Notes under the pieces: generated by a model
Told to the model about the DNA's origin: nothing
Databases searched by the model: none
Seen by the model: only the letters and a program-made list of their open reading frames with translations
Part shown: piece by piece, positions 1-64,000 of the stretch
How the letters are laid out: each line of letters opens with the position of its first letter
Numbering within the stretch: position 1 is the stretch's first letter
Position numbers and translations under genes: made by a program
NCBI RefSeq assembly: GCF_003097495.1
Contig: NZ_QEOP01000001.1
Location: 62,001-126,000, forward strand
Direction of reading: 5' to 3'
Source of the DNA: Amnibacterium flavum
Lineage (GTDB): Bacteria > Actinomycetota > Actinomycetes > Actinomycetales > Microbacteriaceae
Length of the DNA stretch: 64,000 nucleotides

Positions 1-834
1 GGTGTCCGCCGCGTTGCCGGTATTGCTCCCCGTGATCACCCAGATGACGGGGAACGAGTTGAACACGGACACGACGACGAGGATCGTCGCGATCACGAGC
101 GACGGACGCAGCAGCGGGAACGTGATCGACCAGTAGGTGCGCCAGGCCCGGGCGCCGTCGACCTTCGCCGCCTCGTAGACGTCCTCGGGGAGCGTCTGCA
201 GCCCGGCGAGGATCACGTAGGTCGTGAACGGGATGGTGACGATGATCCCGACGATGACGACGGACAGGAACGAGAACTTCGGGTCCTGGTACCAGCCGAT
301 CGGCGAGGCGAGGAGGCCCAGGTCCATGAGGAAGCGGTTGAGGATGCCGTTGCTGCCCTGCAGCATGTAGCGCCACACCGTCGCGCTCATGACGAGCGCC
401 GCCGCCCACGGGACGACGAGCGCCCAGCGCACGAGGAACCGGCCGGGGAACCGCTTGTTCAGGAATTGCGCGAGCGCGAGCGAGATGCCGATCGATCCGG
501 CGACCACGGCGACGACCCAGACGACGGTGTTGGCCATGACCTGCCCGAGGGCGGGTTCGCGGAACAGCTTCACGTAGTTGTCGAATCCGGCGAACCCCTG
601 CGAGACGCCGGTCGCCTGGATGCGTGAGAACGACGAGTAGATCATGATGCCGATCGGCACCAGGATCACCGCGACGATGAGGATCGTGGCGGGGAGGGTC
701 CACGGCAGGGAGGTGCCGAGGCCGGTGAATCGGGTGCGGCGCGCTCCGGGACCGGGCGCCGCCGGTCTCGCCGGGAGATCGCTCTCGCGGGGAGCGGTGG
801 TGATTGGTGCGTCGGCTGTAGGGGAGATTGCCAC
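1..834 (-). CDS. Sugar ABC transporter permease (MalF type), partial
   Basis: Inner-membrane permease of a carbohydrate ABC importer; the 3' end runs off the left edge of the window (about 278 codons visible). The start is a GTG at 834 with GAAGGG about 10 bases upstream. After a Pro/Ala-rich cytoplasmic tail of about 40 residues come hydrophobic segments, a conserved loop with the EAA motif (EAAKVDGARAWRTYW), which contacts the ATPase, and a following membrane segment. It lies downstream of the solute-binding lipoprotein (935-2311) in the same orientation, and a MalG-type partner is expected beyond the edge. The nagA/nagB neighbourhood and the ROK regulator suggest N-acetylglucosamine or a chito-oligosaccharide as substrate; that is inference from context. 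Confidence 0.9.
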   Translation of the reverse strand, partial: MAISPTADAPITTAPRESDLPARPAAPGPGARRTRFTGLGTSLPWTLPATILIVAVILVPIGIMIYSSFSRIQATGVSQGFAGFDNYVKLFREPALGQVMANTVVWVVAVVAGSIGISLALAQFLNKRFPGRFLVRWALVVPWAAALVMSATVWRYMLQGSNGILNRFLMDLGLLASPIGWYQDPKFSFLSVVIVGIIVTIPFTTYVILAGLQTLPEDVYEAAKVDGARAWRTYWSITFPLLRPSLVIATILVVVSVFNSFPVIWVITGSNTGNAADT

Positions 835-865
835 GCGGATCTGACCCTTCGAACGGGAGGGCGGT

Positions 866-899
866 CCCGCATGCCCGGCAGGGATGCCGGGCATGCGGG
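866..899. promoter_or_regulatory. Intercistronic stem-loop between binding protein and permease
   Basis: A perfect 14-bp inverted repeat (CCCGCATGCCCGGC, loop AGGGAT, then its complement) lies between the binding-protein stop (935) and the permease start (834). No T-run follows. In sugar importers such a hairpin often protects the binding-protein mRNA or partly terminates, so that the lipoprotein is made in excess over the permeases. That role is inferred from position. Confidence 0.6.
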
Positions 900-934
900 C
901 TGGGTCTAGCGGTTACCGCTCGGCGACTGCCTGA

Positions 935-2311
935 TCATTCCGTGCCGGCCGCGTTGATCGCCGACAGGATTCCGGGGATATCGGCCCCCTCGGCGACGCC
1001 CGTCCCGATCTGGTTCTGCACGGCGCCCTGCACGCCGGGGAAGGCGGGGTCGGTCGACGGGTAGAACCGCGCCGACGGCAGCAGGTCGAGGAACGGTCCG
1101 AAGTTCGGGTCGTCCGCGAGCGCCTCGGATGCGCTGGCCGTTGCGGGGAGGAAGCCCTGGCTCGTCAGGAACTCGGTGTAGTTGTCCGGCTCGTAGAAGA
1201 AGTTCAGGAACCGGCTCACCGCCTCGGAGTTGCCCTCGTTGTCGAAGGCCATCAGGTAGTCCTGCACCCCGAGGGTCGACGGCTCGACGTCGCCGTTCAC
1301 GGGAGGGAGGGTGACGCCCCAGTCGACGTCCGAGTCCCAGCCGGAGAAGAGGCTCGGTGCGAAGCTCGCGCCCGCCATCATGCCGACCTTGCCGTCGGCG
1401 AACGGACGGAACACACCGTCGGTGCGGTTCGTCTGACCTGGGTTGTCCTGCGTGACCTTGTAGACGTTGGTGAGGCAGTTCAGCACCGAGAGGGTGTCCT
1501 GGTTCTGCTCGCTGTCGATGGTGAACTCACCGGGACCGGACTCCCAGTCGCCGCCGTTGCCCCACATCCAGATCGACCATTCGGCCTGGCTCTCCTCCGT
1601 TCCGAGGGGCAGTCCGTACCCGATGTATCCCGCCTCCTCGAGAAGCTTGGCGTCTTCGACGAGCTCCTTCCATGTGGTCGGGGGCGCATCGATGCCGGCC
1701 TCCTCGAACGCGGTCTTGTTGTAGAACAGACCGCGCGTGCTGGTGATGAAGGGCAGCCCGTACTGGGTGCCCTCGAACGTGCCGGCCTCCTTGAAGGCGG
1801 GGATGAAGTCGTCGTTCACCTCGTCGGAGACGAGGGTGCCCGCGTCGAGGAGGAGCCCGTCCGACGCCCAGCCCGAGTACTTGTTCTGGTTCAGCACGTC
1901 GGGGTACTGCTGGGTCTGGATCATCGTTGCGATCTGCTGATCGAAGTTGTTCCAGTCGATGACCTGCACGTCGACCGTGTAGCCGGGGTTCTCCTCGGCG
2001 AAGGCGGCGGCGAGGTTCTGCCAGTAGTCGAGCGTCGTGTCCGTGTAGGCGCCGCCGATGAAGGTGATGTTCTTCTTCGAATCGTCGGGCTTCGTGGGCT
2101 TGGTGGTCACCGATGACACCGTGTCGGCCGTGACCGTGGGGGCCGAGACGGATGACGCGCTGGGCGCCGGGTCGGAGGAGAGGAGCGCGTCGCACGCGGC
2201 CTCGTCGAGAGCCGAGGAGGACGTACCGCCGCCGGCGCATCCGGCGAGGGTGAGGGAGGCGAGAGCGACGAACGCGGAAGCGACCCCCACCCTTCTGAAG
2301 TTCGATCTCAT
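935..2311 (-). CDS. Carbohydrate ABC transporter substrate-binding lipoprotein
   Basis: Extracytoplasmic solute-binding protein (family 1, MalE/DasA-like) of 458 residues. I chose the ATG at 2311 because a GGAG lies 8 bases upstream and it gives a clean lipoprotein signal: a basic N-terminus, a hydrophobic stretch and the lipobox LTLAGC with Cys25. Starts further upstream would add residues with no signal character. Typical SBP sequence follows (a GLPFITSTRGLFYNK segment and several Trp/Tyr-rich patches that would line the sugar cleft). It is followed by a permease gene and faces a ROK repressor gene, with nagA and nagB beyond. Amino-sugar or chito-oligosaccharide uptake is the best guess, but specificity cannot be read from the sequence. 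Confidence 0.9.
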   Translation of the reverse strand: MRSNFRRVGVASAFVALASLTLAGCAGGGTSSSALDEAACDALLSSDPAPSASSVSAPTVTADTVSSVTTKPTKPDDSKKNITFIGGAYTDTTLDYWQNLAAAFAEENPGYTVDVQVIDWNNFDQQIATMIQTQQYPDVLNQNKYSGWASDGLLLDAGTLVSDEVNDDFIPAFKEAGTFEGTQYGLPFITSTRGLFYNKTAFEEAGIDAPPTTWKELVEDAKLLEEAGYIGYGLPLGTEESQAEWSIWMWGNGGDWESGPGEFTIDSEQNQDTLSVLNCLTNVYKVTQDNPGQTNRTDGVFRPFADGKVGMMAGASFAPSLFSGWDSDVDWGVTLPPVNGDVEPSTLGVQDYLMAFDNEGNSEAVSRFLNFFYEPDNYTEFLTSQGFLPATASASEALADDPNFGPFLDLLPSARFYPSTDPAFPGVQGAVQNQIGTGVAEGADIPGILSAINAAGTE

Positions 2312-2368
2312 TTGCTGTTGCTCCATGCTCGTCGGTGGAACTGCGGGGGAAGGGATCGTTGCTGCGAG

Positions 2369-2413
2369 GTAAGAACACTTTCTTGACTTACCCGGTAAGT
2401 CCACTTTTCTTAC
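2369..2413. promoter_or_regulatory. Multi-half-site operator between sugar SBP and ROK repressor
   Basis: The divergent intergenic region contains the 17-bp palindrome GACTTACCCGGTAAGTC (2385-2401). Two further half-sites flank it, GTAAGAA at 2369-2375 and TTCTTAC at 2407-2413, so GTAAG/CTTAC occurs four times in 45 bp. It lies upstream of both the SBP (start 2311) and the ROK gene (start 2509). The natural reading is the operator of that ROK repressor, possibly bound by more than one dimer. Confidence 0.6.
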
Positions 2414-2508
2414 TATCCCCTAAGCTGTCAATGCGAACCGGAGTCGCGTAACAAACTGTTAACGAGAGGGAGCTCCCGCTCCCGGCCACGCCCCCAGCAG
2501 GAGGATCT

Positions 2509-3798
2509 GTGACGCAGGCGACGATGGAGTCGGCGCCGCCCTTCGGCGAACCGGGGCGGGGTGCCGACGCACCCGATGTGCGCGCCCACAGCTACCGGGC
2601 CCCGCAGCAGCCGGGCTCCGCACCGCGGCTGATCTCGCAGTCCGCGACCGGCCGCCTCAACCGCACACGGCTCCTCGAGATCCTCTACGACATCGGCCCG
2701 ACCACCCGGGCCGAGCTGGCGCGGATCGCCGAGGTCACGAAGACGACCATTGGCTCGATCGTGCAGCCGATGATCGACGAGGGGATCCTGGTGGAGGGCG
2801 ACCCGCGCCCGAGCAGCTCGCTCGGCGGCAAGCCCGCCCGCCCGATCTGGTTCTCCCCATCGGGCCGCCCCGTCGTGGCGGTGCACCTCAGCCCCGAGCG
2901 GGTGCGCGCAGGCCTGGTGACGCCCACCGGCGAGATCACGGCCGAATCGTCGGCCGTGTTCTCCGGCACGACCGACGCACCCGAGGCGATCGCCCTCCTG
3001 ATCGCCGACGCGATCGAGAGGGTCCTCCCCGCGCCCACGGGCGCCCGGCCGCTCGGCATCGGGGTCGCCGTCGCCGGCATCGTCGACACCGACGAGGGCC
3101 GCATCGTCGAGGTCAACCTCGCGCCCCGCCTCTCGGGGCTCCAGCTCGGACCGATCCTGTCCCGACGGCTCGGCCTGCCGGTGTTCATCGACCACCATCC
3201 GCGGGTCCAGGCGCTCGGCGACCGCTGGTTCGGCTCCGGACGCGGCGTCTCGAGCTTCGCCTCCGTGTACTGCGGCGAGGCGATCGGCGCGGGCTTCGTG
3301 ATCGGCGGATCGGTTCACCGCGGGGGCGGCGGGGCGGGCGGCGAGGTGGGGCACACGATCGTCGACCTGGCCGGGGCCGTCTGCCGCTGCGGCCGGCGCG
3401 GATGCTGGGAGACCATCGCCACCCACCGCTGGATCCGGACTCAGGCGGCAGCGGTCGGCATCCCCGGCGCGACGGCTTTGACGGTCGGCCCCCTCGCCTC
3501 GCTCGCCGACTCGGGAGACGCGACGGCGGTCGATCTGCTCGATCGCTACGCCCGGAACGTCGCCGTGGGGCTGATCAACATGCAGCAGACCCTGGCGCCC
3601 GGCCTGTTCGTCCTGCACGGCGACGTCGTCGAGGGCGGAGAGAATCTGCGAGCGCTCATCGAGAAGCACGTCCGACACGGTGTGCCCGACCATCCCTCGG
3701 GAGAACCGAGCGTCGAGTTCGCGACGACCGGCGACGACGTCACCCTGCTCGGCGCGACCGGTCTCGTGCTGTCCCAGTCACTCGAGCTGCTGACCTGA
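2509..3798 (+). CDS. ROK-family transcriptional repressor (NagC/XylR-like)
   Basis: 429-residue repressor with a winged helix-turn-helix at about residues 45-95 (TTRAELARIAEVTKTTIGSI) and a C-terminal sugar-kinase-like ROK domain. The ROK signature is clear: a Gly-rich GGGAGGEVGHT stretch and the zinc-binding cluster CRCGRRGCWE. The start is a GTG with AGGAGG six bases upstream. It is divergent from a sugar ABC importer and convergent with nagA-nagB, so it probably controls amino-sugar uptake and catabolism in response to N-acetylglucosamine or its 6-phosphate. The first 40 residues are low-complexity Pro/Gly. The repressor role is known for the family; the ligand is inferred. Confidence 0.88.
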   Translation: MTQATMESAPPFGEPGRGADAPDVRAHSYRAPQQPGSAPRLISQSATGRLNRTRLLEILYDIGPTTRAELARIAEVTKTTIGSIVQPMIDEGILVEGDPRPSSSLGGKPARPIWFSPSGRPVVAVHLSPERVRAGLVTPTGEITAESSAVFSGTTDAPEAIALLIADAIERVLPAPTGARPLGIGVAVAGIVDTDEGRIVEVNLAPRLSGLQLGPILSRRLGLPVFIDHHPRVQALGDRWFGSGRGVSSFASVYCGEAIGAGFVIGGSVHRGGGGAGGEVGHTIVDLAGAVCRCGRRGCWETIATHRWIRTQAAAVGIPGATALTVGPLASLADSGDATAVDLLDRYARNVAVGLINMQQTLAPGLFVLHGDVVEGGENLRALIEKHVRHGVPDHPSGEPSVEFATTGDDVTLLGATGLVLSQSLELLT

Positions 3799-3827
3799 CA
3801 CCCCGCATTCGATGAGCGGGGCCGGGT

Positions 3828-4976
3828 TCAGCCGACCGGCGTGATCGTGTTCGCCTCGTCGACCAGGAGCAGGTCGCCGCGCAGTCCCGGCTCGATGTAC
3901 CCGCGCTCGTGCTGTCTTCGCAGCAGACTCGCGGGAACACTGGTCGCCGCGGCGACGGCCGCCGACTCATCGAGTCCCACATGCTCGATCGCGTGATCGA
4001 CCGCACGATCGAGAGTGAGGGTCGAACCGGCCAGAGTGCTGGTGCCCGCGAGCCGCGCGACACCGGATTCGACCTCGACGTCGAGATCTCCGATGCGGTA
4101 GTCGCCGTCCGCCATGCCGGCGGCCGCCATCGAGTCGGACACGAGCGCGACGCGATCGGGGGCGAGCGCGAAGAGCGCCTTCGCGACGGGCCACGCGACG
4201 TGCTCGCCGTCGAGGATCAGCTCGATCGTCACTCCCGCTGTGGCGACGGCCGCCATCACAGGCCCGGGAGCCCGGTGGTGGATGCCCGGCATCGCGTTGA
4301 ACGCATGGGTGAGCGACCGCGCCCCGCGGTCGAAGGCCCGTCGCACCGTGTCGTAGTCGGCCTCGGTGTGGCCGATCGAGACGATCACACCGGCGTCGAC
4401 GAAACGGTCGAGCGCCTCGAACGCTCCCGGCAGATCGGGCGCGAGGGTCACCTGACGGATCGTCCCCTCCCCCGCCTCGAGGATGCGATCGACCGCCTCC
4501 GCCGTCGGGGGGACGAGGAGCGCCGGATCATGGGCGCCCTTGCGTGCGGGTGCGAGGAACGGCCCCTCGAGGTGGACGCCGAGGACCGCCGCATGGTGGT
4601 CGACGAGCGGGGCGAGCAGCCGGAGGCGCTGCTCGAGGACCTCGGGAGCAGAGGCGACGAGACTCACGAGGGCACCGGTCGTCCCGCGGGCGCGCAGGAG
4701 ACCGAATGCCGTCTCGATGCCGTCCGGATCGGCGGTGTCGAAGGAGATTCCCCCGATCCCGTGGCAGTGCAGGTCGAGGAACCCGGGCAGGAGCCGCCGT
4801 CCCGCGGCATCGATGCGATCGGCGCCGTCGGCGAGCGGATCGCCCGTCCAGGTGTCGCCGACGCCGACCGCGGCGATCTCACCGCCTGAAACGATGACCC
4901 ACGCGTTCGGCACGGTGCCTCGGCTGTCGACGGTGGTCGCGCCGTGCACGAGGATGCGGCTCAGATCCTCTGCCAC
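3828..4976 (-). CDS. nagA: N-acetylglucosamine-6-phosphate deacetylase
   Basis: Amidohydrolase that deacetylates GlcNAc-6-P to glucosamine-6-P in the cytoplasm, 382 residues. Metal and catalytic residues are present: HCH at 70-72 in LDLHCHG, Glu137 in HLEGPF, His203 in IGHTEADY, His224 in THAFNAMP and the catalytic Asp281 in LVSDSMAAAG. The start is taken as the GTG at 4976, overlapping the end of nagB by 16 bases, which suggests translational coupling. The reading frame stays open further upstream, but that part only shadows nagB. Its product feeds NagB, encoded just upstream, and the pair converges on the ROK regulator gene. Confidence 0.93.
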   Translation of the reverse strand: MAEDLSRILVHGATTVDSRGTVPNAWVIVSGGEIAAVGVGDTWTGDPLADGADRIDAAGRRLLPGFLDLHCHGIGGISFDTADPDGIETAFGLLRARGTTGALVSLVASAPEVLEQRLRLLAPLVDHHAAVLGVHLEGPFLAPARKGAHDPALLVPPTAEAVDRILEAGEGTIRQVTLAPDLPGAFEALDRFVDAGVIVSIGHTEADYDTVRRAFDRGARSLTHAFNAMPGIHHRAPGPVMAAVATAGVTIELILDGEHVAWPVAKALFALAPDRVALVSDSMAAAGMADGDYRIGDLDVEVESGVARLAGTSTLAGSTLTLDRAVDHAIEHVGLDESAAVAAATSVPASLLRRQHERGYIEPGLRGDLLLVDEANTITPVG

Positions 4977-5755
4977 GACGGCTTGTTCTCGTAGGTGTAG
5001 CGGTAGTAACCGGCGTGCTCGAGGCCCGCGGCGGCAGCCTCGTCGACGACGATCGTCGCCCGCGGATGGAGCTGGACCGCCGACCCGGGCAGGCTGGCGG
5101 TCAGCGGACCTTCGACCGCGGCCGCGACGGCCTCCGCCTTGCCCGCACCGAACGCGAGCAGCACGAGATGTCGCGCCTCGAGGATCGTGCCGAGCCCCTG
5201 CGTCAGACAGTGCCGCGGCACCTCGTCGGGCGAGGCGAAGAAGCGGGCGTTGTCGCGCCTCGTCTGCTCGGTCAGCGTCTTGACGCGCGTGCGCGAGGCG
5301 AACGACGAGCCGGGCTCGTTGAAGCCGATGTGACCATCGGTTCCGATGCCGAGGATCTGCAGATCGACGCCACCGGCTTCGGCGATCGCGCGGTCGTAGC
5401 GCTCCCCCGCAGTCTCGATTCCGTCGAGCGAGCCGTTCGGCACCGCGACACGATCGACCGGGATCCCCAGCGGATCGCACACCTCGCGACGGATGACCTC
5501 GGCGTAGCTCTCGGGGTGCCCGGCGGGAAGGCCGACGTACTCGTCGAGCGCGAAGCCCCGGATGCCGGACAGTGCGACGGCCCGGGGATCCCCCCGCTCG
5601 AGAGCGGCCGCGAGCGCGCGGTAGACCACGAGCGGTGTCGATCCGGTCGCGAAGCCGAGCACCGAATCGGGTCGTCTCCCGACCTGTTCGAGGATCGCCT
5701 CCGCGACGAGCTCGCCCGCGCGCTCAGGAGTCTCGACGATCACGACTTCGGCCAA
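4961..5755 (-). CDS. nagB: Glucosamine-6-phosphate deaminase
   Basis: Converts glucosamine-6-P to fructose-6-P and ammonia, feeding glycolysis. The 264-residue length is normal for NagB. Motifs seen: the phosphate-binding TGSTP at 38-42, ALDEY with catalytic Asp71, and GIGTDGHIGFNEP with His142 and Glu147. It is the first gene of a nagB-nagA pair with overlapping coding ends. GlmS, encoded at 55.6 kb, catalyses the opposing biosynthetic step, so this operon should be off when no amino sugar is available; the ROK repressor at 2509-3798 is the likely switch. Confidence 0.93.
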   Translation of the reverse strand: MAEVVIVETPERAGELVAEAILEQVGRRPDSVLGFATGSTPLVVYRALAAALERGDPRAVALSGIRGFALDEYVGLPAGHPESYAEVIRREVCDPLGIPVDRVAVPNGSLDGIETAGERYDRAIAEAGGVDLQILGIGTDGHIGFNEPGSSFASRTRVKTLTEQTRRDNARFFASPDEVPRHCLTQGLGTILEARHLVLLAFGAGKAEAVAAAVEGPLTASLPGSAVQLHPRATIVVDEAAAAGLEHAGYYRYTYENKPSWQRI

Positions 5756-5802
5756 CCGGGTGCCCCCTCAGTTCGGACTCAGCGTATCGAGCGAGGTGCC
5801 CG

Positions 5803-5848
5803 CTTCGGGCGGTGTTCAGGGCAGAACACCACCCGAAGTGGGCGAGTC
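5803..5848 (-). repeat. Palindromic intergenic repeat, family F copy 1
   Basis: Between nagB and icd. As RNA from the minus strand the arms (5824-5838 and 5803-5817) pair along 15 bp, with one G-U. Its outer part, GACTCGCCCACTTCGGG, recurs exactly at 61897-61913 beside truA, where it again begins a hairpin. It could serve as the icd terminator, but no T-run follows. Confidence 0.6.
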
Positions 5849-5851
5849 GGG

Positions 5852-7066
5852 TCAGGCGAGGCGCGTCGCGAGGTTCTCGGCGAGGCTGTCGAGGAACTCG
5901 TCGGTGGTCTGGAACGGCTGATCGGGCCCGACGAGGAGCGCCAGGTCCTTCGTCATCTTGCCGCTCTCGACGGTCTTGATGACGACGTCCTCGAGGGTGA
6001 GAGTGAAGTCGATGAGCTCCTGGTTGCCGTCGAGCTTGCCGCGGTGCGCGAGACCGCGCGTCCAGGCGTAGATCGAGGCGATCGGGTTCGTCGACGTGGG
6101 CTTGCCCTGCTGCCACTGGCGGTAGTGGCGCGTGACCGTTCCGTGCGCCGCCTCGGCCTCGACGATCTTGCCGTCGGGGGTGGTGAGCACGCTGGTCATG
6201 AGGCCCAGCGAGCCGAAGCCCTGGGCGACGGTGTCGGACTGGACGTCGCCGTCGTAGTTCTTGGCTGCCCAGACGTAGCCGCCCTCCCACTTGAGCGCCG
6301 CCGCGACCATGTCGTCGATCAGGCGGTGCTCGTAGGTGATGCCGGCCGCGGCGAACTGCTCGGCGAACTCAGCCTCGAAGACCTCCTGGAAGAGGTCCTT
6401 GAAGCGGCCGTCGTAGGCCTTGAGGATCGTGTTCTTGGTCGAGAGGTAGACCGGGTAGTTGCGGGCGAGGCCGTAGTTGAGGCTCGCGCGGGCGAAGTCG
6501 CGGATCGAGTCGTCGAGGTTGTACATCGCCATCGCGACACCGCTCGACGGGGCCTGGAAGACCTCGAACGACTGCGCCTCGGAGCCGTCGGCCGGAGCGA
6601 AGCTGACGGTGAGCGTGCCGGGTCCATCGAAACGGAAGTCGGTCGCCTTGTACTGGTCGCCGAACGCGTGGCGGCCGACGATGATCGGCTTGTTCCAGCC
6701 GGGGACGAGGCGCGGGATGTTGCTGATGATGATGGGCTCGCGGAAGATGACGCCGCCGAGGATGTTGCGGATGGTGCCGTTGGGGCTCTTCCACATCTTC
6801 TTCAGGCCGAACTCCTCGACGCGGGCCTCGTCGGGGGTGATGGTCGCGCACTTCACGCCGACGCCGTGCTTCTGGATCGCGTGGGCCGAGTCGATCGTGA
6901 CCTGGTCGTCGGTCGCGTCGCGGTTCTCCATGCCGAGGTCGTAGTACTCGAGGTTCACGTCGAGGTACGGGTGGATGAGCGTGTCCTTGATGCGCTGCCA
7001 GATGATGCGCGTCATCTCGTCGCCGTCGAGCTCGACGACCGTTCCCTCGACCTTGATCTTCGCCAC
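5852..7066 (-). CDS. icd: NADP-dependent isocitrate dehydrogenase (type II)
   Basis: TCA-cycle enzyme converting isocitrate to 2-oxoglutarate with production of NADPH. The 404 residues and the eukaryote-like subfamily II sequence ([13 protein letters not shown] near the N-terminus, [10 protein letters not shown] in the substrate loop, [11 protein letters not shown] near the C-terminus) make the call firm. I start it at the GTG at 7066, ten bases after a GAGGAG. A GTG two codons upstream (7072) is the alternative; longer frames add only shadow sequence. It stands alone, with a hairpin repeat downstream and an 18-bp perfect palindrome 68-85 bases upstream that may regulate it. Confidence 0.95.
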
Positions 7067-7133
7067 GTGCACTGCTCCTCGCGTCTGATGCGCCGGTGAG
7101 TGGCGCGGTAACGACTTTACCAAGGACGCAAAC

Positions 7134-7151
7134 TATCTCGACATCGAGATA
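7134..7151. promoter_or_regulatory. Perfect palindrome upstream of icd, candidate operator
   Basis: TATCTCGACATCGAGATA: two perfect 8-bp arms around a 2-bp centre, in an AT-richer stretch just upstream of icd and about 150 bases before the divergent AdaA-AlkA gene. Size and symmetry fit a dimeric regulator such as a MarR- or TetR-type protein. I cannot assign the regulator. Confidence 0.45.
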
Positions 7152-7154
7152 CCT

Positions 7155-7211
7155 GGGCGTTCCGGGCGAACGCGCACGTTGCGGCCGGCCCCGGGCGCCG
7201 GAACGTGCGCG
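7155..7211 (+). repeat. 56-bp palindromic repeat, family R copy A (solitary)
   Basis: Begins GGGCGTTCCGGGC and ends CCGGAACGTGCGCG, with the GC-rich core GGCCGGCCCCGGGCG between. The inner arms CGCGCACGTTGCGGC and GCCGGAACGTGCGCG pair with one mismatch. It is closely related to the copies at 15331, 15456, 35631 and 36739. Unlike those it has no inverted partner nearby. Confidence 0.85.
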
Positions 7212-7299
7212 CACGCGATCCACCCATCGGTCCGGGCGCTCCATCGGCCATGTCCGATTTCCGCTAGGAGACGTCGGAGGACTGGGTCAGGATGGAGGC

Positions 7300-8799
7300 A
7301 TGGACTTCGACGAGCGCTACCGGGTGATCCAGACCCGCGACCCGCGATTCGACGGCCAGTTCTTCACCGCGGTGAGTTCGACGCGCATCTACTGCCGTCC
7401 CTCCTGCCCCGCGCGCACTCCGAAACCCGCGAACGTCACGTTCTACTCCACGAGCGCCGCGGCGCATGAGGCCGGGTACCGTGCGTGCAAGCGCTGCCTG
7501 CCCGAGGCGACCCCCGGCACCCCCGAGTGGAACCTGCGCGACGACCTCAGCTCTCGCGCGATGCGCCTCATCGCCGACGGAACGGTCGAGCGCGAAGGCG
7601 TCCCCGGCCTCGCCCGCCGCCTCGGCTACTCGAGTCGCCACCTCACCCGGGTGCTCACCGAGCAGCTCGGAGCCGGCCCTCTCGCACTCAGCCGCGCCCA
7701 CCGGGCACAGACGGCGCGCGCCCTTCTGACCTCGACCGAGCTGGCGATATCCGACATCGCGTTCGCGTCCGGATTCGCGAGTGTCCGCCAGTTCAACGAC
7801 ACGATCCACGAGGTGTTCGAGCTCACACCGCAGCAGATCCGCGCGCGGCACACGGGGACAGCGGTCGCGGAGCCCGGTGCGGTGCAGCTCGCACTCGCCG
7901 CGCGTTCCCCGTTCGATCCGTCCGGCGTCTTCGCCTGGCTGGCGGCGCGCGCGATCCCGGGTGTCGAGGTCGCCACCCCCACGAGCTACGCGCGCGTGCT
8001 CCAGCTCCCCGGCGGGATCGCCTCGTTCGAGGTGACACCCGGCAGCGGATGCCTTCGGCTCTCGGCCAAACTGGCCGCGCTGCGCGATCTGCCGACGCTG
8101 GTCGCCCGCGTCCGCCGACTGTTCGACCTCGACTCGGACCCCGTCGGCATCGACGAGGCGCTCAGCGGGGATCCCGTCATCGCGCCCCTGGTCGCCGCGA
8201 ATCCCGGCATCCGGCTGCCCGGGGCGGTGAACCCCGACGAGATGCTCTTCCGCGCGATCATCGGTCAGCAGATCTCGGTCGCCGCGGCGCGGACCGCGCT
8301 CGGTCGCCTCACCGCGGCGATCGGCACCGACCTCGGCGAATCGGCCGACGGAGCCCCGCACCGACTCTTCCCGACCGCGCGGCAGATCGCCGACCGCGGC
8401 CACGAGGTGCTCACCGGGCCGCGGACTCGGACCGCGACCATCCTCCGCATCGCCACTGCTCTGGCCGACGGCGAACTCGAGATCGGCTTCGGCGACGACG
8501 CCCGCGAGCTGCGGGATCGGCTCACCTCGTTCTCGGGAATCGGCGACTGGACCGCCGGCTACGTCGCGATGCGCGTGCTCGGCAGCCCCGACATCCTCCT
8601 GCCCGGCGACGTCGCCATCAGGACGGGGGCTCGCAGCATCGGATTCGCCGCGGACCGCGCCGAACTGATCAGACGAGCCGCCGATCTCGCCCCCTGGCGC
8701 AGCTACCTCTGCTTGCACCTCTGGGCCGCGAGCGCGGCGAGCGCCGCACCCGCCACCACCCCCGCACCGACACCGCTCGCGACCAAGGAGCTGCCATGA
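7300..8799 (+). CDS. AdaA-AlkA fusion: methylphosphotriester sensor and 3-methyladenine DNA glycosylase
   Basis: 499-residue alkylation-damage protein with three parts. Residues 1-70 form the Ada N-terminal zinc domain with Cys32, Cys36, Cys63 and Cys66, the same spacing as E. coli Ada; Cys32 is the expected methyl acceptor. Residues about 80-180 are an AraC-type DNA-binding domain. The C-terminal half is an AlkA-like HhH-GPD glycosylase with [10 protein letters not shown], the [11 protein letters not shown] hairpin and a catalytic Asp near 437 in LLPGDVAIR. The ATG at 7300 follows GGAGGC. The gene overlaps ogt by four bases. It probably acts as methylation-activated regulator of this cluster and as a base-excision enzyme; such AdaA-AlkA fusions are known in actinobacteria. 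Confidence 0.92.
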
Positions 8800-9299
8800 C
8801 CGCCATCCTCGACACCGTCGACACCCCCGACGGCCCGTTCACCCTGCTGGCGGAGGACGACCGCGTCGTCGCATCGGGCTGGACCGCTGACCCCGCGGAG
8901 GTGCTCGCGCGCATCCCCATCGCCGTCCGGCCGTCGGGATTCGACCGCGGGTCGCTCCTCGCCTCCGACGCCGTCCGCGCCTACTACGACGGCGAGATCA
9001 CCGCCATAGACGACGTCGCCGTGCACCATGTGGGCGGCCCGTTCCGCACCGTCGCCTGGGCGGCGCTGCGCACGATCCCGGCGGGGAGCCCGCTCACCTA
9101 CAGCCAGTTCGCGGCGCTCGTCGGCTCGCCGACCGCCATCCGCGCCGCGGCGAGCGCCTGCGCGACCAATGCGCCCGCGCTCTTCGTCCCCTGCCACCGC
9201 GTGCTCCGCACCGACGGTTCACTCGGTGGATTCGCGTGGGGTCTCGACGTCAAGCGCTCGCTGCTCGGACGCGAGAGTTCAACCGCCGCGGCGGGCTGA
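8796..9299 (+). CDS. ogt: Methylated-DNA-protein-cysteine methyltransferase
   Basis: Suicide repair protein that removes alkyl groups from O6-alkylguanine, 167 residues. The acceptor Cys133 lies in the invariant VPCHRV motif, preceded by the helix-turn-helix region ([11 protein letters not shown]) and [10 protein letters not shown], which corresponds to the usual Arg-finger/Asn hinge region. The ATG overlaps the stop of the AdaA-AlkA gene (ATGA), so the two are translationally coupled. The N-terminal part is short and poorly conserved, as is usual. It forms the repair arm of the alkylation-response operon. Confidence 0.93.
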
Positions 9300-9356
9300 C
9301 CGCCGCTCATCCCGACGGGTGATGCAGGCCCCGGCGCGGCGCAGTAACCTGACCCC

Positions 9357-9809
9357 ATGGCAGACCTGCGACTCGAGGAGCTCAACGCCGGCAACATCGT
9401 GGCAGCCAACACACTCACGCTGAAACCCGGCCAGGAGCAGTTCGTCGCGCCCGTCTCGCACTCGATCGCCGAGGCCTACGTCAATCCGACCACGGCATGG
9501 CCTCGGGTCGTGCTCGAGGGCGACGATGTCGTGGGCTTCATCATGGGCAACTTCGATCCCGATTCCGAGCAGCCCGAGTTCCGCAGCTGCATCTGGCGCA
9601 TCAACGTCGCCGCCGAGGCGCAGGGCCACGGAGTCGGTACCTTCGCGGTGCATGCGCTCGCGGACGAGGCCCGCGCCCGCGGGTTCGATCGCATCACCGT
9701 CATCTGGGAGGCGGGACCCGACGGGCCCGAGGAGTTCTTCAAGCACGTCGGGTTCGTCCCGTTCGACGAGACCCAGTACGGCGAGACCATCGGGGAACTC
9801 AAACTCTGA
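9357..9809 (+). CDS. GNAT family N-acetyltransferase
   Basis: 150-residue single-domain acetyltransferase. The acetyl-CoA-binding part is visible at about residues 80-110 (WRINVAAEAQGHGVGTFAVHAL, where QGHGVG matches the Q/RxxGxG/A loop), and the C-terminal VGFVPFDETQYGE strand is typical of the fold. It sits 57 bases after ogt and one base before the alkyltransferase-like gene, so it is probably co-transcribed with the alkylation-repair genes. Its substrate is unknown. Small GNAT proteins of this kind act on amino groups of small molecules, drugs or protein N-termini, and nothing here decides among these. Confidence 0.8.
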   Translation: MADLRLEELNAGNIVAANTLTLKPGQEQFVAPVSHSIAEAYVNPTTAWPRVVLEGDDVVGFIMGNFDPDSEQPEFRSCIWRINVAAEAQGHGVGTFAVHALADEARARGFDRITVIWEAGPDGPEEFFKHVGFVPFDETQYGETIGELKL

Positions 9810-9810
9810 C

Positions 9811-10137
9811 GTGGCCGTCTTCGACACATCGGGCGAGTACACCGCCCAGGTCATCGAGGTGGTCTCGCAGATCCCGTCCGGCCGGGTCATGACCTACGGC
9901 GACGTCGCCTGGGTGTTCGGTCGTCCCGGCGCTCGCGCCGTTGGCATGGTGATGCGCTACCACGGGTCGGGGCTCCCCTGGTGGCGGGTGCTGCGCGCCG
10001 GAGGGCATCCGCCGACCGGGCACGAGGACGCGGCCCGGTCCCACTATGAGGACGAGGGCACTCCCCTCCTGCCGGCCGACACCCCCGCGGGCTACCGGGT
10101 CGACCTCGAACGCGCCGCCTGGACACCTGACGACTGA
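9811..10137 (+). CDS. Alkyltransferase-like (ATL) protein, Cys-to-Trp MGMT homologue
   Basis: 108-residue MGMT-fold DNA-binding protein. The reactive PCHRV motif of real methyltransferases is replaced by PWWRV, with Trp57 at the acceptor cysteine, as in ATL proteins such as fission yeast Atl1 (PWHRV). The DNA-binding part is intact: VMTYGDVAWVFG at 27-38 and the Arg-finger segment RAVGMVMR at 42-49. Such proteins cannot transfer the alkyl group; they bind bulky O6-alkylguanine and pass it to nucleotide excision repair. The GTG start follows the GNAT stop by one base. With Ogt two genes upstream, the cluster has both a direct-reversal enzyme and a lesion flag. Confidence 0.88.
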   Translation: MAVFDTSGEYTAQVIEVVSQIPSGRVMTYGDVAWVFGRPGARAVGMVMRYHGSGLPWWRVLRAGGHPPTGHEDAARSHYEDEGTPLLPADTPAGYRVDLERAAWTPDD

Positions 10138-10167
10138 TCCCGCCTGTCCTCTCCCCTTTCCCCGGTT

Positions 10168-10267
10168 CCCTCTCGCTCAGCAGGGAGAAGTCCCGGACAC
10201 TCCCACCCGGCAGGTGGAAATGCCCTCAGCAGGTCGAACCAGGGGGTCCGCCTGCTGAGCGAAAGGG
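10168..10267. repeat. CAGCAGG-family intergenic repeat, copy 1
   Basis: Opens with CCCTCTCGCTCAGCAGG and closes with CCGCCTGCTGAGCGAAAG, so the ends are inverted copies built on CTCAGCAGG. The interior repeats CAGG and CAGCAGG with GGTGGAAATGCC. A second element with the same ends lies at 28946-29066. It fills the space between the convergent ATL gene and the ABC exporter. Confidence 0.7.
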
Positions 10268-10282
10268 ACGATTCCCCGGGGA

Positions 10283-12091
10283 TCAGGCGAGGGAATCGCG
10301 CCAGGCGGTGTGGAGGGTCGCGAAGCGGCCCGTGCCCGCGATTAGCGCATCCGGGGTGCCGTCCTCGACGATGTGCCCCTTCTCCATCACGAGCACCCGG
10401 TCTGCGATGGCGACCGTCGACAGGCGGTGCGCGATGATCACCGCGGTGCGGTCGGCGAGAAGGGTCTGCAGTGCCGCCTGGACGGCGCGTTCGCTCGGGA
10501 TGTCGAGCGACGCCGTCGCCTCATCGAGGATCAGGACCGCCGGGTCGGCGATGAACGCCCGGGCGAACGACAGCAGCTGACGCTGACCGGATGACACCCG
10601 TCCGCCGCGCTTGTTCACGTCGGTGTCGTAGCCGTGCGGCAGCGACTCGATGAACTCGTGCGCCCCGACCGCCTTCGCCGCACGGACGATCTCGGCACGG
10701 GTCGCCTCGGGGCGACCGATCGCGATGTTGTCGGCGACGGTCCCGGAGAACAGGTACGCCTCCTGCGTCACCATGACGATCGCGCTGCGCAGATCGTCGG
10801 GCGCGAGCGTCCGCAGATCGATCCCGTCGAGGGTGACCTCACCGTGCGAGGGGTCGTAGAAGCGAGAGATGAGCTTCGCCAGCGTCGACTTGCCCGCCCC
10901 CGTCGACCCGACGAGTGCGATGGTCTGCCCGGCCGGGATGTCGAGATCGAAACGGGGAAGGATCTGCGGTCCCGAGGCGTAGGCGAACTCGACGTCGTCG
11001 AAGTTCAGGTGCCCGCGCGGCTCGCGCAGATCGATCGGCCGGGTGGGATCGGCGACGCTCGGCTGCTCGTCGAGCACGCCCGAGATCTTCTCCAGCGCAG
11101 CCGACGCCGACTGGTAGCCGTTGTAGAACATGGCGAGTTCCTCAAGCGGGTCGAAGAACCGGCGCACGTAGAGCACGACGGCCAGCAGGGTGCCGATCTC
11201 GAGCACCCCGTCGGCGACCCGGAAACCACCGAACAGCAGCACCGCCGCGACGGTCACGTTGCCGATGAGCACCAGACCGGGGTCGAACGTGCCGAACAGG
11301 CGGAAGACGCGCGCGTTCGCATCCCGGTTCGCCTCGACCGCTCCGGCGAACCGGGTCGCGTTCTGCGGCTCCTTGCGGAACGCCTGCACGGCCCGGATCC
11401 CGGTCATCGTCTCCACGAACTGCACGATGAGCCGCGCCGAGGTCACGCGGGTGAGCCGGAACAGCTTCTGCGAGCGCTTCTGGAACCACCTCGTCAGGAA
11501 CCAGAGCGGGATGAGGGCGACGGCCAGGATGAGACCGCTCTGCGGGTCGATCGACACGAGCGCGATCGCCGTGAACAGGGTGTAGAAGCCGCCGGCGACG
11601 AGGTTGCTGATGCCCTCGTCGAGCAGTTCGCGGATCGAGTCGAGATCGCTCGTCTGCCGCGAGATGATGCGGCCCGACGTGTACGACTCGTGGAACTCGA
11701 TGCTGAGCGCCTGCGTCTGCCGGAACACCCGGCGACGCAACTCGAAGAGGATCGCCTGACTGATCCGCGCCTGCATGACGCGGTAGCGGCCGATGAGGAG
11801 CGCACCGGCCACGCTGAGCACCACGAAGGCGCCGCCCGCGAGGGCGATCGGGGTCCAGTCGCCGCGTGCGACGGCGGGGATGCCCTGATCGATCCCGATG
11901 GCGACGAGTGTCGGTCCGGCGACCTGGGCGGCGGTGCTCGCGATCACGACGAGCAGGGTCAGGGCGATCTGCTTCCGCAAAGGGCGCAGCAGCGAGACGA
12001 GCAGCCGCACTGAACGCCCGCGCAGGGCCTTGCTCTCGGCCTGCGACAGGTCGTCGCGCTCCTCGCCGGTGACGCCGGTCGTGGTCGTCAC
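10283..12091 (-). CDS. ABC exporter half-transporter, subunit B
   Basis: 602-residue half-transporter with an N-terminal six-helix exporter domain (about residues 30-330) and a C-terminal ATPase. ATPase motifs: Walker [10 protein letters not shown], Walker [13 protein letters not shown] with the catalytic Glu, H-loop IAHRLST, and a slightly altered signature SSGQR in place of SGGQR. It overlaps the preceding half-transporter (12088-13899) by four bases. With that partner it forms a heterodimer of the type with one hydrolytic and one degenerate site (compare TM287/288 and BmrCD). Substrate is unknown; multidrug or lipid export is usual for the family. Confidence 0.9.
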
Positions 12092-13899
12092 GAGGCCACC
12101 TCCTCTCGCTCGTCGTCGCCCTCGTCGAGGGATCGTTCGCGCTCCTCGACCTCCAGGCTCGAGATCACGTACCGGTAGCGCTCGCTCGTCGCGAGCAGCT
12201 CGGTATGCCGGCCGACCGCGGTGATGACGCCGTCGTCGAGCAGCGCGACCCGGTCGGCGAGCGAGACCGTCGAGGGGCGGTGGGCCACGATCAGGGCCGT
12301 CGTGGATCCGAGCACACGTCGCAGGCCCGCCTCGACGCGCGCCTCCGTGTCGACGTCCAGCGCGGACAGCGGGTCGTCGAGCACGAGGATGCGCGGGGCG
12401 GCCGCGACAGCGCGGGCGAGCGCCAGCCTCTGCCGCTGACCTCCGGACAGGCTGAGGCCCTCCTCGCCGATGACCGTGTCGACACCGTTCGGCAGCGCCT
12501 GCACGAAGTCGGCCTGGGCGACGTCGAGAGCCTCGGCGAGCGCGCGGTCGTCGGCGACGGGCGCCCCGAGCAGCACGTTCGCCCGCACGGTGTCGGAGAA
12601 CAGGGTCGCGTCCTCGAACGCCATGGCGACGAGACGCCGGAGCTCCTCGAGGCGCAGGTCGCGGACATCGACTCCGTCGATGAGCACCGCTCCCCCGCTC
12701 ACGTCGTAGAGCCTGGGAACCAGCGCGGTCAGCGTGGACTTGCCCGACCCGGTGATGCCGACAAGCGCGATCGTCTCGCCGGGCTCGATGACGAGATCGA
12801 TCCCCCGCAGCAGTTCGGGAGCGTCGCCGTCGGCGTCGGCATAGTGGAAGCGGGTACCGCGGAACTCGAGTCGCCCGCGGGGATCCTCGATCGTCGCGGG
12901 GTTCGCGGAATCGGTGATGTCGACGGGCGCCTCGAGCACCTCGAAGATGCGGTCGGTCGCGTTGCGGGCGTCGAGCGTGAAGGCGAGCAGGAACCCGATC
13001 GACTCGATCGGGAAGCGCAGCACGGTCGCCGTGGCGAAGAATGCCACCAGCTCACCGGGAGTGAAGATGCCCTGGGCGGCGAGCACGACGCCGCCGATCA
13101 GGCACAGCGCGAGAGTGCCGTCGGGGATCAGGGTCAGCCAGCGCCAGATGTAGGCCGATGCGCGCGCCTTCTCCATCTCGGTGCCGCGCAGCTCCTCCGC
13201 CTGGCGTTCGAACTTCTCCTGCGCGAACTCGCCTCGGCCGAAGGCCTTGAGCACGCGGATGCCGTGCACCGACTCCTCGACCGCGGTCGCGAGATCGCCC
13301 ACCTGGTCCTGGCTGCGGCGGGCTGCGACCGAGTAGACCCGCTCGAACCGCACCGCGATGAACCACACGGGGGCGGACCCGAGGAAGAAGATGAGGCCGA
13401 GCAACGGCTGGATGCTGAACAGCAGGACCGCGCCGACGACGACCGTGACGGCGTTGACGACGAGCAGGACCACGCCGAAAGCGAGCCAGCGGCGCACCAG
13501 ACTGATGTCGCTCACCGCACGGGAGAGCAGCTGCCCGCTCGGCCACCGGTCGTGGAATGCGACGGGCAGATCCTGCAGATGCGTGTAGATCGCGTTCCGC
13601 ATCGATGCCTCGACGTGCGAGTTGGGCGTGAGGATCAGCCAGCGGCGCACCAGGATGGCTGCGGCCTCGAGCACTCCGAGCCCGAGGATCACCAGGGTGG
13701 CGGGCAGGACGGCGCTGCGGTCGCCCTCGCCGAGGGCCGAGTCGACGAGGACCTCGAGCACCTGGGGGATGGCGAGCGCGACGAGGCCCGCGACGATCCC
13801 CGCCACGATTCCCGCGATGAGACGGGGCAGGGCGGGACGCGCGAAGCGCAGCAGGCGGCGCAGCGACGCCAGGGTCGAGAGCCGGGATTCGGCGGGCAT
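12088..13899 (-). CDS. ABC exporter half-transporter, subunit A (degenerate Walker B)
   Basis: 603-residue half-transporter with six predicted membrane helices followed by an ATPase. Walker A is GITGSGKST and the signature LSGGQRQR is canonical, but Walker B reads [12 protein letters not shown], with Asp in place of the catalytic Glu; the H-loop is VAHRPST. By the rule for heterodimeric exporters, this domain's own nucleotide site is non-hydrolytic, while its intact signature completes the active site of the partner. It is the first gene of the pair. The acidic tail ([11 protein letters not shown]) is cytoplasmic. Confidence 0.9.
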
Positions 13900-14077
13900 T
13901 GTGTTACCTCGGAACGAGCGGAGATGTGCTCGGAAGAGCCTTGAAGCCTACAGAGGAGGGGATCGGAGCCGCAACGCGGATGTACGCTCGGCGTGTCAGA
14001 TCAGGTCCGCACCAGGCGGACCGGGCCGAGGCGGTACGAACTCCAGCCGGCTCGAGCCGGACCGAGATCGGCGGAGG

Positions 14078-15286
14078 TCAGCGGATGCGGACCGAGAGGC
14101 AGGTGACGCATCCCTCGAGTTTCTCGAACTCGGAGATGCCGACCGTGACGACGCGATAGCCGAGCGACTCGACCAGCTCCTTCGATCGCGGTGCTGCATC
14201 GGACATGAGAACCACGCCGGGGGCGAGCTCGACGACGTGGGCGCCCTCGGGCTCGGGCATCTCGAGGAAGCTCGGGAAGAGTCGCGGGTCGACGGACGAC
14301 GGATCGCCGATGACCGTTCCGTCGGGCAGGGCGGTGACCGCGGACTTGAGGTGCAGCGCTCCCGTGACCGGTACGGCGACGACGGTGCGCCCGCTCGGCC
14401 GCAGGAGTTCGCGCAGCTGGGCGACGCCCTCCGCGTTGGTGCGACCGCCCCGGCCCACGTAGACGGTGTCGCCGACGACAAGCACATCGCCGCCGTCGAG
14501 GGTCGCCGGCTCGGTAATCCGCGCCACGCTCATGCCGAGCGAGCGCACCGTGGTCTCGACGTCGTCGATCTCCGCCAGGCGGTGCTCTGAACCCGGGCGG
14601 GTGATGACGGCGACGTCGCCGAACACGACTACGGCGTCCTCGACGAAGACCGAGTCGGCGAGATCGGGAGCGATCGGAACCTCGAGGATGTTCCACCCTT
14701 CGGCCCGGAACGCATCGACGTAGTCCGCCCACTGGGTGTCGGCGAGTTCGGTGTCGATCTCGGACTTCTCCATATGCGTGACGACGCCGTCCGCGAGGTC
14801 GGGCGAGGGGAGGCGAACGAGCAGGACGCGTCCGGAGCGCAGCTTCGCCGGGCGCGCGGTGACGATCCGGTCGAACAGGCGCGGGGCGGCCGCGATCGTG
14901 AGGATGATGACGGCGACGATGAAGGTCAGGTTGACACCGACGAGGCTGCTGACGACCCCGTTCATCAGGTCGGAGCCGAGCGTCGCCCCGCTCGCGATCG
15001 AGGTGAGCAGGGTGCCGAGGAACGCGCCGATGACCGCGGTGATGAGACCCACCAGAGCGGCGACGTACCACCGCGCGAGCTCGGTCAGCAGGATCCCGAC
15101 AGCCAGCAGGATGAAGACGACGATGCTCGAGTAGCCGAAGAAGCCGTTCGCGACGCCGAGGATGCTCGCGTCGAAGGTGTTGCCCACGAAGAAGGCGGCC
15201 AGCGTGATGAGGTGCGCACCCAGTGCCACGACCGCGGCGGTGATGAGGGAGGCGGACAGACGGCGCGACAGGGGGACGGTGAGCAC
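14078..15286 (-). CDS. Membrane-anchored dimethylargininase-like (DDAH) protein
   Basis: 402-residue two-part protein. Residues 1-135 contain four hydrophobic segments (about 11-34, 48-70, 74-98, 116-135). Residues about 150-402 are a guanidine-modifying hydrolase of the dimethylargininase type: HMEKSEIDTELADTQW, DSVFVEDAVVV at 211-221, LDGGDV at 263-268, His312 and Cys396 in CVTCLSVR, which correspond to the catalytic His and Cys. The family hydrolyses methylated arginines to citrulline and an amine. The ATG is at 15286. Why a soluble hydrolase is fused to a small membrane domain is not known to me. It stands alone, beside an inverted pair of R-family repeats. Confidence 0.82.
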   Translation of the reverse strand: MLTVPLSRRLSASLITAAVVALGAHLITLAAFFVGNTFDASILGVANGFFGYSSIVVFILLAVGILLTELARWYVAALVGLITAVIGAFLGTLLTSIASGATLGSDLMNGVVSSLVGVNLTFIVAVIILTIAAAPRLFDRIVTARPAKLRSGRVLLVRLPSPDLADGVVTHMEKSEIDTELADTQWADYVDAFRAEGWNILEVPIAPDLADSVFVEDAVVVFGDVAVITRPGSEHRLAEIDDVETTVRSLGMSVARITEPATLDGGDVLVVGDTVYVGRGGRTNAEGVAQLRELLRPSGRTVVAVPVTGALHLKSAVTALPDGTVIGDPSSVDPRLFPSFLEMPEPEGAHVVELAPGVVLMSDAAPRSKELVESLGYRVVTVGISEFEKLEGCVTCLSVRIR

Positions 15287-15330
15287 CGGACAACCCTAGT
15301 GCCGCTCCCTATGACCCCTCCCCGACCCCA

Positions 15331-15386
15331 GGCGTTCCGGGCAAGCGCGCACGTTGCGGCCGGCCCCGGACGCCGGAACGTGCGCG
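15331..15386 (+). repeat. 56-bp palindromic repeat, family R copy B
   Basis: Same outer arm (GGCGTTCCGGGC) and inner hairpin (CGCGCACGTTGCGG with CCGGAACGTGCGCG) as the other copies. It is followed 69 bases later by copy C in the opposite orientation. Confidence 0.88.
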
Positions 15387-15455
15387 CAGAGCTCGGTTCG
15401 GGCGATGTCGGCATTCCCCGGAAGCAGTCACGCAATTCGGCATGGTGACCGGCCG

Positions 15456-15511
15456 CGCGCACGTTCCGGGCAACGGGGCCGGCCGCAACGTGCGCGTTCG
15501 CCCGGAACGCC
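15456..15511 (-). repeat. 56-bp palindromic repeat, family R copy C (inverted)
   Basis: Read on the minus strand it begins GGCGTTCCGGGCGAACGCG and ends CCGGAACGTGCGCG. It differs from copy B at a few positions, mainly in the loop (GTTGCC against GGACGC). It ends 18 bases before the purH stop codon. Confidence 0.88.
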
Positions 15512-15529
15512 CTCAGGAGGGGAGGAAGG

Positions 15530-17172
<1,643 letters not shown>

Positions 17173-17176
<4 letters not shown>

Positions 17177-17763
17177 GCCTGGTACTCCTCGAGTCGGATC
17201 GCGCCTGTTGCGATGTCACGGATGACCTGCGCCAGAAGCCGGCGTTCGACGGTCTTGATGCGGTCGTGGAGGGCGTCCTCGCCCATGCCGGGGTCGATCG
17301 CCACGCGTTCACGGGCGAGGACCGGGCCGGAGTCCACGCCGCTGTCGACGACGATGACGCTCGCCCCGGTCTGGGCGGCTCCCGCCGCGATCGCGTCGCG
17401 AACGGCGTGCGCGCCGGGGAACTCGGGCAGGTAGGCGGGGTGCGTGTTGATGATGCGCGGAGCGAACGCGTCGAGCACGTTCTGCGGTAGCAGCCTCATC
17501 ATGCCGCTGAGGACGATGAGGTCCGCCGACCATCCGGCCAGCTGGGTGACGAGGGCGGCGCCCCACTCCTCGCGGGAATCGAAGGAGCCGTACGGCACCG
17601 TGAAGGTGGGGACCCGGAAGTCCTGCGCGTGGAAGAGGCCGGTCGCCTCGCGGTCGGCGCCGACTGCGACGATGCGGGCGGGGAAGTCTGCGTGTTCCGC
17701 CTGCTCGAGGAGGGACCGCAGGTTCGAACCGCCGCCGGAGATGAGCACGACGACCTTGAGCAC
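17173..17763 (-). CDS. purN: Phosphoribosylglycinamide formyltransferase
   Basis: Transfers the formyl group of 10-formyl-THF to GAR, the third step of purine synthesis. 196 residues, normal for PurN. Seen: the N-terminal [16 protein letters not shown], the catalytic region [22 protein letters not shown] with the key His, and the Asp-containing [11 protein letters not shown]. It lies directly downstream of a membrane-protein gene and overlaps purH, in one minus-strand transcription unit that may begin at sucC. Confidence 0.95.
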
Positions 17764-17785
17764 GCCGCAAGCCTACCGGCGGAGG

Positions 17786-19021
17786 TCATTCCTCCGAGGG
17801 TCGCTCCCGTCGGCCGCTGACGACGAGACCGATCGTCATCGCGACCGCCGTCTCCAGTGCCGCGAAGGCGCCGACGAGCCAGGGATCCGAGCCGATGTCG
17901 GTGAGGCGCCCGACGCCGGCGGAGCCTGCCGCCGCCCAGGAGAGCAACCCAAGCGCGACTCCGGCGACGACACCTCCGCTGACTCCCAGCCCGATGACGG
18001 TGGCCGTGGAGAGTTCGCCGCGCCAGCCGGCGTTCAACCGCGAGCGCAGCAGTGCCCCCGCGAGGAATGCGACGACGATCGGCGCCGCGAGTCCGAGGAA
18101 TCCGAACGCGGAGTCGGTCGTCGGGATGGCGCCCAGCACGGGCAGCGACGGCACGGGGCCGAGAGCCGTCCCGACGGGCGAGACCGACGATCCGGTCCCG
18201 ATCGCGAATCCTGGTCCGACGAGCCAGGCGGCGGCCCAGATGACGAGGTTGGGGAGCAGTGCGAGCTGCGCGATCGTGAGAGCCGCACCGCCGAGGACAC
18301 CCGACTGCAGCGACTCGTAGAGGGTGATGACCGTCGAGTAGCCGATGACGAGCAGGCCTGCGACGAGGATGGCCGCCACCGCCATCAGCCCCGCGGCGGC
18401 GACGCCGCCCAGTCGCAGACTCCACGAGACCCACTGGATGGCACCCTCGGGCAGACGGTCGAGGGTCGCCTCCGCGAGGCGTGCGAACGGACTGGGACGC
18501 GACGACGTCGGCCGCCGACGCACCTCGCCCGATGGGATGACGGCGCCCAGGATGATCCCGACCGTGAACACGAGCGTCGGGAACAGCACCCCCTGCCAGC
18601 GCGACGGCTGCGCGGCGCCCACGCCCGCTGTCAGGGCGATGATGGCGGACAGCCCCGCGAAGGTGCCGAGCGTGACCGTGATCGCCGTGCCGGGATGGTC
18701 CGTCTCGAGCAGTCGGCGGCCCGCCCGGACTCCGAGCAGCGCGGTCAGCAGGGCGAGTCCGAGCGCGGCGATCGTGACGACGAACGGCTCCCCCGGCGTC
18801 GCCCCGGCCACCAGCGGCAGGTCGAGCGCGAAGCGGACGTCGACGCCGTGCCCGATCAGCCAGAGATCGGCCGCGGCGCGGTAGAAGACGGTCCAGTCGA
18901 TCTGGAGGTCGAACTCGAACGCCCACAGCGCCGTGAGGGGCACGAGCAGGATGCCCAGCCCGATTCCCACGACGAGCAGCGCCTCGAGAGCGGCGAACAG
19001 CGCGGTGAGGGGTCGATTCAT
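17786..19021 (-). CDS. DUF6350 multi-pass membrane protein (PerM-like)
   Basis: 411-residue integral membrane protein with about ten hydrophobic segments; it begins MNRPLTALFAALEALLVVG, and a conserved DWTVFYRAAADLWLIGHG lies between the first two. It stands between sucCD and purN-purH, exactly where mycobacteria encode Rv0955 (PerM), a membrane protein linked to cell division and persistence. I assign the family from composition and synteny. The stop is 22 bases before the purN start, so it is probably in the same operon. Biochemical function is not established. Confidence 0.75.
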   Translation of the reverse strand: MNRPLTALFAALEALLVVGIGLGILLVPLTALWAFEFDLQIDWTVFYRAAADLWLIGHGVDVRFALDLPLVAGATPGEPFVVTIAALGLALLTALLGVRAGRRLLETDHPGTAITVTLGTFAGLSAIIALTAGVGAAQPSRWQGVLFPTLVFTVGIILGAVIPSGEVRRRPTSSRPSPFARLAEATLDRLPEGAIQWVSWSLRLGGVAAAGLMAVAAILVAGLLVIGYSTVITLYESLQSGVLGGAALTIAQLALLPNLVIWAAAWLVGPGFAIGTGSSVSPVGTALGPVPSLPVLGAIPTTDSAFGFLGLAAPIVVAFLAGALLRSRLNAGWRGELSTATVIGLGVSGGVVAGVALGLLSWAAAGSAGVGRLTDIGSDPWLVGAFAALETAVAMTIGLVVSGRRERPSEE

Positions 19022-19162
19022 GGCCCGGGAAGCCTAGCCGCCGCCCCGATCGGCGCTCCGTCCGACACACGTCGCCCGGTGGGCTCGGAGCCGCCGCCCC
19101 GGGTCACGCAGCCCGTGCGGGCACGGTCCCGCTGGGATCGCCGGTCGCGGTCCCGCCGGGTC

Positions 19163-19711
19163 TCAGTGCACGATGTAGTCGAGCAGGACCACGATCATGC
19201 CGAGTGCCACGGCTGCCAGCGTGCCGAGGATGCACGCCCACCACGGGGCACGGCGCGACACGAACGCCCAGAGACTCGTGGCGGCGAGCACGAGGAGACC
19301 GAGGAGGCTCACCCCGTCGACGGCCTGATCGAGCGTGATGGCGCCGGTGATCGCGACGATCAGCGGAATGCTCGGTACGACGGTCGCCAGCAGTAGACCG
19401 ACCGAATGCCGGACCGCCGCACGGAACGGACGCTCCACCTGCCTGCCCCGCGAGTACGCGGCGATGGTGTGCGCGTAGACGTGGGCGAGGAAGAAGACGA
19501 CCATCGTCACGAACCCGAAGAACAGGACCTGTCCCGGGTCGATGTCGTCGTCCTCGGAGATCGACAGGATCAGCGCCAGATAGACGATGGTCCCGTAGAC
19601 CCACTCGGTGCTGATCGAACGGTCGGCGAACAGCCGCGCGGCCCACCCTGAGCGGGCCGCGGGCCGCTCCGCGTCGGACGCGGCGGACTCCCCCAAGTCT
19701 GACGCGGTCAC
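19163..19711 (-). CDS. Hypothetical membrane protein in sucCD-purNH block
   Basis: 182-residue protein with about four or five hydrophobic segments, an acidic SEDDDIDPG loop after the first and a short polar N-terminus. I start it at the GTG at 19711, one base after the sucD stop codon, because the open frame further upstream only shadows sucD. Segments include VYGTIVYLALILSI and LFFGFVTMVVFFLAHVYAHT. I do not recognise the family. Position suggests co-transcription with sucCD and with the PerM-like gene downstream. Confidence 0.7.
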   Translation of the reverse strand: MTASDLGESAASDAERPAARSGWAARLFADRSISTEWVYGTIVYLALILSISEDDDIDPGQVLFFGFVTMVVFFLAHVYAHTIAAYSRGRQVERPFRAAVRHSVGLLLATVVPSIPLIVAITGAITLDQAVDGVSLLGLLVLAATSLWAFVSRRAPWWACILGTLAAVALGMIVVLLDYIVH

Positions 19712-19712
19712 A

Positions 19713-20597
19713 TCAGCTCGCGAAGACCTCGCGCATGAGAGCGGCGGTCTCGCTCGGCGTCTTGCCGACCTTGACGCCCGCAGCCTCGAGCGCTTCCTTC
19801 TTGGCCTGCGCGGTGCCGGACGAGCCCGACACGATGGCGCCGGCGTGGCCCATGGTCTTGCCCTCCGGTGCCGTGAAGCCCGCGACGTAGGCGACGACCG
19901 GCTTGGTGACGTTGGCCTTGATGTACTCCGCGGCACGCTCCTCGGCGTCCCCGCCGATCTCGCCGATCATCACGATCGCGGTCGTCTCGGGGTCGGCCTC
20001 GAACGCGGCGAGCGCGTCGATGTGGGTGGTGCCGATGATGGGGTCGCCGCCGATTCCGACAGCGGTGGAGATGCCGATGTCACGCAGCTCGAACATCATC
20101 TGGTAGGTCAGGGTGCCCGACTTCGAGACGAGGCCGATCGGCCCAGGACCGGCGATGGTCGCGGGGATGATGCCCGCGTTCGACTTGCCGGGGCTGATGA
20201 CGCCGGGGCAGTTCGGGCCGATGATGCGGGTGGTGCCGCCCTTGCTCTTCGCGTGCGACCAGAACTCGGCGGAGTCCTTGACGGGGATGCCCTCGGTGAT
20301 GACGACCGCGAGGGGGATCTCGGCGTCGACGGCTTCGACGACCGCCGCTTTGGCGAAGGCGGGCGGCACGAAGATGACCGACACGTTGGCGCCGGTGCGG
20401 TCGATCGCCTCGGCCACCGATCCGAAGATCGGGAGCGTGACGCCCTCGATCTCGACCTCGGTGCCCGCCTTGCGCGGGTTGACGCCGCCGACGATCTGCG
20501 CGCCCGACTTGAGCATGCGGCCGGCGTGCTTGGTGCCCTCGGACCCGGTGAGGCCCTGGACGATGATCTTGGAGTTCTCGTCGAGAAGGATCGACAT
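19713..20597 (-). CDS. sucD: Succinyl-CoA synthetase alpha subunit
   Basis: TCA-cycle substrate-level phosphorylation: with SucC it interconverts succinyl-CoA and succinate plus ATP/GTP. 294 residues. CoA-binding Rossmann part at the N-terminus ([13 protein letters not shown]), [22 protein letters not shown], and the phosphohistidine loop [17 protein letters not shown] near the C-terminus. It lies 35 bases downstream of sucC and is read after it. Confidence 0.96.
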
Positions 20598-20632
20598 GTT
20601 CTTCAGCTACCTCTTCTTTGCTTCGACGTGAC

Positions 20633-21796
20633 TCAGGCGTTGGCGAGCTCGGCGGCCTTGTCGGCTGCCGCGTCCATGGTGTCGACCACCGTGACGAGGG
20701 GGTGTGCGGCCTCGGCGAGGATCGCGCGTCCCTCGTCGACGTTGTTGCCGTCGAGACGGACGACGAGCGGCTTCGTGGCGGTGTCGCCCAGCTTGCCGAG
20801 TGCGCCGACGATGCCGTTGGCGACGGCGTCGCACGCGGTGATGCCGCCGAAGACGTTGACGAAGACGCTCTTCACCTGCGGGTCGCCCAGGATGACGTCG
20901 AGCCCTGCGGCCATGACCTCGGCCGATGCTCCGCCGCCGATGTCGAGGAAGTTGGCGGGCTTGACCCCGCCGTGCTTCTCGCCCGCGTAGGAGACGACGT
21001 CGAGCGTCGACATGACGAGCCCGGCCCCGTTGCCGATGATGCCGACCTGGCCGTCGAGCTTCACGTAGTTGAGGTTGCTGGCCTTGGCCTTCGCCTCGAG
21101 GGGGTCGATGTCGCCGGCCTCGGCGAGGGCCGCGTGGTTCTCGTGACGGAACTCCGCGTTCTCATCGAGTGTGACCTTGCCGTCGAGGGCGATGACCTCG
21201 CCCGACTCGGTGAGCACGAGCGGGTTGACCTCGACGAGCGTCGCATCCTCGTCGCGGTAGACCCACCAGAGGCGTTCGATGACCGGGGCCACCTTCTCGA
21301 TGAGGTCGTCGGGGAAGCCGCCTGCCGCCGCGATCTGCTTGGCCTTCTCGAGGTCGATGCCTGCGACCGGGTCGATCTCGATGCGCGCGAGGGCTTCGGG
21401 CTTCTCGACGGCGAGGATCTCGATCTCCATGCCGCCCTCGACGCTGGCGAGCGACAGATAGGAGCGGTTGGCGCGGTCGAGCAGAACCGAGAAGTAGAAC
21501 TCGCGCTCGATGCGGGCTCCCGCGGCGACCATGACGCGCCGCACGATGTGGCCCTTGATGTCGAGCCCGAAGATGCCCTTCGCCGCTTCCTCCGCGTCGG
21601 CCGGGTTGTGCGCGACCTTCACGCCCCCCGCTTTGCCGCGGCCGCCGGCCTTGACCTGCGCCTTGACGACGACGGTGCCTCCGAGCTTCTCCGCTGCGGC
21701 GCGCACCTCCTCGGGGGTGTCGGCGACGATGCCGGGGAGTACGGGAACCCCGTAACTCTCGAACATGTCACGGGCCTGGTACTCGTAAAGATCCAC
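20633..21796 (-). CDS. sucC: Succinyl-CoA synthetase beta subunit
   Basis: ATP-grasp subunit of succinyl-CoA synthetase, 387 residues, starting at a GTG ([13 protein letters not shown]). Motifs: [18 protein letters not shown] for nucleotide binding, [19 protein letters not shown], and the C-terminal [13 protein letters not shown]. First gene of a minus-strand run sucC-sucD-membrane protein-PerM-like-purN-purH. The 301 bp upstream are shared with the divergent lsr2 promoter region. Confidence 0.96.
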
Positions 21797-22013
21797 TGAT
21801 CCTCTTCCGATGTTCTCTATGTCTCGCGTCCGGCGCTCCTGGCGCCCCCGCGGAAACGGGCGGATTCACTCTACTCCGGACGTCGAATGGCCCTGTGACC
21901 CCCGCTGCTCGGCAGCGTGGCTCCACAGGATCGTCACAGGTGGCTGATAAACAGCGTTCAAAACGAACATCGCGCCACGCCAATACCGGCGCGGATTTCC
22001 ATTCGACCCCTAT

Positions 22014-22043
22014 TTGCGAGTATTCTTCTCAATCGGCGATAAA
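22014..22043 (+). promoter_or_regulatory. Putative lsr2 promoter in an AT-rich intergenic region
   Basis: The sucC-lsr2 intergenic space (21797-22097) is clearly richer in AT than the rest of the window from about 21945 on. TTGCGA at 22014-22019 and GATAAA at 22038-22043, 18 bases apart, make a plausible sigma-70-type promoter. An 8-bp ATTCGAAT palindrome and an AAGGAG ribosome site follow. Lsr2 binds AT-rich DNA, so autoregulation is likely. I see nothing else in this stretch. Confidence 0.35.
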
Positions 22044-22097
22044 TACCTCGCCGCTCGACTTGCATTCGAATACACCCCATCGCAATAAGGAGTTCCC

Positions 22098-22442
22098 ATG
22101 GCCCAGAAGGTCACCGTTCAGATTGTCGACGACCTCGACGGCACGCCCATCACCGACGGGTCGGGCGGAACTGTCGCGTTCTCCCTCGAGGGCAAGTCCT
22201 ACGAGATCGACCTTTCGGCCGATAACACCGACAAGCTCTATTCGGCTCTGGAGCCGTTCATCGACAAGGCTCGCAGCATCGGCGGCAGCGCTCGTCGCCG
22301 CACCACGACCGCCGCACCGTCCGCATCCCGCGACCGTCTGCAGGAGATCCGCGAGTGGGCGAAGGCCAACGGCCACAACGTTGCGACCCGCGGTCGCATC
22401 TCGCGCGACATCCAGGAGGCGTACGCCCGCGCGCGCGGTTGA
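22098..22442 (+). CDS. lsr2: Lsr2-family nucleoid-associated protein
   Basis: H-NS-like xenogeneic silencer of actinobacteria, 114 residues (normal 110-115). The N-terminal dimerisation domain (KVTVQIVDDLDGTPI, VAFSLEGKSYEIDL) is joined by an Arg-rich linker (SARRRTTTAAPSASR) to a C-terminal DNA-binding domain containing the AT-hook-like RGR at 98-100 in ATRGRISRDI. The ribosome site AAGGAG is seven bases upstream. It coats AT-rich and acquired DNA. Its own upstream region is one of the few AT-rich stretches of this window. Confidence 0.95.
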   Translation: MAQKVTVQIVDDLDGTPITDGSGGTVAFSLEGKSYEIDLSADNTDKLYSALEPFIDKARSIGGSARRRTTTAAPSASRDRLQEIREWAKANGHNVATRGRISRDIQEAYARARG

Positions 22443-22462
22443 GATCCGGCTCGTCACACGAA

Positions 22463-22503
22463 GAACTCCGGTCCGCACAGCGGGCCGGAGTTCTCGTCGT
22501 TTC
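22463..22503 (+). terminator. Terminator after lsr2
   Basis: Stem GAACTCCGGTCCGC, loop ACA, complement GCGGGCCGGAGTTC (one G-U pair), followed by TCGTCGTTT. It also faces the converging acetyltransferase gene that ends at 22502. Confidence 0.75.
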
Positions 22504-22918
22504 AGTCGGGAATGAGGCGCTTGCCCATTCCCGTCGCCTGGTCGGGCTCGAATCCGAGCCCGCTCCAGAATGACTGCACCGCATCGTTGCCGGACCTGAT
22601 CTGAACATTGATTTTCGGGCAGCCCAGGTTAGTGAGAGCGCTTTCAGAATGCGCCACTATGTCGCGCCCTATTCCCTCGCCCCGACGCTCGGGCGCGACG
22701 GCCACATAGTAGAGCCAGCCGCGATGGCCGTCGTAACCCGCCATCGCCGTCGCGACGACACCGTCGGATTCGGCGACGAAGAACAGCTCGGGCTGCACGG
22801 TCAGCTTGCGCTCGATGTCCTTACGCGGATCGTTCCACGGGCGCAGCAGCCCGCATCGATCCCAGAGCGCGACGACCTCTTCGGTGTCCCCGACCTCGAA
22901 TGGGCGGATGGTCGGCAC
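22502..22918 (-). CDS. GNAT family acetyltransferase (YpeA-like)
   Basis: 138-residue acetyltransferase of the YpeA type. Seen: the opening IRPFEVGDTEEVVALWDRC, the AWN-like LRPWNDPRKDIERKL, the acetyl-CoA loop VAPERRGEGIGRDIV and the ending YKRLIPD-like GMGKRLIPD. It is encoded immediately after the PcrA helicase on the minus strand, two bases downstream of it, so the two are probably co-transcribed. Substrate is not known for the family. Confidence 0.85.
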   Translation of the reverse strand: MPTIRPFEVGDTEEVVALWDRCGLLRPWNDPRKDIERKLTVQPELFFVAESDGVVATAMAGYDGHRGWLYYVAVAPERRGEGIGRDIVAHSESALTNLGCPKINVQIRSGNDAVQSFWSGLGFEPDQATGMGKRLIPD

Positions 22919-22919
22919 G

Positions 22920-25247
22920 TCAGATCTTCTCGATCGGCGCGACCTTGATCAGAAGCCGCTTGCGGCCCGCGCCGTCGAACTGGACCTCGGCGATGCGACG
23001 GGCGCCCTCACCCGTGACGGCCATGACGCTGCCGTCGCCGAAATCGGTGTGCTTGATGCGGTCGCCGGCGGCCAGCTCCAGCGCGGAGTTGTCGCGCATC
23101 TGACCGGTCACGGCATTCGCCCATTCGGTCTTCGGCTTGGGGGTGGTGGGACGGCCGCCCGGGACGCTGTAGGAGCCGCCGTATCCGTCCCGCCGCGCGT
23201 TGAGCGCTCTCGGCTGAGTGCCGCCGCGGCTCGTCGCCATGCCGGGAGACTGCTTCCACTCGATCAGGTCGGCGGGAATCTCCTGCAGGTACCGGCTCGG
23301 CAGGGCGACCGAGACGTCGCCGTACTGGGCGCGCGTCATCGCCAACGACAGGAAGAGGCGCTTGCGAGCACGCGTGATGCCGACGTAGAAGAGCCTCCGC
23401 TCCTCGGCAGGACCTCCGGGCTCGCCCGCGGACATCCGGTGCGGCAGCAGATCCTCCTCGACACCGGTCAGGAAGACCGCCTCGAACTCGAGGCCCTTCG
23501 CGGTGTGCAGGGTCATCAGGGAGACGGAGCCGGAGCTGTCGTCGAGGTCGTCCGCTGCCGCGACGAGCGAGACCTCGGTGAGGAAGTCGAGCAGGACGCC
23601 CTCGGGGTTGTTGCGCTGGTACTCCTTGGTCACGGCGAGGAGTTCCTCGACGTTCTCGGCGCGCGCCTCGTCTTGAGGGTCGCGGGAGGCGCGGAGTGCG
23701 TCGAGGTAGCCGCTGCGGCTGAGCAGCAGGCCGAGCACCTCGGGGACACCGGACCCGTCGGGGCGGGTATCGGCCATGACGGAGGCCTCGTCGAGCAGCT
23801 GCGACAGATCGTCGATCGACCGGGTGACCTTCGGGCCGAGGCCGAGCTCGCCCGCGTAGCGGAGCGCGTCGCGGAACGTCATGCCGTTGGCCTCGGCGAA
23901 GGAGGCGATGGTCGTCTCCGTGGCCGGGCCGATGCCGCGCTTCGGGGTGTTCAGGATGCGGCGCATCGCGAGGGTGTCGGCCGGGTTGGCGACGGCGATC
24001 AGGTACGCCATCGAGTCCTTGATCTCGGCCCGCTCGTAGAACTTGGTGCCGCCGACGACCTTGTACGGGATCGCCGAACGGATGAAGATCTCCTCCAGCG
24101 CACGCGTCTGCGAGTTCGTGCGGTAGAACACGGCGATGTCGTGATAGGCCATGCCCTTGTCGCGCAGGCCCTGGATCTCGTCGGCGACGAACTGCGCCTC
24201 GTCGTGCCCGGTGTAGCCCGTGTAGCCGACGATCTTGTCGCCGTCTCCGTCGGCGGTCCACAGCTTCTTGTCCTTGCGGTCGAAGTTGTTGGAGATGACC
24301 GAGTTCGCGGCGCTGAGGATGTTCTGCGTCGAACGGTAGTTCTGCTCGAGGAGGACTACCCGCGCACCCGGGAAGTCGCGCTCGAACTCCACGATGTTGC
24401 GGATGTCGGCGCCGCGGAACGCGTAGATCGACTGGTCGGAGTCGCCCACGACGGTGAGCGACGCCGGCTCGACCGAGGAGAACAGGCCGACGTCGACCTC
24501 CTCGGGCGCCTTGGTCAGCTCGCGGATGAGGGCGTACTGCGCATGGTTCGTGTCCTGGTACTCGTCGACCAGGATGTGCCGGAACCGCTTCTGGTACTCG
24601 GCGGCCACGTGCGGGAACGCGCGGAACAGGTACACCGTCTGCGCGATCAGGTCGTCGAAGTCGAACGCGTTGGCGCTCGAGAGCTCACGCGAGTAGTCGC
24701 GGAAGATCTGGGTGAACATGACCTCGGCGGGGTCGTTGAAGTTGGCGCCTCGCGCATAGCTCTCGACATCGGCGAGTTCGTTCTTGAGCTTGGAGATCTT
24801 CGACGCCGCCGTCGCCACCGTGAAGCCGAGCACGTCGGCCTCGCGCTCCTTGATGATGCGCTTGAGCAGCGCACGGCTGTCGCCCGAGTCGTAGATCGTG
24901 AAGTTCTTGCTGTAGCCGAACTGCTCGGCCTCGCGGCGCAGGATGCGGACGCACGCCGAGTGGAACGTCGAGATCCACATGCCGTCGGCCGCCTGGCCGA
25001 CGAGGCTGCGGACCCGGTCGCGCATCTCGCTCGCGGCCTTGTTCGTGAAGGTGATCGCGAGGATCTGGCTCGGCCACGCCTCGCGCGATTCGAGGAGACC
25101 GGCGATGCGGTGGGTGAGCACACGGGTCTTGCCGGACCCGGCTCCCGCGACGATCAGGAGCGCGGGACCGCGGTAGAGGACGGCTTCGCGCTGCTGCGGG
25201 TTGAGTCCGTCGAGGAGGGGGGAAGAGGTCTCGACAGTGCTGCTCAT
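22920..25247 (-). CDS. pcrA: UvrD/PcrA-type 3'-5' DNA helicase
   Basis: Superfamily 1A helicase of 775 residues, used in nucleotide excision repair, replication restart and removal of RecA. Motifs in order: Q motif GLNPQQREAV, Walker A AGAGSGKTRVL, Ia TFTNKAASEMRDRV, II VDEYQDTN, III VGDSDQSIYAFRGAD, IV LEQNYRST, V LMTLHTAKGLEFEAVF, VI ARKRLFLS. I use the ATG at 25247 (MSSTVETSSPLLDGLN); an upstream extension lacks similarity. The C-terminal tail ends in the PcrA-type tudor-like region (AAGDRIKHTDFGDGSVMAV), which binds RNA polymerase in other bacteria. Confidence 0.94.
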   Translation of the reverse strand: MSSTVETSSPLLDGLNPQQREAVLYRGPALLIVAGAGSGKTRVLTHRIAGLLESREAWPSQILAITFTNKAASEMRDRVRSLVGQAADGMWISTFHSACVRILRREAEQFGYSKNFTIYDSGDSRALLKRIIKEREADVLGFTVATAASKISKLKNELADVESYARGANFNDPAEVMFTQIFRDYSRELSSANAFDFDDLIAQTVYLFRAFPHVAAEYQKRFRHILVDEYQDTNHAQYALIRELTKAPEEVDVGLFSSVEPASLTVVGDSDQSIYAFRGADIRNIVEFERDFPGARVVLLEQNYRSTQNILSAANSVISNNFDRKDKKLWTADGDGDKIVGYTGYTGHDEAQFVADEIQGLRDKGMAYHDIAVFYRTNSQTRALEEIFIRSAIPYKVVGGTKFYERAEIKDSMAYLIAVANPADTLAMRRILNTPKRGIGPATETTIASFAEANGMTFRDALRYAGELGLGPKVTRSIDDLSQLLDEASVMADTRPDGSGVPEVLGLLLSRSGYLDALRASRDPQDEARAENVEELLAVTKEYQRNNPEGVLLDFLTEVSLVAAADDLDDSSGSVSLMTLHTAKGLEFEAVFLTGVEEDLLPHRMSAGEPGGPAEERRLFYVGITRARKRLFLSLAMTRAQYGDVSVALPSRYLQEIPADLIEWKQSPGMATSRGGTQPRALNARRDGYGGSYSVPGGRPTTPKPKTEWANAVTGQMRDNSALELAAGDRIKHTDFGDGSVMAVTGEGARRIAEVQFDGAGRKRLLIKVAPIEKI

Positions 25248-25315
25248 CAGGGCTACGAGTCTAAGCGAGCCCACCGACACCGGGCGGCGAGGATGGCGCC
25301 CGGTACGGTGGATCC

Positions 25316-25864
25316 GTGACCGAGCTCGCCCCCTCCGCGGCAGCGGAGTGGCGGGAGCCCAACAGCCTGCTCCCCCTGCGGTGGGGATCGTACTCCGGCC
25401 GCCAGCTCGTGGGAGCGGCGCTCGTCCTGCTGGGCGCATTCCTCATCGTCCAGACCACGGCCTACACGACGCTCATCGGCTGGCTCGGCTCGGCGATGCA
25501 CGTCGCCGGGTGGGCGATCCTGCCCGCTCGCGGAGGCCGCCGGGTCCTGGCCGCGCCGCTCAGCATGCTCGCCTTCTGGTTGATGCTCCTCGGCCCGAAT
25601 CTGGCCTGGCTCACCTCCGCCTCGCTGGCGCTCTGGCTGCTCGTGCGGCGGCGCCCGGGCATCGCCTACGTGATCGTCCCGCTGCCCGCCCTGATCGCGG
25701 TCGCGGGTCTCGTCGTGTTCGGTCCCTTCCTCAATCGGACCGCGTTCTACGCCGTCGTGTTCGCGGTCGCCGCCGCCTGCGCCTGGGCGGCCCGAAACAT
25801 CGCTGTGCGCGAACGCACCCGTTCCATAGGTTCCAAGGGCGAAAAACCAGACTTTCCCCGCTAA
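25316..25864 (+). CDS. Small multi-pass membrane protein, hypothetical
   Basis: 182-residue protein with about five hydrophobic segments starting near residue 28 and a basic C-terminal tail (RERTRSIGSKGEKPDFPR). GTG start, divergent from pcrA with only 68 bases between. It is followed 57 bases later by a BI-1/YccA family gene, possibly in the same operon. I recognise no family. Coding potential is supported by the third-position GC pattern and the length. Confidence 0.7.
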   Translation: MTELAPSAAAEWREPNSLLPLRWGSYSGRQLVGAALVLLGAFLIVQTTAYTTLIGWLGSAMHVAGWAILPARGGRRVLAAPLSMLAFWLMLLGPNLAWLTSASLALWLLVRRRPGIAYVIVPLPALIAVAGLVVFGPFLNRTAFYAVVFAVAAACAWAARNIAVRERTRSIGSKGEKPDFPR

Positions 25865-25921
25865 ATTAGAACCGTTGTCATTTTCCCTTGCAGGAAGGTC
25901 CTGCGAGAGAACAGAGGAGCC

Positions 25922-26734
25922 ATGGCCCTGTCCAACCCCGCATTCAACAACAGCCCCGTCTTCAACGGTCGCGGCGGAGTCGCCGCAGCATCCGGCAAGG
26001 GATTGTCGGCGACCGAGCTCGACGAGCTCTACTCCCGCCCGTCGGCCACGCCCGAGCAGACGGATCGGATGTCCTACGAGGACACGATCGTCAAGACCGT
26101 CGGCCTCTTCGGAGTCCTCCTCGTCACCGCCGCGGTGGGCTGGTTCATCCCGGCCCTCGCCATCGTCGGTGCGATCGGCGGTCTGATCCTCGGCTTCGTC
26201 AACGCCTTCAAGAAGCAGCCGTCGGTGCCGCTGATCGTCGCCTACGCGGCGTTCGAGGGCCTCTTCGTCGGTGGCATCTCGTCGATCTTCGAGGCCGTCT
26301 GGCCCGGCGTCGTCGTCCAGGCGACCATCGCGACCGTCGTCACGATCGCCGTGGTGCTGGCGCTATTCGCCAGCGGCAAGGTCCGCGCGTCGGCCAAGGC
26401 GACCAAGGTGTTCCTCGTCGCGATCATCGCCTACGCGCTCTTCTCGCTCGTCAACTTCGGAATGATGATCTTCGGCGCCGACATCGCCGGTGGCCCCTTC
26501 GGGCTCCGTTCGGCCGACATCCCGGGTACCGACATCCCGTTCGGCATCGTGATCGGCGCACTCGCCGTTCTGCTCGCCGCGTACTCGCTGGTCCTCGACT
26601 TCGACTTCGTGAAGCGCGGCGTCGAGTCGGGTGCGCCCCGCAAGTTCGGGTGGCAGGCCGGGTTCGGCATCATGGTCACCGTCGTGTGGCTGTACGTCGA
26701 GTTCCTGCGCATCTTCGCGATCGCGCGCGACTAG
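25922..26734 (+). CDS. Bax inhibitor-1/YccA family membrane protein
   Basis: 270-residue integral membrane protein of the BI-1/YccA (TMBIM-like) type found in actinobacteria: a polar N-terminal 60 residues ([27 protein letters not shown]), then seven predicted helices ending [15 protein letters not shown], which is diagnostic. Bacterial BI-1 relatives are described as pH-sensitive calcium-leak channels or, for YccA, as modulators of FtsH; which applies here is unknown. Start codon preceded by AGAGGAGC. A strong terminator follows at 26752. Confidence 0.88.
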
Positions 26735-26751
26735 CGCTCGATCGGCAGGCG

Positions 26752-26782
26752 AAGGGGCGGTCCTCCGGGGCCGCCCCTTTTT
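26752..26782 (+). terminator. Rho-independent terminator after BI-1 gene
   Basis: AAGGGGCGG, loop TCCTCCGGGG, CCGCCCCTT, followed by TTT. A near-identical hairpin follows the next gene at 28870. Confidence 0.85.
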
Positions 26783-26840
26783 CGCGCGCACCGCCCGATT
26801 CCGCCAGGACTCGCCGCGGCCCCCTCTCTGGGAACATCCC

Positions 26841-26873
26841 GTTCAGACGCGCGCACCCGACGGTTCACCTGGA
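26841..26873 (+). promoter_or_regulatory. Possible PHO box upstream of alkaline phosphatase
   Basis: GTTCAGACGCG at 26841 and GTTCACCTGGA at 26863 start exactly 22 bases apart, i.e. two 11-base units with a degenerate unit between. Actinobacterial PhoP operators are 11-base direct repeats of the GTTCACC type. The second unit fits well, the first moderately. It lies 68-100 bases before the phosphatase start. Confidence 0.3.
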
Positions 26874-26940
26874 CTTCGCACTCGGCGCCTTGGCTGATCC
26901 AGGCCGCTTCCCGCGGCTTCCGGACCCAAGGAGAACCCCC

Positions 26941-28854
26941 ATGAGGCATGCCCTCCGCACCGCAGGCGTCGGCGCCGTCGCCGCACTGGCGCTCACCGCG
27001 CTCGCCACCCCCTCCATCGCCATGGCCGCGCCCGACGAGACCGGCGGAGCGATCCGCCACGACGACTACGCGAACGCAACCCAGCTGCTCCTCGACTCGA
27101 TCGAGACGGGGCCGGCGAAGAACGTGATCCTGCTCATCGGCGACGGCATGGGCGACTCCGAGATCACGATCGCCCGCAACTACGCCTACGGCGCGGCCGG
27201 CGAGCTGCCCGGCATCGACGCACTGCCCCTCACCGGCGCCTACACGACCTATTCGCTCTACCGCGACGGGACGCCGAATGCGGGCAAGCCGGATTACGTA
27301 CCCGACTCGGCAGCGACGGGCACCGCGTGGGCGACCGGGACGAAGACCTACGACAACGCGGTCGGCGTGGACATCCACGGCACCGCCCACGACAACCTGA
27401 TCGAGATCGCGAAGGCCAACGGCCTGCGCACCGGCAATGTCAGCACGGCCGAGATCCAGGACGCGACGCCCGCCGTGCAGGCCGCGCACGTCGCGAGCCG
27501 CACCTGCTACGGCCCCGACACCGACGCGATCCGAGCTGCGGCCACTCCGCCGCTCGCGCCGGTCTGCGGTTCCGACCTGCTCGAGAACGGGGGCCTCGGC
27601 TCCATCAGCGAGCAGCTCCTGGACACCCGGGCCGATGTCACGCTCGGTGGCGGCAGCGCCTCGTTCGACCAGACCGCGAACGCCGGTCCGTGGTCGGGCG
27701 AGACCCTGGTCGATCAGGCCGCCGACCGCGGCTTCCAGTACGTCACCGACGCCGCCGGCCTGAACGCGGTGACCGCCGCGGGCCAGGACGCACCGCTGCT
27801 CGGCCTCTTCACACCCGGCAACTTCCCGACGCGCTACACCGCGACCCCCGCCACGGTCGGTGGTGCCGACCTGGCGCCCGTCGCCTGCACGCCCAACCCG
27901 TCGCGACTCGACACGGATCTCGACCTCGAGAGCCTCACCACGAAGGCGATCTCACTCCTGGACGACCCCGCGTCGCCGGAGGGCTTCTTCCTGCAGGTCG
28001 AGGGCGCGAGCATCGACAAGCAGGACCACGCCGCCGACGCGTGCGGCCAGATCGGTGAGACCGTCGACCTCGACGAGGCCGTCCAGGCCGCGCTCGACTT
28101 CGCGATCGCCGACGGCAACACGATGGTCATCGTGACCGCCGACCACTCCCACTCCAGCCAGATCGTGGACAGCACTCCCCCGGCGACGTTGAGCATCGCG
28201 CTCAGCACCACCGAGGGCTCGGTCATGAAGGTCGCCTACGGCACAGCCGCGGCCGGCGGGTCGCAGCAGCACACGGGCAGCCAGCTGCGCATCGCGGGCT
28301 ACGGCCCCGGAGCCGCGAACATCGTGGGCCTCACCGACCAGACCGACAACTTCTTCACCATCTCGAGTGCACTCGAGCTGAACCGCGACGTCGTCGCGCT
28401 CAGTGCGGGCGGGTCGGCGACGATCTCCGATGCCGCTCTCGAACCCGGTGAGGCGTTCACGATCGCAGCGTCCGGCTTCGCGGGCGACCGCCAGCTGACG
28501 AGCACGTCGACGGGCGAGCCGGTCGACCCCGAGAAGGCAGACCTGGTCTACGGCGACACGGAGCTCTCGGGGGTCGCCCCCACCGCGCTCGGCGACTACA
28601 CGGTCACCCTGGTCGGGAACCGGACCGGCAAGTCGGTCACGGTCGACTTCAGCGTCACGGCCGACGGCGAGCCCGCCGCGGTTCCCGGGGGCCCGGCGGG
28701 CAACCCCGTCGGCGGTGGCACGACCGGGGGTTCGTCCATGAACCCGCTGGCGTCGACCGGATTGGCGATCGCCCCGTACCTGGGCCTCGGTGTCCTGCTG
28801 CTCGGTGCGGGTGCCGCGGTGATCATCGCGCGCCGCCGCCGCCACCACGCCTGA
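26941..28854 (+). CDS. Secreted, cell-wall-sorted alkaline phosphatase
   Basis: 637-residue extracellular phosphomonoesterase of the PhoA superfamily. Sec signal peptide at 1-30 (ATPSIAMAA). Metal and catalytic motifs: IGDGMGDSE (Asp/Gly), the nucleophile Ser123 in [35 protein letters not shown] and QHTGSQLRI. After the catalytic domain (to about 480) an Ig-like region of about 90 residues follows, then a Gly/Pro linker and a sorting signal: LASTG at 603-607, a hydrophobic helix and the tail RRRRHHA. LAxTG is the class E sortase form. Expected use: scavenging phosphate from organic phosphates at the cell surface, probably under PhoP control. AAGGAG precedes the ATG by seven bases. Confidence 0.92.
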
Positions 28855-28869
28855 CACTCCTCGAAAGGA

Positions 28870-28897
28870 GGGGGCGGTCCTTCGGGGCCGCCCCTCT
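28870..28897 (+). terminator. Rho-independent terminator after alkaline phosphatase
   Basis: GGGGGCGGTCC, loop TTCG, GGGCCGCCCC, followed by TCTT. Almost the same stem as the terminator at 26752. Confidence 0.8.
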
Positions 28898-28945
28898 TCC
28901 GCGTTCACCCTCTGTGCTCGCCTTCTGTGCTCACGAACTCGCCCG

Positions 28946-29066
28946 CCCTCTCGCTCAGCAGGTGGAAACGCCGTCAGCAGGAGGAATCCGCCCGATTCCA
29001 CCTGCTGGGTGCACTTCCACCTGCTGTGGAAGGAGAACTGTGTGATTCCGCCTGCTGAGGGAAAGA
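28946..29066. repeat. CAGCAGG-family intergenic repeat, copy 2
   Basis: Ends CCCTCTCGCTCAGCAGG and CCGCCTGCTGAGGGAAAG match copy 1 at 10168. Inside, CAGCAGGTGGAA and its complement TTCCACCTGCTG occur three times in mixed orientation, so several alternative hairpins can form. It lies between the phosphatase terminator and the DUF1905 gene, which ends 11 bases later. Confidence 0.7.
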
Positions 29067-29076
29067 CCGTCGCGCG

Positions 29077-29376
29077 CTAGTCGACGACGGACAGGTGGAC
29101 GGTGACCCGGTCGCCGAGCTCGATGCCCTCGGCTTTCCGGATGGCCTTCTTGACGGGGAGGACGTAGCAGCCGCGCGAGCTGTCGGGGAAGACCGAGGTG
29201 CGCCAGCGACTGGTCCCGATCAGAACGTCGACCTTGACGGACCCGAATCCGCCCTTGAACGGGACCGCCGCATCGATCTCGTCGGACACCTTCTCGGGGA
29301 GCGCGGCGAACACCCATGCGGCCTGTGCCGCATCCCACGGCACGAGTTCGGCGACGCACTCCCACTGAGTCTCCAT
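29077..29376 (-). CDS. DUF1905 domain protein
   Basis: 99-residue single-domain protein. The DUF1905 pattern is complete: METQWECVAEL, WVFAALPEKVSDEID, GFGSVKVDVLIGTSRWRTS, then RGCYVLPVKKAIRKAEGI and GDRVTVHLSV. The ATG at 29376 gives the domain with no extension; the longer open frame upstream runs into a palindromic repeat and is not credible. Function is unknown; members occur alone or fused to YdeI-like domains. It lies alone between two intergenic repeat clusters. Confidence 0.85.
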   Translation of the reverse strand: METQWECVAELVPWDAAQAAWVFAALPEKVSDEIDAAVPFKGGFGSVKVDVLIGTSRWRTSVFPDSSRGCYVLPVKKAIRKAEGIELGDRVTVHLSVVD

Positions 29377-29410
29377 CGCTCCATCCAACACCCGACCGCC
29401 GGCATCGTCA

Positions 29411-29564
29411 GGTCTCGATACGCCGCTTGCGCGGCTATTCGACCTCCGACGTGTGCCCGCCCGCTGAGCGCAGCGAAGCGACGGGGCCAACCGCGTTTCG
29501 GAGGTCGAGGGGGCCGCAGACCGAACCGAGACCGGTCGAGTAGCGCGTAGCGCGTACCGAGACC
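29411..29564. repeat. Nested palindromic element, 154 bp (MITE-like)
   Basis: Ends are inverted: GGTCTCGATACGC at 29411 against the complement of GCGTACCGAGACC at 29552-29564, with GGCTATTCGACC and GGTCGAGTAGC extending the arms. Inside, TCGACCTCCGA and TCGGAGGTCGA form a second inverted pair. The middle contains GAGCGCAGCGAAGCGAC. No coding sequence. It occupies most of the gene-free stretch 29377-29749 together with the next element. Confidence 0.7.
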
Positions 29565-29608
29565 TCGCCACCAGATCGAGGTTGGGGCGGACACGTCACC
29601 GAGGTCGC

Positions 29609-29710
29609 GGTCAGGGGCGACGATGTTCGCGGGGTGCGAGTTGTGAGCCCCGCAGCGAAGCGGAGGGGCTCAATGTTTGAGCTGAGGAGCGGGCATCGTC
29701 GCCCCTGACC
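29609..29710. repeat. Inverted-repeat element, 102 bp, with 17-bp perfect arms
   Basis: GGTCAGGGGCGACGATG at 29609-29625 is repeated perfectly in inverse at 29694-29710. An inner 8-bp pair (TGAGCCCC and GGGGCTCA) encloses GCAGCGAAGCGGA, which resembles the centre of the preceding element. It ends 40 bases before the guaA stop codon. Non-coding. Confidence 0.7.
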
Positions 29711-29749
29711 GTGCCCTCCGGCCGCGGGAACCGCTCAGGAAGCCCTTGA

Positions 29750-31348
29750 TCACTCCCACTCGATGGTTCCCGGCGGCTTCGACGTGACGTCGAGCACGAC
29801 CCGGTTGACCCCGGCGACCTCGTTGGTGATGCGGTTGGAGACGCGGGCGAGCAGGTCGTAGGGCAGGCGCGTCCAGTCGGCGGTCATGGCGTCTTCGCTG
29901 GAGACGGGGCGGAGCACGATGGGATGCCCGTAGGTGCGCCCGTCGCCCTGGACTCCGACGCTGCGCACGTCGGCGAGGAGCACGACGGGGCACTGCCAGA
30001 TCTCGTTGTCGAGCCCGGCGGCGGTGAGCTCCTCGCGGACGATGGCGTCGGCGATGCGGAGCAGGTCGAGCCGCTCACGGGTCACTTCGCCGACGATGCG
30101 GATGCCGAGACCCGGGCCGGGGAAGGGCTGACGGGAGACGACGACCTCGGGCAGTCCGAGCTCGCGGCCGATGGCGCGGACCTCGTCCTTGAAGAGGGTG
30201 CGGAGCGGTTCGACGAGCTCGAAGGTGAGATCGTCGGGGAGTCCGCCGACGTTGTGGTGGCTCTTGATGTTCGCGGTGCCGGTGCCTCCGCCGGATTCGA
30301 CGACATCGGGGTAGAGGGTTCCCTGGACGAGGAACTTGATGGCCTCGCCGTCGGACTGCGCCTCGAGGACGAGCGCTTCGGCGGCGTTCTCGAAGGTTCG
30401 GATGAACTCGCGGCCGATGATCTTGCGCTTCTGCTCGGGGTCGCTGACGCCGGCGAGCGCGTCGAGGAACTGGGCCTCGGCGTCGATGGTGACGAGTCGC
30501 ACGCCGGTGGCCTGGACGTAGTCCTCCTGCACCTGGCGGGCTTCGTCCTGGCGGAGCAGTCCGTGGTCGACGAAGACGCAGGTGAGCTGGTCGCCGACGG
30601 CCTTCTGGACGAGGGCGGCCGCGACCGCGGAGTCGACGCCGCCCGAGAGTCCGCAGATGACCCGGGCGTCGCCGATCTGCGCTCGGATGCGTTCGACCTG
30701 CTCGGCGATGACGTTGCCGGGGTTCCAGTCGTCGGGGATCCCGGCGGCGCGGTGGAGGAAGTTCTCGAGGACCTGCTGCCCGAAGGTCGAGTGCTTGACC
30801 TCGGGGTGCCACTGCACGCCGTAGAGCTGACGCTCGTCGCTGGCGAAGGCGGCGACAGGAGTGGAGGGGCTGCTGGCGAGCACCTCGAAGCCCTCGGGGG
30901 CCTTGGACACGGAGTCGCCGTGGCTCATCCACACGGTCTGGGCGTCGGGCTGACCGTCGAGTAGCACTCCTCCGTTGCCCGTCGAGACGGTGAGCTCGGT
31001 GGAGCCGTACTCGCGCTTGCCGGTGTGGGCGACCTCGCCGCCGAGCTGCTGCGCCATGACCTGGAATCCGTAGCAGATGCCGAGCACGGGCACCCCGAGC
31101 TGCAGGATGCCGGGGTCGAGGCTGGGCGAGCCCTCCTCGTAGACGCTGGAGGGGCCGCCGCTGAGGACGATGCCGACGGGGTTCTTGGCCGCGATCTCAG
31201 CGGCGGTCGCGTTGTGCGGCATGATCTCGGAGTACACGTTGGCCTCGCGCACGCGGCGTGCGATCAGCTGCGCGTACTGGGCCCCGAAATCGATGACGAG
31301 CACGGGGCGCGCGTCGGTGGATGCTGCGGTGGGCTCGGTCTCGCTAAT
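29750..31348 (-). CDS. guaA: GMP synthase (glutamine-hydrolysing), apparent ATT start
   Basis: Converts XMP to GMP using glutamine and ATP; 532 residues with the proposed start. N-terminal class I glutaminase ([22 protein letters not shown], catalytic Cys in VLGICYGFQ, His/Glu in [11 protein letters not shown]), then the PP-loop ATP pyrophosphatase ([16 protein letters not shown]) and the C-terminal dimerisation domain ending KPPGTIEWE. No ATG, GTG or TTG lies in frame between the upstream region and a GTG at 31303 that would remove 15 residues and has no ribosome site. ATT at 31348 sits six bases after GGAGG and gives an SETEPTAAS opening like typical Met-Ser-Glu-Thr starts. It overlaps the DUF3817 stop by five bases. 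Confidence 0.92.
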
Positions 31349-31811
31349 GGTTGGCCTCCGAGGGCGATGGCGTGGACGATGCGTCGAGTGCGGCGAGCCG
31401 ACTCGCGAGGTGCTGCTTGACCTGGCGCGCGACCCGGTGCTCGGTGACGAACGACAGGAACGGGACGACTCCACCTGCGGCGATGAGGATGAACCGCGTG
31501 ATGGGCCAGCGCATGAACGTGACGAGCAGGAAGTCGCTGATCAGGTAGGCGAGGTACAGATACCCGTGCGTGATCTGGATGATGAGGCTCACGTTGACCG
31601 CGTTCGCGGTGTCGATCGATCCGGCGGGCACGAACATCAGGCCGCCGACGCCGCCCTGCAGCTCGAGTCCGAAGACGTACTTGAGGATGATCTCGACCAC
31701 CAGCACGAGCAGGAAGACACCCGTCGCGTAAGCGAGGACCCGGTACACCGCGAGGGTGCCGCGGATCCTGGGGAAGTCGGTGATCCGAGGCTGGGTCGGC
31801 ATGACGACCAT
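31344..31811 (-). CDS. DUF3817 membrane protein
   Basis: 155-residue protein with three to four hydrophobic segments ([19 protein letters not shown], a central [18 protein letters not shown], and [19 protein letters not shown]), the pattern of DUF3817/YdzA-like proteins. It starts one base after the SURF1 stop and overlaps guaA by five bases, so SURF1, this gene and guaA are translationally linked. Alternative start [10 protein letters not shown] at 31802. No known function; the [11 protein letters not shown] ending is typical. Confidence 0.82.
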
Positions 31812-31812
31812 T

Positions 31813-32676
31813 CTACGGGCGCGCGTCGGGCGCTTCGGCTGCGGGCGGCGTCCCCTCCACCGTGGTCGCCTGCTCGCGCTCCCGTTCGACGATGTCGCGC
31901 ATGTGCCGGTACCAGATGTAGAGCGCGATGAGCGCGAAGACGGCCCATTCGACCGTGTAGAAGAGGTTGAGGAAGTTGAGCTGCACCTGCGGAACGGGCT
32001 TCGGCGAGTAGATGTCCGTGAGACCTTCGGGCGCCTCCCGGAGCGTCAGGTAGCCCGCGTAGGCGGGCGACGCATCCGCCCATTCGTTGATGAACGAGGA
32101 GACCGCCATGTCGACCGGGAGGGCGTCGGCCGGCGCGTCCTCGTCGACGGTGGGCGGTTCCGCCTGCTGGAAGCGTCCTTCGATGTCGGTCGGAAGCACG
32201 CTCGGGTCTGCGGCGAGGTCGTTGGCGGCCGCCAGCGCAGAATCCTCGTCGGCGCTCCATCCGACGGCCACCGCCAGGGTCACGCCGTCGTCGGTGACGA
32301 AGTGCCCGACAGTCCAGTAGCCGTCCGCACCGTCATTCAGACGCTGGGCGAGGACGGAGAAGTCGTCGGCCTGCCAGGTACCTGACGCGCCGACCAGCTG
32401 ACCGATGGCATCGGACGGCGTCTGGGTCTGCGGCTGCATGGCCGATTCGATCGGCCGCACGTCCTCGGATCCGGAGTCGATGACGGCGCCGTTCTCGAAC
32501 GCGCGACCCAACTGCCACTGGCCGAGAGCCGAGAACGAGACTGCGAGGCCGATGGCGAGCAGCAGAAGCAGCAGCGAGCTGCCGCGCCGCATGACGGGGG
32601 CGAGTTCGCTCCAGGTGGGTTTGGGAGTGCCCGCATCGACCTCGGGATCGAGCGTGGAATCACGCGATGCGGGCAC
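31813..32676 (-). CDS. SURF1 family protein
   Basis: 287-residue SURF1-like protein, related to the assembly factor of cytochrome c oxidase. Two membrane anchors enclose a large periplasmic-side domain: residues about 33-52 (LLLLLLAIGLAVSFSALG) followed by the typical GQWQLGRAFENG, and a second helix near 245-262 (FYTVEWAVFALIALYIWY). The family helps heme a insertion into oxidase; here that is inference. Acidic/Pro-rich tail. First of three linked genes ending in guaA. Confidence 0.87.
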   Translation of the reverse strand: MPASRDSTLDPEVDAGTPKPTWSELAPVMRRGSSLLLLLLAIGLAVSFSALGQWQLGRAFENGAVIDSGSEDVRPIESAMQPQTQTPSDAIGQLVGASGTWQADDFSVLAQRLNDGADGYWTVGHFVTDDGVTLAVAVGWSADEDSALAAANDLAADPSVLPTDIEGRFQQAEPPTVDEDAPADALPVDMAVSSFINEWADASPAYAGYLTLREAPEGLTDIYSPKPVPQVQLNFLNLFYTVEWAVFALIALYIWYRHMRDIVEREREQATTVEGTPPAAEAPDARP

Positions 32677-32687
32677 TACCCTGCCGT

Positions 32688-34418
32688 TCAGACGGTGGCG
32701 ACGATGTCGGGCGCCTCGAGACGCACCCGGTCGGCCGACTCGTCGTCGGGCTGCAGCTGGCTCTCGCGCTCGGCCTGGACGCGCTTGAGGTAGGTGTTGA
32801 CCTCGCGCTCGACCTGCTCGTCATCCCATCCGAGCACGTCGGCCATCAGCTTCGCGGCGACAGGGGCTGCGGACACTCCCCGGTCCCAAGCCTCGATCGA
32901 GATGCGCGTGCGGCGGGCGAGAACGTCCTCGAGGTGCAGTGCACCCTCGTGCGTGGCGGCGTAGACGACCTCCGCCCCGATGTAGTCGTCGGCTCCGGGC
33001 AGCGGCTCCTGCAGTTCGGGACGCTCCTTGATGAGCGCGAGCAGCTCATCCGTGAGCACGCCGTAGCGGTTCAGGAGATGTTCGATGCGGACCGTGTGCA
33101 CGCCGAACGCTCGGGCGATCTTGGCGCGCTTGTTCCATGCGGCCTGGTAGCCCTCGGCTCCGAGGAGCGCGATGTCCTGCGTGGTCGACTGCGGGATGCG
33201 TCCGTCGAGCGCCGAGACGGCGGCGTCGATCGCATCCTTCGCCATCACGCGGTACGTCGTCCACTTGCCGCCGGCGATGACGACCAGGCCGGGCACCGAG
33301 TGAGCGACGAGGTGCTCGCGAGAGAGCTTCGAGGTCTGCTCGGACTCGCCGGCGAGCAGCGGGCGCAGGCCGGCGTAGACGCCCTCGACGTCCTCACGGG
33401 TCAGAGGAACGGTCAGGATCTTGTTGACGTGCTCGAGCACGTAGTCGATGTCGGCGGCCGTCGCGGCGGGGTGCGCCTTGTCGAGGTGCCAGTCAGTGTC
33501 GGTCGTGCCGATGATCCAGTGGCGGCCCCACGGGATGACGAACAGCACGCTCTTCTCGGTGCGGAGGATCACGCCGCCGTTCGACTGGAAGCGGTCGCGG
33601 GGAACCACGAGGTGGATCCCCTTGGACGCGCGGACCTTGAACTGGCCCCGCTCGCCGACCATCGACTGGGTCTCGTCGGTCCAGACGCCGGTCGCGTTGA
33701 CGACCTGCTTGGCGCGGATGTCGAACTTCTCGCCCGTCTCGAGGTCGTGCGCGTGCACGCCGACGACGCGCTCGCCGACCTTGACGAAGCCTTCGACACG
33801 GACGCGGCTCGCGACGTGCGCGCCGTAGAACGATGCGGTGCGGGCGAGGGTCGCCACGTAGCGAGCGTCATCGACCTGCGCGTCGTAGTAGGTGAGACCG
33901 CCGGTGAAGGCGTCGTGAGCGAGGCTCGGCATGGCGCGGAGCATCTGCGACTTGCTGAGGTGTCGGTGATGGGGCACACCGGGAGGGCGGCCACCCGACC
34001 AGCTGAAGATGTCGTAGAGGAGCATTCCGGCGCCGATGTAGGCGCGCTCCCAGACGCGGTGCGTCAGGGGGTAGAGGAACTTGACCGGCTTCACCAGGTG
34101 CGGGGCGAGACGCTGAAGCAGCAGACCTCGCTCGATGAGCGCCTCGCGGACGAGACGGAAGTCGAGCTGTTCGAGGTAGCGGATGCCGCCGTGCACGAGC
34201 TTCGATGAACGGCTCGACGTGCCGGAGGCGAAGTCGCGCGCCTCGAGCAGTCCGACGCTGAGCCCTCGGGTCACCGCGTCGAGCGCCGCACCCGTGCCGA
34301 CGATCCCGCCGCCGACGACGAGGATGTCGAGCTCCTTCTCCTTGAGCGTCGCGATCGCCGCGGCGCGCTCCTCGGGTCCGAGCTTCGATGAGAGCGATAC
34401 TGAATTTCCCTGAGCCAT
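32688..34418 (-). CDS. glpD: Aerobic glycerol-3-phosphate dehydrogenase
   Basis: FAD-dependent membrane-associated enzyme oxidising glycerol-3-P to dihydroxyacetone-P and passing electrons to quinone. 576 residues. The dinucleotide-binding motif ILVVGGGIVGTGAALDA is at about 30-46, followed by the family signature GTSSRSSKLVHGGIRYLEQ, and LFVIPWGRHWIIGTTDTDW and GGKWTTYRVMAKDA later. The C-terminal region (from about 420) is the alpha-helical GlpD cap. GGAG lies upstream of the ATG. It sits between guaB3 and SURF1, 11 bases before the latter. No glycerol kinase or facilitator gene is in the window. Confidence 0.94.
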   Translation of the reverse strand: MAQGNSVSLSSKLGPEERAAAIATLKEKELDILVVGGGIVGTGAALDAVTRGLSVGLLEARDFASGTSSRSSKLVHGGIRYLEQLDFRLVREALIERGLLLQRLAPHLVKPVKFLYPLTHRVWERAYIGAGMLLYDIFSWSGGRPPGVPHHRHLSKSQMLRAMPSLAHDAFTGGLTYYDAQVDDARYVATLARTASFYGAHVASRVRVEGFVKVGERVVGVHAHDLETGEKFDIRAKQVVNATGVWTDETQSMVGERGQFKVRASKGIHLVVPRDRFQSNGGVILRTEKSVLFVIPWGRHWIIGTTDTDWHLDKAHPAATAADIDYVLEHVNKILTVPLTREDVEGVYAGLRPLLAGESEQTSKLSREHLVAHSVPGLVVIAGGKWTTYRVMAKDAIDAAVSALDGRIPQSTTQDIALLGAEGYQAAWNKRAKIARAFGVHTVRIEHLLNRYGVLTDELLALIKERPELQEPLPGADDYIGAEVVYAATHEGALHLEDVLARRTRISIEAWDRGVSAAPVAAKLMADVLGWDDEQVEREVNTYLKRVQAERESQLQPDDESADRVRLEAPDIVATV

Positions 34419-34457
34419 CTCTTCACTCCTTGCTCCGCCCTTATGGGGCGGCGCCTG

Positions 34458-35582
34458 TCAGTTCGCGCGGTAGGGGGCTACCACGACTTCGACGCGCTGG
34501 AACTCCTTGATGTCGGAGTATCCGGTCGTCGCCATTGATCTCTTCAACGCTCCGATGAGGTTCGCTGTTCCGTCGGCGACGGGCGCCGGGCCGAAGAGAA
34601 CCTGCGAGAGCGGGGCTACCTGCCCGACCTGCACGCGGTTGCCGCGGGGCAGTTCGAGGTGGTGGGCCTCGGCGCCCCAGTGCCATCCGCCGCCGGGGGC
34701 GTCGGTCGCGCGGGCGAGGGCCGTGCCGAGCATGACCGCGTCGGCTCCGACGGCGACGGCCTTGACGATGTCGCCGCTGGTGCCGAGGCCTCCGTCGGCG
34801 ATGACGTGCACGTAGCGTCCGCCGGATTCGTCGAGGTAGTCGCGACGGGCTCCCGCGACATCGGCGAGCGCCGTGGCCATTGGCGCGTGGATACCGAGCG
34901 CCGCACGGGTGGTCGAGGCCGCGCCGCCACCGAAGCCGACGAGCACACCCGCCGCTCCCGTGCGCATCAGGTGCAGTGCGGCCGTGTAGGTGGCCGCGCC
35001 GCCGACGACGACGGGGACGTCGAGTTCGTAGATGAACTTCTTGAGGTTGAGGGGTTCGCTGCCGCGCGAGACGTGCTCGGCCGAGACGGTGGTGCCGCGG
35101 ATGACGAAGAGGTCGACTCCGGCTCCGACGACGGTGCGGTAGTGCTCCTGGGTGCGTCCGGGGCTGAGAGCGGCGGCGACGGGAACGCCGGCGGCGCGGA
35201 TCTCGGCGAGGCGGCTGGTGATCAGCTCGGGCTGGATCGGTGCGGAGTAGATCTCCTGCATGCGCGCCGTCGCGTCGACGGCGTCGAGCTCGCGGATCTC
35301 GGCGAGCTTCGCGTCGGCGTCCTCGTAGCGCGTCCACAGACCCTCGAGGTCGAGAACACCGAGGCCGCCGAGACGGCCGATCTCGATGGCGGTCGTCGGC
35401 GAGACGACGGAGTCCATGGGTGCGGCGAGCACCGGGATGTCGAAGGTGAATGCGTCGATCGACCAGGTGGTCGAGACGTCTTCGGGGTCACGCGTGCGTC
35501 GGGACGGCACGACCGCGATGTCGTCGAACGCGTACGCCCGCCGCGCCCGCTTCGAACGGCCGATCTCGAAGTCCATACTCAC
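34458..35582 (-). CDS. guaB3: GuaB3 family IMP dehydrogenase-related protein
   Basis: 374-residue TIM-barrel protein of the IMPDH/GMPR superfamily with no CBS domains. N-terminus RRAYAFDDIAVVPSRRTRDP, then PVLAAPMDSVVSP, and VIADGGLGTSGDIVKA as in true IMPDH. The active-site loop reads GFGGGAASTTR, where IMPDH has [11 protein letters not shown], so Ser replaces the catalytic Cys; the protein contains no Cys at all. The phosphate-binding parts remain. Its reaction is debated (IMPDH-like, GMP reductase-like or regulatory). Normally next to guaB in actinobacteria; here a repeat-bounded cassette lies between. Confidence 0.88.
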   Translation of the reverse strand: MSMDFEIGRSKRARRAYAFDDIAVVPSRRTRDPEDVSTTWSIDAFTFDIPVLAAPMDSVVSPTTAIEIGRLGGLGVLDLEGLWTRYEDADAKLAEIRELDAVDATARMQEIYSAPIQPELITSRLAEIRAAGVPVAAALSPGRTQEHYRTVVGAGVDLFVIRGTTVSAEHVSRGSEPLNLKKFIYELDVPVVVGGAATYTAALHLMRTGAAGVLVGFGGGAASTTRAALGIHAPMATALADVAGARRDYLDESGGRYVHVIADGGLGTSGDIVKAVAVGADAVMLGTALARATDAPGGGWHWGAEAHHLELPRGNRVQVGQVAPLSQVLFGPAPVADGTANLIGALKRSMATTGYSDIKEFQRVEVVVAPYRAN

Positions 35583-35630
35583 GGGACAACCCTACCCACC
35601 CTCCCCTGCGGATATTCCGGGCACGAGATG

Positions 35631-35686
35631 GGCGTTCCGGGCGAGCGCGCACGTTCCGGCCGGCCCCGCACGCCGGAACGTGCGCG
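35631..35686 (+). repeat. 56-bp palindromic repeat, family R copy D (left end of cassette)
   Basis: Begins GGCGTTCCGGGCGAGCG. The inner arms CGCGCACGTTCCGGC and GCCGGAACGTGCGCG are a perfect 15-bp inverted repeat around CGGCCCCGCAC. It abuts the stop codon of the next gene (35687). It is 55/56 identical to copy E in the opposite orientation. Confidence 0.9.
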
Positions 35687-36622
35687 TCACCGCGAGGTCG
35701 TGAGTCCGGCGGCCATCAGGTGACGTCCGAAAGCGTTCATGTCCTCGGCGACCGTCCATCCCCACCGGACCATTCCCCGACCCGTGGCGCGCAGACGGTC
35801 TTCGCGGACCTTCTCGACCAGCACGACGTCGGCGGTCGATTTGTCGCCGGTGAATTGTTCGCGCACGTACTTCGACCGCCCGTCGAACTCTCCGATGAGC
35901 TGGAGGTCGGGCCAGTAGAAGTCGACGATGCCCACTCGCCCGCGCGCATCGTGGATCGGCACCTGCAGCTGTGGCGCCGGGAAACCCAGGATGTGCATGC
36001 GCGCTCTGCTGAGCGACTCCCCGGGCGAACCGCTGCGACTGTCCGCGAATTCGATCGCCTTCTCGGCCGCCTTGCGCCGGGTGGGCGGCGACATCCGCTC
36101 GAGCTCCTCGTGGATGGACTGCCTCGAGGCGCCATTCGCCAGGCCCCAGTCGAGCGAGGCGACCGCGGATTCGAAGGATGTCGTGAGGGCGAGATCGATG
36201 AGGGTCCGCTCGAGTCCCGTCACGAGCAGTCCGTCCACCCTGTCGATCTCGTGCGGAGCGAGGGCGAGCGAGTGCGTCCGGATCTCCGGCTGGCCGCGGC
36301 GTCGCGAGCCGCGCGCGATGGTCACGTGCACATCGACGGGCAGGTTGCCGATGATCGGGATCCCGTGCAGCGCGGCCGCGGAGAAGTGACTGAAGACGGG
36401 CTCGATCCGCGCGTTCGCCGCGACGGCGTGAATTCGCGCGCGGTGCCGGCCCTCGGCGTCCAATGCGAGCCAGTCCGACTTCGGCATGTACGAACCGCGG
36501 CGAACCCGGACCAGCTCGTCCTTGTCTCGCAGGCGCCGGATCTCCCGATCGTCACCCCCGATCCGTTCGAGGTCGCGGGTGAGGATCAGGTTGTGGCGCA
36601 TGTTCGCCGGAAAGTCGCTCAT
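35687..36622 (-). CDS. AbiEi-type HTH protein with DUF559/VSR-like nuclease domain
   Basis: 311 residues as started at the ATG at 36622 (a second ATG at 36601 is possible; neither has a good ribosome site). N-terminal winged HTH of the AbiEi antitoxin type (REIRRLRDKDELVRVRRGSYMP, residues 27-47), then a conserved middle (FSHFSAAALHGIP, TGLERTLIDLAL), and a C-terminal region resembling DUF559/VSR endonucleases: GESLSRARM with Glu202, VDFYWPDLQLIGEFDG with Asp234, Glu245 and Asp247, Lys251, and EKVREDRLR...RWGW. No AbiEii toxin gene is adjacent. It is bracketed exactly by inverted R repeats. Function unknown. Confidence 0.8.
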   Translation of the reverse strand: MSDFPANMRHNLILTRDLERIGGDDREIRRLRDKDELVRVRRGSYMPKSDWLALDAEGRHRARIHAVAANARIEPVFSHFSAAALHGIPIIGNLPVDVHVTIARGSRRRGQPEIRTHSLALAPHEIDRVDGLLVTGLERTLIDLALTTSFESAVASLDWGLANGASRQSIHEELERMSPPTRRKAAEKAIEFADSRSGSPGESLSRARMHILGFPAPQLQVPIHDARGRVGIVDFYWPDLQLIGEFDGRSKYVREQFTGDKSTADVVLVEKVREDRLRATGRGMVRWGWTVAEDMNAFGRHLMAAGLTTSR

Positions 36623-36738
36623 GCACCGATGCTGCGCAATTCCCGGCCGAATGAACTGCACCGGTGGCCTGCTGGGAACAACCAACTGGAACCTGAACCC
36701 GGGGAGGACCTCGCCTCGCCGCCCCGGGTGATGTGCTG

Positions 36739-36794
36739 CGCGCACGTTCCGGCGTGCAGGGCCGGCCGGAACGTGCGCGCTCGCCCGGAACGCC
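36739..36794 (-). repeat. 56-bp palindromic repeat, family R copy E (right end of cassette)
   Basis: Read on the minus strand it matches copy D except for one base in the loop (CCTGCAC against CCCGCAC). It lies 117 bases upstream of the AbiEi-like gene and 30 bases from the guaB stop. Confidence 0.9.
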
Positions 36795-36824
36795 CATCTT
36801 TGGGTGGGGGGGGTTCCCCTCCCG

Positions 36825-38387
<1,563 letters not shown>

Positions 38388-38597
38388 TCAGGATGCGGAG
38401 GAGTCCGGGCAACGCTGCGTACCGGTACCTGATCTTAACGGCGCACGACGCGTTTGATTCCCGGTAGGTTGTCTAACTCGTCACATCAATCCGCCTAACG
38501 AAACATCACGGCAATAATCTGTGCGTAGTGTTCCGGACATCGTCGTCCGCTCGCTCGATACCAGCCGTCTGATCCCTCGGCTCGGCCAGGAGGTACC

Positions 38598-39908
38598 GTG
38601 TCCAGTCCTGGACTAATCAGCACCCGCCCCCGCACCATGCGGTTGCTCGCGATCTTCGGTTTCGCGCTCGCCGCGATCGCGTTCTTCTCCACCGCTCCGG
38701 CGGCTCACGCCGACGAGGTCGGCCTCGAGGACAACCCGTTCCGGGTCAGCGGCAACGTCCAGTTCAACGGAGATCCCCTCGAAGACGTCAAGCTGACCGT
38801 CGAGGGCGGCGGCTACAAGGCGGAGGTCGAGACCGACGCCGAAGGCCAGTGGCGCGTCGGCGTGCCCGAGAAGGCCGAGTACAAGGTCACCCTCGACGAG
38901 TCGACCCTCCCCGACGGTGTCGCGGTGGTCGAGGGCTCGAACGAGCAGACCGTCGAGGTCGGCCCGGGTGGCCGCGTCACGACCAACTTCTTCATCGGCA
39001 AGGGCGAGCGCAACGTCACCCCCTTCATCGACCAACTCGTCGAACGCCTCGTCAGCGGCCTGAACTTCGGCCTGATGCTGGGGCTCGCGGCCGTCGGTCT
39101 CTCGCTGGTCTTCGGCACCACGGGCCTCTCGAACTTCGCCCACGCCGAGATGGTGACCTTCGGCGCGGTGATCGCCTGGTTCTTCTCCGCCGCGCTCGGT
39201 CTGCCCCTGTGGCTCGGCATCACCCTCGCACTGGTGCTGAGCGGGGTGTTCGGTTTCCTGATGGACGCCGGCATCTGGAGACCCCTGAGGAAACGCGGCC
39301 TCGGCACCGTGCAGCTGATGATCGTCAGCATCGGCCTGAGCCTCGCTCTGCGCTACGTCTTCCAGTTCTTCATCGGCGGAGGCACGCGTCAGCTCCCCGG
39401 TTCCAACTCCCCCGAGATCCAGCTGTTCGGGTCGGTGTCGCTCACCGTCATCGACCTGGTGAGCATGGGCATCAGCATCGTCGTGATCGCGGCGCTGGCC
39501 TTCTTCCTCCTCTTCACCCGCATCGGCAAGGCGACCCGGGCCATCTCCGACAACCCGTCACTGGCTGCCGCCTCGGGCATCAACGTCGACCGGGTCGTCC
39601 GGATCGTCTGGATCCTCGCCACCGCCCTCGCCGGGCTGGCGGGCGTGCTGTACGCCTACTACCGCCCCGGCCTGAAGTGGGACATGGGCGCGCAGATCCT
39701 TCTGCTCGTCTTCGCCGCCGTCACCCTGGGTGGTCTCGGCACCGCCTTCGGCGCCCTCGTCGGCGCGATCATCGTGGGCATCCTGGTCGAGATCTCGAGC
39801 CTCTGGATCCCCGCCGATCTGAAGTACGTCGGCGCGCTGGTCGTGCTGATCCTGATCCTGCTGTTCCGGCCACAGGGAATCCTCGGCCGTCGAGAGAGAA
39901 TAGGCTAG
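38598..39908 (+). CDS. livH: Branched-chain amino acid ABC permease LivH with secreted N-terminal domain
   Basis: 436-residue permease, about 140 residues longer than usual LivH. Residues 1-38 look like a Sec signal peptide (LLAIFGFALAAIAFFS, APAAHA). Residues about 43-135 form a carboxypeptidase-regulatory/CNA-B-like beta sandwich (VSGNVQFNGDPLEDVKLTVEGGG, AEGQWRVGVPEKAEYKVTL). From about 150 a normal LivH permease follows (GLNFGLMLGLAAVGLSLVFGTTGLSNFAHAEM, ending LLFRPQGILG). The GTG follows CAGGAGG by six bases. First gene of livHMGF. The extra domain would face outwards and could contact the binding protein or cell wall; that is inference. Confidence 0.9.
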   Translation: MSSPGLISTRPRTMRLLAIFGFALAAIAFFSTAPAAHADEVGLEDNPFRVSGNVQFNGDPLEDVKLTVEGGGYKAEVETDAEGQWRVGVPEKAEYKVTLDESTLPDGVAVVEGSNEQTVEVGPGGRVTTNFFIGKGERNVTPFIDQLVERLVSGLNFGLMLGLAAVGLSLVFGTTGLSNFAHAEMVTFGAVIAWFFSAALGLPLWLGITLALVLSGVFGFLMDAGIWRPLRKRGLGTVQLMIVSIGLSLALRYVFQFFIGGGTRQLPGSNSPEIQLFGSVSLTVIDLVSMGISIVVIAALAFFLLFTRIGKATRAISDNPSLAAASGINVDRVVRIVWILATALAGLAGVLYAYYRPGLKWDMGAQILLLVFAAVTLGGLGTAFGALVGAIIVGILVEISSLWIPADLKYVGALVVLILILLFRPQGILGRRERIG

Positions 39909-39918
39909 GAGGCCCGCC

Positions 39919-40896
39919 ATGGACTGGGGACAGATTCTCTCCAATTCGGCGTCGTTCATCATCGCGCCGGCCACCATCGCCTACGCCCTCGCGGCTGTAG
40001 GCCTCTCGGTTCAGTTCGGCTACGCCGGCCTTCTGAACATGGGCATCGCGGGCTTCATGGCGCTCGGCGCCTACGGCTACGCGATCTCGTCGATCACCTT
40101 CGGCCTGCCGTGGTACCTGTGCATCGTCGTCGCCATCGCAGCGTCGGTGGTCTACGCGCTGATCCTCGGCATCCCGACGCTCCGGCTGCGAGGCGACTAC
40201 CTCGCCATCGTCACCATCGCGGGCGCCGAGGTCCTCCGCCTGCTGTTCCTGACCTCGTCGTTCGACCAGTACACGGGCAGCGCCGACGGCCTCACCGGAT
40301 ACCAGGGCAGCTTCCGCGACTCCAACCCGTTCCCGCGGGGGTCCTACGGCTTCGGTCCGTGGACGATGAACGAGAACCAGGCTTGGGTCACCGTCATCGG
40401 CCTCGTGCTGCTCGCCATCGCGGTCACCATCGTCTTCCTTCTCATGCGCAGCCCGTGGGGCCGCGTACTGAAGGGCATCCGCGAGGACGAGGACGCGGTC
40501 CGGGCTCTCGGCAAGAACGTTTTCGCCTTCAAGATGCAGGCTCTCGTGCTCGGTGGCATCTTCGGGGCCCTCGGCGGGGTCATCTACGCCCTGCCCTCCT
40601 CGGTCAACCCGGGGTCCTACGTCACCTCGCTGACGTTCTTCGTCTACACCGCGCTGCTCCTCGGCGGCGCCGCCACGATCTTCGGTCCCGTTCTCGGCTC
40701 GGTCGTCTTCTGGGTGCTGCAGACCTTCCTCGGCAACGTCCTGCCCGCTCTGGCCGGGATCGGCATCCTGCCCGTATCGAGCTCTCAGGCGAGCACGCTG
40801 AGATTCATCCTGGTGGGCGTCGCGCTGATGCTCATCGTGATCTTCCGGCCGCAGGGAATCCTCGGCAACAAGAAGGAGCTGACCTTTGTCAAGTGA
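39919..40896 (+). CDS. livM: Branched-chain amino acid ABC permease LivM
   Basis: 325-residue second permease of the importer, with about eight to ten helices. Family marks: LSVQFGYAGLLNMGIAGFMALGAY near the N-terminus, the EAA-like GRVLKGIREDEDAVRALGKN and the ending IVIFRPQGILGNKKEL. The ATG lies ten bases after the livH stop with TAGGAGG before it; the 3' end overlaps livG by 11 bases. It pairs with LivH to form the transmembrane channel. Confidence 0.94.
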   Translation: MDWGQILSNSASFIIAPATIAYALAAVGLSVQFGYAGLLNMGIAGFMALGAYGYAISSITFGLPWYLCIVVAIAASVVYALILGIPTLRLRGDYLAIVTIAGAEVLRLLFLTSSFDQYTGSADGLTGYQGSFRDSNPFPRGSYGFGPWTMNENQAWVTVIGLVLLAIAVTIVFLLMRSPWGRVLKGIREDEDAVRALGKNVFAFKMQALVLGGIFGALGGVIYALPSSVNPGSYVTSLTFFVYTALLLGGAATIFGPVLGSVVFWVLQTFLGNVLPALAGIGILPVSSSQASTLRFILVGVALMLIVIFRPQGILGNKKELTFVK

Positions 40897-41812
40897 CTCC
40901 ACTCCTGTACCGGCTCCCGCCGCGCCGCCGGTGCCGCACGCACCCCGCCCCAAGTCGACGGGTCTGCACAAGGGGGAAGCCGTTCCCGGCGTCGCCAAGG
41001 TCGACCCGATCATCATCGCCGACGGGGTGCGCCGCACCTTCGGCGGTCTGACCGCGGTCGACGTCGACCACGTCGAGATCCCCCGCAACGCGATCACCGC
41101 TCTCATCGGCCCCAACGGCGCGGGCAAGACCACGCTGTTCAATCTGCTGACCGGCTTCGACAAGCCCGATGCGGGCTCCTGGTCGTTCGACGGCAAGTCC
41201 CTGTCAGGTGTGCCCGCCTACAAGGTCGCGCGAATGGGTCAGGTGCGCACCTTCCAGCTCACCAAGGCGCTCGGCCTCCTCACCGTGCTCGAGAACATGA
41301 AGCTCGGTGCGAAGGGGCAGAGCGGAGAGCATTTCTTCCAGGGCCTCATCCCCGGCATCTGGAGGAAGCAGGAGAAGTCGATCGAGGCCAAGGCCCACGA
41401 CCTGCTCCGCAAGTTCAAGCTCGACGCCAAGCAGGCGGATTTCGCCGCGAGTCTGTCCGGAGGGCAGCGCAAGCTGCTCGAGATGGCCCGTGCGCTCATG
41501 AGCGACCCGGTGCTCGTCATGCTCGACGAGCCGATGGCCGGCGTCAACCCGGCCCTCACCCAGTCGCTCCTCGACCACATTCTCGATCTCAAGGACGAGG
41601 GCATGACGGTCCTCTTCGTCGAGCACGACATGCACATGGTCCGCCACATCGCGGACTGGGTGATCGTGATGGCCGAGGGCAAGGTCGTGGCCGAGGGCCC
41701 GCCGCTCGAGGTCATGCAGAACCCCGCCGTCATCGACGCCTACCTCGGCGCCCACCAGGAGATCGACCTCGGCGAGATCACGGGTCGCTACCACGCTGAG
41801 GAGAAGAACTGA
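40886..41812 (+). CDS. livG: Branched-chain amino acid ABC ATP-binding protein LivG
   Basis: 308-residue ATPase, started at a TTG that overlaps the livM end and has AAGGAG upstream. The first 45 residues are a Pro-rich tail not found in most LivG proteins. Then Walker A GPNGAGKTT, signature LSGGQRKLLEMARAL, Walker B LVMLDEPMAGVNP and H-loop FVEHDMHMV, followed by the LivG-type C-terminus (LEVMQNPAVIDAYLGAH). Energises uptake together with LivF. The stop overlaps the livF start (TGATG). Confidence 0.94.
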   Translation: MSSDSTPVPAPAAPPVPHAPRPKSTGLHKGEAVPGVAKVDPIIIADGVRRTFGGLTAVDVDHVEIPRNAITALIGPNGAGKTTLFNLLTGFDKPDAGSWSFDGKSLSGVPAYKVARMGQVRTFQLTKALGLLTVLENMKLGAKGQSGEHFFQGLIPGIWRKQEKSIEAKAHDLLRKFKLDAKQADFAASLSGGQRKLLEMARALMSDPVLVMLDEPMAGVNPALTQSLLDHILDLKDEGMTVLFVEHDMHMVRHIADWVIVMAEGKVVAEGPPLEVMQNPAVIDAYLGAHQEIDLGEITGRYHAEEKN

Positions 41813-42549
41813 TGACCGACAGCAGGCAGCTCGTCGTCGAGGTCGATCACGTCACCGCCGGGTACCTCCCCGGTGTCAACATCCTCAACGGGTGCTCGCT
41901 CGAGGCCCGTGAGGGCGAACTGATCGGCATCATCGGTCCGAACGGCGCCGGCAAGTCCACGCTGCTCAAGGCGATCTTCGGTCAGGTCAATGTGCGTGAG
42001 GGCCAGGTCCGCCTGATGGGCGACAACATCACCGGGCTGAAGGCCGACAAGCTGGTCGCCCGCGGCGTGGGCATGGTCCCCCAGAACAACAACGTGTTCC
42101 CGAGCCTCTCCATCGAGGAGAACCTCCAGATGGGCCTGTACCAGCGGCCCCGGGAGTACGCGGAGCGGCTCGAGTTCGTGACCGGGATCTTCGCCGAGCT
42201 GGGCAAGCGACTCAAGCAGCGCGCCGGTTCCCTCTCGGGCGGTGAGCGGCAGATGGTCGCCATGGGTCGTGCACTCATGATGCGCCCCCACGTGCTGCTC
42301 CTCGACGAGCCGTCAGCAGGCCTGTCCCCCGCCCGTCAGGACGAGGCGTTCATCCGGGTCTCCGAGATCAACAAGGCCGGCGTGACGACCATCATGGTCG
42401 AGCAGAACGCACGCCGCTGCCTTCAGATCTGCGACCGCGGCTACGTCCTCGACCAGGGGCGCGACGCCTACACGGGGACGGGCCGCGACCTGCTGAACGA
42501 CCCCAAGGTCATCAACCTCTACCTCGGCACCCTGGGCGTCGACGCCTGA
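41812..42549 (+). CDS. livF: Branched-chain amino acid ABC ATP-binding protein LivF
   Basis: 245-residue ATPase. Walker A GPNGAGKST, Q-loop MVPQNNNVFPSLSIEENL, signature LSGGERQMVAMGRAL, Walker B LLLDEPSAGLSP, then VEQNARRCLQ, the LivF type of H-loop replacement (EQN). Last gene of livHMGF, followed by a strong terminator at 42569. Binding proteins for the system are probably those encoded at 44550 and perhaps 45982. Confidence 0.95.
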   Translation: MTDSRQLVVEVDHVTAGYLPGVNILNGCSLEAREGELIGIIGPNGAGKSTLLKAIFGQVNVREGQVRLMGDNITGLKADKLVARGVGMVPQNNNVFPSLSIEENLQMGLYQRPREYAERLEFVTGIFAELGKRLKQRAGSLSGGERQMVAMGRALMMRPHVLLLDEPSAGLSPARQDEAFIRVSEINKAGVTTIMVEQNARRCLQICDRGYVLDQGRDAYTGTGRDLLNDPKVINLYLGTLGVDA

Positions 42550-42568
42550 CCTTCCGACGTACGAGAAC

Positions 42569-42598
42569 GGCCGATCGGGACGTCCCGGTCGGCCTTTC
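42569..42598 (+). terminator. Terminator between livF and the HTH regulator (possibly bidirectional)
   Basis: Stem GGCCGATCGGGAC with complement GTCCCGGTCGGCC (one G-U), followed by TTTCTC. The regulator gene ends at 42599 from the other side. Confidence 0.82.
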
Positions 42599-43483
42599 TC
42601 ATTCCGTGCGACTCGCGGACGCCGGCTGGCTCCAGCTGATCAGGAGATCCATCGCTCGCCGGGATGCCGATGCAGGCTCCGTCGTGTACACGAAGAGAGT
42701 CTGATCGGGGTCGCCGGGAAGAGTCAGGGTCTCGTACTCGACCGTCAGCTCGCCCACGATCGGATGGCGCAGATTCTTCGAACCGAAGGTGCGCTGGTAG
42801 ACGCGATGCTCACTCCACCACTGGCGGAACTCAGCAGTGCTGCGACTCAGTTCGGCGACGAGCTCGTTCGCAAGCCGGTCGTCGGGGTTTCGCGCCGCGG
42901 CGAAGCGCAGACTCTCAACCGCCGCGCGAGCCTGGACCTCCCACTCCACGAACAGTGCGCGGGCGGCGTCGTCGAGGAACAGCCACCTGGCGTAGTTCCG
43001 CTCCTTCGGCACCAGCGCGTCGAAGTCGGCGAAGAGCGCCCTCGCAACACGGGTCGACGCCAGCACCTCCATGCGGCGACCCAGGATCAGAACGGCTTGC
43101 CCCTCCCAGGCGTCGAGCAGCTGGTACAGCCCGGGACGCACGCGCTGCACGGAAGGGACTGACCTCGGCCGACGAACGGTCGCCGCGCCCACGAGGTCGT
43201 GAAGATGGGTTCGTCCCACCGAGTCCAGATCGAGGGCTCGTGCGATGGCATCGATCACGCCGGCCGAAGGCTGGATCCTCCTGCCCTGCTCGAGGCGGGT
43301 GTAGTAGTCGGTCGATACGCCCGCGAGGAGCGCGACCTCCTCACGGCGAAGCCCCGCCACCCGCCGCACCCGGTCGTCGGCCGGGAGTCCGGAACGTGCG
43401 GGGTCCCCCTGGCTGCGTGCGCGCCGGAGGAAGTCCGCCAGCTCCCTGTTGATCTCGGCCACGTCTCGAGTGTCCCATTCCAC
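42599..43483 (-). CDS. XRE-type regulator with MmyB-like ligand-binding domain
   Basis: 294-residue regulator: HTH at about 40-75 (GLRREEVALLAGVSTDYYTRLEQGR, the classic form) and a C-terminal MmyB-like domain (PGLYQLLDAWEGQAVLILGRRMEVLAST, FRQWWSEHRV, HPIVGELTVEYETL, PGDPDQTLFVYT) thought to bind a small, perhaps fatty-acid-like ligand. GTG start. Divergent from a short-chain dehydrogenase gene with 152 bases between. That pairing is common for this family, and the regulator usually controls the neighbouring oxidoreductase. The pair separates livHMGF from livK. Confidence 0.88.
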   Translation of the reverse strand: MEWDTRDVAEINRELADFLRRARSQGDPARSGLPADDRVRRVAGLRREEVALLAGVSTDYYTRLEQGRRIQPSAGVIDAIARALDLDSVGRTHLHDLVGAATVRRPRSVPSVQRVRPGLYQLLDAWEGQAVLILGRRMEVLASTRVARALFADFDALVPKERNYARWLFLDDAARALFVEWEVQARAAVESLRFAAARNPDDRLANELVAELSRSTAEFRQWWSEHRVYQRTFGSKNLRHPIVGELTVEYETLTLPGDPDQTLFVYTTEPASASRRAMDLLISWSQPASASRTE

Positions 43484-43635
43484 GGAGAGCCCCGCGTGGA
43501 CCTCGGAGTCCTAGGTACGCACGTCCCAGGAGAGGCACCCCCTGCTATGCCGTCCACAACCGCGCCACGCTCCTCGACACTCGGATGGTCGGCACGTTCC
43601 CGTGTCGAAAGGCATCCCTTACCCCTGGAGTGAAC

Positions 43636-44490
43636 ATGACTTTCCCCGATTCGCCCGGCACCTGGTTCGTCACCGGTACTTCCCGAGGCCTCGGCCTCGA
43701 ACTCGTCTCCCAACTACTGGCGCGCGGCCACAACGTCGCGGCCAGCACGAGGTCGAGCGAGCGCCTCCTCGAGGCTCTGGGAGGCGCCGGTACAGACAAC
43801 CTGCTCGTCCTCGAGATCGACCTGGCAGCCGAGAGCGAGGTCGTCGCGGCCGTCGAGGCCACGAGGGAGCGCTTCGGAGGGCTCGACGTGGTGGTGAACA
43901 ATGCCGGCTACGGCTTCCTCGGCGCGGTCGAGGAGGTGACCGACGCCGAAGCGCGAGCGATGTTCGACGTCCAGGTCTTCGGCGTCTGGAACGTGCTCCG
44001 TGCGACTCTGCCGGCGTTCCGGGCCGCGCGCAGCGGCCACATCATCAACGTGTCGTCGATCCTCGGGTTGACCACATTCCCCGGCTGGAGCCTCTACTCG
44101 GCGGGCAAGTTCGCCCTCGAGGGCCTGACCGGTTCTCTCGCTCAGGAAGTCGCGGAATTCGGCATCAGGGTCAATCTGGTCGAGCCGGGCTACATGCAGA
44201 CGGACTTCCTGCGGCCGCAGTCGCTCGGCCTGCCCAGCTCGACCGTGGACGGCTACTCAGCGATCCGCGAGATGACACGGGTTCACCAGGCCATGCCCGG
44301 AACGCAGCTGGGAGACCCCTCCAAAGCCGCCTCCGCGATCATCGCGATCGCCGAGGACCGCTCCGCACCGCTGCACCAGCTCCTCGGCTCCGACTCGCTG
44401 GCGATCGCCGCCGGAGCCGTGTCAGCCATCACCGCCGAGATCGAGGCGGGACGCTCGTTGGCCGAGACGACGGACATCCCTCAACCGTGA
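43636..44490 (+). CDS. Short-chain dehydrogenase/reductase
   Basis: 284-residue classical SDR oxidoreductase. The cofactor site VTGTSRGLGLE is at the N-terminus, with NNAGYG, the Ser in INVSSILG and the catalytic YSAGK. An Arg in TRSS after the second strand suggests NADP(H). I start at the ATG at 43636, eight bases after GGAG; the longer frame upstream lacks a site. The length and the LVEPGYMQTDF segment fit the family annotated as oxidoreductases next to MmyB-like regulators. Substrate unknown. Confidence 0.9.
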   Translation: MTFPDSPGTWFVTGTSRGLGLELVSQLLARGHNVAASTRSSERLLEALGGAGTDNLLVLEIDLAAESEVVAAVEATRERFGGLDVVVNNAGYGFLGAVEEVTDAEARAMFDVQVFGVWNVLRATLPAFRAARSGHIINVSSILGLTTFPGWSLYSAGKFALEGLTGSLAQEVAEFGIRVNLVEPGYMQTDFLRPQSLGLPSSTVDGYSAIREMTRVHQAMPGTQLGDPSKAASAIIAIAEDRSAPLHQLLGSDSLAIAAGAVSAITAEIEAGRSLAETTDIPQP

Positions 44491-44497
44491 ACGGAAA

Positions 44498-44527
44498 TGG
44501 GGCCCCGACCCGAAGGTCGAGGCCCCA
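44498..44527. terminator. Bidirectional terminator between SDR gene and livK
   Basis: TGGGGCC and CGACC pair with GGTCG and GGCCCCA around a CGAA loop. It lies between two converging genes (stop at 44490 on plus, 44550 on minus). Confidence 0.75.
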
Positions 44528-44549
44528 CTCGTCTGACTAGGTGACTGGA

Positions 44550-45836
44550 TCAGCCCTCGTAGGCGACGTAGTTGTTGTCTTCGCCGTACTGGTAGATGCC
44601 GATGGACGCCTCGGTCGGGTCGCCGACCTCGTCGAACGTGATCGGGCCGGAGATGCCGTCGTAGTCGATCGTGCCGCCATCGAGGATGATGGCTGCGCAG
44701 TCGGCGTACGTGGTGCACTTCTCGCCGTCACCCGAACCGCCGGACACTTCCTGCAGCTTCGCCTTGATGTCGTCGGCGGCGGTGGAGCCGGCGGCGAGAG
44801 AGGCGAGAGCGAGCAGGGTCGTCGCGTCGAAGGACTCAGCCGCGTAGCTGTAGTCCTCGAGCGCCGGCTTCCCGGCGTCGGCCAGGTAGGTGTCGAGCTG
44901 ACCGGTGAAGTCGGTCAGCGTGTCGATGCTCAGGCCCGGAAGGGTGCCCTTGGCTCCGGTCAGCGAACCTGCGGGCAGGTCGGTGCCGAAGTTCTTGAGG
45001 TTTCCGTCGACGAAGTAGAGCTTGTCGGCCGGGAAGCTCGAGAGCAGTCCGGGGAGGATAGTTGCGACCTCCTCGAACGTGATCAGTGCGATCGCGTCGG
45101 GGTCGGCCGCGAGGACCTCGCTGATCTGCGATTCGAACGACGTGTCACCCGTGTTGTAGGTGGGCTGTGCCACGACTTCTCCGCCGGCTGCTGTGAAGGC
45201 GTCGGAGACGTACTTGGCCAGACCGGTTCCGTACGAGTCGTTCAGCACGATCATGCCGAGCGTCTGGTTGCCGTCCTCGGCGATCAGGTTGCCGAGCACC
45301 TCGCCCTGGAGCACGTCCGAGGGAGCGGTGCGCCAGTACAGGTCGTCGTCGTCGTAGGTGGTGAACGCGTCGGACGTGTTGGCCGGCGAGAACTGGATGA
45401 CGTCGGCGTCGACGAGGGTCTGGATGAACTGGAGCGACGTTCCCGACGACGCGGCACCGATGACCGCGCTGACGCCCTCGCCCAGGAGGCGGGGGATCTC
45501 GGTCTCGTACGCCTTGTTGTCGGTGTCACCCGAGTCGCCGTAGGTGACATCGAGCGTGAGGCCCGTGTCCGCCGTCGCGGCGTTGATGAGCGACGTCGCG
45601 TACTCGACGCCGGCCTCTTCGGGCGGGCCGAGGTAGGCCAGGTTGCCCGTCTGCGGAAGGGCGGTGCCGATCTTCAGCGTCAGGTCTTCTGCCGGCGCAG
45701 CCGCAGATTCCTCGGTTTCGGCGGGGGCCGAGCAGGCGCTCAGAAGGAGTGCACTGACTCCCACGACGGCGATGCCGCCGAGAACGCTCCTGAAACCCAG
45801 CCGGCGAGAGGCTTTTGCCTTCTCGAATGCGCTCAT
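44550..45836 (-). CDS. livK: Branched-chain amino acid ABC substrate-binding lipoprotein
   Basis: 428-residue LivJ/LivK-type periplasmic-binding protein anchored as a lipoprotein: signal with lipobox LLLSAC, Cys35, followed by a Ser/Ala/Glu-rich linker. Mature part typical (LKIGTALPQTGNLAYLGPPEEAGVEYA, VIGAASSGTSLQFIQTL, SPANTSDAF with the ligand-binding Ser/Thr). The region with CTTYADCAAIIL near 375 has two Cys that could pair. Likely serves LivHMGF encoded at 38.6-42.5 kb. The terminator at 44498 follows. Confidence 0.92.
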   Translation of the reverse strand: MSAFEKAKASRRLGFRSVLGGIAVVGVSALLLSACSAPAETEESAAAPAEDLTLKIGTALPQTGNLAYLGPPEEAGVEYATSLINAATADTGLTLDVTYGDSGDTDNKAYETEIPRLLGEGVSAVIGAASSGTSLQFIQTLVDADVIQFSPANTSDAFTTYDDDDLYWRTAPSDVLQGEVLGNLIAEDGNQTLGMIVLNDSYGTGLAKYVSDAFTAAGGEVVAQPTYNTGDTSFESQISEVLAADPDAIALITFEEVATILPGLLSSFPADKLYFVDGNLKNFGTDLPAGSLTGAKGTLPGLSIDTLTDFTGQLDTYLADAGKPALEDYSYAAESFDATTLLALASLAAGSTAADDIKAKLQEVSGGSGDGEKCTTYADCAAIILDGGTIDYDGISGPITFDEVGDPTEASIGIYQYGEDNNYVAYEG

Positions 45837-45981
45837 GTTTCTCCTATTTCACAATGGAATGTCTTGCAGGAGTGGCGGGCATGACTCCGCCACCAGTTCA
45901 AACTATGTGGCACCCCGACCCGAAACAATACGAGGGTGTTACGACCGTGTAACACAGCTAAATCGTTACAGTCCGTGATCT

Positions 45982-47265
45982 TCAGGGTCGGGTCGAGACC
46001 CGCAGGATGTCGCCGATCGCGGCTCGTCCGTCGGCTCCGTAGAGCCAGCTCGAGACCGTGCCCGCGACGAGGTCGCCCGAATCATCGAGGTCGACCGCGC
46101 CCGAGACGCCCTGGTAGTCGATGTCGTCCTCGGACCCGAGGACCTGGGCGCATTCGGCGAAGCTCGAGCAGGTCACCCAGTCGCTCGAGACACCGGGAAT
46201 GGCTCGGGCGATCGACTCGCCGCCGTCATCCCCGGCCACCCGAGCCGCCAGGGCGGCGAGCATGACGGCGTCGTACGACTCCGCTGCGAACCGGAAATCG
46301 GTCACCCCCGGGTCGGCCGAGAGCAGGCGGGCGCGGAACCCGTCGTCGAGGGGCGCACCGGCCGTGAGGGCTCGGGCTCCTTCGAGCTCTCCCGCCGGTG
46401 AGAGGACGGAGAGGTCGAGAACGCCGTCGCCCACCAGCACGAGCTGCGAGGCGACGACCCCCTGGTCGAGCAGGGAGGCGACGAGCGCTTCCGTCGTCGA
46501 GGACGCACCGGCAGCAGCAGCGACGACCACGTAGTCGGGATCGCCGGCGGCGACGTCGGCCGCGGCTTTCACGGCGCTCGTGCCGGATGCGGTGACCGCG
46601 CTGACGACGGGGTCGAGGCCGGCCGCTGCGCGGTCGTCCGTGATGGCGGTGATCACACCGGCACCGAAGCCGTCGTCGACGGCGGCGACCGACATCGTCG
46701 CGCTCCCGACCAGCTCGGTCACTGCTGCGGCGAGGATCCCGGGACCGCTCGCGAGGCGGAACAGGTAGCCACCCGAATCGAGCTCCGCCGCGTCCATGGC
46801 GCCCGCGTCCGGCGAGATGACGGGGATACGGGCCGCCGTGGCGAGAGGGACCAGTTCGGCGGCGAGAGACGGATCACTGGGCCCGACGACCACGTCGACG
46901 CCCTTGGCGACCAGTTCGGCGAAGGAGGCGGCGAGGACCCCGCTGCCGGGTTCGCCGACGTCTCGGTGGAACACCTGGACGGGCACTCCCCCGTAGCCGC
47001 CGGCCTCATCGATCTCCCGTACGGCGAGTTCGATCCCCGCCACCTGCGCGGCCGACAGGCCCGCCGACGCTCCGGTCGTCGGGACGAGTCCTCCGATCCG
47101 GAGGACTCCGTCGCCGTACGGAACGACGGGGGTCTGCGTCGGTGTCGGCACCGGCGCGGCGGCGACCGGCACGTCGCAGGCGGTGAGCCCGAGTGCGATG
47201 AGCGCGGCCATCACCGGTAGGGCCAGAGCACCCGTCGACCTGCGCACCGCACTCCCCCGAGTCAT
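45982..47265 (-). CDS. Second LivK-like substrate-binding lipoprotein (paralogue)
   Basis: 427-residue periplasmic-binding protein homologous to the next gene. Lipobox GLTAC with Cys30, then a Pro/Thr-rich linker. Family parts: LRIGGLVPTTGASAGLSAAQVAGIELAVREI, VVGPSDPSLAAELVPLA, FRFAAESYDAVMLAALA, and CSSFAECAQVLGSEDDIDYQGVSGAVDLD, which matches CTTYADCAAII...IDYDGISG in LivK. Composition is richer in Ala/Val/Gly than LivK and identity seems modest. No permease of its own nearby. It may offer LivHMGF a second ligand range or act as a sensor. Confidence 0.85.
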   Translation of the reverse strand: MTRGSAVRRSTGALALPVMAALIALGLTACDVPVAAAPVPTPTQTPVVPYGDGVLRIGGLVPTTGASAGLSAAQVAGIELAVREIDEAGGYGGVPVQVFHRDVGEPGSGVLAASFAELVAKGVDVVVGPSDPSLAAELVPLATAARIPVISPDAGAMDAAELDSGGYLFRLASGPGILAAAVTELVGSATMSVAAVDDGFGAGVITAITDDRAAAGLDPVVSAVTASGTSAVKAAADVAAGDPDYVVVAAAAGASSTTEALVASLLDQGVVASQLVLVGDGVLDLSVLSPAGELEGARALTAGAPLDDGFRARLLSADPGVTDFRFAAESYDAVMLAALAARVAGDDGGESIARAIPGVSSDWVTCSSFAECAQVLGSEDDIDYQGVSGAVDLDDSGDLVAGTVSSWLYGADGRAAIGDILRVSTRP

Positions 47266-47371
47266 GTGAGCGGATGTCCCCGCTGGGACGCGACATTAGC
47301 GCCAGGGCACCCGACCGGCTCCGTCGCCACCCCGGGCGACGGTCAGACCGGGCCTCGGCGCGTCTCCCAGG

Positions 47372-48370
47372 TCACGGTGCGGGTTCGAGGATCGCCGCTG
47401 AGCGTCGAGATCGTGCTCCGGCGCGGAGCAGGTCGAAGGAGAGGACGGCGAGCGCGACCCAGACGATCGCGAAACCGAACCAGCGCTCCGGTGGCATGGG
47501 CTCGCGCAGCAGGAAGACACCGTAGAGGAACTGCAGGATGGGCGCGATGTACTGGACGAAACCGATCACCGTGAGAGGAAGCCTCGAGGCCGCCGCGGCG
47601 AACAGGAGGAGGGGGATCGCGGTGATGGCGCCGGATGCCACGACCAGGGTGGTGTTGAGGGCACCCGCCGAGCCGAAGACGAGACCGGTGGTCGCCCCGA
47701 CGATCGCGAGCTCGACGACCGCGACCGGAACGAGCCAGGCCGTCTCGAGGGTCAGCCCGCTCATGGCGTCGACCTCGCCGCCGACCTGCTTCTTGATGAG
47801 GCCGTAGGTGCCGAACGAGGCCGCGAGGACGAGGGCGATCCACGGCAGGGAGCCGTAGCCGATCGTGAGCACCACGACGGCGACGATGCTGATCCCCACG
47901 GCCACCCACTGGAGCGGTCGGAGCCGTTCTCGGAGGACCAGCACCCCGAGGAACACCGTCACGATCGGATTGATGAAGTATCCGAGCGCGGTCTCGACGA
48001 CGTGACCGGTCAGGGTGCCGAAGATGAAGGTCTGCCAGTTGACGAAGATCAGGAGACCCGCCACACCCATCAGCAGCACGGTGCGCGGGCGACGGAGGAT
48101 GACGATGAACGGCTTCCACGCGCGCGTCACCGTGAGCAGGAGCAGGCAGAAGGCGAGAGCGAACAGGATCCGCCAGGCGACGATCTCGAACGGCCCGACC
48201 GGGGAGAGCGCCACGAAATAGGCGGGCAGGAATCCCCAGAGGATGTAGGCGGTGGCCGCCGCGACGAGCCCGTTGCGCGAGGGCTTCGCCGGAGCCGCGG
48301 ATGGCGAAGCGGTGGGGTCGGTCACTGTGTCGATCTTAGGTCGCGCCGAGGCGACCCCGTCGTCGACCAC
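47372..48370 (-). CDS. rarD: EamA family transporter RarD
   Basis: 332-residue drug/metabolite transporter superfamily protein, about ten helices in two EamA repeats. RarD marks: AYILWGFLPAYFVAL, RILFALAFCLLLL, ETALGYFINPIVTVFLGVLVLRERLRPLQW, FVQYIAPILQFLYGVFLLREPM. GTG start at 48370, eight bases after GGAG; an alternative GTG at 48325 would remove a polar tail. E. coli RarD was linked to chloramphenicol sensitivity; the physiological substrate is unknown. Stands alone downstream of the groES terminator. Confidence 0.88.
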   Translation of the reverse strand: MVDDGVASARPKIDTVTDPTASPSAAPAKPSRNGLVAAATAYILWGFLPAYFVALSPVGPFEIVAWRILFALAFCLLLLTVTRAWKPFIVILRRPRTVLLMGVAGLLIFVNWQTFIFGTLTGHVVETALGYFINPIVTVFLGVLVLRERLRPLQWVAVGISIVAVVVLTIGYGSLPWIALVLAASFGTYGLIKKQVGGEVDAMSGLTLETAWLVPVAVVELAIVGATTGLVFGSAGALNTTLVVASGAITAIPLLLFAAAASRLPLTVIGFVQYIAPILQFLYGVFLLREPMPPERWFGFAIVWVALAVLSFDLLRAGARSRRSAAILEPAP

Positions 48371-48408
48371 CCGCCCGACTCCGTCGCGAAACCGCCAACG
48401 GCGAAAGC

Positions 48409-48445
48409 AGAAGGGCCCGCACGCTCAACGCGTGCGGGCCCTTCT
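48409..48445 (-). terminator. Strong terminator after groES
   Basis: Perfect 16-bp stem AGAAGGGCCCGCACGC, loop TCAAC. As minus-strand RNA it begins with AGAAGGG and is followed by TGCTTTCG. It separates groES from rarD. Confidence 0.88.
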
Positions 48446-48460
48446 GTGAATGCAGCTGGG

Positions 48461-48757
48461 TCAGCGGACGACGACCGCGAGAACATCGCGGGCCGAGAGG
48501 ACGAGGAAGTCCTCGCCACCGAACTTGACCTCGGTTCCGCCGTACTTCGAGTAGATGACGCGGTCGCCGACGGCGACGTCGATCGGAACGCGGTTGCCGT
48601 TGTCGTCGATGCGACCGGGGCCGACGGAGACGACTTCACCCTCCTGGGGCTTCTCCTTGGCGGTGTCGGGGATCACGAGACCCGAGGCAGTGGTCTGCTC
48701 GGCCTCGACCTGCTTGATGACGATGCGATCTTCCAGCGGCTTGATGGAAACCGACAC
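48461..48757 (-). CDS. groES: Co-chaperonin GroES
   Basis: 10-kDa lid of the GroEL chaperonin, 98 residues (normal). Sequence [19 protein letters not shown], the mobile loop [43 protein letters not shown] and ending [13 protein letters not shown] start after GAAAGAAGAGG. No groEL follows: the gene is monocistronic, closed by a strong terminator, and rarD comes next. In actinobacteria groEL2 is often elsewhere, but groES is normally followed by groEL1, so its absence is notable. Regulated by a CIRCE element upstream. Confidence 0.96.
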
Positions 48758-48808
48758 GGTGACCTCTTCTTTCTTGACCTTGCGACGTGGTTGGCACACG
48801 ACCTGGTG

Positions 48809-48863
48809 GAGTGCCAGAACCACTCTAGAGGGAGTTCTGGCACTCTCGCAATGCGAGTGCTAG
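48809..48863 (-). promoter_or_regulatory. CIRCE operator (HrcA) with an extra half-site, and groES promoter
   Basis: CTGGCACTC at 48837, nine bases, GAGTGCTAG at 48855: the standard HrcA-binding CIRCE. A third half-site, GAGTGCCAG at 48809, forms a perfect 12-bp inverted repeat (GAGTGCCAGAAC with GTTCTGGCACTC) with the first. A promoter fits inside on the minus strand: TTGCGA (48851-48846), 18 bases, TAGAGT (48827-48822), so HrcA would cover the -35 region. Confidence 0.85.
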
Positions 48864-48920
48864 CAGCGCGATACGCCTCCCGCGGAACGGTGCCGGGACG
48901 CGCTCAGTAGGGTTGGTGCG

Positions 48921-50123
48921 ATGTTGCCCGACGAAGCACGCCAGTTGCTGTCCTCCGAGGGCCTCGCCCTCCTCGACAGGATCGGGGGCTACGGATCCGC
49001 GTCGGACGTCCTCCGGATCAGCACCGCTCTGCGCCGGGAGGGTCACCCGCCCGACCTGATCGCCGCGGTCCTGACCCAGGCCCGACTCCGTCAGCGCGCG
49101 GCGGCCAAATTCGGCCCGTTCGCCGACAGGATGCTCTTCACCGAGGCGGGCCTCGAGCAGGCGACGCGCCTGCCGGTGGCGGCGCTGCACGCGGGCCGAT
49201 ACCGCTCGGCCGGCCTCACGCGCATCGGGGACCTCGGCTGCGGGATCGGCGGCGACGCCATGGCGATGGCGGCCATCGACCTCGAGGTCGTCGCGGTCGA
49301 TCGCGACGAGGTGACGGCGGCGTTCGCGGCCTACAACCTGGCGCCGTTCGAGGGCGCTGAGGTGCGGATCGGCTCGGCGGAGGAGACGGACCTCTCCGGC
49401 ATCGACGGGGTGTTCCTCGACCCCGCACGCCGCACTGCCGGACACGGTGGAACCTCGCGGCTCGGGCCCGACGACTGGTCGCCCTCGCTCGGCTTCGCCT
49501 TCGGCCTCGGCGATCGAGTGCCGACGGGCGTGAAGCTCGCGCCGGGCATGGACCGCGAGCTGATCCCCGACGGCGCGGAGGCCGAATGGGTCACCATCGA
49601 CGGCGACACCGTGGAGCTGGCGGTCTGGTTCGGCGCTCTCGCCCGGCCCGGGGTGACGCGCTCGGCGGTCGTCCAGTCCGGAGGCGCGACGGCGCGCATC
49701 GACGCGCCCGCCGACACCGAGGACCCGGAGCCGCGAGAACTCGGCCGCTACCTGCACGAACCCGCGGGTTCCGTCATCCGGGGGCGTCTGATCGGCGACG
49801 TCGCCCGACGACTCGACGCCGGGCTCGTCCACCCGGGCATCGCCTACCTGACCGGCGACCGTCCGAGCCCGGATCCGCTCGCGGCGAGCTTCGAAATCCG
49901 CGAGGTGCTCCCGCTCGATGAGCGCGGCGTCGCACGGACTCTGCGTTCGCTCGACATCGGAACGCTCGAGATCAAGAAGCGCGGCGTCGACATCGACCCC
50001 GCCCAGTTCCGCAAGAGGTTGGGCCTGCGCGGTCCGGGGCAGGCGACCCTCGTCCTGACCCGACTCGGCTCGCGCCGGGTCGCGATCCGCGCCGACCGCC
50101 TCGCGCCTGCCGCGGCTCAGTAG
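48921..50123 (+). CDS. SAM-dependent methyltransferase with THUMP-like domain
   Basis: 400-residue protein: an N-terminal helical part, a class I methyltransferase fold from about 95 (RIGDLGCGIGGDAMAMA as motif I, VVAVDRDEVTAAFA, FLDPARRT as the DPxR/N-type motif IV) and a C-terminal THUMP-like region (about 330-400, LDIGTLEIKKRGVDIDPAQFRKRL). Such proteins probably methylate RNA, but the target is not known. ATG start divergent from groES, 58 bases from the CIRCE element. The gene end overlaps the converging DUF4190 gene by seven bases. Confidence 0.85.
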   Translation: MLPDEARQLLSSEGLALLDRIGGYGSASDVLRISTALRREGHPPDLIAAVLTQARLRQRAAAKFGPFADRMLFTEAGLEQATRLPVAALHAGRYRSAGLTRIGDLGCGIGGDAMAMAAIDLEVVAVDRDEVTAAFAAYNLAPFEGAEVRIGSAEETDLSGIDGVFLDPARRTAGHGGTSRLGPDDWSPSLGFAFGLGDRVPTGVKLAPGMDRELIPDGAEAEWVTIDGDTVELAVWFGALARPGVTRSAVVQSGGATARIDAPADTEDPEPRELGRYLHEPAGSVIRGRLIGDVARRLDAGLVHPGIAYLTGDRPSPDPLAASFEIREVLPLDERGVARTLRSLDIGTLEIKKRGVDIDPAQFRKRLGLRGPGQATLVLTRLGSRRVAIRADRLAPAAAQ

Positions 50124-50482
50124 CCGCTGGTGCCGTACTCGCTGCCCGCGACGCCGAGCAGGATGAGGAACGGGAGCAGGAACGACGCGAGCAGCAGGAG
50201 GGTTCCGATGACCCCGAAGGCGATGCCGATGTAGCCCGTCACCAGTCCGGTGACGGCGAACGCCCGGCCCGCGGGCTCCCGCTTCAGGCCCATGTGTCCG
50301 AGCACGACACCGACGATCGAGGGGATGCCGAGCATGAACCAGCCGAAGACGAGGCCGACGAGTCCGAGCACCATCGACGCGATGCTGAGCCCGCGCGGAG
50401 GCTGGTACTGCGCGGCGGGGTAGTACGGCGCGGCCTGGTACTGGGGCGAAGCGGGGCCCTCGGGGGGCTGGATGCCTGACAC
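50117..50482 (-). CDS. DUF4190 small membrane protein 1
   Basis: 121 residues: a Pro/Tyr/Ala/Gln-rich cytoplasmic head (YQAAPYYPAAQYQPPRG), a DUF4190 unit with a membrane hairpin (SMVLGLVGLVFGW, VVLGHMGLKREPAGRAFAVTGLVTGYIG) and a third hydrophobic segment. The GHMGLKR loop is the DUF4190 signature. One of three related genes in a row on the minus strand. Function unknown; the disordered head may bind proteins at the membrane. Confidence 0.8.
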   Translation of the reverse strand: MSGIQPPEGPASPQYQAAPYYPAAQYQPPRGLSIASMVLGLVGLVFGWFMLGIPSIVGVVLGHMGLKREPAGRAFAVTGLVTGYIGIAFGVIGTLLLLASFLLPFLILLGVAGSEYGTSGY

Positions 50483-50536
50483 GGTGTTCCCTTTCGGTGA
50501 GCGGAGCAGTTCAGTGAGCGCAGCAGCGCTAGGAGG

Positions 50537-50896
50537 TCATCGGGGCAGCGTGACGACGGGCGCCAGCACGAGGAAGTAGACGGTCCAGAAGGCGACGGTC
50601 ACGGCGACCTCGATCCACGCGATGCTCCTCGCCCATCCGGCGAGCGCTTCGCCTCCGAGATCGTCACGACGGATCCGGGAACGGGACCAGTACCCGAGCA
50701 CGAGGGCGACGACCGGCAGCAGCAGGATCACGGCGATCAACGCGAGAACGGCGACCGGGTCGATCGGGCGCCGCGGTGCGGGAAGCGCCGCGGTCGCGTC
50801 CGGCTCGACGCCCGTCGCGTCCGCGGACGGGACCTGCCCGCCAAGACCGAAGGCGGCCGCGTCATCGACACGGCCGCCTCGGTTCAGGTCATCCAC
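50537..50896 (-). CDS. DUF4190-like small membrane protein 2
   Basis: 119 residues from the GTG at 50896, four bases after the stop of the upstream gene; a start 33 bases earlier would overlap that gene. Polar acidic head, then a hydrophobic segment (VAVLALIAVILLLPVVALVLGYWS), a basic RSRIRRDDLGGEALAGWARSIAW loop and a second helix (VAVTVAFWTVYFLVLAPVV). The organisation resembles DUF4190 but the signature is degenerate. Probably co-transcribed with the gene before it. Confidence 0.65.
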   Translation of the reverse strand: MDDLNRGGRVDDAAAFGLGGQVPSADATGVEPDATAALPAPRRPIDPVAVLALIAVILLLPVVALVLGYWSRSRIRRDDLGGEALAGWARSIAWIEVAVTVAFWTVYFLVLAPVVTLPR

Positions 50897-50900
50897 GCGG

Positions 50901-51281
50901 TCAGTAGCTGTTGTAGCTGCCCGCGGCACCTAGAGCGATGATGGCGATGATCGCGATGGCGATCACGATGATGTTGATGGCGATTCCGACGTAGCCGGTG
51001 ATGAGGCCACCGAGGGCCATCCCCCTGCCGTTGGGCTCGCGCTTGCGGCCGAGGTGCCCGAGGACCACGCCGGCGATGGAGAACAGCAGACCCCATCCGA
51101 AGAATCCGACGATGATGCCGAGGATGCCGCCGACGAGGGACAGGATGCTGAGGATGGGCGACTTCGCGGGAGCGCTGCCCGCTCCGGCGGTGTACGGAGT
51201 CGCGCTGGGGGCCGCGTACGGGTCGCTCGCCGGGGGCGTCGGAGCCGCGTACGGGTCGTTGCCGGGAGTCTGGTCGGTCAT
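50901..51281 (-). CDS. DUF4190 small membrane protein 3
   Basis: 126 residues from the ATG at 51281, nine bases after AAAGGG. Head with YAAP/PYAAPTPPASDPYAAPS repeats, then LVGGILGIIVGFFGWGLL, the signature VVLGHLGRKREPNGRGMALGGLITGYVG and an Ile/Ala-only last helix. First of the DUF4190 row; a promoter is visible at 51364-51392. A longer upstream frame exists but lacks a ribosome site. Confidence 0.82.
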   Translation of the reverse strand: MTDQTPGNDPYAAPTPPASDPYAAPSATPYTAGAGSAPAKSPILSILSLVGGILGIIVGFFGWGLLFSIAGVVLGHLGRKREPNGRGMALGGLITGYVGIAINIIVIAIAIIAIIALGAAGSYNSY

Positions 51282-51363
51282 TTCGTATGGCCCTTTCGAG
51301 GTCAGTAGCTGACGAAGTGGATATCGCCCGCCGGTCACTGGCCGGGTCGGCCGGTCGAGTGCC

Positions 51364-51392
51364 ATGCTGACAGCGACGGTGGACAGTGTCAA
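51364..51392 (-). promoter_or_regulatory. Sigma-70-type promoter for the DUF4190 genes
   Basis: On the minus strand TTGACA (51392-51387), 17 bases, CAGCAT (51369-51364). This would start transcription about 75 bases before the ATG at 51281, downstream of the tsaD stop. Confidence 0.5.
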
Positions 51393-51432
51393 CGACCGCG
51401 GACGGCAGTGTCGCGCCCGGACTGGCGCGGGA

Positions 51433-52512
51433 TCAGTGGGCGGCGACCTGCGCTTCGGTGACCGGGAGACTGGAGTCGGCGCCGAAGTCGAGCCGCGAGG
51501 GCGGCCGGCCGGCGGAGACGAGGCGGGCCCCGACGGCCGCGATCATGGCCCCGTTGTCGGTGCACAGGGACAACGGCGGGATGCGCAAGGCGATCCCCGC
51601 GTCGGCGCAGCGGTGGGCGGCGACCTCGCGGACTCTGGCGTTCGCGACGACTCCCCCGCCGAGGAGCAGACGGGGCACCCCGAGGTCGCGGCACGCGGCG
51701 ACGGCCTTGCCGAGCAGCACGTCGACGACCGCTTCGCGGAAGCTCGCCGCCACGTCCGCGACGGGGACGGTCTCACCCGAGTCCGCACGCTGCTCCACCC
51801 ACCGCGCGACCGCGGTCTTGACGCCGGAGAACGAGAAGTCGTAGCGGTGACGGGCGAGGTCGGAGGGTTTGGTGAGCCCCCGCGGGAACCGGATGGCGGT
51901 GGGGTCCCCCTCGCGGGCGACCCTGTCGATCTCGGGTCCGCCCGGGTAGGGCAGGCCGAGCAGCCGGGCGACCTTGTCGAAGGCCTCACCGGCGGCGTCG
52001 TCGATGGTCTCGCCGAGCAGCTCGACGTCGTCGATTAGGTCCCGGACGAGGAGAAGCGAGGTGTGCCCGCCCGAGACGAGCAGGGCGATCGTCGGGTACT
52101 CGACGTCGCGTCCTTCGACACCCTCGTCATGCAGGATGTCGGCGGCGACGTGGCCGACGAGGTGGTTGACGCCGTAGAGGGGAAGACCGGTCGCCGTCGC
52201 CAAACCCTTCGCAGCGCCGACACCGACCATGAGCGCACCCGAGAGCCCGGGCCCGGCGGTCACCGCGAGCGCATCGAGGTCGTCGAAGCCCACGCCCGCC
52301 CGCTCGAGCGCGGTCTGCAGGGTGGGGCCGAGCGCCTCGAGGTGCGCACGCGCCGCGACCTCGGGAACGACGCCGCCGAAGCGCGCGTGCTCGGCCATCG
52401 ACGACGAGATCACGTTCGCGAGAACGGTCGTGCCGCGGACGATGCCGACACCCGTCTCGTCGCAGGAGGTCTCGATGCCGAGGACGAGGGGTTCGGTGGC
52501 GGCCTCAGTCAT
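51433..52512 (-). CDS. tsaD: tRNA t6A threonylcarbamoyltransferase TsaD
   Basis: Catalytic subunit for N6-threonylcarbamoyladenosine at A37 of ANN-decoding tRNAs; 359 residues. Kae1/ASKHA signature: [17 protein letters not shown], metal-binding HLEAL region with [36 protein letters not shown] and [11 protein letters not shown]. Start at the ATG at 52512, overlapping rimI by eight bases; another ATG lies four codons upstream. Last gene of the glmS-acpS-alr-tsaE-tsaB-rimI-tsaD operon. Confidence 0.95.
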
Positions 52513-53005
52513 CGGCGGTCCCATCGGCGGGAGCGATCCGCGGCTCCGTCATCGTGTGCCGCATCACGACGGCGTCCACGTCGTCGGGCTGGTAGTAACG
52601 GGGACGCACCCCGATCGGCTCGAATCCCGCGGACCGGTAGAGGGCGGCTGCCACGTCGTTGTCGGCCCGCACCTCGAGGAAGACCTGAGCGGCATGCCGC
52701 CGCCGAGCCTCGGCCAGCAGCGCCAGGAGCAGCACCCGCCCGAGCCCCCGGCCGCGCGCATCGGCCGCGACCGCGATGGTCTGGACGTCGGCCTCGAGGC
52801 TCCCCGCGGGGGCGCGAAGGCCGGCGTACCCGTCGACCCGGTGAGCGGCGTCGAGCTGCTCGGCCACCACGTAGTAGCCGTGCGGCCCGGCCAGCTCGTC
52901 CCGCATCGTCGGTCGCGCCCAGGCGTCGGTCGGAAAGGTGGCCTCCTCGATCGCCATGATCGAATCGAGATCGTCGATCGACGCGCGCCGCAGCTGCCAG
53001 CTCAT
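52505..53005 (-). CDS. rimI: Ribosomal protein S18-alanine N-acetyltransferase RimI
   Basis: 166-residue GNAT acetyltransferase acting on protein N-termini. Seen: [25 protein letters not shown], the acetyl-CoA loop [49 protein letters not shown] with the RimI-type NxxAxxLYxxxGF and RxxYY. ATG overlaps the tsaB stop (ATGA). It is embedded among t6A genes, the usual actinobacterial arrangement. A long open frame extends upstream but shadows tsaB. Confidence 0.92.
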
Positions 53006-53613
53006 CGCGACACCCGTTTCGGACTCGACAGCGTCACGTCGGGTGAGCGCAGGTAGAGGGGCTCGGTCGGGGTGGCACGGCCGGTGCGGCGGAGACGCTC
53101 GGCGAGGAGGCCGAGGCTCGCGGCGGAGACGGCGGTCGCGTCGATCCGCCTGCTCGACGCCGGCACCTCGTCGGGTGCCGAGACGGACGGACCGGAGGTG
53201 CGCAGCGGCAGGCCGGCCTCGTCGAGTCCCGAGTAGCGGGACCAGTACAGCTCGCGGCGTCGCGCGTCGGTCGCGACGAGGAGCTCGCCCCATCCCCCGC
53301 TCGCATAGTGCTCGAGCGCGATGGCGTCGTGGCTGACGACTCCGAGGAGCGGTTTGCCCGCCGCGATCGCGAATGCCCGCCCGGCGGCCATTCCGACGCG
53401 CAGACCGGTGAACGGTCCGGGCCCGACGCCGATGGCCACCGCGGCCAGGGCCGACACGGAGGCACCCGACTCGGCGAGCACGTCGCGCAGGAGGTCGCCG
53501 ATGACCTCCGCATGGCTCATGCCGTCGGTGACGGTGCGCTCGGCCAGGACTCCGTAGTCCGCATCGACGACGGCGACGCTGGTGCCCGCCGAACTGTCGA
53601 TCGCGAGAAGCAC
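53002..53613 (-). CDS. tsaB: t6A biosynthesis protein TsaB
   Basis: 203-residue inactive ASKHA-fold partner that heterodimerises with TsaD. N-terminus LLAIDSSAGTSVAVVDA, GMSHAEVIGDLLRDVLAESG, and GVGPGPFTGLRVGMAAGRAFA, diagnostic for TsaB. GTG start at 53613, four bases after the tsaE stop. It stabilises the TsaBDE complex. Confidence 0.93.
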   Translation of the reverse strand: MLLAIDSSAGTSVAVVDADYGVLAERTVTDGMSHAEVIGDLLRDVLAESGASVSALAAVAIGVGPGPFTGLRVGMAAGRAFAIAAGKPLLGVVSHDAIALEHYASGGWGELLVATDARRRELYWSRYSGLDEAGLPLRTSGPSVSAPDEVPASSRRIDATAVSAASLGLLAERLRRTGRATPTEPLYLRSPDVTLSSPKRVSR

Positions 53614-53617
53614 CGGA

Positions 53618-54148
53618 TCAGTGTAGTTCCGGGCCGGGATCGTCGGCCCCGAGGACGCTGAGATCGATGCCCTGCCAGCGCGGGCCGCGCGCCGAGACGG
53701 TGAGGATCCGCGGCTCGGTCGGCTCCTCGGATACGTCGTCGCCGAGACCGGCGCCATCGGACGAACCCGTCGGACGCTCGACCACGATCTCGAGGCGCGA
53801 CTCGCTCACGCCGTCGAGGAGTCCCTCTCCCCATTCGACGACGACCACGGAGCCCGCGAAATCGATGTCGAGATCGTCGAGTTCGAGGGCGGAGCCCAAC
53901 CGGTAGGCGTCGACGTGGACGAGCGGGGCTCCCCCGACGAGCGACGGATGGGTGCGTGCGAGGACGAAGGTGGGGCTCGTCACCGGGCCGCGGATGCCGA
54001 GGCCCTCGCCGATCCCCCGGGTGAGCGTCGTCTTCCCGGCGCCGAGGGGTCCCGTGAGCACGATGAGGTCGCCGGCGCGCAGCAGGGTGCCGAGACGTCG
54101 GCCCGCCTCGTGCATGCGATCGGGGTCGGCGATCTGCAGGACGGTCAC
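53618..54148 (-). CDS. tsaE: t6A biosynthesis ATPase TsaE
   Basis: 176-residue P-loop ATPase needed to cycle the TsaBD complex. [22 protein letters not shown] contains Walker A, then [45 protein letters not shown], where WGE is typical. Slightly long, with an acidic, non-conserved C-terminal tail. Overlaps alr by four bases and is followed at once by tsaB. Confidence 0.94.
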
Positions 54149-55248
54149 GGCGTCCGAGTCACGCGCGGACCGATCCGGGTGACGATCTCGTAGTTGATGC
54201 TGTCGCTCCAGCGCCCCCAGTCGTCGGCGGACGGGTAGCCGTGGGCCGGATCGCCGAAGACGACGACGCGGTCACCGACCTCGACCGCGGACTCGCCGAC
54301 GTCGACCACGATCTGGTCCATCGCGATGCGGCCGCGGACCGGGTGGCGGGCACCGCCGATCCACACATCCGCCTGACCGGACGCCGCCCGAGGCAGGCCG
54401 TCGGCGTAGCCGAGGGGGACGAGGGCGAGGGTCGTCGGCCGGTCCGCGCGCCAGACGTGGTCGTAGGACACCCCGGCGCCCGCGGCGACGCGTCGCACGG
54501 CCGCGACCCGACTGGTCAGCGTCATGGCGGGCCGCAGCCCGAGATCGATGCCGTCGTCGGCCGCGAACGGGGAGAGACCGTAGGCGCCGATGCCGAGCCG
54601 AACGAGATCGAATCGTGCTTCCGGACGCCGCACGGCGCCCGCGGTGCTCGCGAGATGCCGCAGCTCGGGCGCGAGTCCTGCGGCGCCCGCGAGTCCGACG
54701 GCGCGGGAGAACGACTCGACCGCAGCCGCATCCGCATCCGGCGACGTGTTGGAGAGGTGGGAGAAGACGCCCCGGACCCGGAGCGCTCCGCGTCGTTCGA
54801 GCTCGGCGGCTCGTGCGAAGACCCGCTCCCAGTCGTCCGGGGCGAGGCCGTTGCGGTTGAGACCCGTCTCCACCTTGAACTGGATGACCGGCACTGCGCC
54901 GACGCCGAGGGATGCGACCTGCTCGAGCTGGTCGGCGGTCGAGATGCCGATGTCGATGGACTCGGCGATGGCCGGGGCGAAGTCGGCGAAGGGGTCGTGC
55001 AACCAGGCGAGAACGGGTGCGGTGATCCCCGCCGCGCGGAGCGCGAGCGCCTCGTCGATGTCGGCGACGCCCAGCCAGTCCGCGCCGCCGTCGAGGGCTG
55101 CTCGGGCGGCGCGGACGGCGCCGTGACCGTAGCCGTCGGCCTTGACGACGACCATCGTGTGGTCGGTGCCGACCAGTTCGCGGAGGCGGGAGACGTTCGC
55201 GGTGATGGCGTCCGAGTCGATGACCGCCTCACGTGTCGCGCCGGTCAT
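54145..55248 (-). CDS. alr: Alanine racemase
   Basis: PLP enzyme making D-alanine for peptidoglycan; 367 residues. PLP-binding Lys36 in [11 protein letters not shown], catalytic Tyr262 in [10 protein letters not shown], carboxylated-lysine region [11 protein letters not shown] and MDQIVVDVG near the end. Fourth-position overlaps with acpS upstream and tsaE downstream show tight coupling. With glmS and glmM nearby, this part of the window supplies cell-wall precursors. Confidence 0.95.
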
Positions 55249-55601
55249 GCGCTGCCCTCCGCGATCACGAACGCGCAGGCGAGGCCCGCGTCGTGGGACA
55301 GGGACAGGTGCACCTCGGAGATGCCTCGCGACGCGAGGACCTCGGCGACCCCGCCGGAGACCTCGAACGACGGGTTGCCGTGCTCGTCGGATCGGACGAC
55401 CATCTCGTGCCAGCGGAACCCCGCGGAGTCGCCGACGGCCTTGATGAGAGCCTCCTTCGCGGCGAACCGGGCAGCCAGGGAGGCGGTCGGGCGCCCGAGC
55501 TCGGTAGGGTCGAACAGGCGGTCGGCGAGGCGAGGCGTGCGCTCGAGCGACCGCCCGAACCGCGCGACGTCGACGATGTCGACGCCGATTCCCTTGATCA
55601 C
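55245..55601 (-). CDS. acpS: Holo-acyl carrier protein synthase
   Basis: 118-residue phosphopantetheinyl transferase that activates ACP for fatty acid synthesis. [12 protein letters not shown] at the N-terminus carries the metal-binding Asp, [12 protein letters not shown] the catalytic Glu/Lys, and [16 protein letters not shown] the C-terminal signature. Eleven bases after glmS and overlapping alr by four. CoA for the reaction starts with CoaA, encoded at 57.5 kb. Confidence 0.94.
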
Positions 55602-55611
55602 CGCCGGCCCG

Positions 55612-57459
55612 CTACTCGACCGTGACGGACTTCGCGAGGTTGCGCGGCTGGTCCACGTCGAGGCCCTTGGCCGCGGCGAGCTCCATGGCGAAGATCTGCA
55701 GCGGGGCGACGGCCAGCAGCGGCTCGAACATCGGGCCGGCGAGCGGAATCCGGAGCACGTCGTCGGCGTAGGGCAGCACGGCGACGTCGCCCTCCTCGGC
55801 GATCGCGATCACGAATGCGCCTCGCGCGCGGATCTCCTGGATGTTCGAGACGACCTTGCGGTGCAGCGAGTCGCTGTCGCGCGGGCTGGGCACGACCACG
55901 AAGACGCGCTGACCGGGTTCGATCAGCGCGATCGGACCGTGCTTGAGCTCGCCGGCGGCGAAGCCCTCCGCGTGGATGTAGGCGAGCTCCTTGAGCTTGA
56001 GGGCCCCCTCGAGCGCGATGGGGTAGCCGACGTTGCGGCCGAGGAACAGCACGGAGCGGGTGTCGGACATGCCGCGCGCCAGCTCGCGGATCTGCGAGCC
56101 CGTCTCGAGGACCTGGCTCAGCTTGCCGGGCAGCGCCAGCAGCTGCTCGAGATGACCGGCCACCACGCCGGGCTCGAGCGTTCCACGCGCGATGCCGAGC
56201 TTGAGCGCGACGAGGTAGAGCGCCGTGACCTGTGCCACGAACGCCTTCGTGCTGGCGACCGCGACCTCGGGGCCGGCGTGGGTGAACAGCGCCGCGTCGG
56301 ACTCCCGCGCGATCGTCGCCCCCTGCGTGTTGCAGATGGAGAGCGTGTTCGCACCGCGCTCCCCTGCGTACTTGACGGCCATCAGCGTGTCCATCGTCTC
56401 GCCCGACTGGCTGATCGAGATCACCAGGGTGCGCGAGGTCAGCACCGGGTCGCGATAGCGGAACTCGTGCGACAGCTCCACCTCGGTCGGGACTCCCGCC
56501 CACTTCTCGAGCGCGTACTTGCCGAGGATCCCCGAGTAGGCGGCGGTGCCGCAGGCCACGATGATGATGCGGTCGACGTCGTCGAGCGCGGCCTGGATCG
56601 GGTCGAGCTCTGGCAGCACCACGTCGCCGTCGACGACCCGGCCGAGCAGGGTGTTCGCGATCGCGTCGGGCTCCTCGCTGATCTCCTTCGCCATGAAGCT
56701 CGACCAGCCGCCCTTCTCGGCGGCGGACGCATCCCACGCGACCTCGAACTCCCGCGACTCGGCCGGATTGCCGGCGAAGTCGGTGACCTCGACCGAGCCC
56801 GGGCGGATGGTCACGATCTGGTCCTGCCCGATCTCCATGGCGCGGCGGGTGAATTCCACGAACGCGGCCACATCCGAGCCGAGGAAGTTCTCGCCGTCAC
56901 CCAGCCCGATGACGAGGGGCGAGTTGCGCCGCGCGCCCACGACGACGCCGGGCGAGTCCTGATGCACCGCGAGAAGGGTGAACGCGCCGTGCAGACGCGA
57001 GACCACCTGGCGGAAGGCCTCGGTGAGGTCGCCGGTCTCGCGGTAGCGCTGGCCGACCATGATGGCCGCGACCTCGGTGTCCGTCTCGCTCGTGAACGTC
57101 ACGCCCTCGGCGAGGAGCTCGCCCTTGAGCTCGGCGAAGTTCTCGATGATCCCGTTGTGGATGAGGGCGAGCTTGCCGTCGTCGCCGAGGTGCGGGTGCG
57201 CGTTGGCATCCGTCGGGCCGCCGTGCGTCGCCCACCGGGTGTGCCCGATGCCGGTCGTGCCGTCGGCGAGCGGGTGCTCGGCGAGCTCGGCCGTCAGCTC
57301 GGCGAGCTTGCCCGCCTTCTTGGCGGTCCCGAGAACTCCATCCGGGCCGATCACGGCGACGCCCGCGGAGTCGTAACCCCGGTACTCGAGACGCCGCAGC
57401 CCACCCATCAGCACGGACAGGCTCTGCCGCGGTCCGACGTATCCGACGATTCCACACAT
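55612..57459 (-). CDS. glmS: Glutamine-fructose-6-phosphate aminotransferase
   Basis: Makes glucosamine-6-P, the first amino-sugar step towards peptidoglycan; 615 residues. N-terminal glutaminase with nucleophile Cys2 (CGIVGYVG) and [20 protein letters not shown]-terminal two-SIS isomerase part ([32 protein letters not shown], ending NLAKSVTVE). First gene of the operon running to tsaD. The region upstream shows no glmS ribozyme: only 60 bases separate it from divergent coaA. Confidence 0.96.
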
Positions 57460-57519
57460 GAACCCGATTCTAGGTTGGCGCGATCGGGGGCCCGCCCTCC
57501 CCCGCTACGCTGGGGGGCG

Positions 57520-58467
57520 ATGAGCGATACGGGATCGGTGCCTGTCCAGCCCACGCCGTTCATCGAGATCGACCGCGCACGCTGGGCGGCGCTGGCCCCC
57601 ACGGCGACGGGTGCGCTCAGCGAGAGCGATCTGATCCGGCTCCGCGGGTTGGGCGAGCCTCTCGACACGGCCGAGGTCCGCGACGTCTATCTGCCGCTCA
57701 GCCGATTGCTCAATCTCTACGCGACGGGTACTCGCGCCCTGCAGCGCTCGACGAGCGAGTTCCTCGGCGAGAGTGCCGCGAAGGTCCCGTTCGTGATCGG
57801 TATCGCGGGGTCCGTCGCCGTCGGCAAGTCGACGGTCGCACGGCTGCTGCGCGAACTGCTCTCACGCTGGGAGGGCACCCCGCGCGTCGAACTGGTCACG
57901 ACCGACGGGTTCCTGTTCCCGAACGCCGAGCTCGAACGGCGCGGGATCATGGACCGCAAGGGCTTCCCCGAGTCCTATGACAGGCGCAAGCTGCTGCGCT
58001 TCGTGAGCCGTGTGAAGAGCGGGGTCAGCGAGGTGCGAGCGCCCTTCTACTCGCATCTCAACTACGACATCGTGCCGTCCGCCGAGATCGTCGTCCATCA
58101 GCCCGACGTGCTGATCGTCGAGGGCCTGACGGTGCTGCAGCCGCCCTCGCCGACCTCGAACCTGGCCCTCAGCGACCTGTTCGACTTCAGCATCTACGTC
58201 GATGCGCGCACGAGCGACATCGCCCGCTGGTACGAGGAGCGCTTCCTCCGCCTGCAGCGCGGAGCCTTCGCCGATCCCAAGTCGTACTTCCACCGCTATG
58301 CCTCGCTCACGGAGTCGGAGGCTCGCGCGCGGGCGCAGACCATCTGGACCGAGATCAACGAGCCGAACCTCACCCAGAACGTCCTGCCGACGCGGTCACG
58401 GGCCACGCTCGTACTCCGGAAATCCGGGGACCACGCGGTGCGCAGCGTGCTGCTCCGCAAGCTCTGA
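57520..58467 (+). CDS. coaA: Pantothenate kinase, type I
   Basis: First step of CoA synthesis, 315 residues. Prokaryotic CoaA (type I): [14 protein letters not shown] start, Walker [55 protein letters not shown] and the ENVLPTR-like [17 protein letters not shown] ending. ATG at 57520 after GGGGGGCG, divergent from glmS. CoA usually feeds back on this type of kinase. Confidence 0.95.
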
Positions 58468-58488
58468 GCCCGCGCGACGCGACTCGGA

Positions 58489-59850
58489 TCAGAGTGCGAG
58501 GCGCTCGCGGACGACGTCGCTGAGTTCGTGGGCGATGCGGTCGGCCGTGGGCTGATCCGCGGCCTCCACCATGACGCGCACCATGGGCTCGGTGCCCGAC
58601 GGCCGCAGCAGGACCCGGCCGGTGTCGGCCAGCTCCGCCTCTGCGGCGGCCACCGCGGCGGCGATGACCTCGTCGTCGCCGAGCCGGTGGTGGTCGACAT
58701 CGCGGACGTTGATCAGGATCTGCGGGTACACGGTCATCACCGAGGCGAGTTCGGCGAGCGTCTTGCCCGTGCGGGCGACCTCGGCGGCGATGTGGAGTCC
58801 GGTGAGGAGCCCGTCGCCCGTCGTCGCGAACGAGCTCATGATGACGTGGCCCGACTGCTCTCCGCCGAGGGAGAGGCCGCGATTGCCGAGTTCCTCGAGC
58901 ACGTAGCGGTCGCCGACGCGGGTCTGCACGGTCTCGATGCCGTGGTCGCGCAGCGCGAGCTTGAGTCCGAGGTTGCTCATCACGGTGGTCACGAGCGTGC
59001 GATCGGTGAGCACGCCCCGGTCGGCCATGCCGATGGCGAGGATGGCCATGATCTGGTCTCCGTCGACCACGTTGCCGTCGGCGTCCACGGCGAGGCAGCG
59101 GTCGGCGTCGCCGTCGTGAGCGATTCCGAGATCGGCACCGTGCTCGACGACAGCGCGCTGGAGAGGGGCGAGGTAGGTCGAACCGACCCCGTCGTTGATG
59201 TTGAGCCCGTCGGGATCGTTCCCGATCACCGTGACCCGGGCACCCGCGTCGGAGAAGACCTCGGGTGAGACACCCGCTGCGGCACCGTTCGCGCAGTCGA
59301 GCACGATGTGCAGCCCGTCGAGGCGATGCGGGAGGGTGCTGAGCAGGTGGAGGACGTAGCGGTCCTCGGCGTCGGCGAAGCGCCGGACACGACCGACGTC
59401 GGCTCCCGTCGGAGCGAGCATCTCGCCGCTCATCGCGTGCTCGATGCGATCCTCGACCTCGTCGGGCAGCTTGACTCCGCCGCGCGCGAAGATCTTGATG
59501 CCGTTGTCGGCGGCGGGGTTGTGCGACGCCGACACCATGACGCCGAAGTCGGCGTCGATGTCGGCGATCAGGAACGCCGCAGCAGGGGTCGGGATGACCC
59601 CGGCGTCGAGCACGTCGACACCCGAACTCGCGAGACCGGCCGCAACAGCTGCGGACAGGAACTCTCCCGAGATCCGGGGGTCGCGCGCGACGACGGCGAC
59701 GGGCCTCCGCCCGGAACGTCGACGCTCTTCAGCGCGACGACCGGAACGGAAGACCACCGCGGTGGCCTGCGCTACGGATAGCGCAAGGCCCACCGAGATG
59801 TCACGGTTCGCGAGTCCGCGGATACCGTCAGTGCCGAAAAGCCGTGGCAC
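58489..59850 (-). CDS. glmM: Phosphoglucosamine mutase
   Basis: Converts glucosamine-6-P to glucosamine-1-P on the way to UDP-GlcNAc; 453 residues. N-terminus [16 protein letters not shown], active-site phosphoserine Ser109 in [12 protein letters not shown], metal-binding DGDADRC and the C-terminal phosphate-binding [12 protein letters not shown]. Encoded after rpsI by 19 bases, the conserved rplM-rpsI-glmM order. Its substrate comes from GlmS at 55.6 kb. Confidence 0.96.
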
Positions 59851-59868
59851 GGCAGCCAGGCCGTCGGA

Positions 59869-60354
59869 TCAGCGCTTCGAGAACTGAGGAGCCTTGCGGG
59901 CCTTCTTCAGACCGGCCTTCTTACGCTCCTTGACCCGAGCGTCGCGGCTCAGGAAGCCGGCCTTCTTGAGGCTGGGGCGGTTGTTCTCCTCGTCGATGCC
60001 GTTGAGTGAACGCGCGATGCCGAGGCGGAGGGCGCCGGCCTGGCCGGAGGGGCCACCACCCGAGATGCGGGCGATCACGTCGTAGCTGCCGAGCAGGTCG
60101 AGGACCTTGAACGGGTCGTTGACGAGCTGCTGGTGCAGCTTATTGGGGAAGTAGTCGGCGAACTCGCGGCCGTTGACCGTGATCTTGCCGGAGCCGGGAA
60201 CGATGCGCACGCGGGCGATGGCCTGCTTGCGGCGGCCCACGGCTGCGCCGGGGACGTTCAGCACCGCGCGAGGGGTGCTGGGAGCTGCTTCCGCCGGGGT
60301 CTCGGTGGTGAAGCTCTCGGGAGCGTTTTCGATGGAGTCTGCGATTCTCGCCAT
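59869..60354 (-). CDS. rpsI: 30S ribosomal protein S9
   Basis: 161 residues: a non-conserved Glu/Thr/Pro-rich extension of about 35 residues seen in actinobacteria, then [43 protein letters not shown] and the basic C-terminal tail RKAPQFSKR that reaches the P-site tRNA. ATG at 60354; a longer frame upstream only shadows rplM. Follows rplM by 28 bases. Confidence 0.96.
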
Positions 60355-60382
60355 GAGATGAGTCCTATGGTCCGGTCGGCGC

Positions 60383-60829
60383 TTACTGCGCGACCTGGTT
60401 GAGGGTGTAGGTCTTGGGCTGCTGCGCAGCGTGAGGGTGCTCGGGGCCGGCGTAGACCTTGAGCTTCTTGATCTGGGCACGGCCCAGCGAGTTCTTCGGC
60501 AGCATGCCGCGGACGGCCTTCTCGACGGCACGCGTCGGGTGCTTCTCGAGCAGGTCGGTGTAGCTCGTGGCCGTGAGACCGCCCGGGTAACCCGAGTGGC
60601 GGTAGGCCTTCTTCTGAGCCAGCTTCGAACCGGTCAGGGCGACCTTCTCGGCGTTGATGATGATGACGAAGTCACCGCCGTCGACGTGCGGGGCGAAGGT
60701 GGGCTTGTGCTTGCCGCGCAGCAGGGCTGCGGTGTGGCTGGCGAGACGTCCGAGGACGATGTCTGCTGCATCGATGACCACCCAGTCGTGCTGGAGGTCA
60801 CCTTCTTTGGGCGTGAATGTACGCGTCAC
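60383..60829 (-). CDS. rplM: 50S ribosomal protein L13
   Basis: 148 residues. [30 protein letters not shown] and the diagnostic [46 protein letters not shown]. First gene of rplM-rpsI-glmM. In most actinobacteria truA lies directly upstream after rplQ; here truA is upstream (60977) but no rplQ precedes it. Confidence 0.97.
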
Positions 60830-60976
60830 AGAACTGATCTTTCTGTCGAGGTGTTCTTGGATCCCGCTCCGATGGGAGTTCTCACGATGTGCGGCCGGAC
60901 GATGTCCGACGGTGTGGGAACGCCTCAGTGGAGGGCTCGGCGATGCGTCCGCTTACACGGACGCCAACGGGAGACT

Positions 60977-61873
60977 CTACCGGTTCGAGGCATCCTCGGC
61001 AAGCTCTGCGGCCTCGCGCCGCGCTCGGGTCTGATCGGCACGAGCCGCGACATCGGAGTCGGCGGGGTAGGCGACCTCGAGGAGCGTGAGACCGCGGGCG
61101 GGGAGCACGGCGACCTCGCCGCTGCGCCTGCGTTCGTGCAGCAGCGCCGCGAGGCGATCGCTGGTGAGCCGCCCCTCGCTCACCGCGACCGCGGCGCCCA
61201 TCAGGGAGCGGACCATCGAGTGGCAGAACGCGTCGGCCTGCAGGGTCGCGATGACCACACCGTCCGCGTCCCGCCGCCAGGAGAACTCCTGCAGGGTGCG
61301 GATCGTCGTCGCGCCATCACGCGCCTTGCAGTAGGCGGCGAAGTCGCCGAGGCCGAGCATGCCCTGACAGGCCAGCGCCATCAGTTCCACATCGAGCTCC
61401 GGGCCGTACCAGACGGTGCGGTGCCGCTGGAGCGGGTCCTTGACGGCGAGCGCGTCGGCGATACGGAACTCGTACCGCCGCCAGCTCGCGCTGAACCGGG
61501 CGTCGAATCCCTCGGGAGCGTGATCGCACGAGGTGATGATGACGTCGGTGTAGGAGCCGAGGATGCCGTTGAGCCGGTCGCGGAGGAGTTCGTCGGCCTT
61601 GCGCCCGGTCGACTGCGCCAGACGCGTGCTCTCGAGCGCAGCGACATGAGCCCGCTCGAGGTCGACGTGCGCCACCTGACCGGTCGCGTGGACTCCCGAG
61701 TCGGTGCGCCCCGCGACGGAGAAGGACGGGTGGACGGGAGACTTGCGGAAGAGCGTCGCGACCGCCTCCTCCAGCACACCCTGGACGGTGCGCAGCCCCG
61801 GCTGCTTGGCCCAGCCGTTGAAGTGCGTGCCGTCATACGCGATCCCGAGTCGGAAGCGGACTGGCGAGGACAC
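60977..61873 (-). CDS. truA: tRNA pseudouridine(38-40) synthase
   Basis: 298 residues. TruA marks: LGIAYDGTHFNGWAKQPGLRTVQGVLEEA, catalytic Asp in GRTDSGVHATGQVAHVD, RYEFRIAD, FCHSMVRSLMGA and the ending TLLEVAYP. GTG start, divergent from the ligase gene at 61979. Reads towards rplM, 147 bases away. Modifies the anticodon stem of several tRNAs. Confidence 0.94.
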   Translation of the reverse strand: MSSPVRFRLGIAYDGTHFNGWAKQPGLRTVQGVLEEAVATLFRKSPVHPSFSVAGRTDSGVHATGQVAHVDLERAHVAALESTRLAQSTGRKADELLRDRLNGILGSYTDVIITSCDHAPEGFDARFSASWRRYEFRIADALAVKDPLQRHRTVWYGPELDVELMALACQGMLGLGDFAAYCKARDGATTIRTLQEFSWRRDADGVVIATLQADAFCHSMVRSLMGAAVAVSEGRLTSDRLAALLHERRRSGEVAVLPARGLTLLEVAYPADSDVAARADQTRARREAAELAEDASNR

Positions 61874-61896
61874 CCTTCGATTCTAGGGAAAGCGTC

Positions 61897-61949
61897 GACT
61901 CGCCCACTTCGGGCAGTCGTGCGCGCGCGACACTGCCGGAACTGGGCAA
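61897..61949. repeat. Palindromic intergenic repeat, family F copy 2
   Basis: Starts with the 17 bases GACTCGCCCACTTCGGG shared with 5832-5848 (complement). Its arms (about GCCCACTTCGGGCAGTCGT and ACACTGCCGGAACTGGGC) pair imperfectly over about 18 bp around GCGCGCGCG. It lies in the 105-bp divergent space between truA and the DNA ligase gene. Confidence 0.5.
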
Positions 61950-61978
61950 CTCGCAGGGGTGGTGGCCAGGATGTCTCC

Positions 61979-63019
61979 ATGGATATTCCCGAGCCGATGC
62001 TCGCCAAGGCCGTCGCGAGCGTTCCCGAGACCGCGCCCGGCGGCGGCGCACTTCTGTACGAGCCCAAGTGGGACGGTTTCCGTGCGATCGTCAGCGTCGA
62101 CGGCGACGACATCGAGATCGGGAGCCGCGGCGCCAAGCCCCTCACCCGGTACTTCCCGGAGTTGGTCGAGGCCTTCCGGTCTCAACTGCCGGATGGCTGC
62201 GTGCTCGACGGCGAGGTCGTGCTGAGGCGAGGGGCGAGCGGGGACGAGCGGCTCGACTGGGAGACGCTGTCGCAGCGCATCCATCCCGCCGCCAGCCGCA
62301 TCGCGAGGCTGTCGGCGGAGACCCCCGCCTCCTTCGTCGCCTTCGATCTGCTCGAGGAGGGCGGCGAGTCGCTCCTCGATCTGCCGTTCGGCGAGCGCCG
62401 TGCACGACTCGAGAAGCTGGGCGCACGACTCTCCGCGCCACTGCACCTGACCCGCGTGACGGACGATGTGGAGCTCGCGCGCACCTGGCTCGTCGAGTTC
62501 GAGGGGGCGGGCCTCGACGGGGTCGTCGCGAAGCCCGCCGACGCCGTCTACCAGCCCGGCAAGCGCGCGATGCTGAAGATCAAGCACGCTCGCACCGCGG
62601 ATTGCATCGTCACCGGGTACCGCACCCACAAGAGCGGCTCGGGCGTCGGGTCGCTGCTCCTCAGCCTGTACGACTCGGAGGGCGAGCTGCGCGGCGTCGG
62701 CGGGATCTCGGCCTTCACCGACAAGAAGCGGCAGGAGCTCGTCGACGAGCTCGAGCCGTACCTCGCTCGTGGCGAGGATGGGGAGCCGATCCGCGGGGAG
62801 GGCGAGCGCAACCGCTTCTCCTCGTCGAAGGACACCTCGTTCGCGGTCCTCCGCCCCGAGCTCGTCGTCGAGGTGAAGTACGACCAGATGGAGGGCGACC
62901 GGTTCCGGCACACCGTCCAGTTCGCGCGCTGGCGTCCCGACCGCGACGCCCGGTCCTGCACGTTCGACCAGCTCGAGGTGCCGAACGCCTACGACCTGGC
63001 CCAGGTGCTCGACAGCTGA
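61979..63019 (+). CDS. ligC: ATP-dependent DNA ligase (LigC type)
   Basis: 346-residue ligase with only the nucleotidyltransferase and OB-fold core. Adenylated Lys30 in the KWDGFR motif (EPKWDGFRAIV), then SRGAKPLTRYFPEL, LDGEVVL, SFVAFDLL, EGLDGVV-like AGLDGVVAKPAD and MLKIKH as motif V. OB fold from about 210 (DCIVTGYRTHKSGSG) to the RFRHTVQFARWRPDRD ending. Related to mycobacterial LigC, a back-up ligase for non-homologous end joining or base-excision repair. The next genes are a TPR protein and, converging, a LigD-polymerase-like gene. Confidence 0.92.
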   Translation: MDIPEPMLAKAVASVPETAPGGGALLYEPKWDGFRAIVSVDGDDIEIGSRGAKPLTRYFPELVEAFRSQLPDGCVLDGEVVLRRGASGDERLDWETLSQRIHPAASRIARLSAETPASFVAFDLLEEGGESLLDLPFGERRARLEKLGARLSAPLHLTRVTDDVELARTWLVEFEGAGLDGVVAKPADAVYQPGKRAMLKIKHARTADCIVTGYRTHKSGSGVGSLLLSLYDSEGELRGVGGISAFTDKKRQELVDELEPYLARGEDGEPIRGEGERNRFSSSKDTSFAVLRPELVVEVKYDQMEGDRFRHTVQFARWRPDRDARSCTFDQLEVPNAYDLAQVLDS

Positions 63020-63052
63020 GCCGGGCGAGCGGCCCGCTCGTAGGCTGGAGGG

Positions 63053-63532
63053 ATGTCCTCCTCCGATTGGCAGACCCGCGTCGACGACCTGTGGCTCACC
63101 CTCGACGAACAGGAGCCCGAACGTTTCGTCGCGGCGATGCAGGAGCTCGCCGACGAGCACCCCGGTGATCCCGTCGCGCTCTTCGAGCTGGCAGGAGCGA
63201 ACGACTCGACGGGTGCGACCGACCTCGCGGTCCCGCTCTACCGGCAGGCACTCGCGGGAGGGCTCGACTCGTCACGTCACCGGCAGGCATCGATTCAGCT
63301 CGCCAGCTCGTTGCGCGTGCTGGGCCGGTTCGACGAGTCCGTCGCGATCCTGACGGACGAGTCGGCGCGGGTGTCGGACGATCTGGACGACGCCGTCCAC
63401 GCCTTCCTCGCGCTCGCCCTGGTGGACGCCGACCGGTCGCGCGAGGCGGTCGCCCTTCTGCTCACCGGGCTCGCCCCGCGGCTCCCCCGCTACCGGCGCT
63501 CGGTCACGGCCTACGCGGCGGCCCTGCGCTGA
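63053..63532 (+). CDS. Tetratricopeptide repeat protein (TPR_5-like)
   Basis: 159-residue helical protein with about three TPR-like helix pairs (WLTLDEQEPERFVAAMQELADEH, ALFELAGANDSTGATDLAVPLYRQAL, ASIQLASSLRVLGRFDESVAIL). It matches the small cytosolic tetratricopeptide type common in actinobacteria. ATG 34 bases after the ligase stop, so probably co-transcribed. Likely a protein-binding adaptor; partner unknown. Confidence 0.82.
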   Translation: MSSSDWQTRVDDLWLTLDEQEPERFVAAMQELADEHPGDPVALFELAGANDSTGATDLAVPLYRQALAGGLDSSRHRQASIQLASSLRVLGRFDESVAILTDESARVSDDLDDAVHAFLALALVDADRSREAVALLLTGLAPRLPRYRRSVTAYAAALR

Positions 63533-63548
63533 CCCGATCCGACCGCGG

Positions 63549-64000
63549 TCAGTCGGCGACGGGCTTGCGAGCCTTCGACGGCTGCACGCGCGGCGGCTCA
63601 CCGGGCATCTTCGGGTAATCCGGTGGGTAGGGCATCTCGCCCTGGCCGTTCGCCAGGTCGCGCTCCCACCACTCGAGGAGGGTGTCGAGCACGCCGGGCT
63701 CCGGCGCGTCCTCCCAGGCATCCCCGCGCTCGGCGAGGATCGCAGGCGTCGACAGCACCGTGAAGTCGCCCGGAGCGATATCGGCCAGGTCGTCCCAGCG
63801 GACGGGCATCGAGACCGTCGCACCCGCCGTCGCTCGCGGACTGTAGGCGCCCGCGATCGTCCGGTCGCGCGCCGCCTGATTGAAGTCGACGAAAACGCGT
63901 TCCCCGCGCTCCTCCTTCCACCACGCGGTCGTCACGTCGTCGGGCATCCGCCGCTCGAGTGCGCGCGCCGCGGCGATGACCGCGTGCCGCACCTCGATGA
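63549..64000 (-). CDS. LigD-like DNA polymerase domain protein, partial
   Basis: C-terminal about 150 residues of a primase-polymerase of the LigD PolDom family; the gene continues past the right edge. Seen: MPDDVTTAWWKEERGERVFVDFNQAARDRTIAGAYSPRATAGATVSMPVRWDDL, the conserved C-terminal palm of PolDom, then DFTVLSTPAILAERGD. A Pro/Lys-rich tail (PPRVQPSKARKPVAD) ends it. It converges on the ligC-TPR pair, and a Ku gene may lie nearby outside the window. Confidence 0.88.
   Translation of the reverse strand, partial: IEVRHAVIAAARALERRMPDDVTTAWWKEERGERVFVDFNQAARDRTIAGAYSPRATAGATVSMPVRWDDLADIAPGDFTVLSTPAILAERGDAWEDAPEPGVLDTLLEWWERDLANGQGEMPYPPDYPKMPGEPPRVQPSKARKPVAD

Follow-up and report, generated by a model that had tools for sequence, protein, structure and literature searches.

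The window analysed here, a 64,000-nt stretch of the Amnibacterium flavum genome, carries a single gene enclosed by two copies, D and E, of a palindromic repeat termed R. The downstream copy D (35631–35686, + strand) and the upstream copy E (36739–36794, − strand) lie in inverted orientation and agree at all but 1 of 56 positions, and each contains a 15-bp perfect stem (CGCGCACGTTCCGGC/GCCGGAACGTGCGCG), as the initial annotation had described. A repeat search of the window extended this inverted pair to 61-nt arms at 98% identity, and folding of the two copies as single-stranded DNA gave z-scores of −3.0 and −3.8 against shuffled sequences. The gene (35687–36622, − strand), which encodes a 311-aa protein, is the sole likely gene between D and E. 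The end of D is the base just before its stop codon, which agrees with the earlier description of D as abutting the stop codon of the only gene inside, and the distance from its start codon to E is 116 bp. A longer open reading frame with a GTG start at 36745 would enter E; the ATG at 36622 fits the homologues. The neighbouring genes guaB3 (34458–35582, − strand) and guaB (36825–38342, − strand), both named from a reading of the open reading frames, are context and lie outside the system. Sequence inspection also revealed a relic head of an older R subfamily, GGATATTCCGGGC (35610–35622, + strand), which adjoins D; the subfamily itself was recognized from fetched loci. Elsewhere in the window, a second family of imperfect palindromes is represented at 5791–5849 and 61896–61954 (59-nt arms, 75% complementary), and by eye it looks like the palindromes that bracket L044 and L102, genes of the second clade.

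The N-terminal two-thirds of the 311-aa protein resembles AbiEi by Pfam, PADLOC and fold. Pfam matched the AbiEi_4 winged helix alone (residues 8–46, 28.2 bits against a cut-off of 25), and the PADLOC AbiEi models matched the protein at up to 1.1e-16. An AlphaFold2 model built with 68 aligned homologues was confident (pLDDT 92.5, pTM 0.89), and Foldseek aligned it with the AbiEi antitoxin 6y8q (E 5e-6) and with Rv2827c (1zel, E 1e-4); an AbiEi-like middle part follows the winged helix. Matches of the same model to two nucleases were weaker: Vsr (1cw0 and 1vsr) had probabilities of 0.90 and 0.84 with E-values of 0.16 and 0.24, and I-Bth0305I (3r3p), a homing endonuclease, had a probability of 0.77 with a TM by target of 0.65 and an E-value of 0.86. 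This C-terminal, Vsr-like part (approximately residues 195–290; 35753–36040, − strand) bears the motif E-F-D-G-x-x-K. E202, D234, E245, D247 and K251 are invariant in all 25 genus homologues, and an alignment of 68 homologues shows no variation at E202, R206, Q220, D234, E245, D247, G248, K251, K271, R273 and E274.

Pfam DUF559 (PF04480) matched neither the 311-aa protein nor, at E≤0.001, any of the 68 aligned homologues; the relatives L044 and L116 matched it above the cut-off. The putative nuclease assignment is thus based on the predicted fold and the homologues and not on a Pfam DUF559 match. Of the domain architecture proposed initially, an AbiEi-type HTH joined to a DUF559/VSR-like nuclease, the residues and the AbiEi-like fold stood, the Vsr-like fold was matched with weak E-values, and the DUF559 label in the Pfam sense did not stand. 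A PHROGs search with the protein returned no family, an NCBIfam search returned nothing near a cut-off, and the best hit of a PDB sequence search (E 0.55) was not credible. Comparison with the orthologue in the genus genome G005 gave a dN of 0.21, a dS of 1.05 (near saturation) and a dN/dS of about 0.2. Judged from these sequence comparisons, the gene is kept under purifying selection and its active site looks intact.

R matched at least 43 places over its whole length in the 3.57-Mb A. flavum genome (40 of 73 first-look candidates were scored), and a profile run over the window and the fetched loci found 44 full R copies, indicating that the D/E repeat is not a product of chance. D matches the 44-copy consensus at every base and E at all but one, and both belong to the five copies nearest to it; this consensus starts with GGCGTTCCGGGC and ends with GTGCGCG. 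Half of the copies (22 of 44) form 11 short pairs with 48–248 bp between their members, and all 11 pairs are head-out. One of these pairs lies in the window, with its left arm at 15331–15386 (+ strand) and its right arm at 15456–15511 (− strand), and a single dispersed copy lies at 7156–7211 (+ strand). Four longer pairs, 1.1–2.5 kb apart, are also head-out, and one of them is D/E around the nuclease gene. The spacers of the R pairs contained no piece of the gene unit, although a few spacers resemble each other. R has a single variable stem pair, and no compensatory change was detected there (Fisher p 0.51 for the 13/9/13/5 table).

The other three long head-out pairs (L059:2101–4715, L061:2222–4457 and L062:2207–4065; 1.8–2.5 kb) enclose ordinary-looking, non-homologous genes, whose identities come from a reading of the translations; these may be captured segments or coincidences. 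Inspection of the fetched loci by eye also showed, in at least nine of them (L054, L057, L059, L060, L061, L065, L066, L069 and L071), palindromes of the older, more degenerate R subfamily, with the head GATATTCCGGGC, up to about 120 bp from R copies, as though new copies arrived next to existing ones. An intact head of the older subfamily brackets the orthologous gene in G008.

Homologues of the gene were found in all nine Naasia genomes, with 2–8 matches each at E≤1e-5; these counts include one G001 gene that is in two pieces and two G002 loci that are identical. Most of them are bracketed by palindromes of a sequence other than R. At 38 genus loci (37 distinct, L088 and L096 being identical over 3.9 kb), one flank was compared with the other and the best inverted match was scored. 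Scores ranged from 18.5 to 70 and were 25 or more at 31 of the 38 loci. Twenty-seven loci exceeded the 99% point (31.8) of 456 mismatched-flank controls, which had a mean of 13.4, a 95% point of 17.5 and six highest scores of 30–42, some of the high-scoring controls being pairs of related loci. In a test with tighter flanks at 40 loci, for which the start codons were estimated, a strong palindrome (score ≥14) was present upstream in 25 and downstream in 21, whereas two stretches inside the gene had 1 and 0. The downstream palindromes started no more than 28 bp from the stop codon in 19 of 21 cases. The brackets matched better in inverted than in direct orientation in only 27 of the 40 loci, because palindromes match both ways.

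The same arrangement extends beyond the genus. Eighty loci were fetched and 72 tested, with six Naasia records already counted and two short-flank loci left out; 40 of the 72 homologues were bracketed (score ≥20) and 32 were below the threshold, compared with 3 of 720 mismatched and none of 140 shifted controls. Among DUF559 genes of the order, 13 of 30 were bracketed and 17 were below the threshold, compared with 2 of 870 controls; the start codons here are likewise estimates, and at least 3 of these 30 loci were without a usable start and yet counted as tested. The expectation of the initial annotation that units of a gene plus inverted palindromes recur at unrelated loci was therefore borne out both in the genus and more widely. 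Family matches were present in at least 98 of 396 sampled genomes of the phylum (E≤1e-15). A single-protein scan of the genome contigs found no relative, whereas an alignment-based scan did. The A. flavum genome has four weaker AbiEi_4 matches besides, and L117, the one of these tested for brackets, had none (score 11).

L088 and L096 lie on two contigs of G002 and are identical to the base over the 3.9 kb, which would reflect either a large duplication or assembly redundancy. At L101 (G001:C1:856833–857725), the homologue is in two pieces beside tandem arrays of a CCGCCGAGCGCGGTGCGTAC-like unit, and it is perhaps a decaying gene with an amplified palindrome.

To relate palindromes to genes, the nine genus genomes were queried with 12 palindromes, each from a different gene; opposite-strand rows were collapsed and the resulting counts are lower bounds. 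Among the matches listed, each of the 12 mapped to the genome of its own gene, the exception being three R places in G005, whose orthologue of the gene is 73% identical; this specificity holds for the matches listed, and weaker off-diagonal matches are possible. Seven of the 12 were dispersed (R in at least 27 places, Q7 in at least 25, Q3 in at least 24, Q10 in at least 14, Q4 and Q9 in at least 8 each, and Q8 in at least 6), and the other five had one or two places each among the matches listed. G004, none of whose own palindromes was in the query set, had no match among those listed. Within the A. flavum genome there are four genes of this kind and four palindrome families. The three further genes, at C2:1172433, about C1:1036000 and C2:1220301, had bracket scores of 30.5, 37.5 and 22.5, respectively, and their families occupy at least about 7, 15 and 11 places at E≤0.01, some of these matches being weak. 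Over 300 pairs, protein identity and palindrome similarity gave a Spearman correlation of 0.26, a value reached in none of 2000 permutations, but this result was set aside as confounded because the upstream stretch includes the conserved end of guaB at guaB loci.

The position of the gene was stable while its palindromes changed. The gene lies between guaB and guaB3 in seven Naasia genomes (G000, G005, G008, G007, G001, G004 and G003; G002 and G006 were outside the comparison) and in three further records (L130, L131 and L198). Seven other records have a homologue in this neighbourhood, on the far side of glpD. No empty guaB–guaB3 site, which the initial annotation had expected in relatives, was seen among these genomes and records, and a recent insertion of the gene is ruled out by a site common to seven Naasia genomes. 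Between species, guaB is about 84–95% identical and the gene 40–73%, a comparison that suggests vertical inheritance and rapid divergence of the gene. A recent copy of the gene unit was not found; there is one close copy in the A. flavum genome. The record L130 belongs to a contig titled as an Acidobacteria MAG, in which guaB and guaB3 are 86% and 83% identical to those of the window, and the contig may be mis-binned actinobacterial DNA.

The bracket sequences differ among most Naasia species, R being common to G000 and G005. Fourteen R sites were compared with G005, of which 11 align on both sides, and the R palindromes at the sites compared were judged to be intergenic. R was absent at 6 of the 11 comparable sites, namely both window sites (the single copy at 7156 and the pair at 15331/15511), L045, L046, L058 and L069. 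At L045, G005 has 6 bp between the conserved ends where G000 carries an R pair, and at L069 an unrelated repeat array stands in place of R. The remaining five sites (L056, L060, L061, L070 and L071) carry R-like palindromes in G005, with another class at L056, L060 and L070. Eight sites were compared with G008, and R-like palindromes were found at one of them, L046. Visual comparison with G005, in sequence that has diverged, showed no evident target-site duplication. What was seen to vary between species were palindromes and palindrome pairs, not the gene. The array at the G005 orthologue of L069 (L213) consists of tandem GTGCACGGATCAGGAG-like units, and the same motif recurs in the palindromes that bracket a DUF559 gene of the A. 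flavum genome, L230.

These features parallel those of the REP/REPIN–RAYT systems (REPtrons) in several respects. In the descriptions available in two papers on these systems, REPINs are inverted doublets, the RAYT gene is bracketed, distinct single genes each have their own repeat and inheritance is largely vertical (PMC3116915, PMC3733652); REPs of two super-families carry a GTAG or CGTC tag at one end (PMC3733652). Like REPtrons, the system has short dispersed palindromes, frequent inverted doublets, a solitary gene bracketed by its own palindromes, several distinct gene–repeat pairs in one genome and vertical inheritance of the gene. Unlike RAYT, however, the gene encodes an AbiEi-HTH with a Vsr-like nuclease and not a Y1 tyrosine (HUH) transposase, and both the GTAG and the CGTC tag are missing from R. 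The Y1 transposase family PF01797 was found in none of the nine genus genomes at E≤0.01 and not in the A. flavum genome at E≤1, with search controls that matched in 6 and 10 of 14 genomes. This result rules out RAYT-driven REPs in these nine genomes and agrees with the earlier proposal that an HTH-nuclease stands in place of a transposase. The system works like a REPtron but is not one, because the Y1 transposase, the defining feature, is lacking. If architecture is weighed above the enzyme, it could fairly be placed within the REP kind.

Other known systems share individual features. The AbiEi-type part recalls the AbiE type IV toxin-antitoxin, but here the C-terminus carries a fused nuclease, and guaB3 and guaB flank the gene with no adjacent AbiEii; a toxin-antitoxin pair is ruled out at this locus because an adjacent partner is lacking. 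The Vsr and I-Bth0305I endonucleases and the DUF559 and MTES_1575 families are linked to the protein by the weak fold match and by the DUF559 matches of L044 and L116, whereas its Foldseek E-values above 0.1, its E-F-D-G-x-x-K motif, the lack of a DUF559 match of its own, its fusion to AbiEi and its tie to dispersed palindromes set it apart. Inverted ends, short non-coding pairs and presence or absence between species are also seen in MITEs and insertion sequences with terminal inverted repeats. Unlike these, the unit contains no known transposase, the AbiEi–Vsr gene being alone inside, shows no evident target-site duplication and stays at one locus in the seven Naasia genomes. Searches of the open literature for REP together with DUF559, or for DUF559 with inverted repeats and transposition, found nothing, and no description of such a nuclease–palindrome partnership was found there, although one may exist among the subscription papers and preprints, most of which lie outside it. 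No repeat-mobilising engine with such a fold is known to us, and the chemistry involved would have to be different.

The observations are probably explained, in our assessment, by a REP-type (REPIN/RAYT-like) partnership built on an unrelated PD-(D/E)xK-type nuclease in place of the RAYT transposase, a reading held with some reserve. Its likelihood is lowered by the five of 12 palindromes with one or two places each among the matches listed and by the R-like palindromes of G005 at 5 of the 11 comparable sites. The 32 of 72 homologues and 17 of 30 DUF559 genes below the bracket threshold, the preference for inverted matches at just 27 of 40 loci, the lack of compensatory change in the R stem, the weak E-values of the Vsr match and the three long R pairs around other genes also count against it. 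A solitary, vertically inherited gene would supply a protein with an AbiEi-like DNA-binding part and a Vsr/I-Bth0305I-like nuclease of the PD-(D/E)xK type. The AbiEi-like part would read the protein's own palindrome, two reference copies of which bracket the gene, and the Vsr-like part would nick or cut that palindrome, perhaps in an extruded hairpin or cruciform form. Repair by the host would then copy the palindrome to other sites, giving single copies and head-out pairs. To our knowledge, a nuclease of this fold does not join strands, and host repair or recombination would therefore have to complete the copying. As protein and palindrome diverge together, each gene would come to have its own palindrome family. 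We are evenly divided on the broader proposal that actinobacterial AbiEi-HTH proteins with Vsr/DUF559-type nucleases are the engines of a large and hitherto unrecognised class of REP-like repeats that arose independently of RAYT. In this view each gene founds and maintains its own palindrome family, with cut-and-repair copying in place of transposase chemistry, and remains at an old locus, whereas its repeats are replaced from one species to the next.

The strongest competing explanation is a DNA-binding nuclease that serves the host, since the fixed locus and the purifying selection fit it too. The palindromes would then be operators, chromosome marks or self-tags used in repair, in domain organisation or in telling self from foreign DNA; the brackets would autoregulate the gene, and the copies would have spread slowly by other means and been kept by selection. 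AbiEi antitoxins bind inverted repeats at their own promoters, which together with the AbiEi-like part of the protein favours such a role, as do the shared position in seven Naasia genomes and the dN/dS of about 0.2. A replicating repeat nevertheless fits better than a conserved mark with the absence of R from more than half of the comparable sister-species sites and with a palindrome sequence that is almost wholly changed between most species, and autoregulation does not require palindromes on both sides of the gene, one of them at the stop codon. We regard a host-serving role as unlikely.

The initial annotation had read the locus as an autonomous mobile or homing-like element with the palindromes as its recognition ends. 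In that case the gene and its end palindromes would move as a unit, and the pairs and singles would be deletion derivatives. Bracketed paralogues at different loci, head-out pairs that resemble miniature elements and the fold similarity to the homing endonuclease I-Bth0305I are in line with it, and the recurring units and the dispersed, genome-specific palindromes uphold part of the mobile-element reading. The gene itself was not seen to move, only palindromes and pairs vary, and the claim of a freely moving cassette is not supported by the finding of the gene at guaB–guaB3 in seven Naasia genomes and three further records, which comes close to the outcome named beforehand as refuting it. The spacers of the R pairs are without gene remnants, and the sole identical pair in the genus, L088/L096, is identical far past the palindromes. 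An autonomous cassette is accordingly the weaker, and in our judgement an improbable, account, since the gene is old at its site and no recent unit copy was found. Ordinary intergenic repeats or terminators that bracket the gene by accident would be in keeping with R copies that are GC-rich hairpins and with the three long R pairs around non-homologous genes. However, bracketing is a repeated feature of the gene family and involves different sequences, the palindromes are specific by genome, and the shifted controls rule out chance or terminator repeats, so that an accidental arrangement has very little to be said for it. The REP-type partnership driven by the gene's own nuclease thus remains the preferred reading.

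A candidate repeat engine with a fold unrelated to the RAYT transposase follows from this reading, and the partnership of such an enzyme with a small repeat family is apparently undescribed. The results suggest that some of the proteins now carrying an AbiEi-antitoxin or DUF559 label act neither as antitoxins nor in repair. With many gene–palindrome pairs of different sequence at hand, two problems become testable: by what route a palindrome could be dispersed by a nuclease that lacks strand-transfer chemistry, and in what way a DNA-binding region and the site it recognises diverge together. If the specificity is confirmed, the rules of recognition could be worked out from this naturally occurring collection of proteins paired with their sites.
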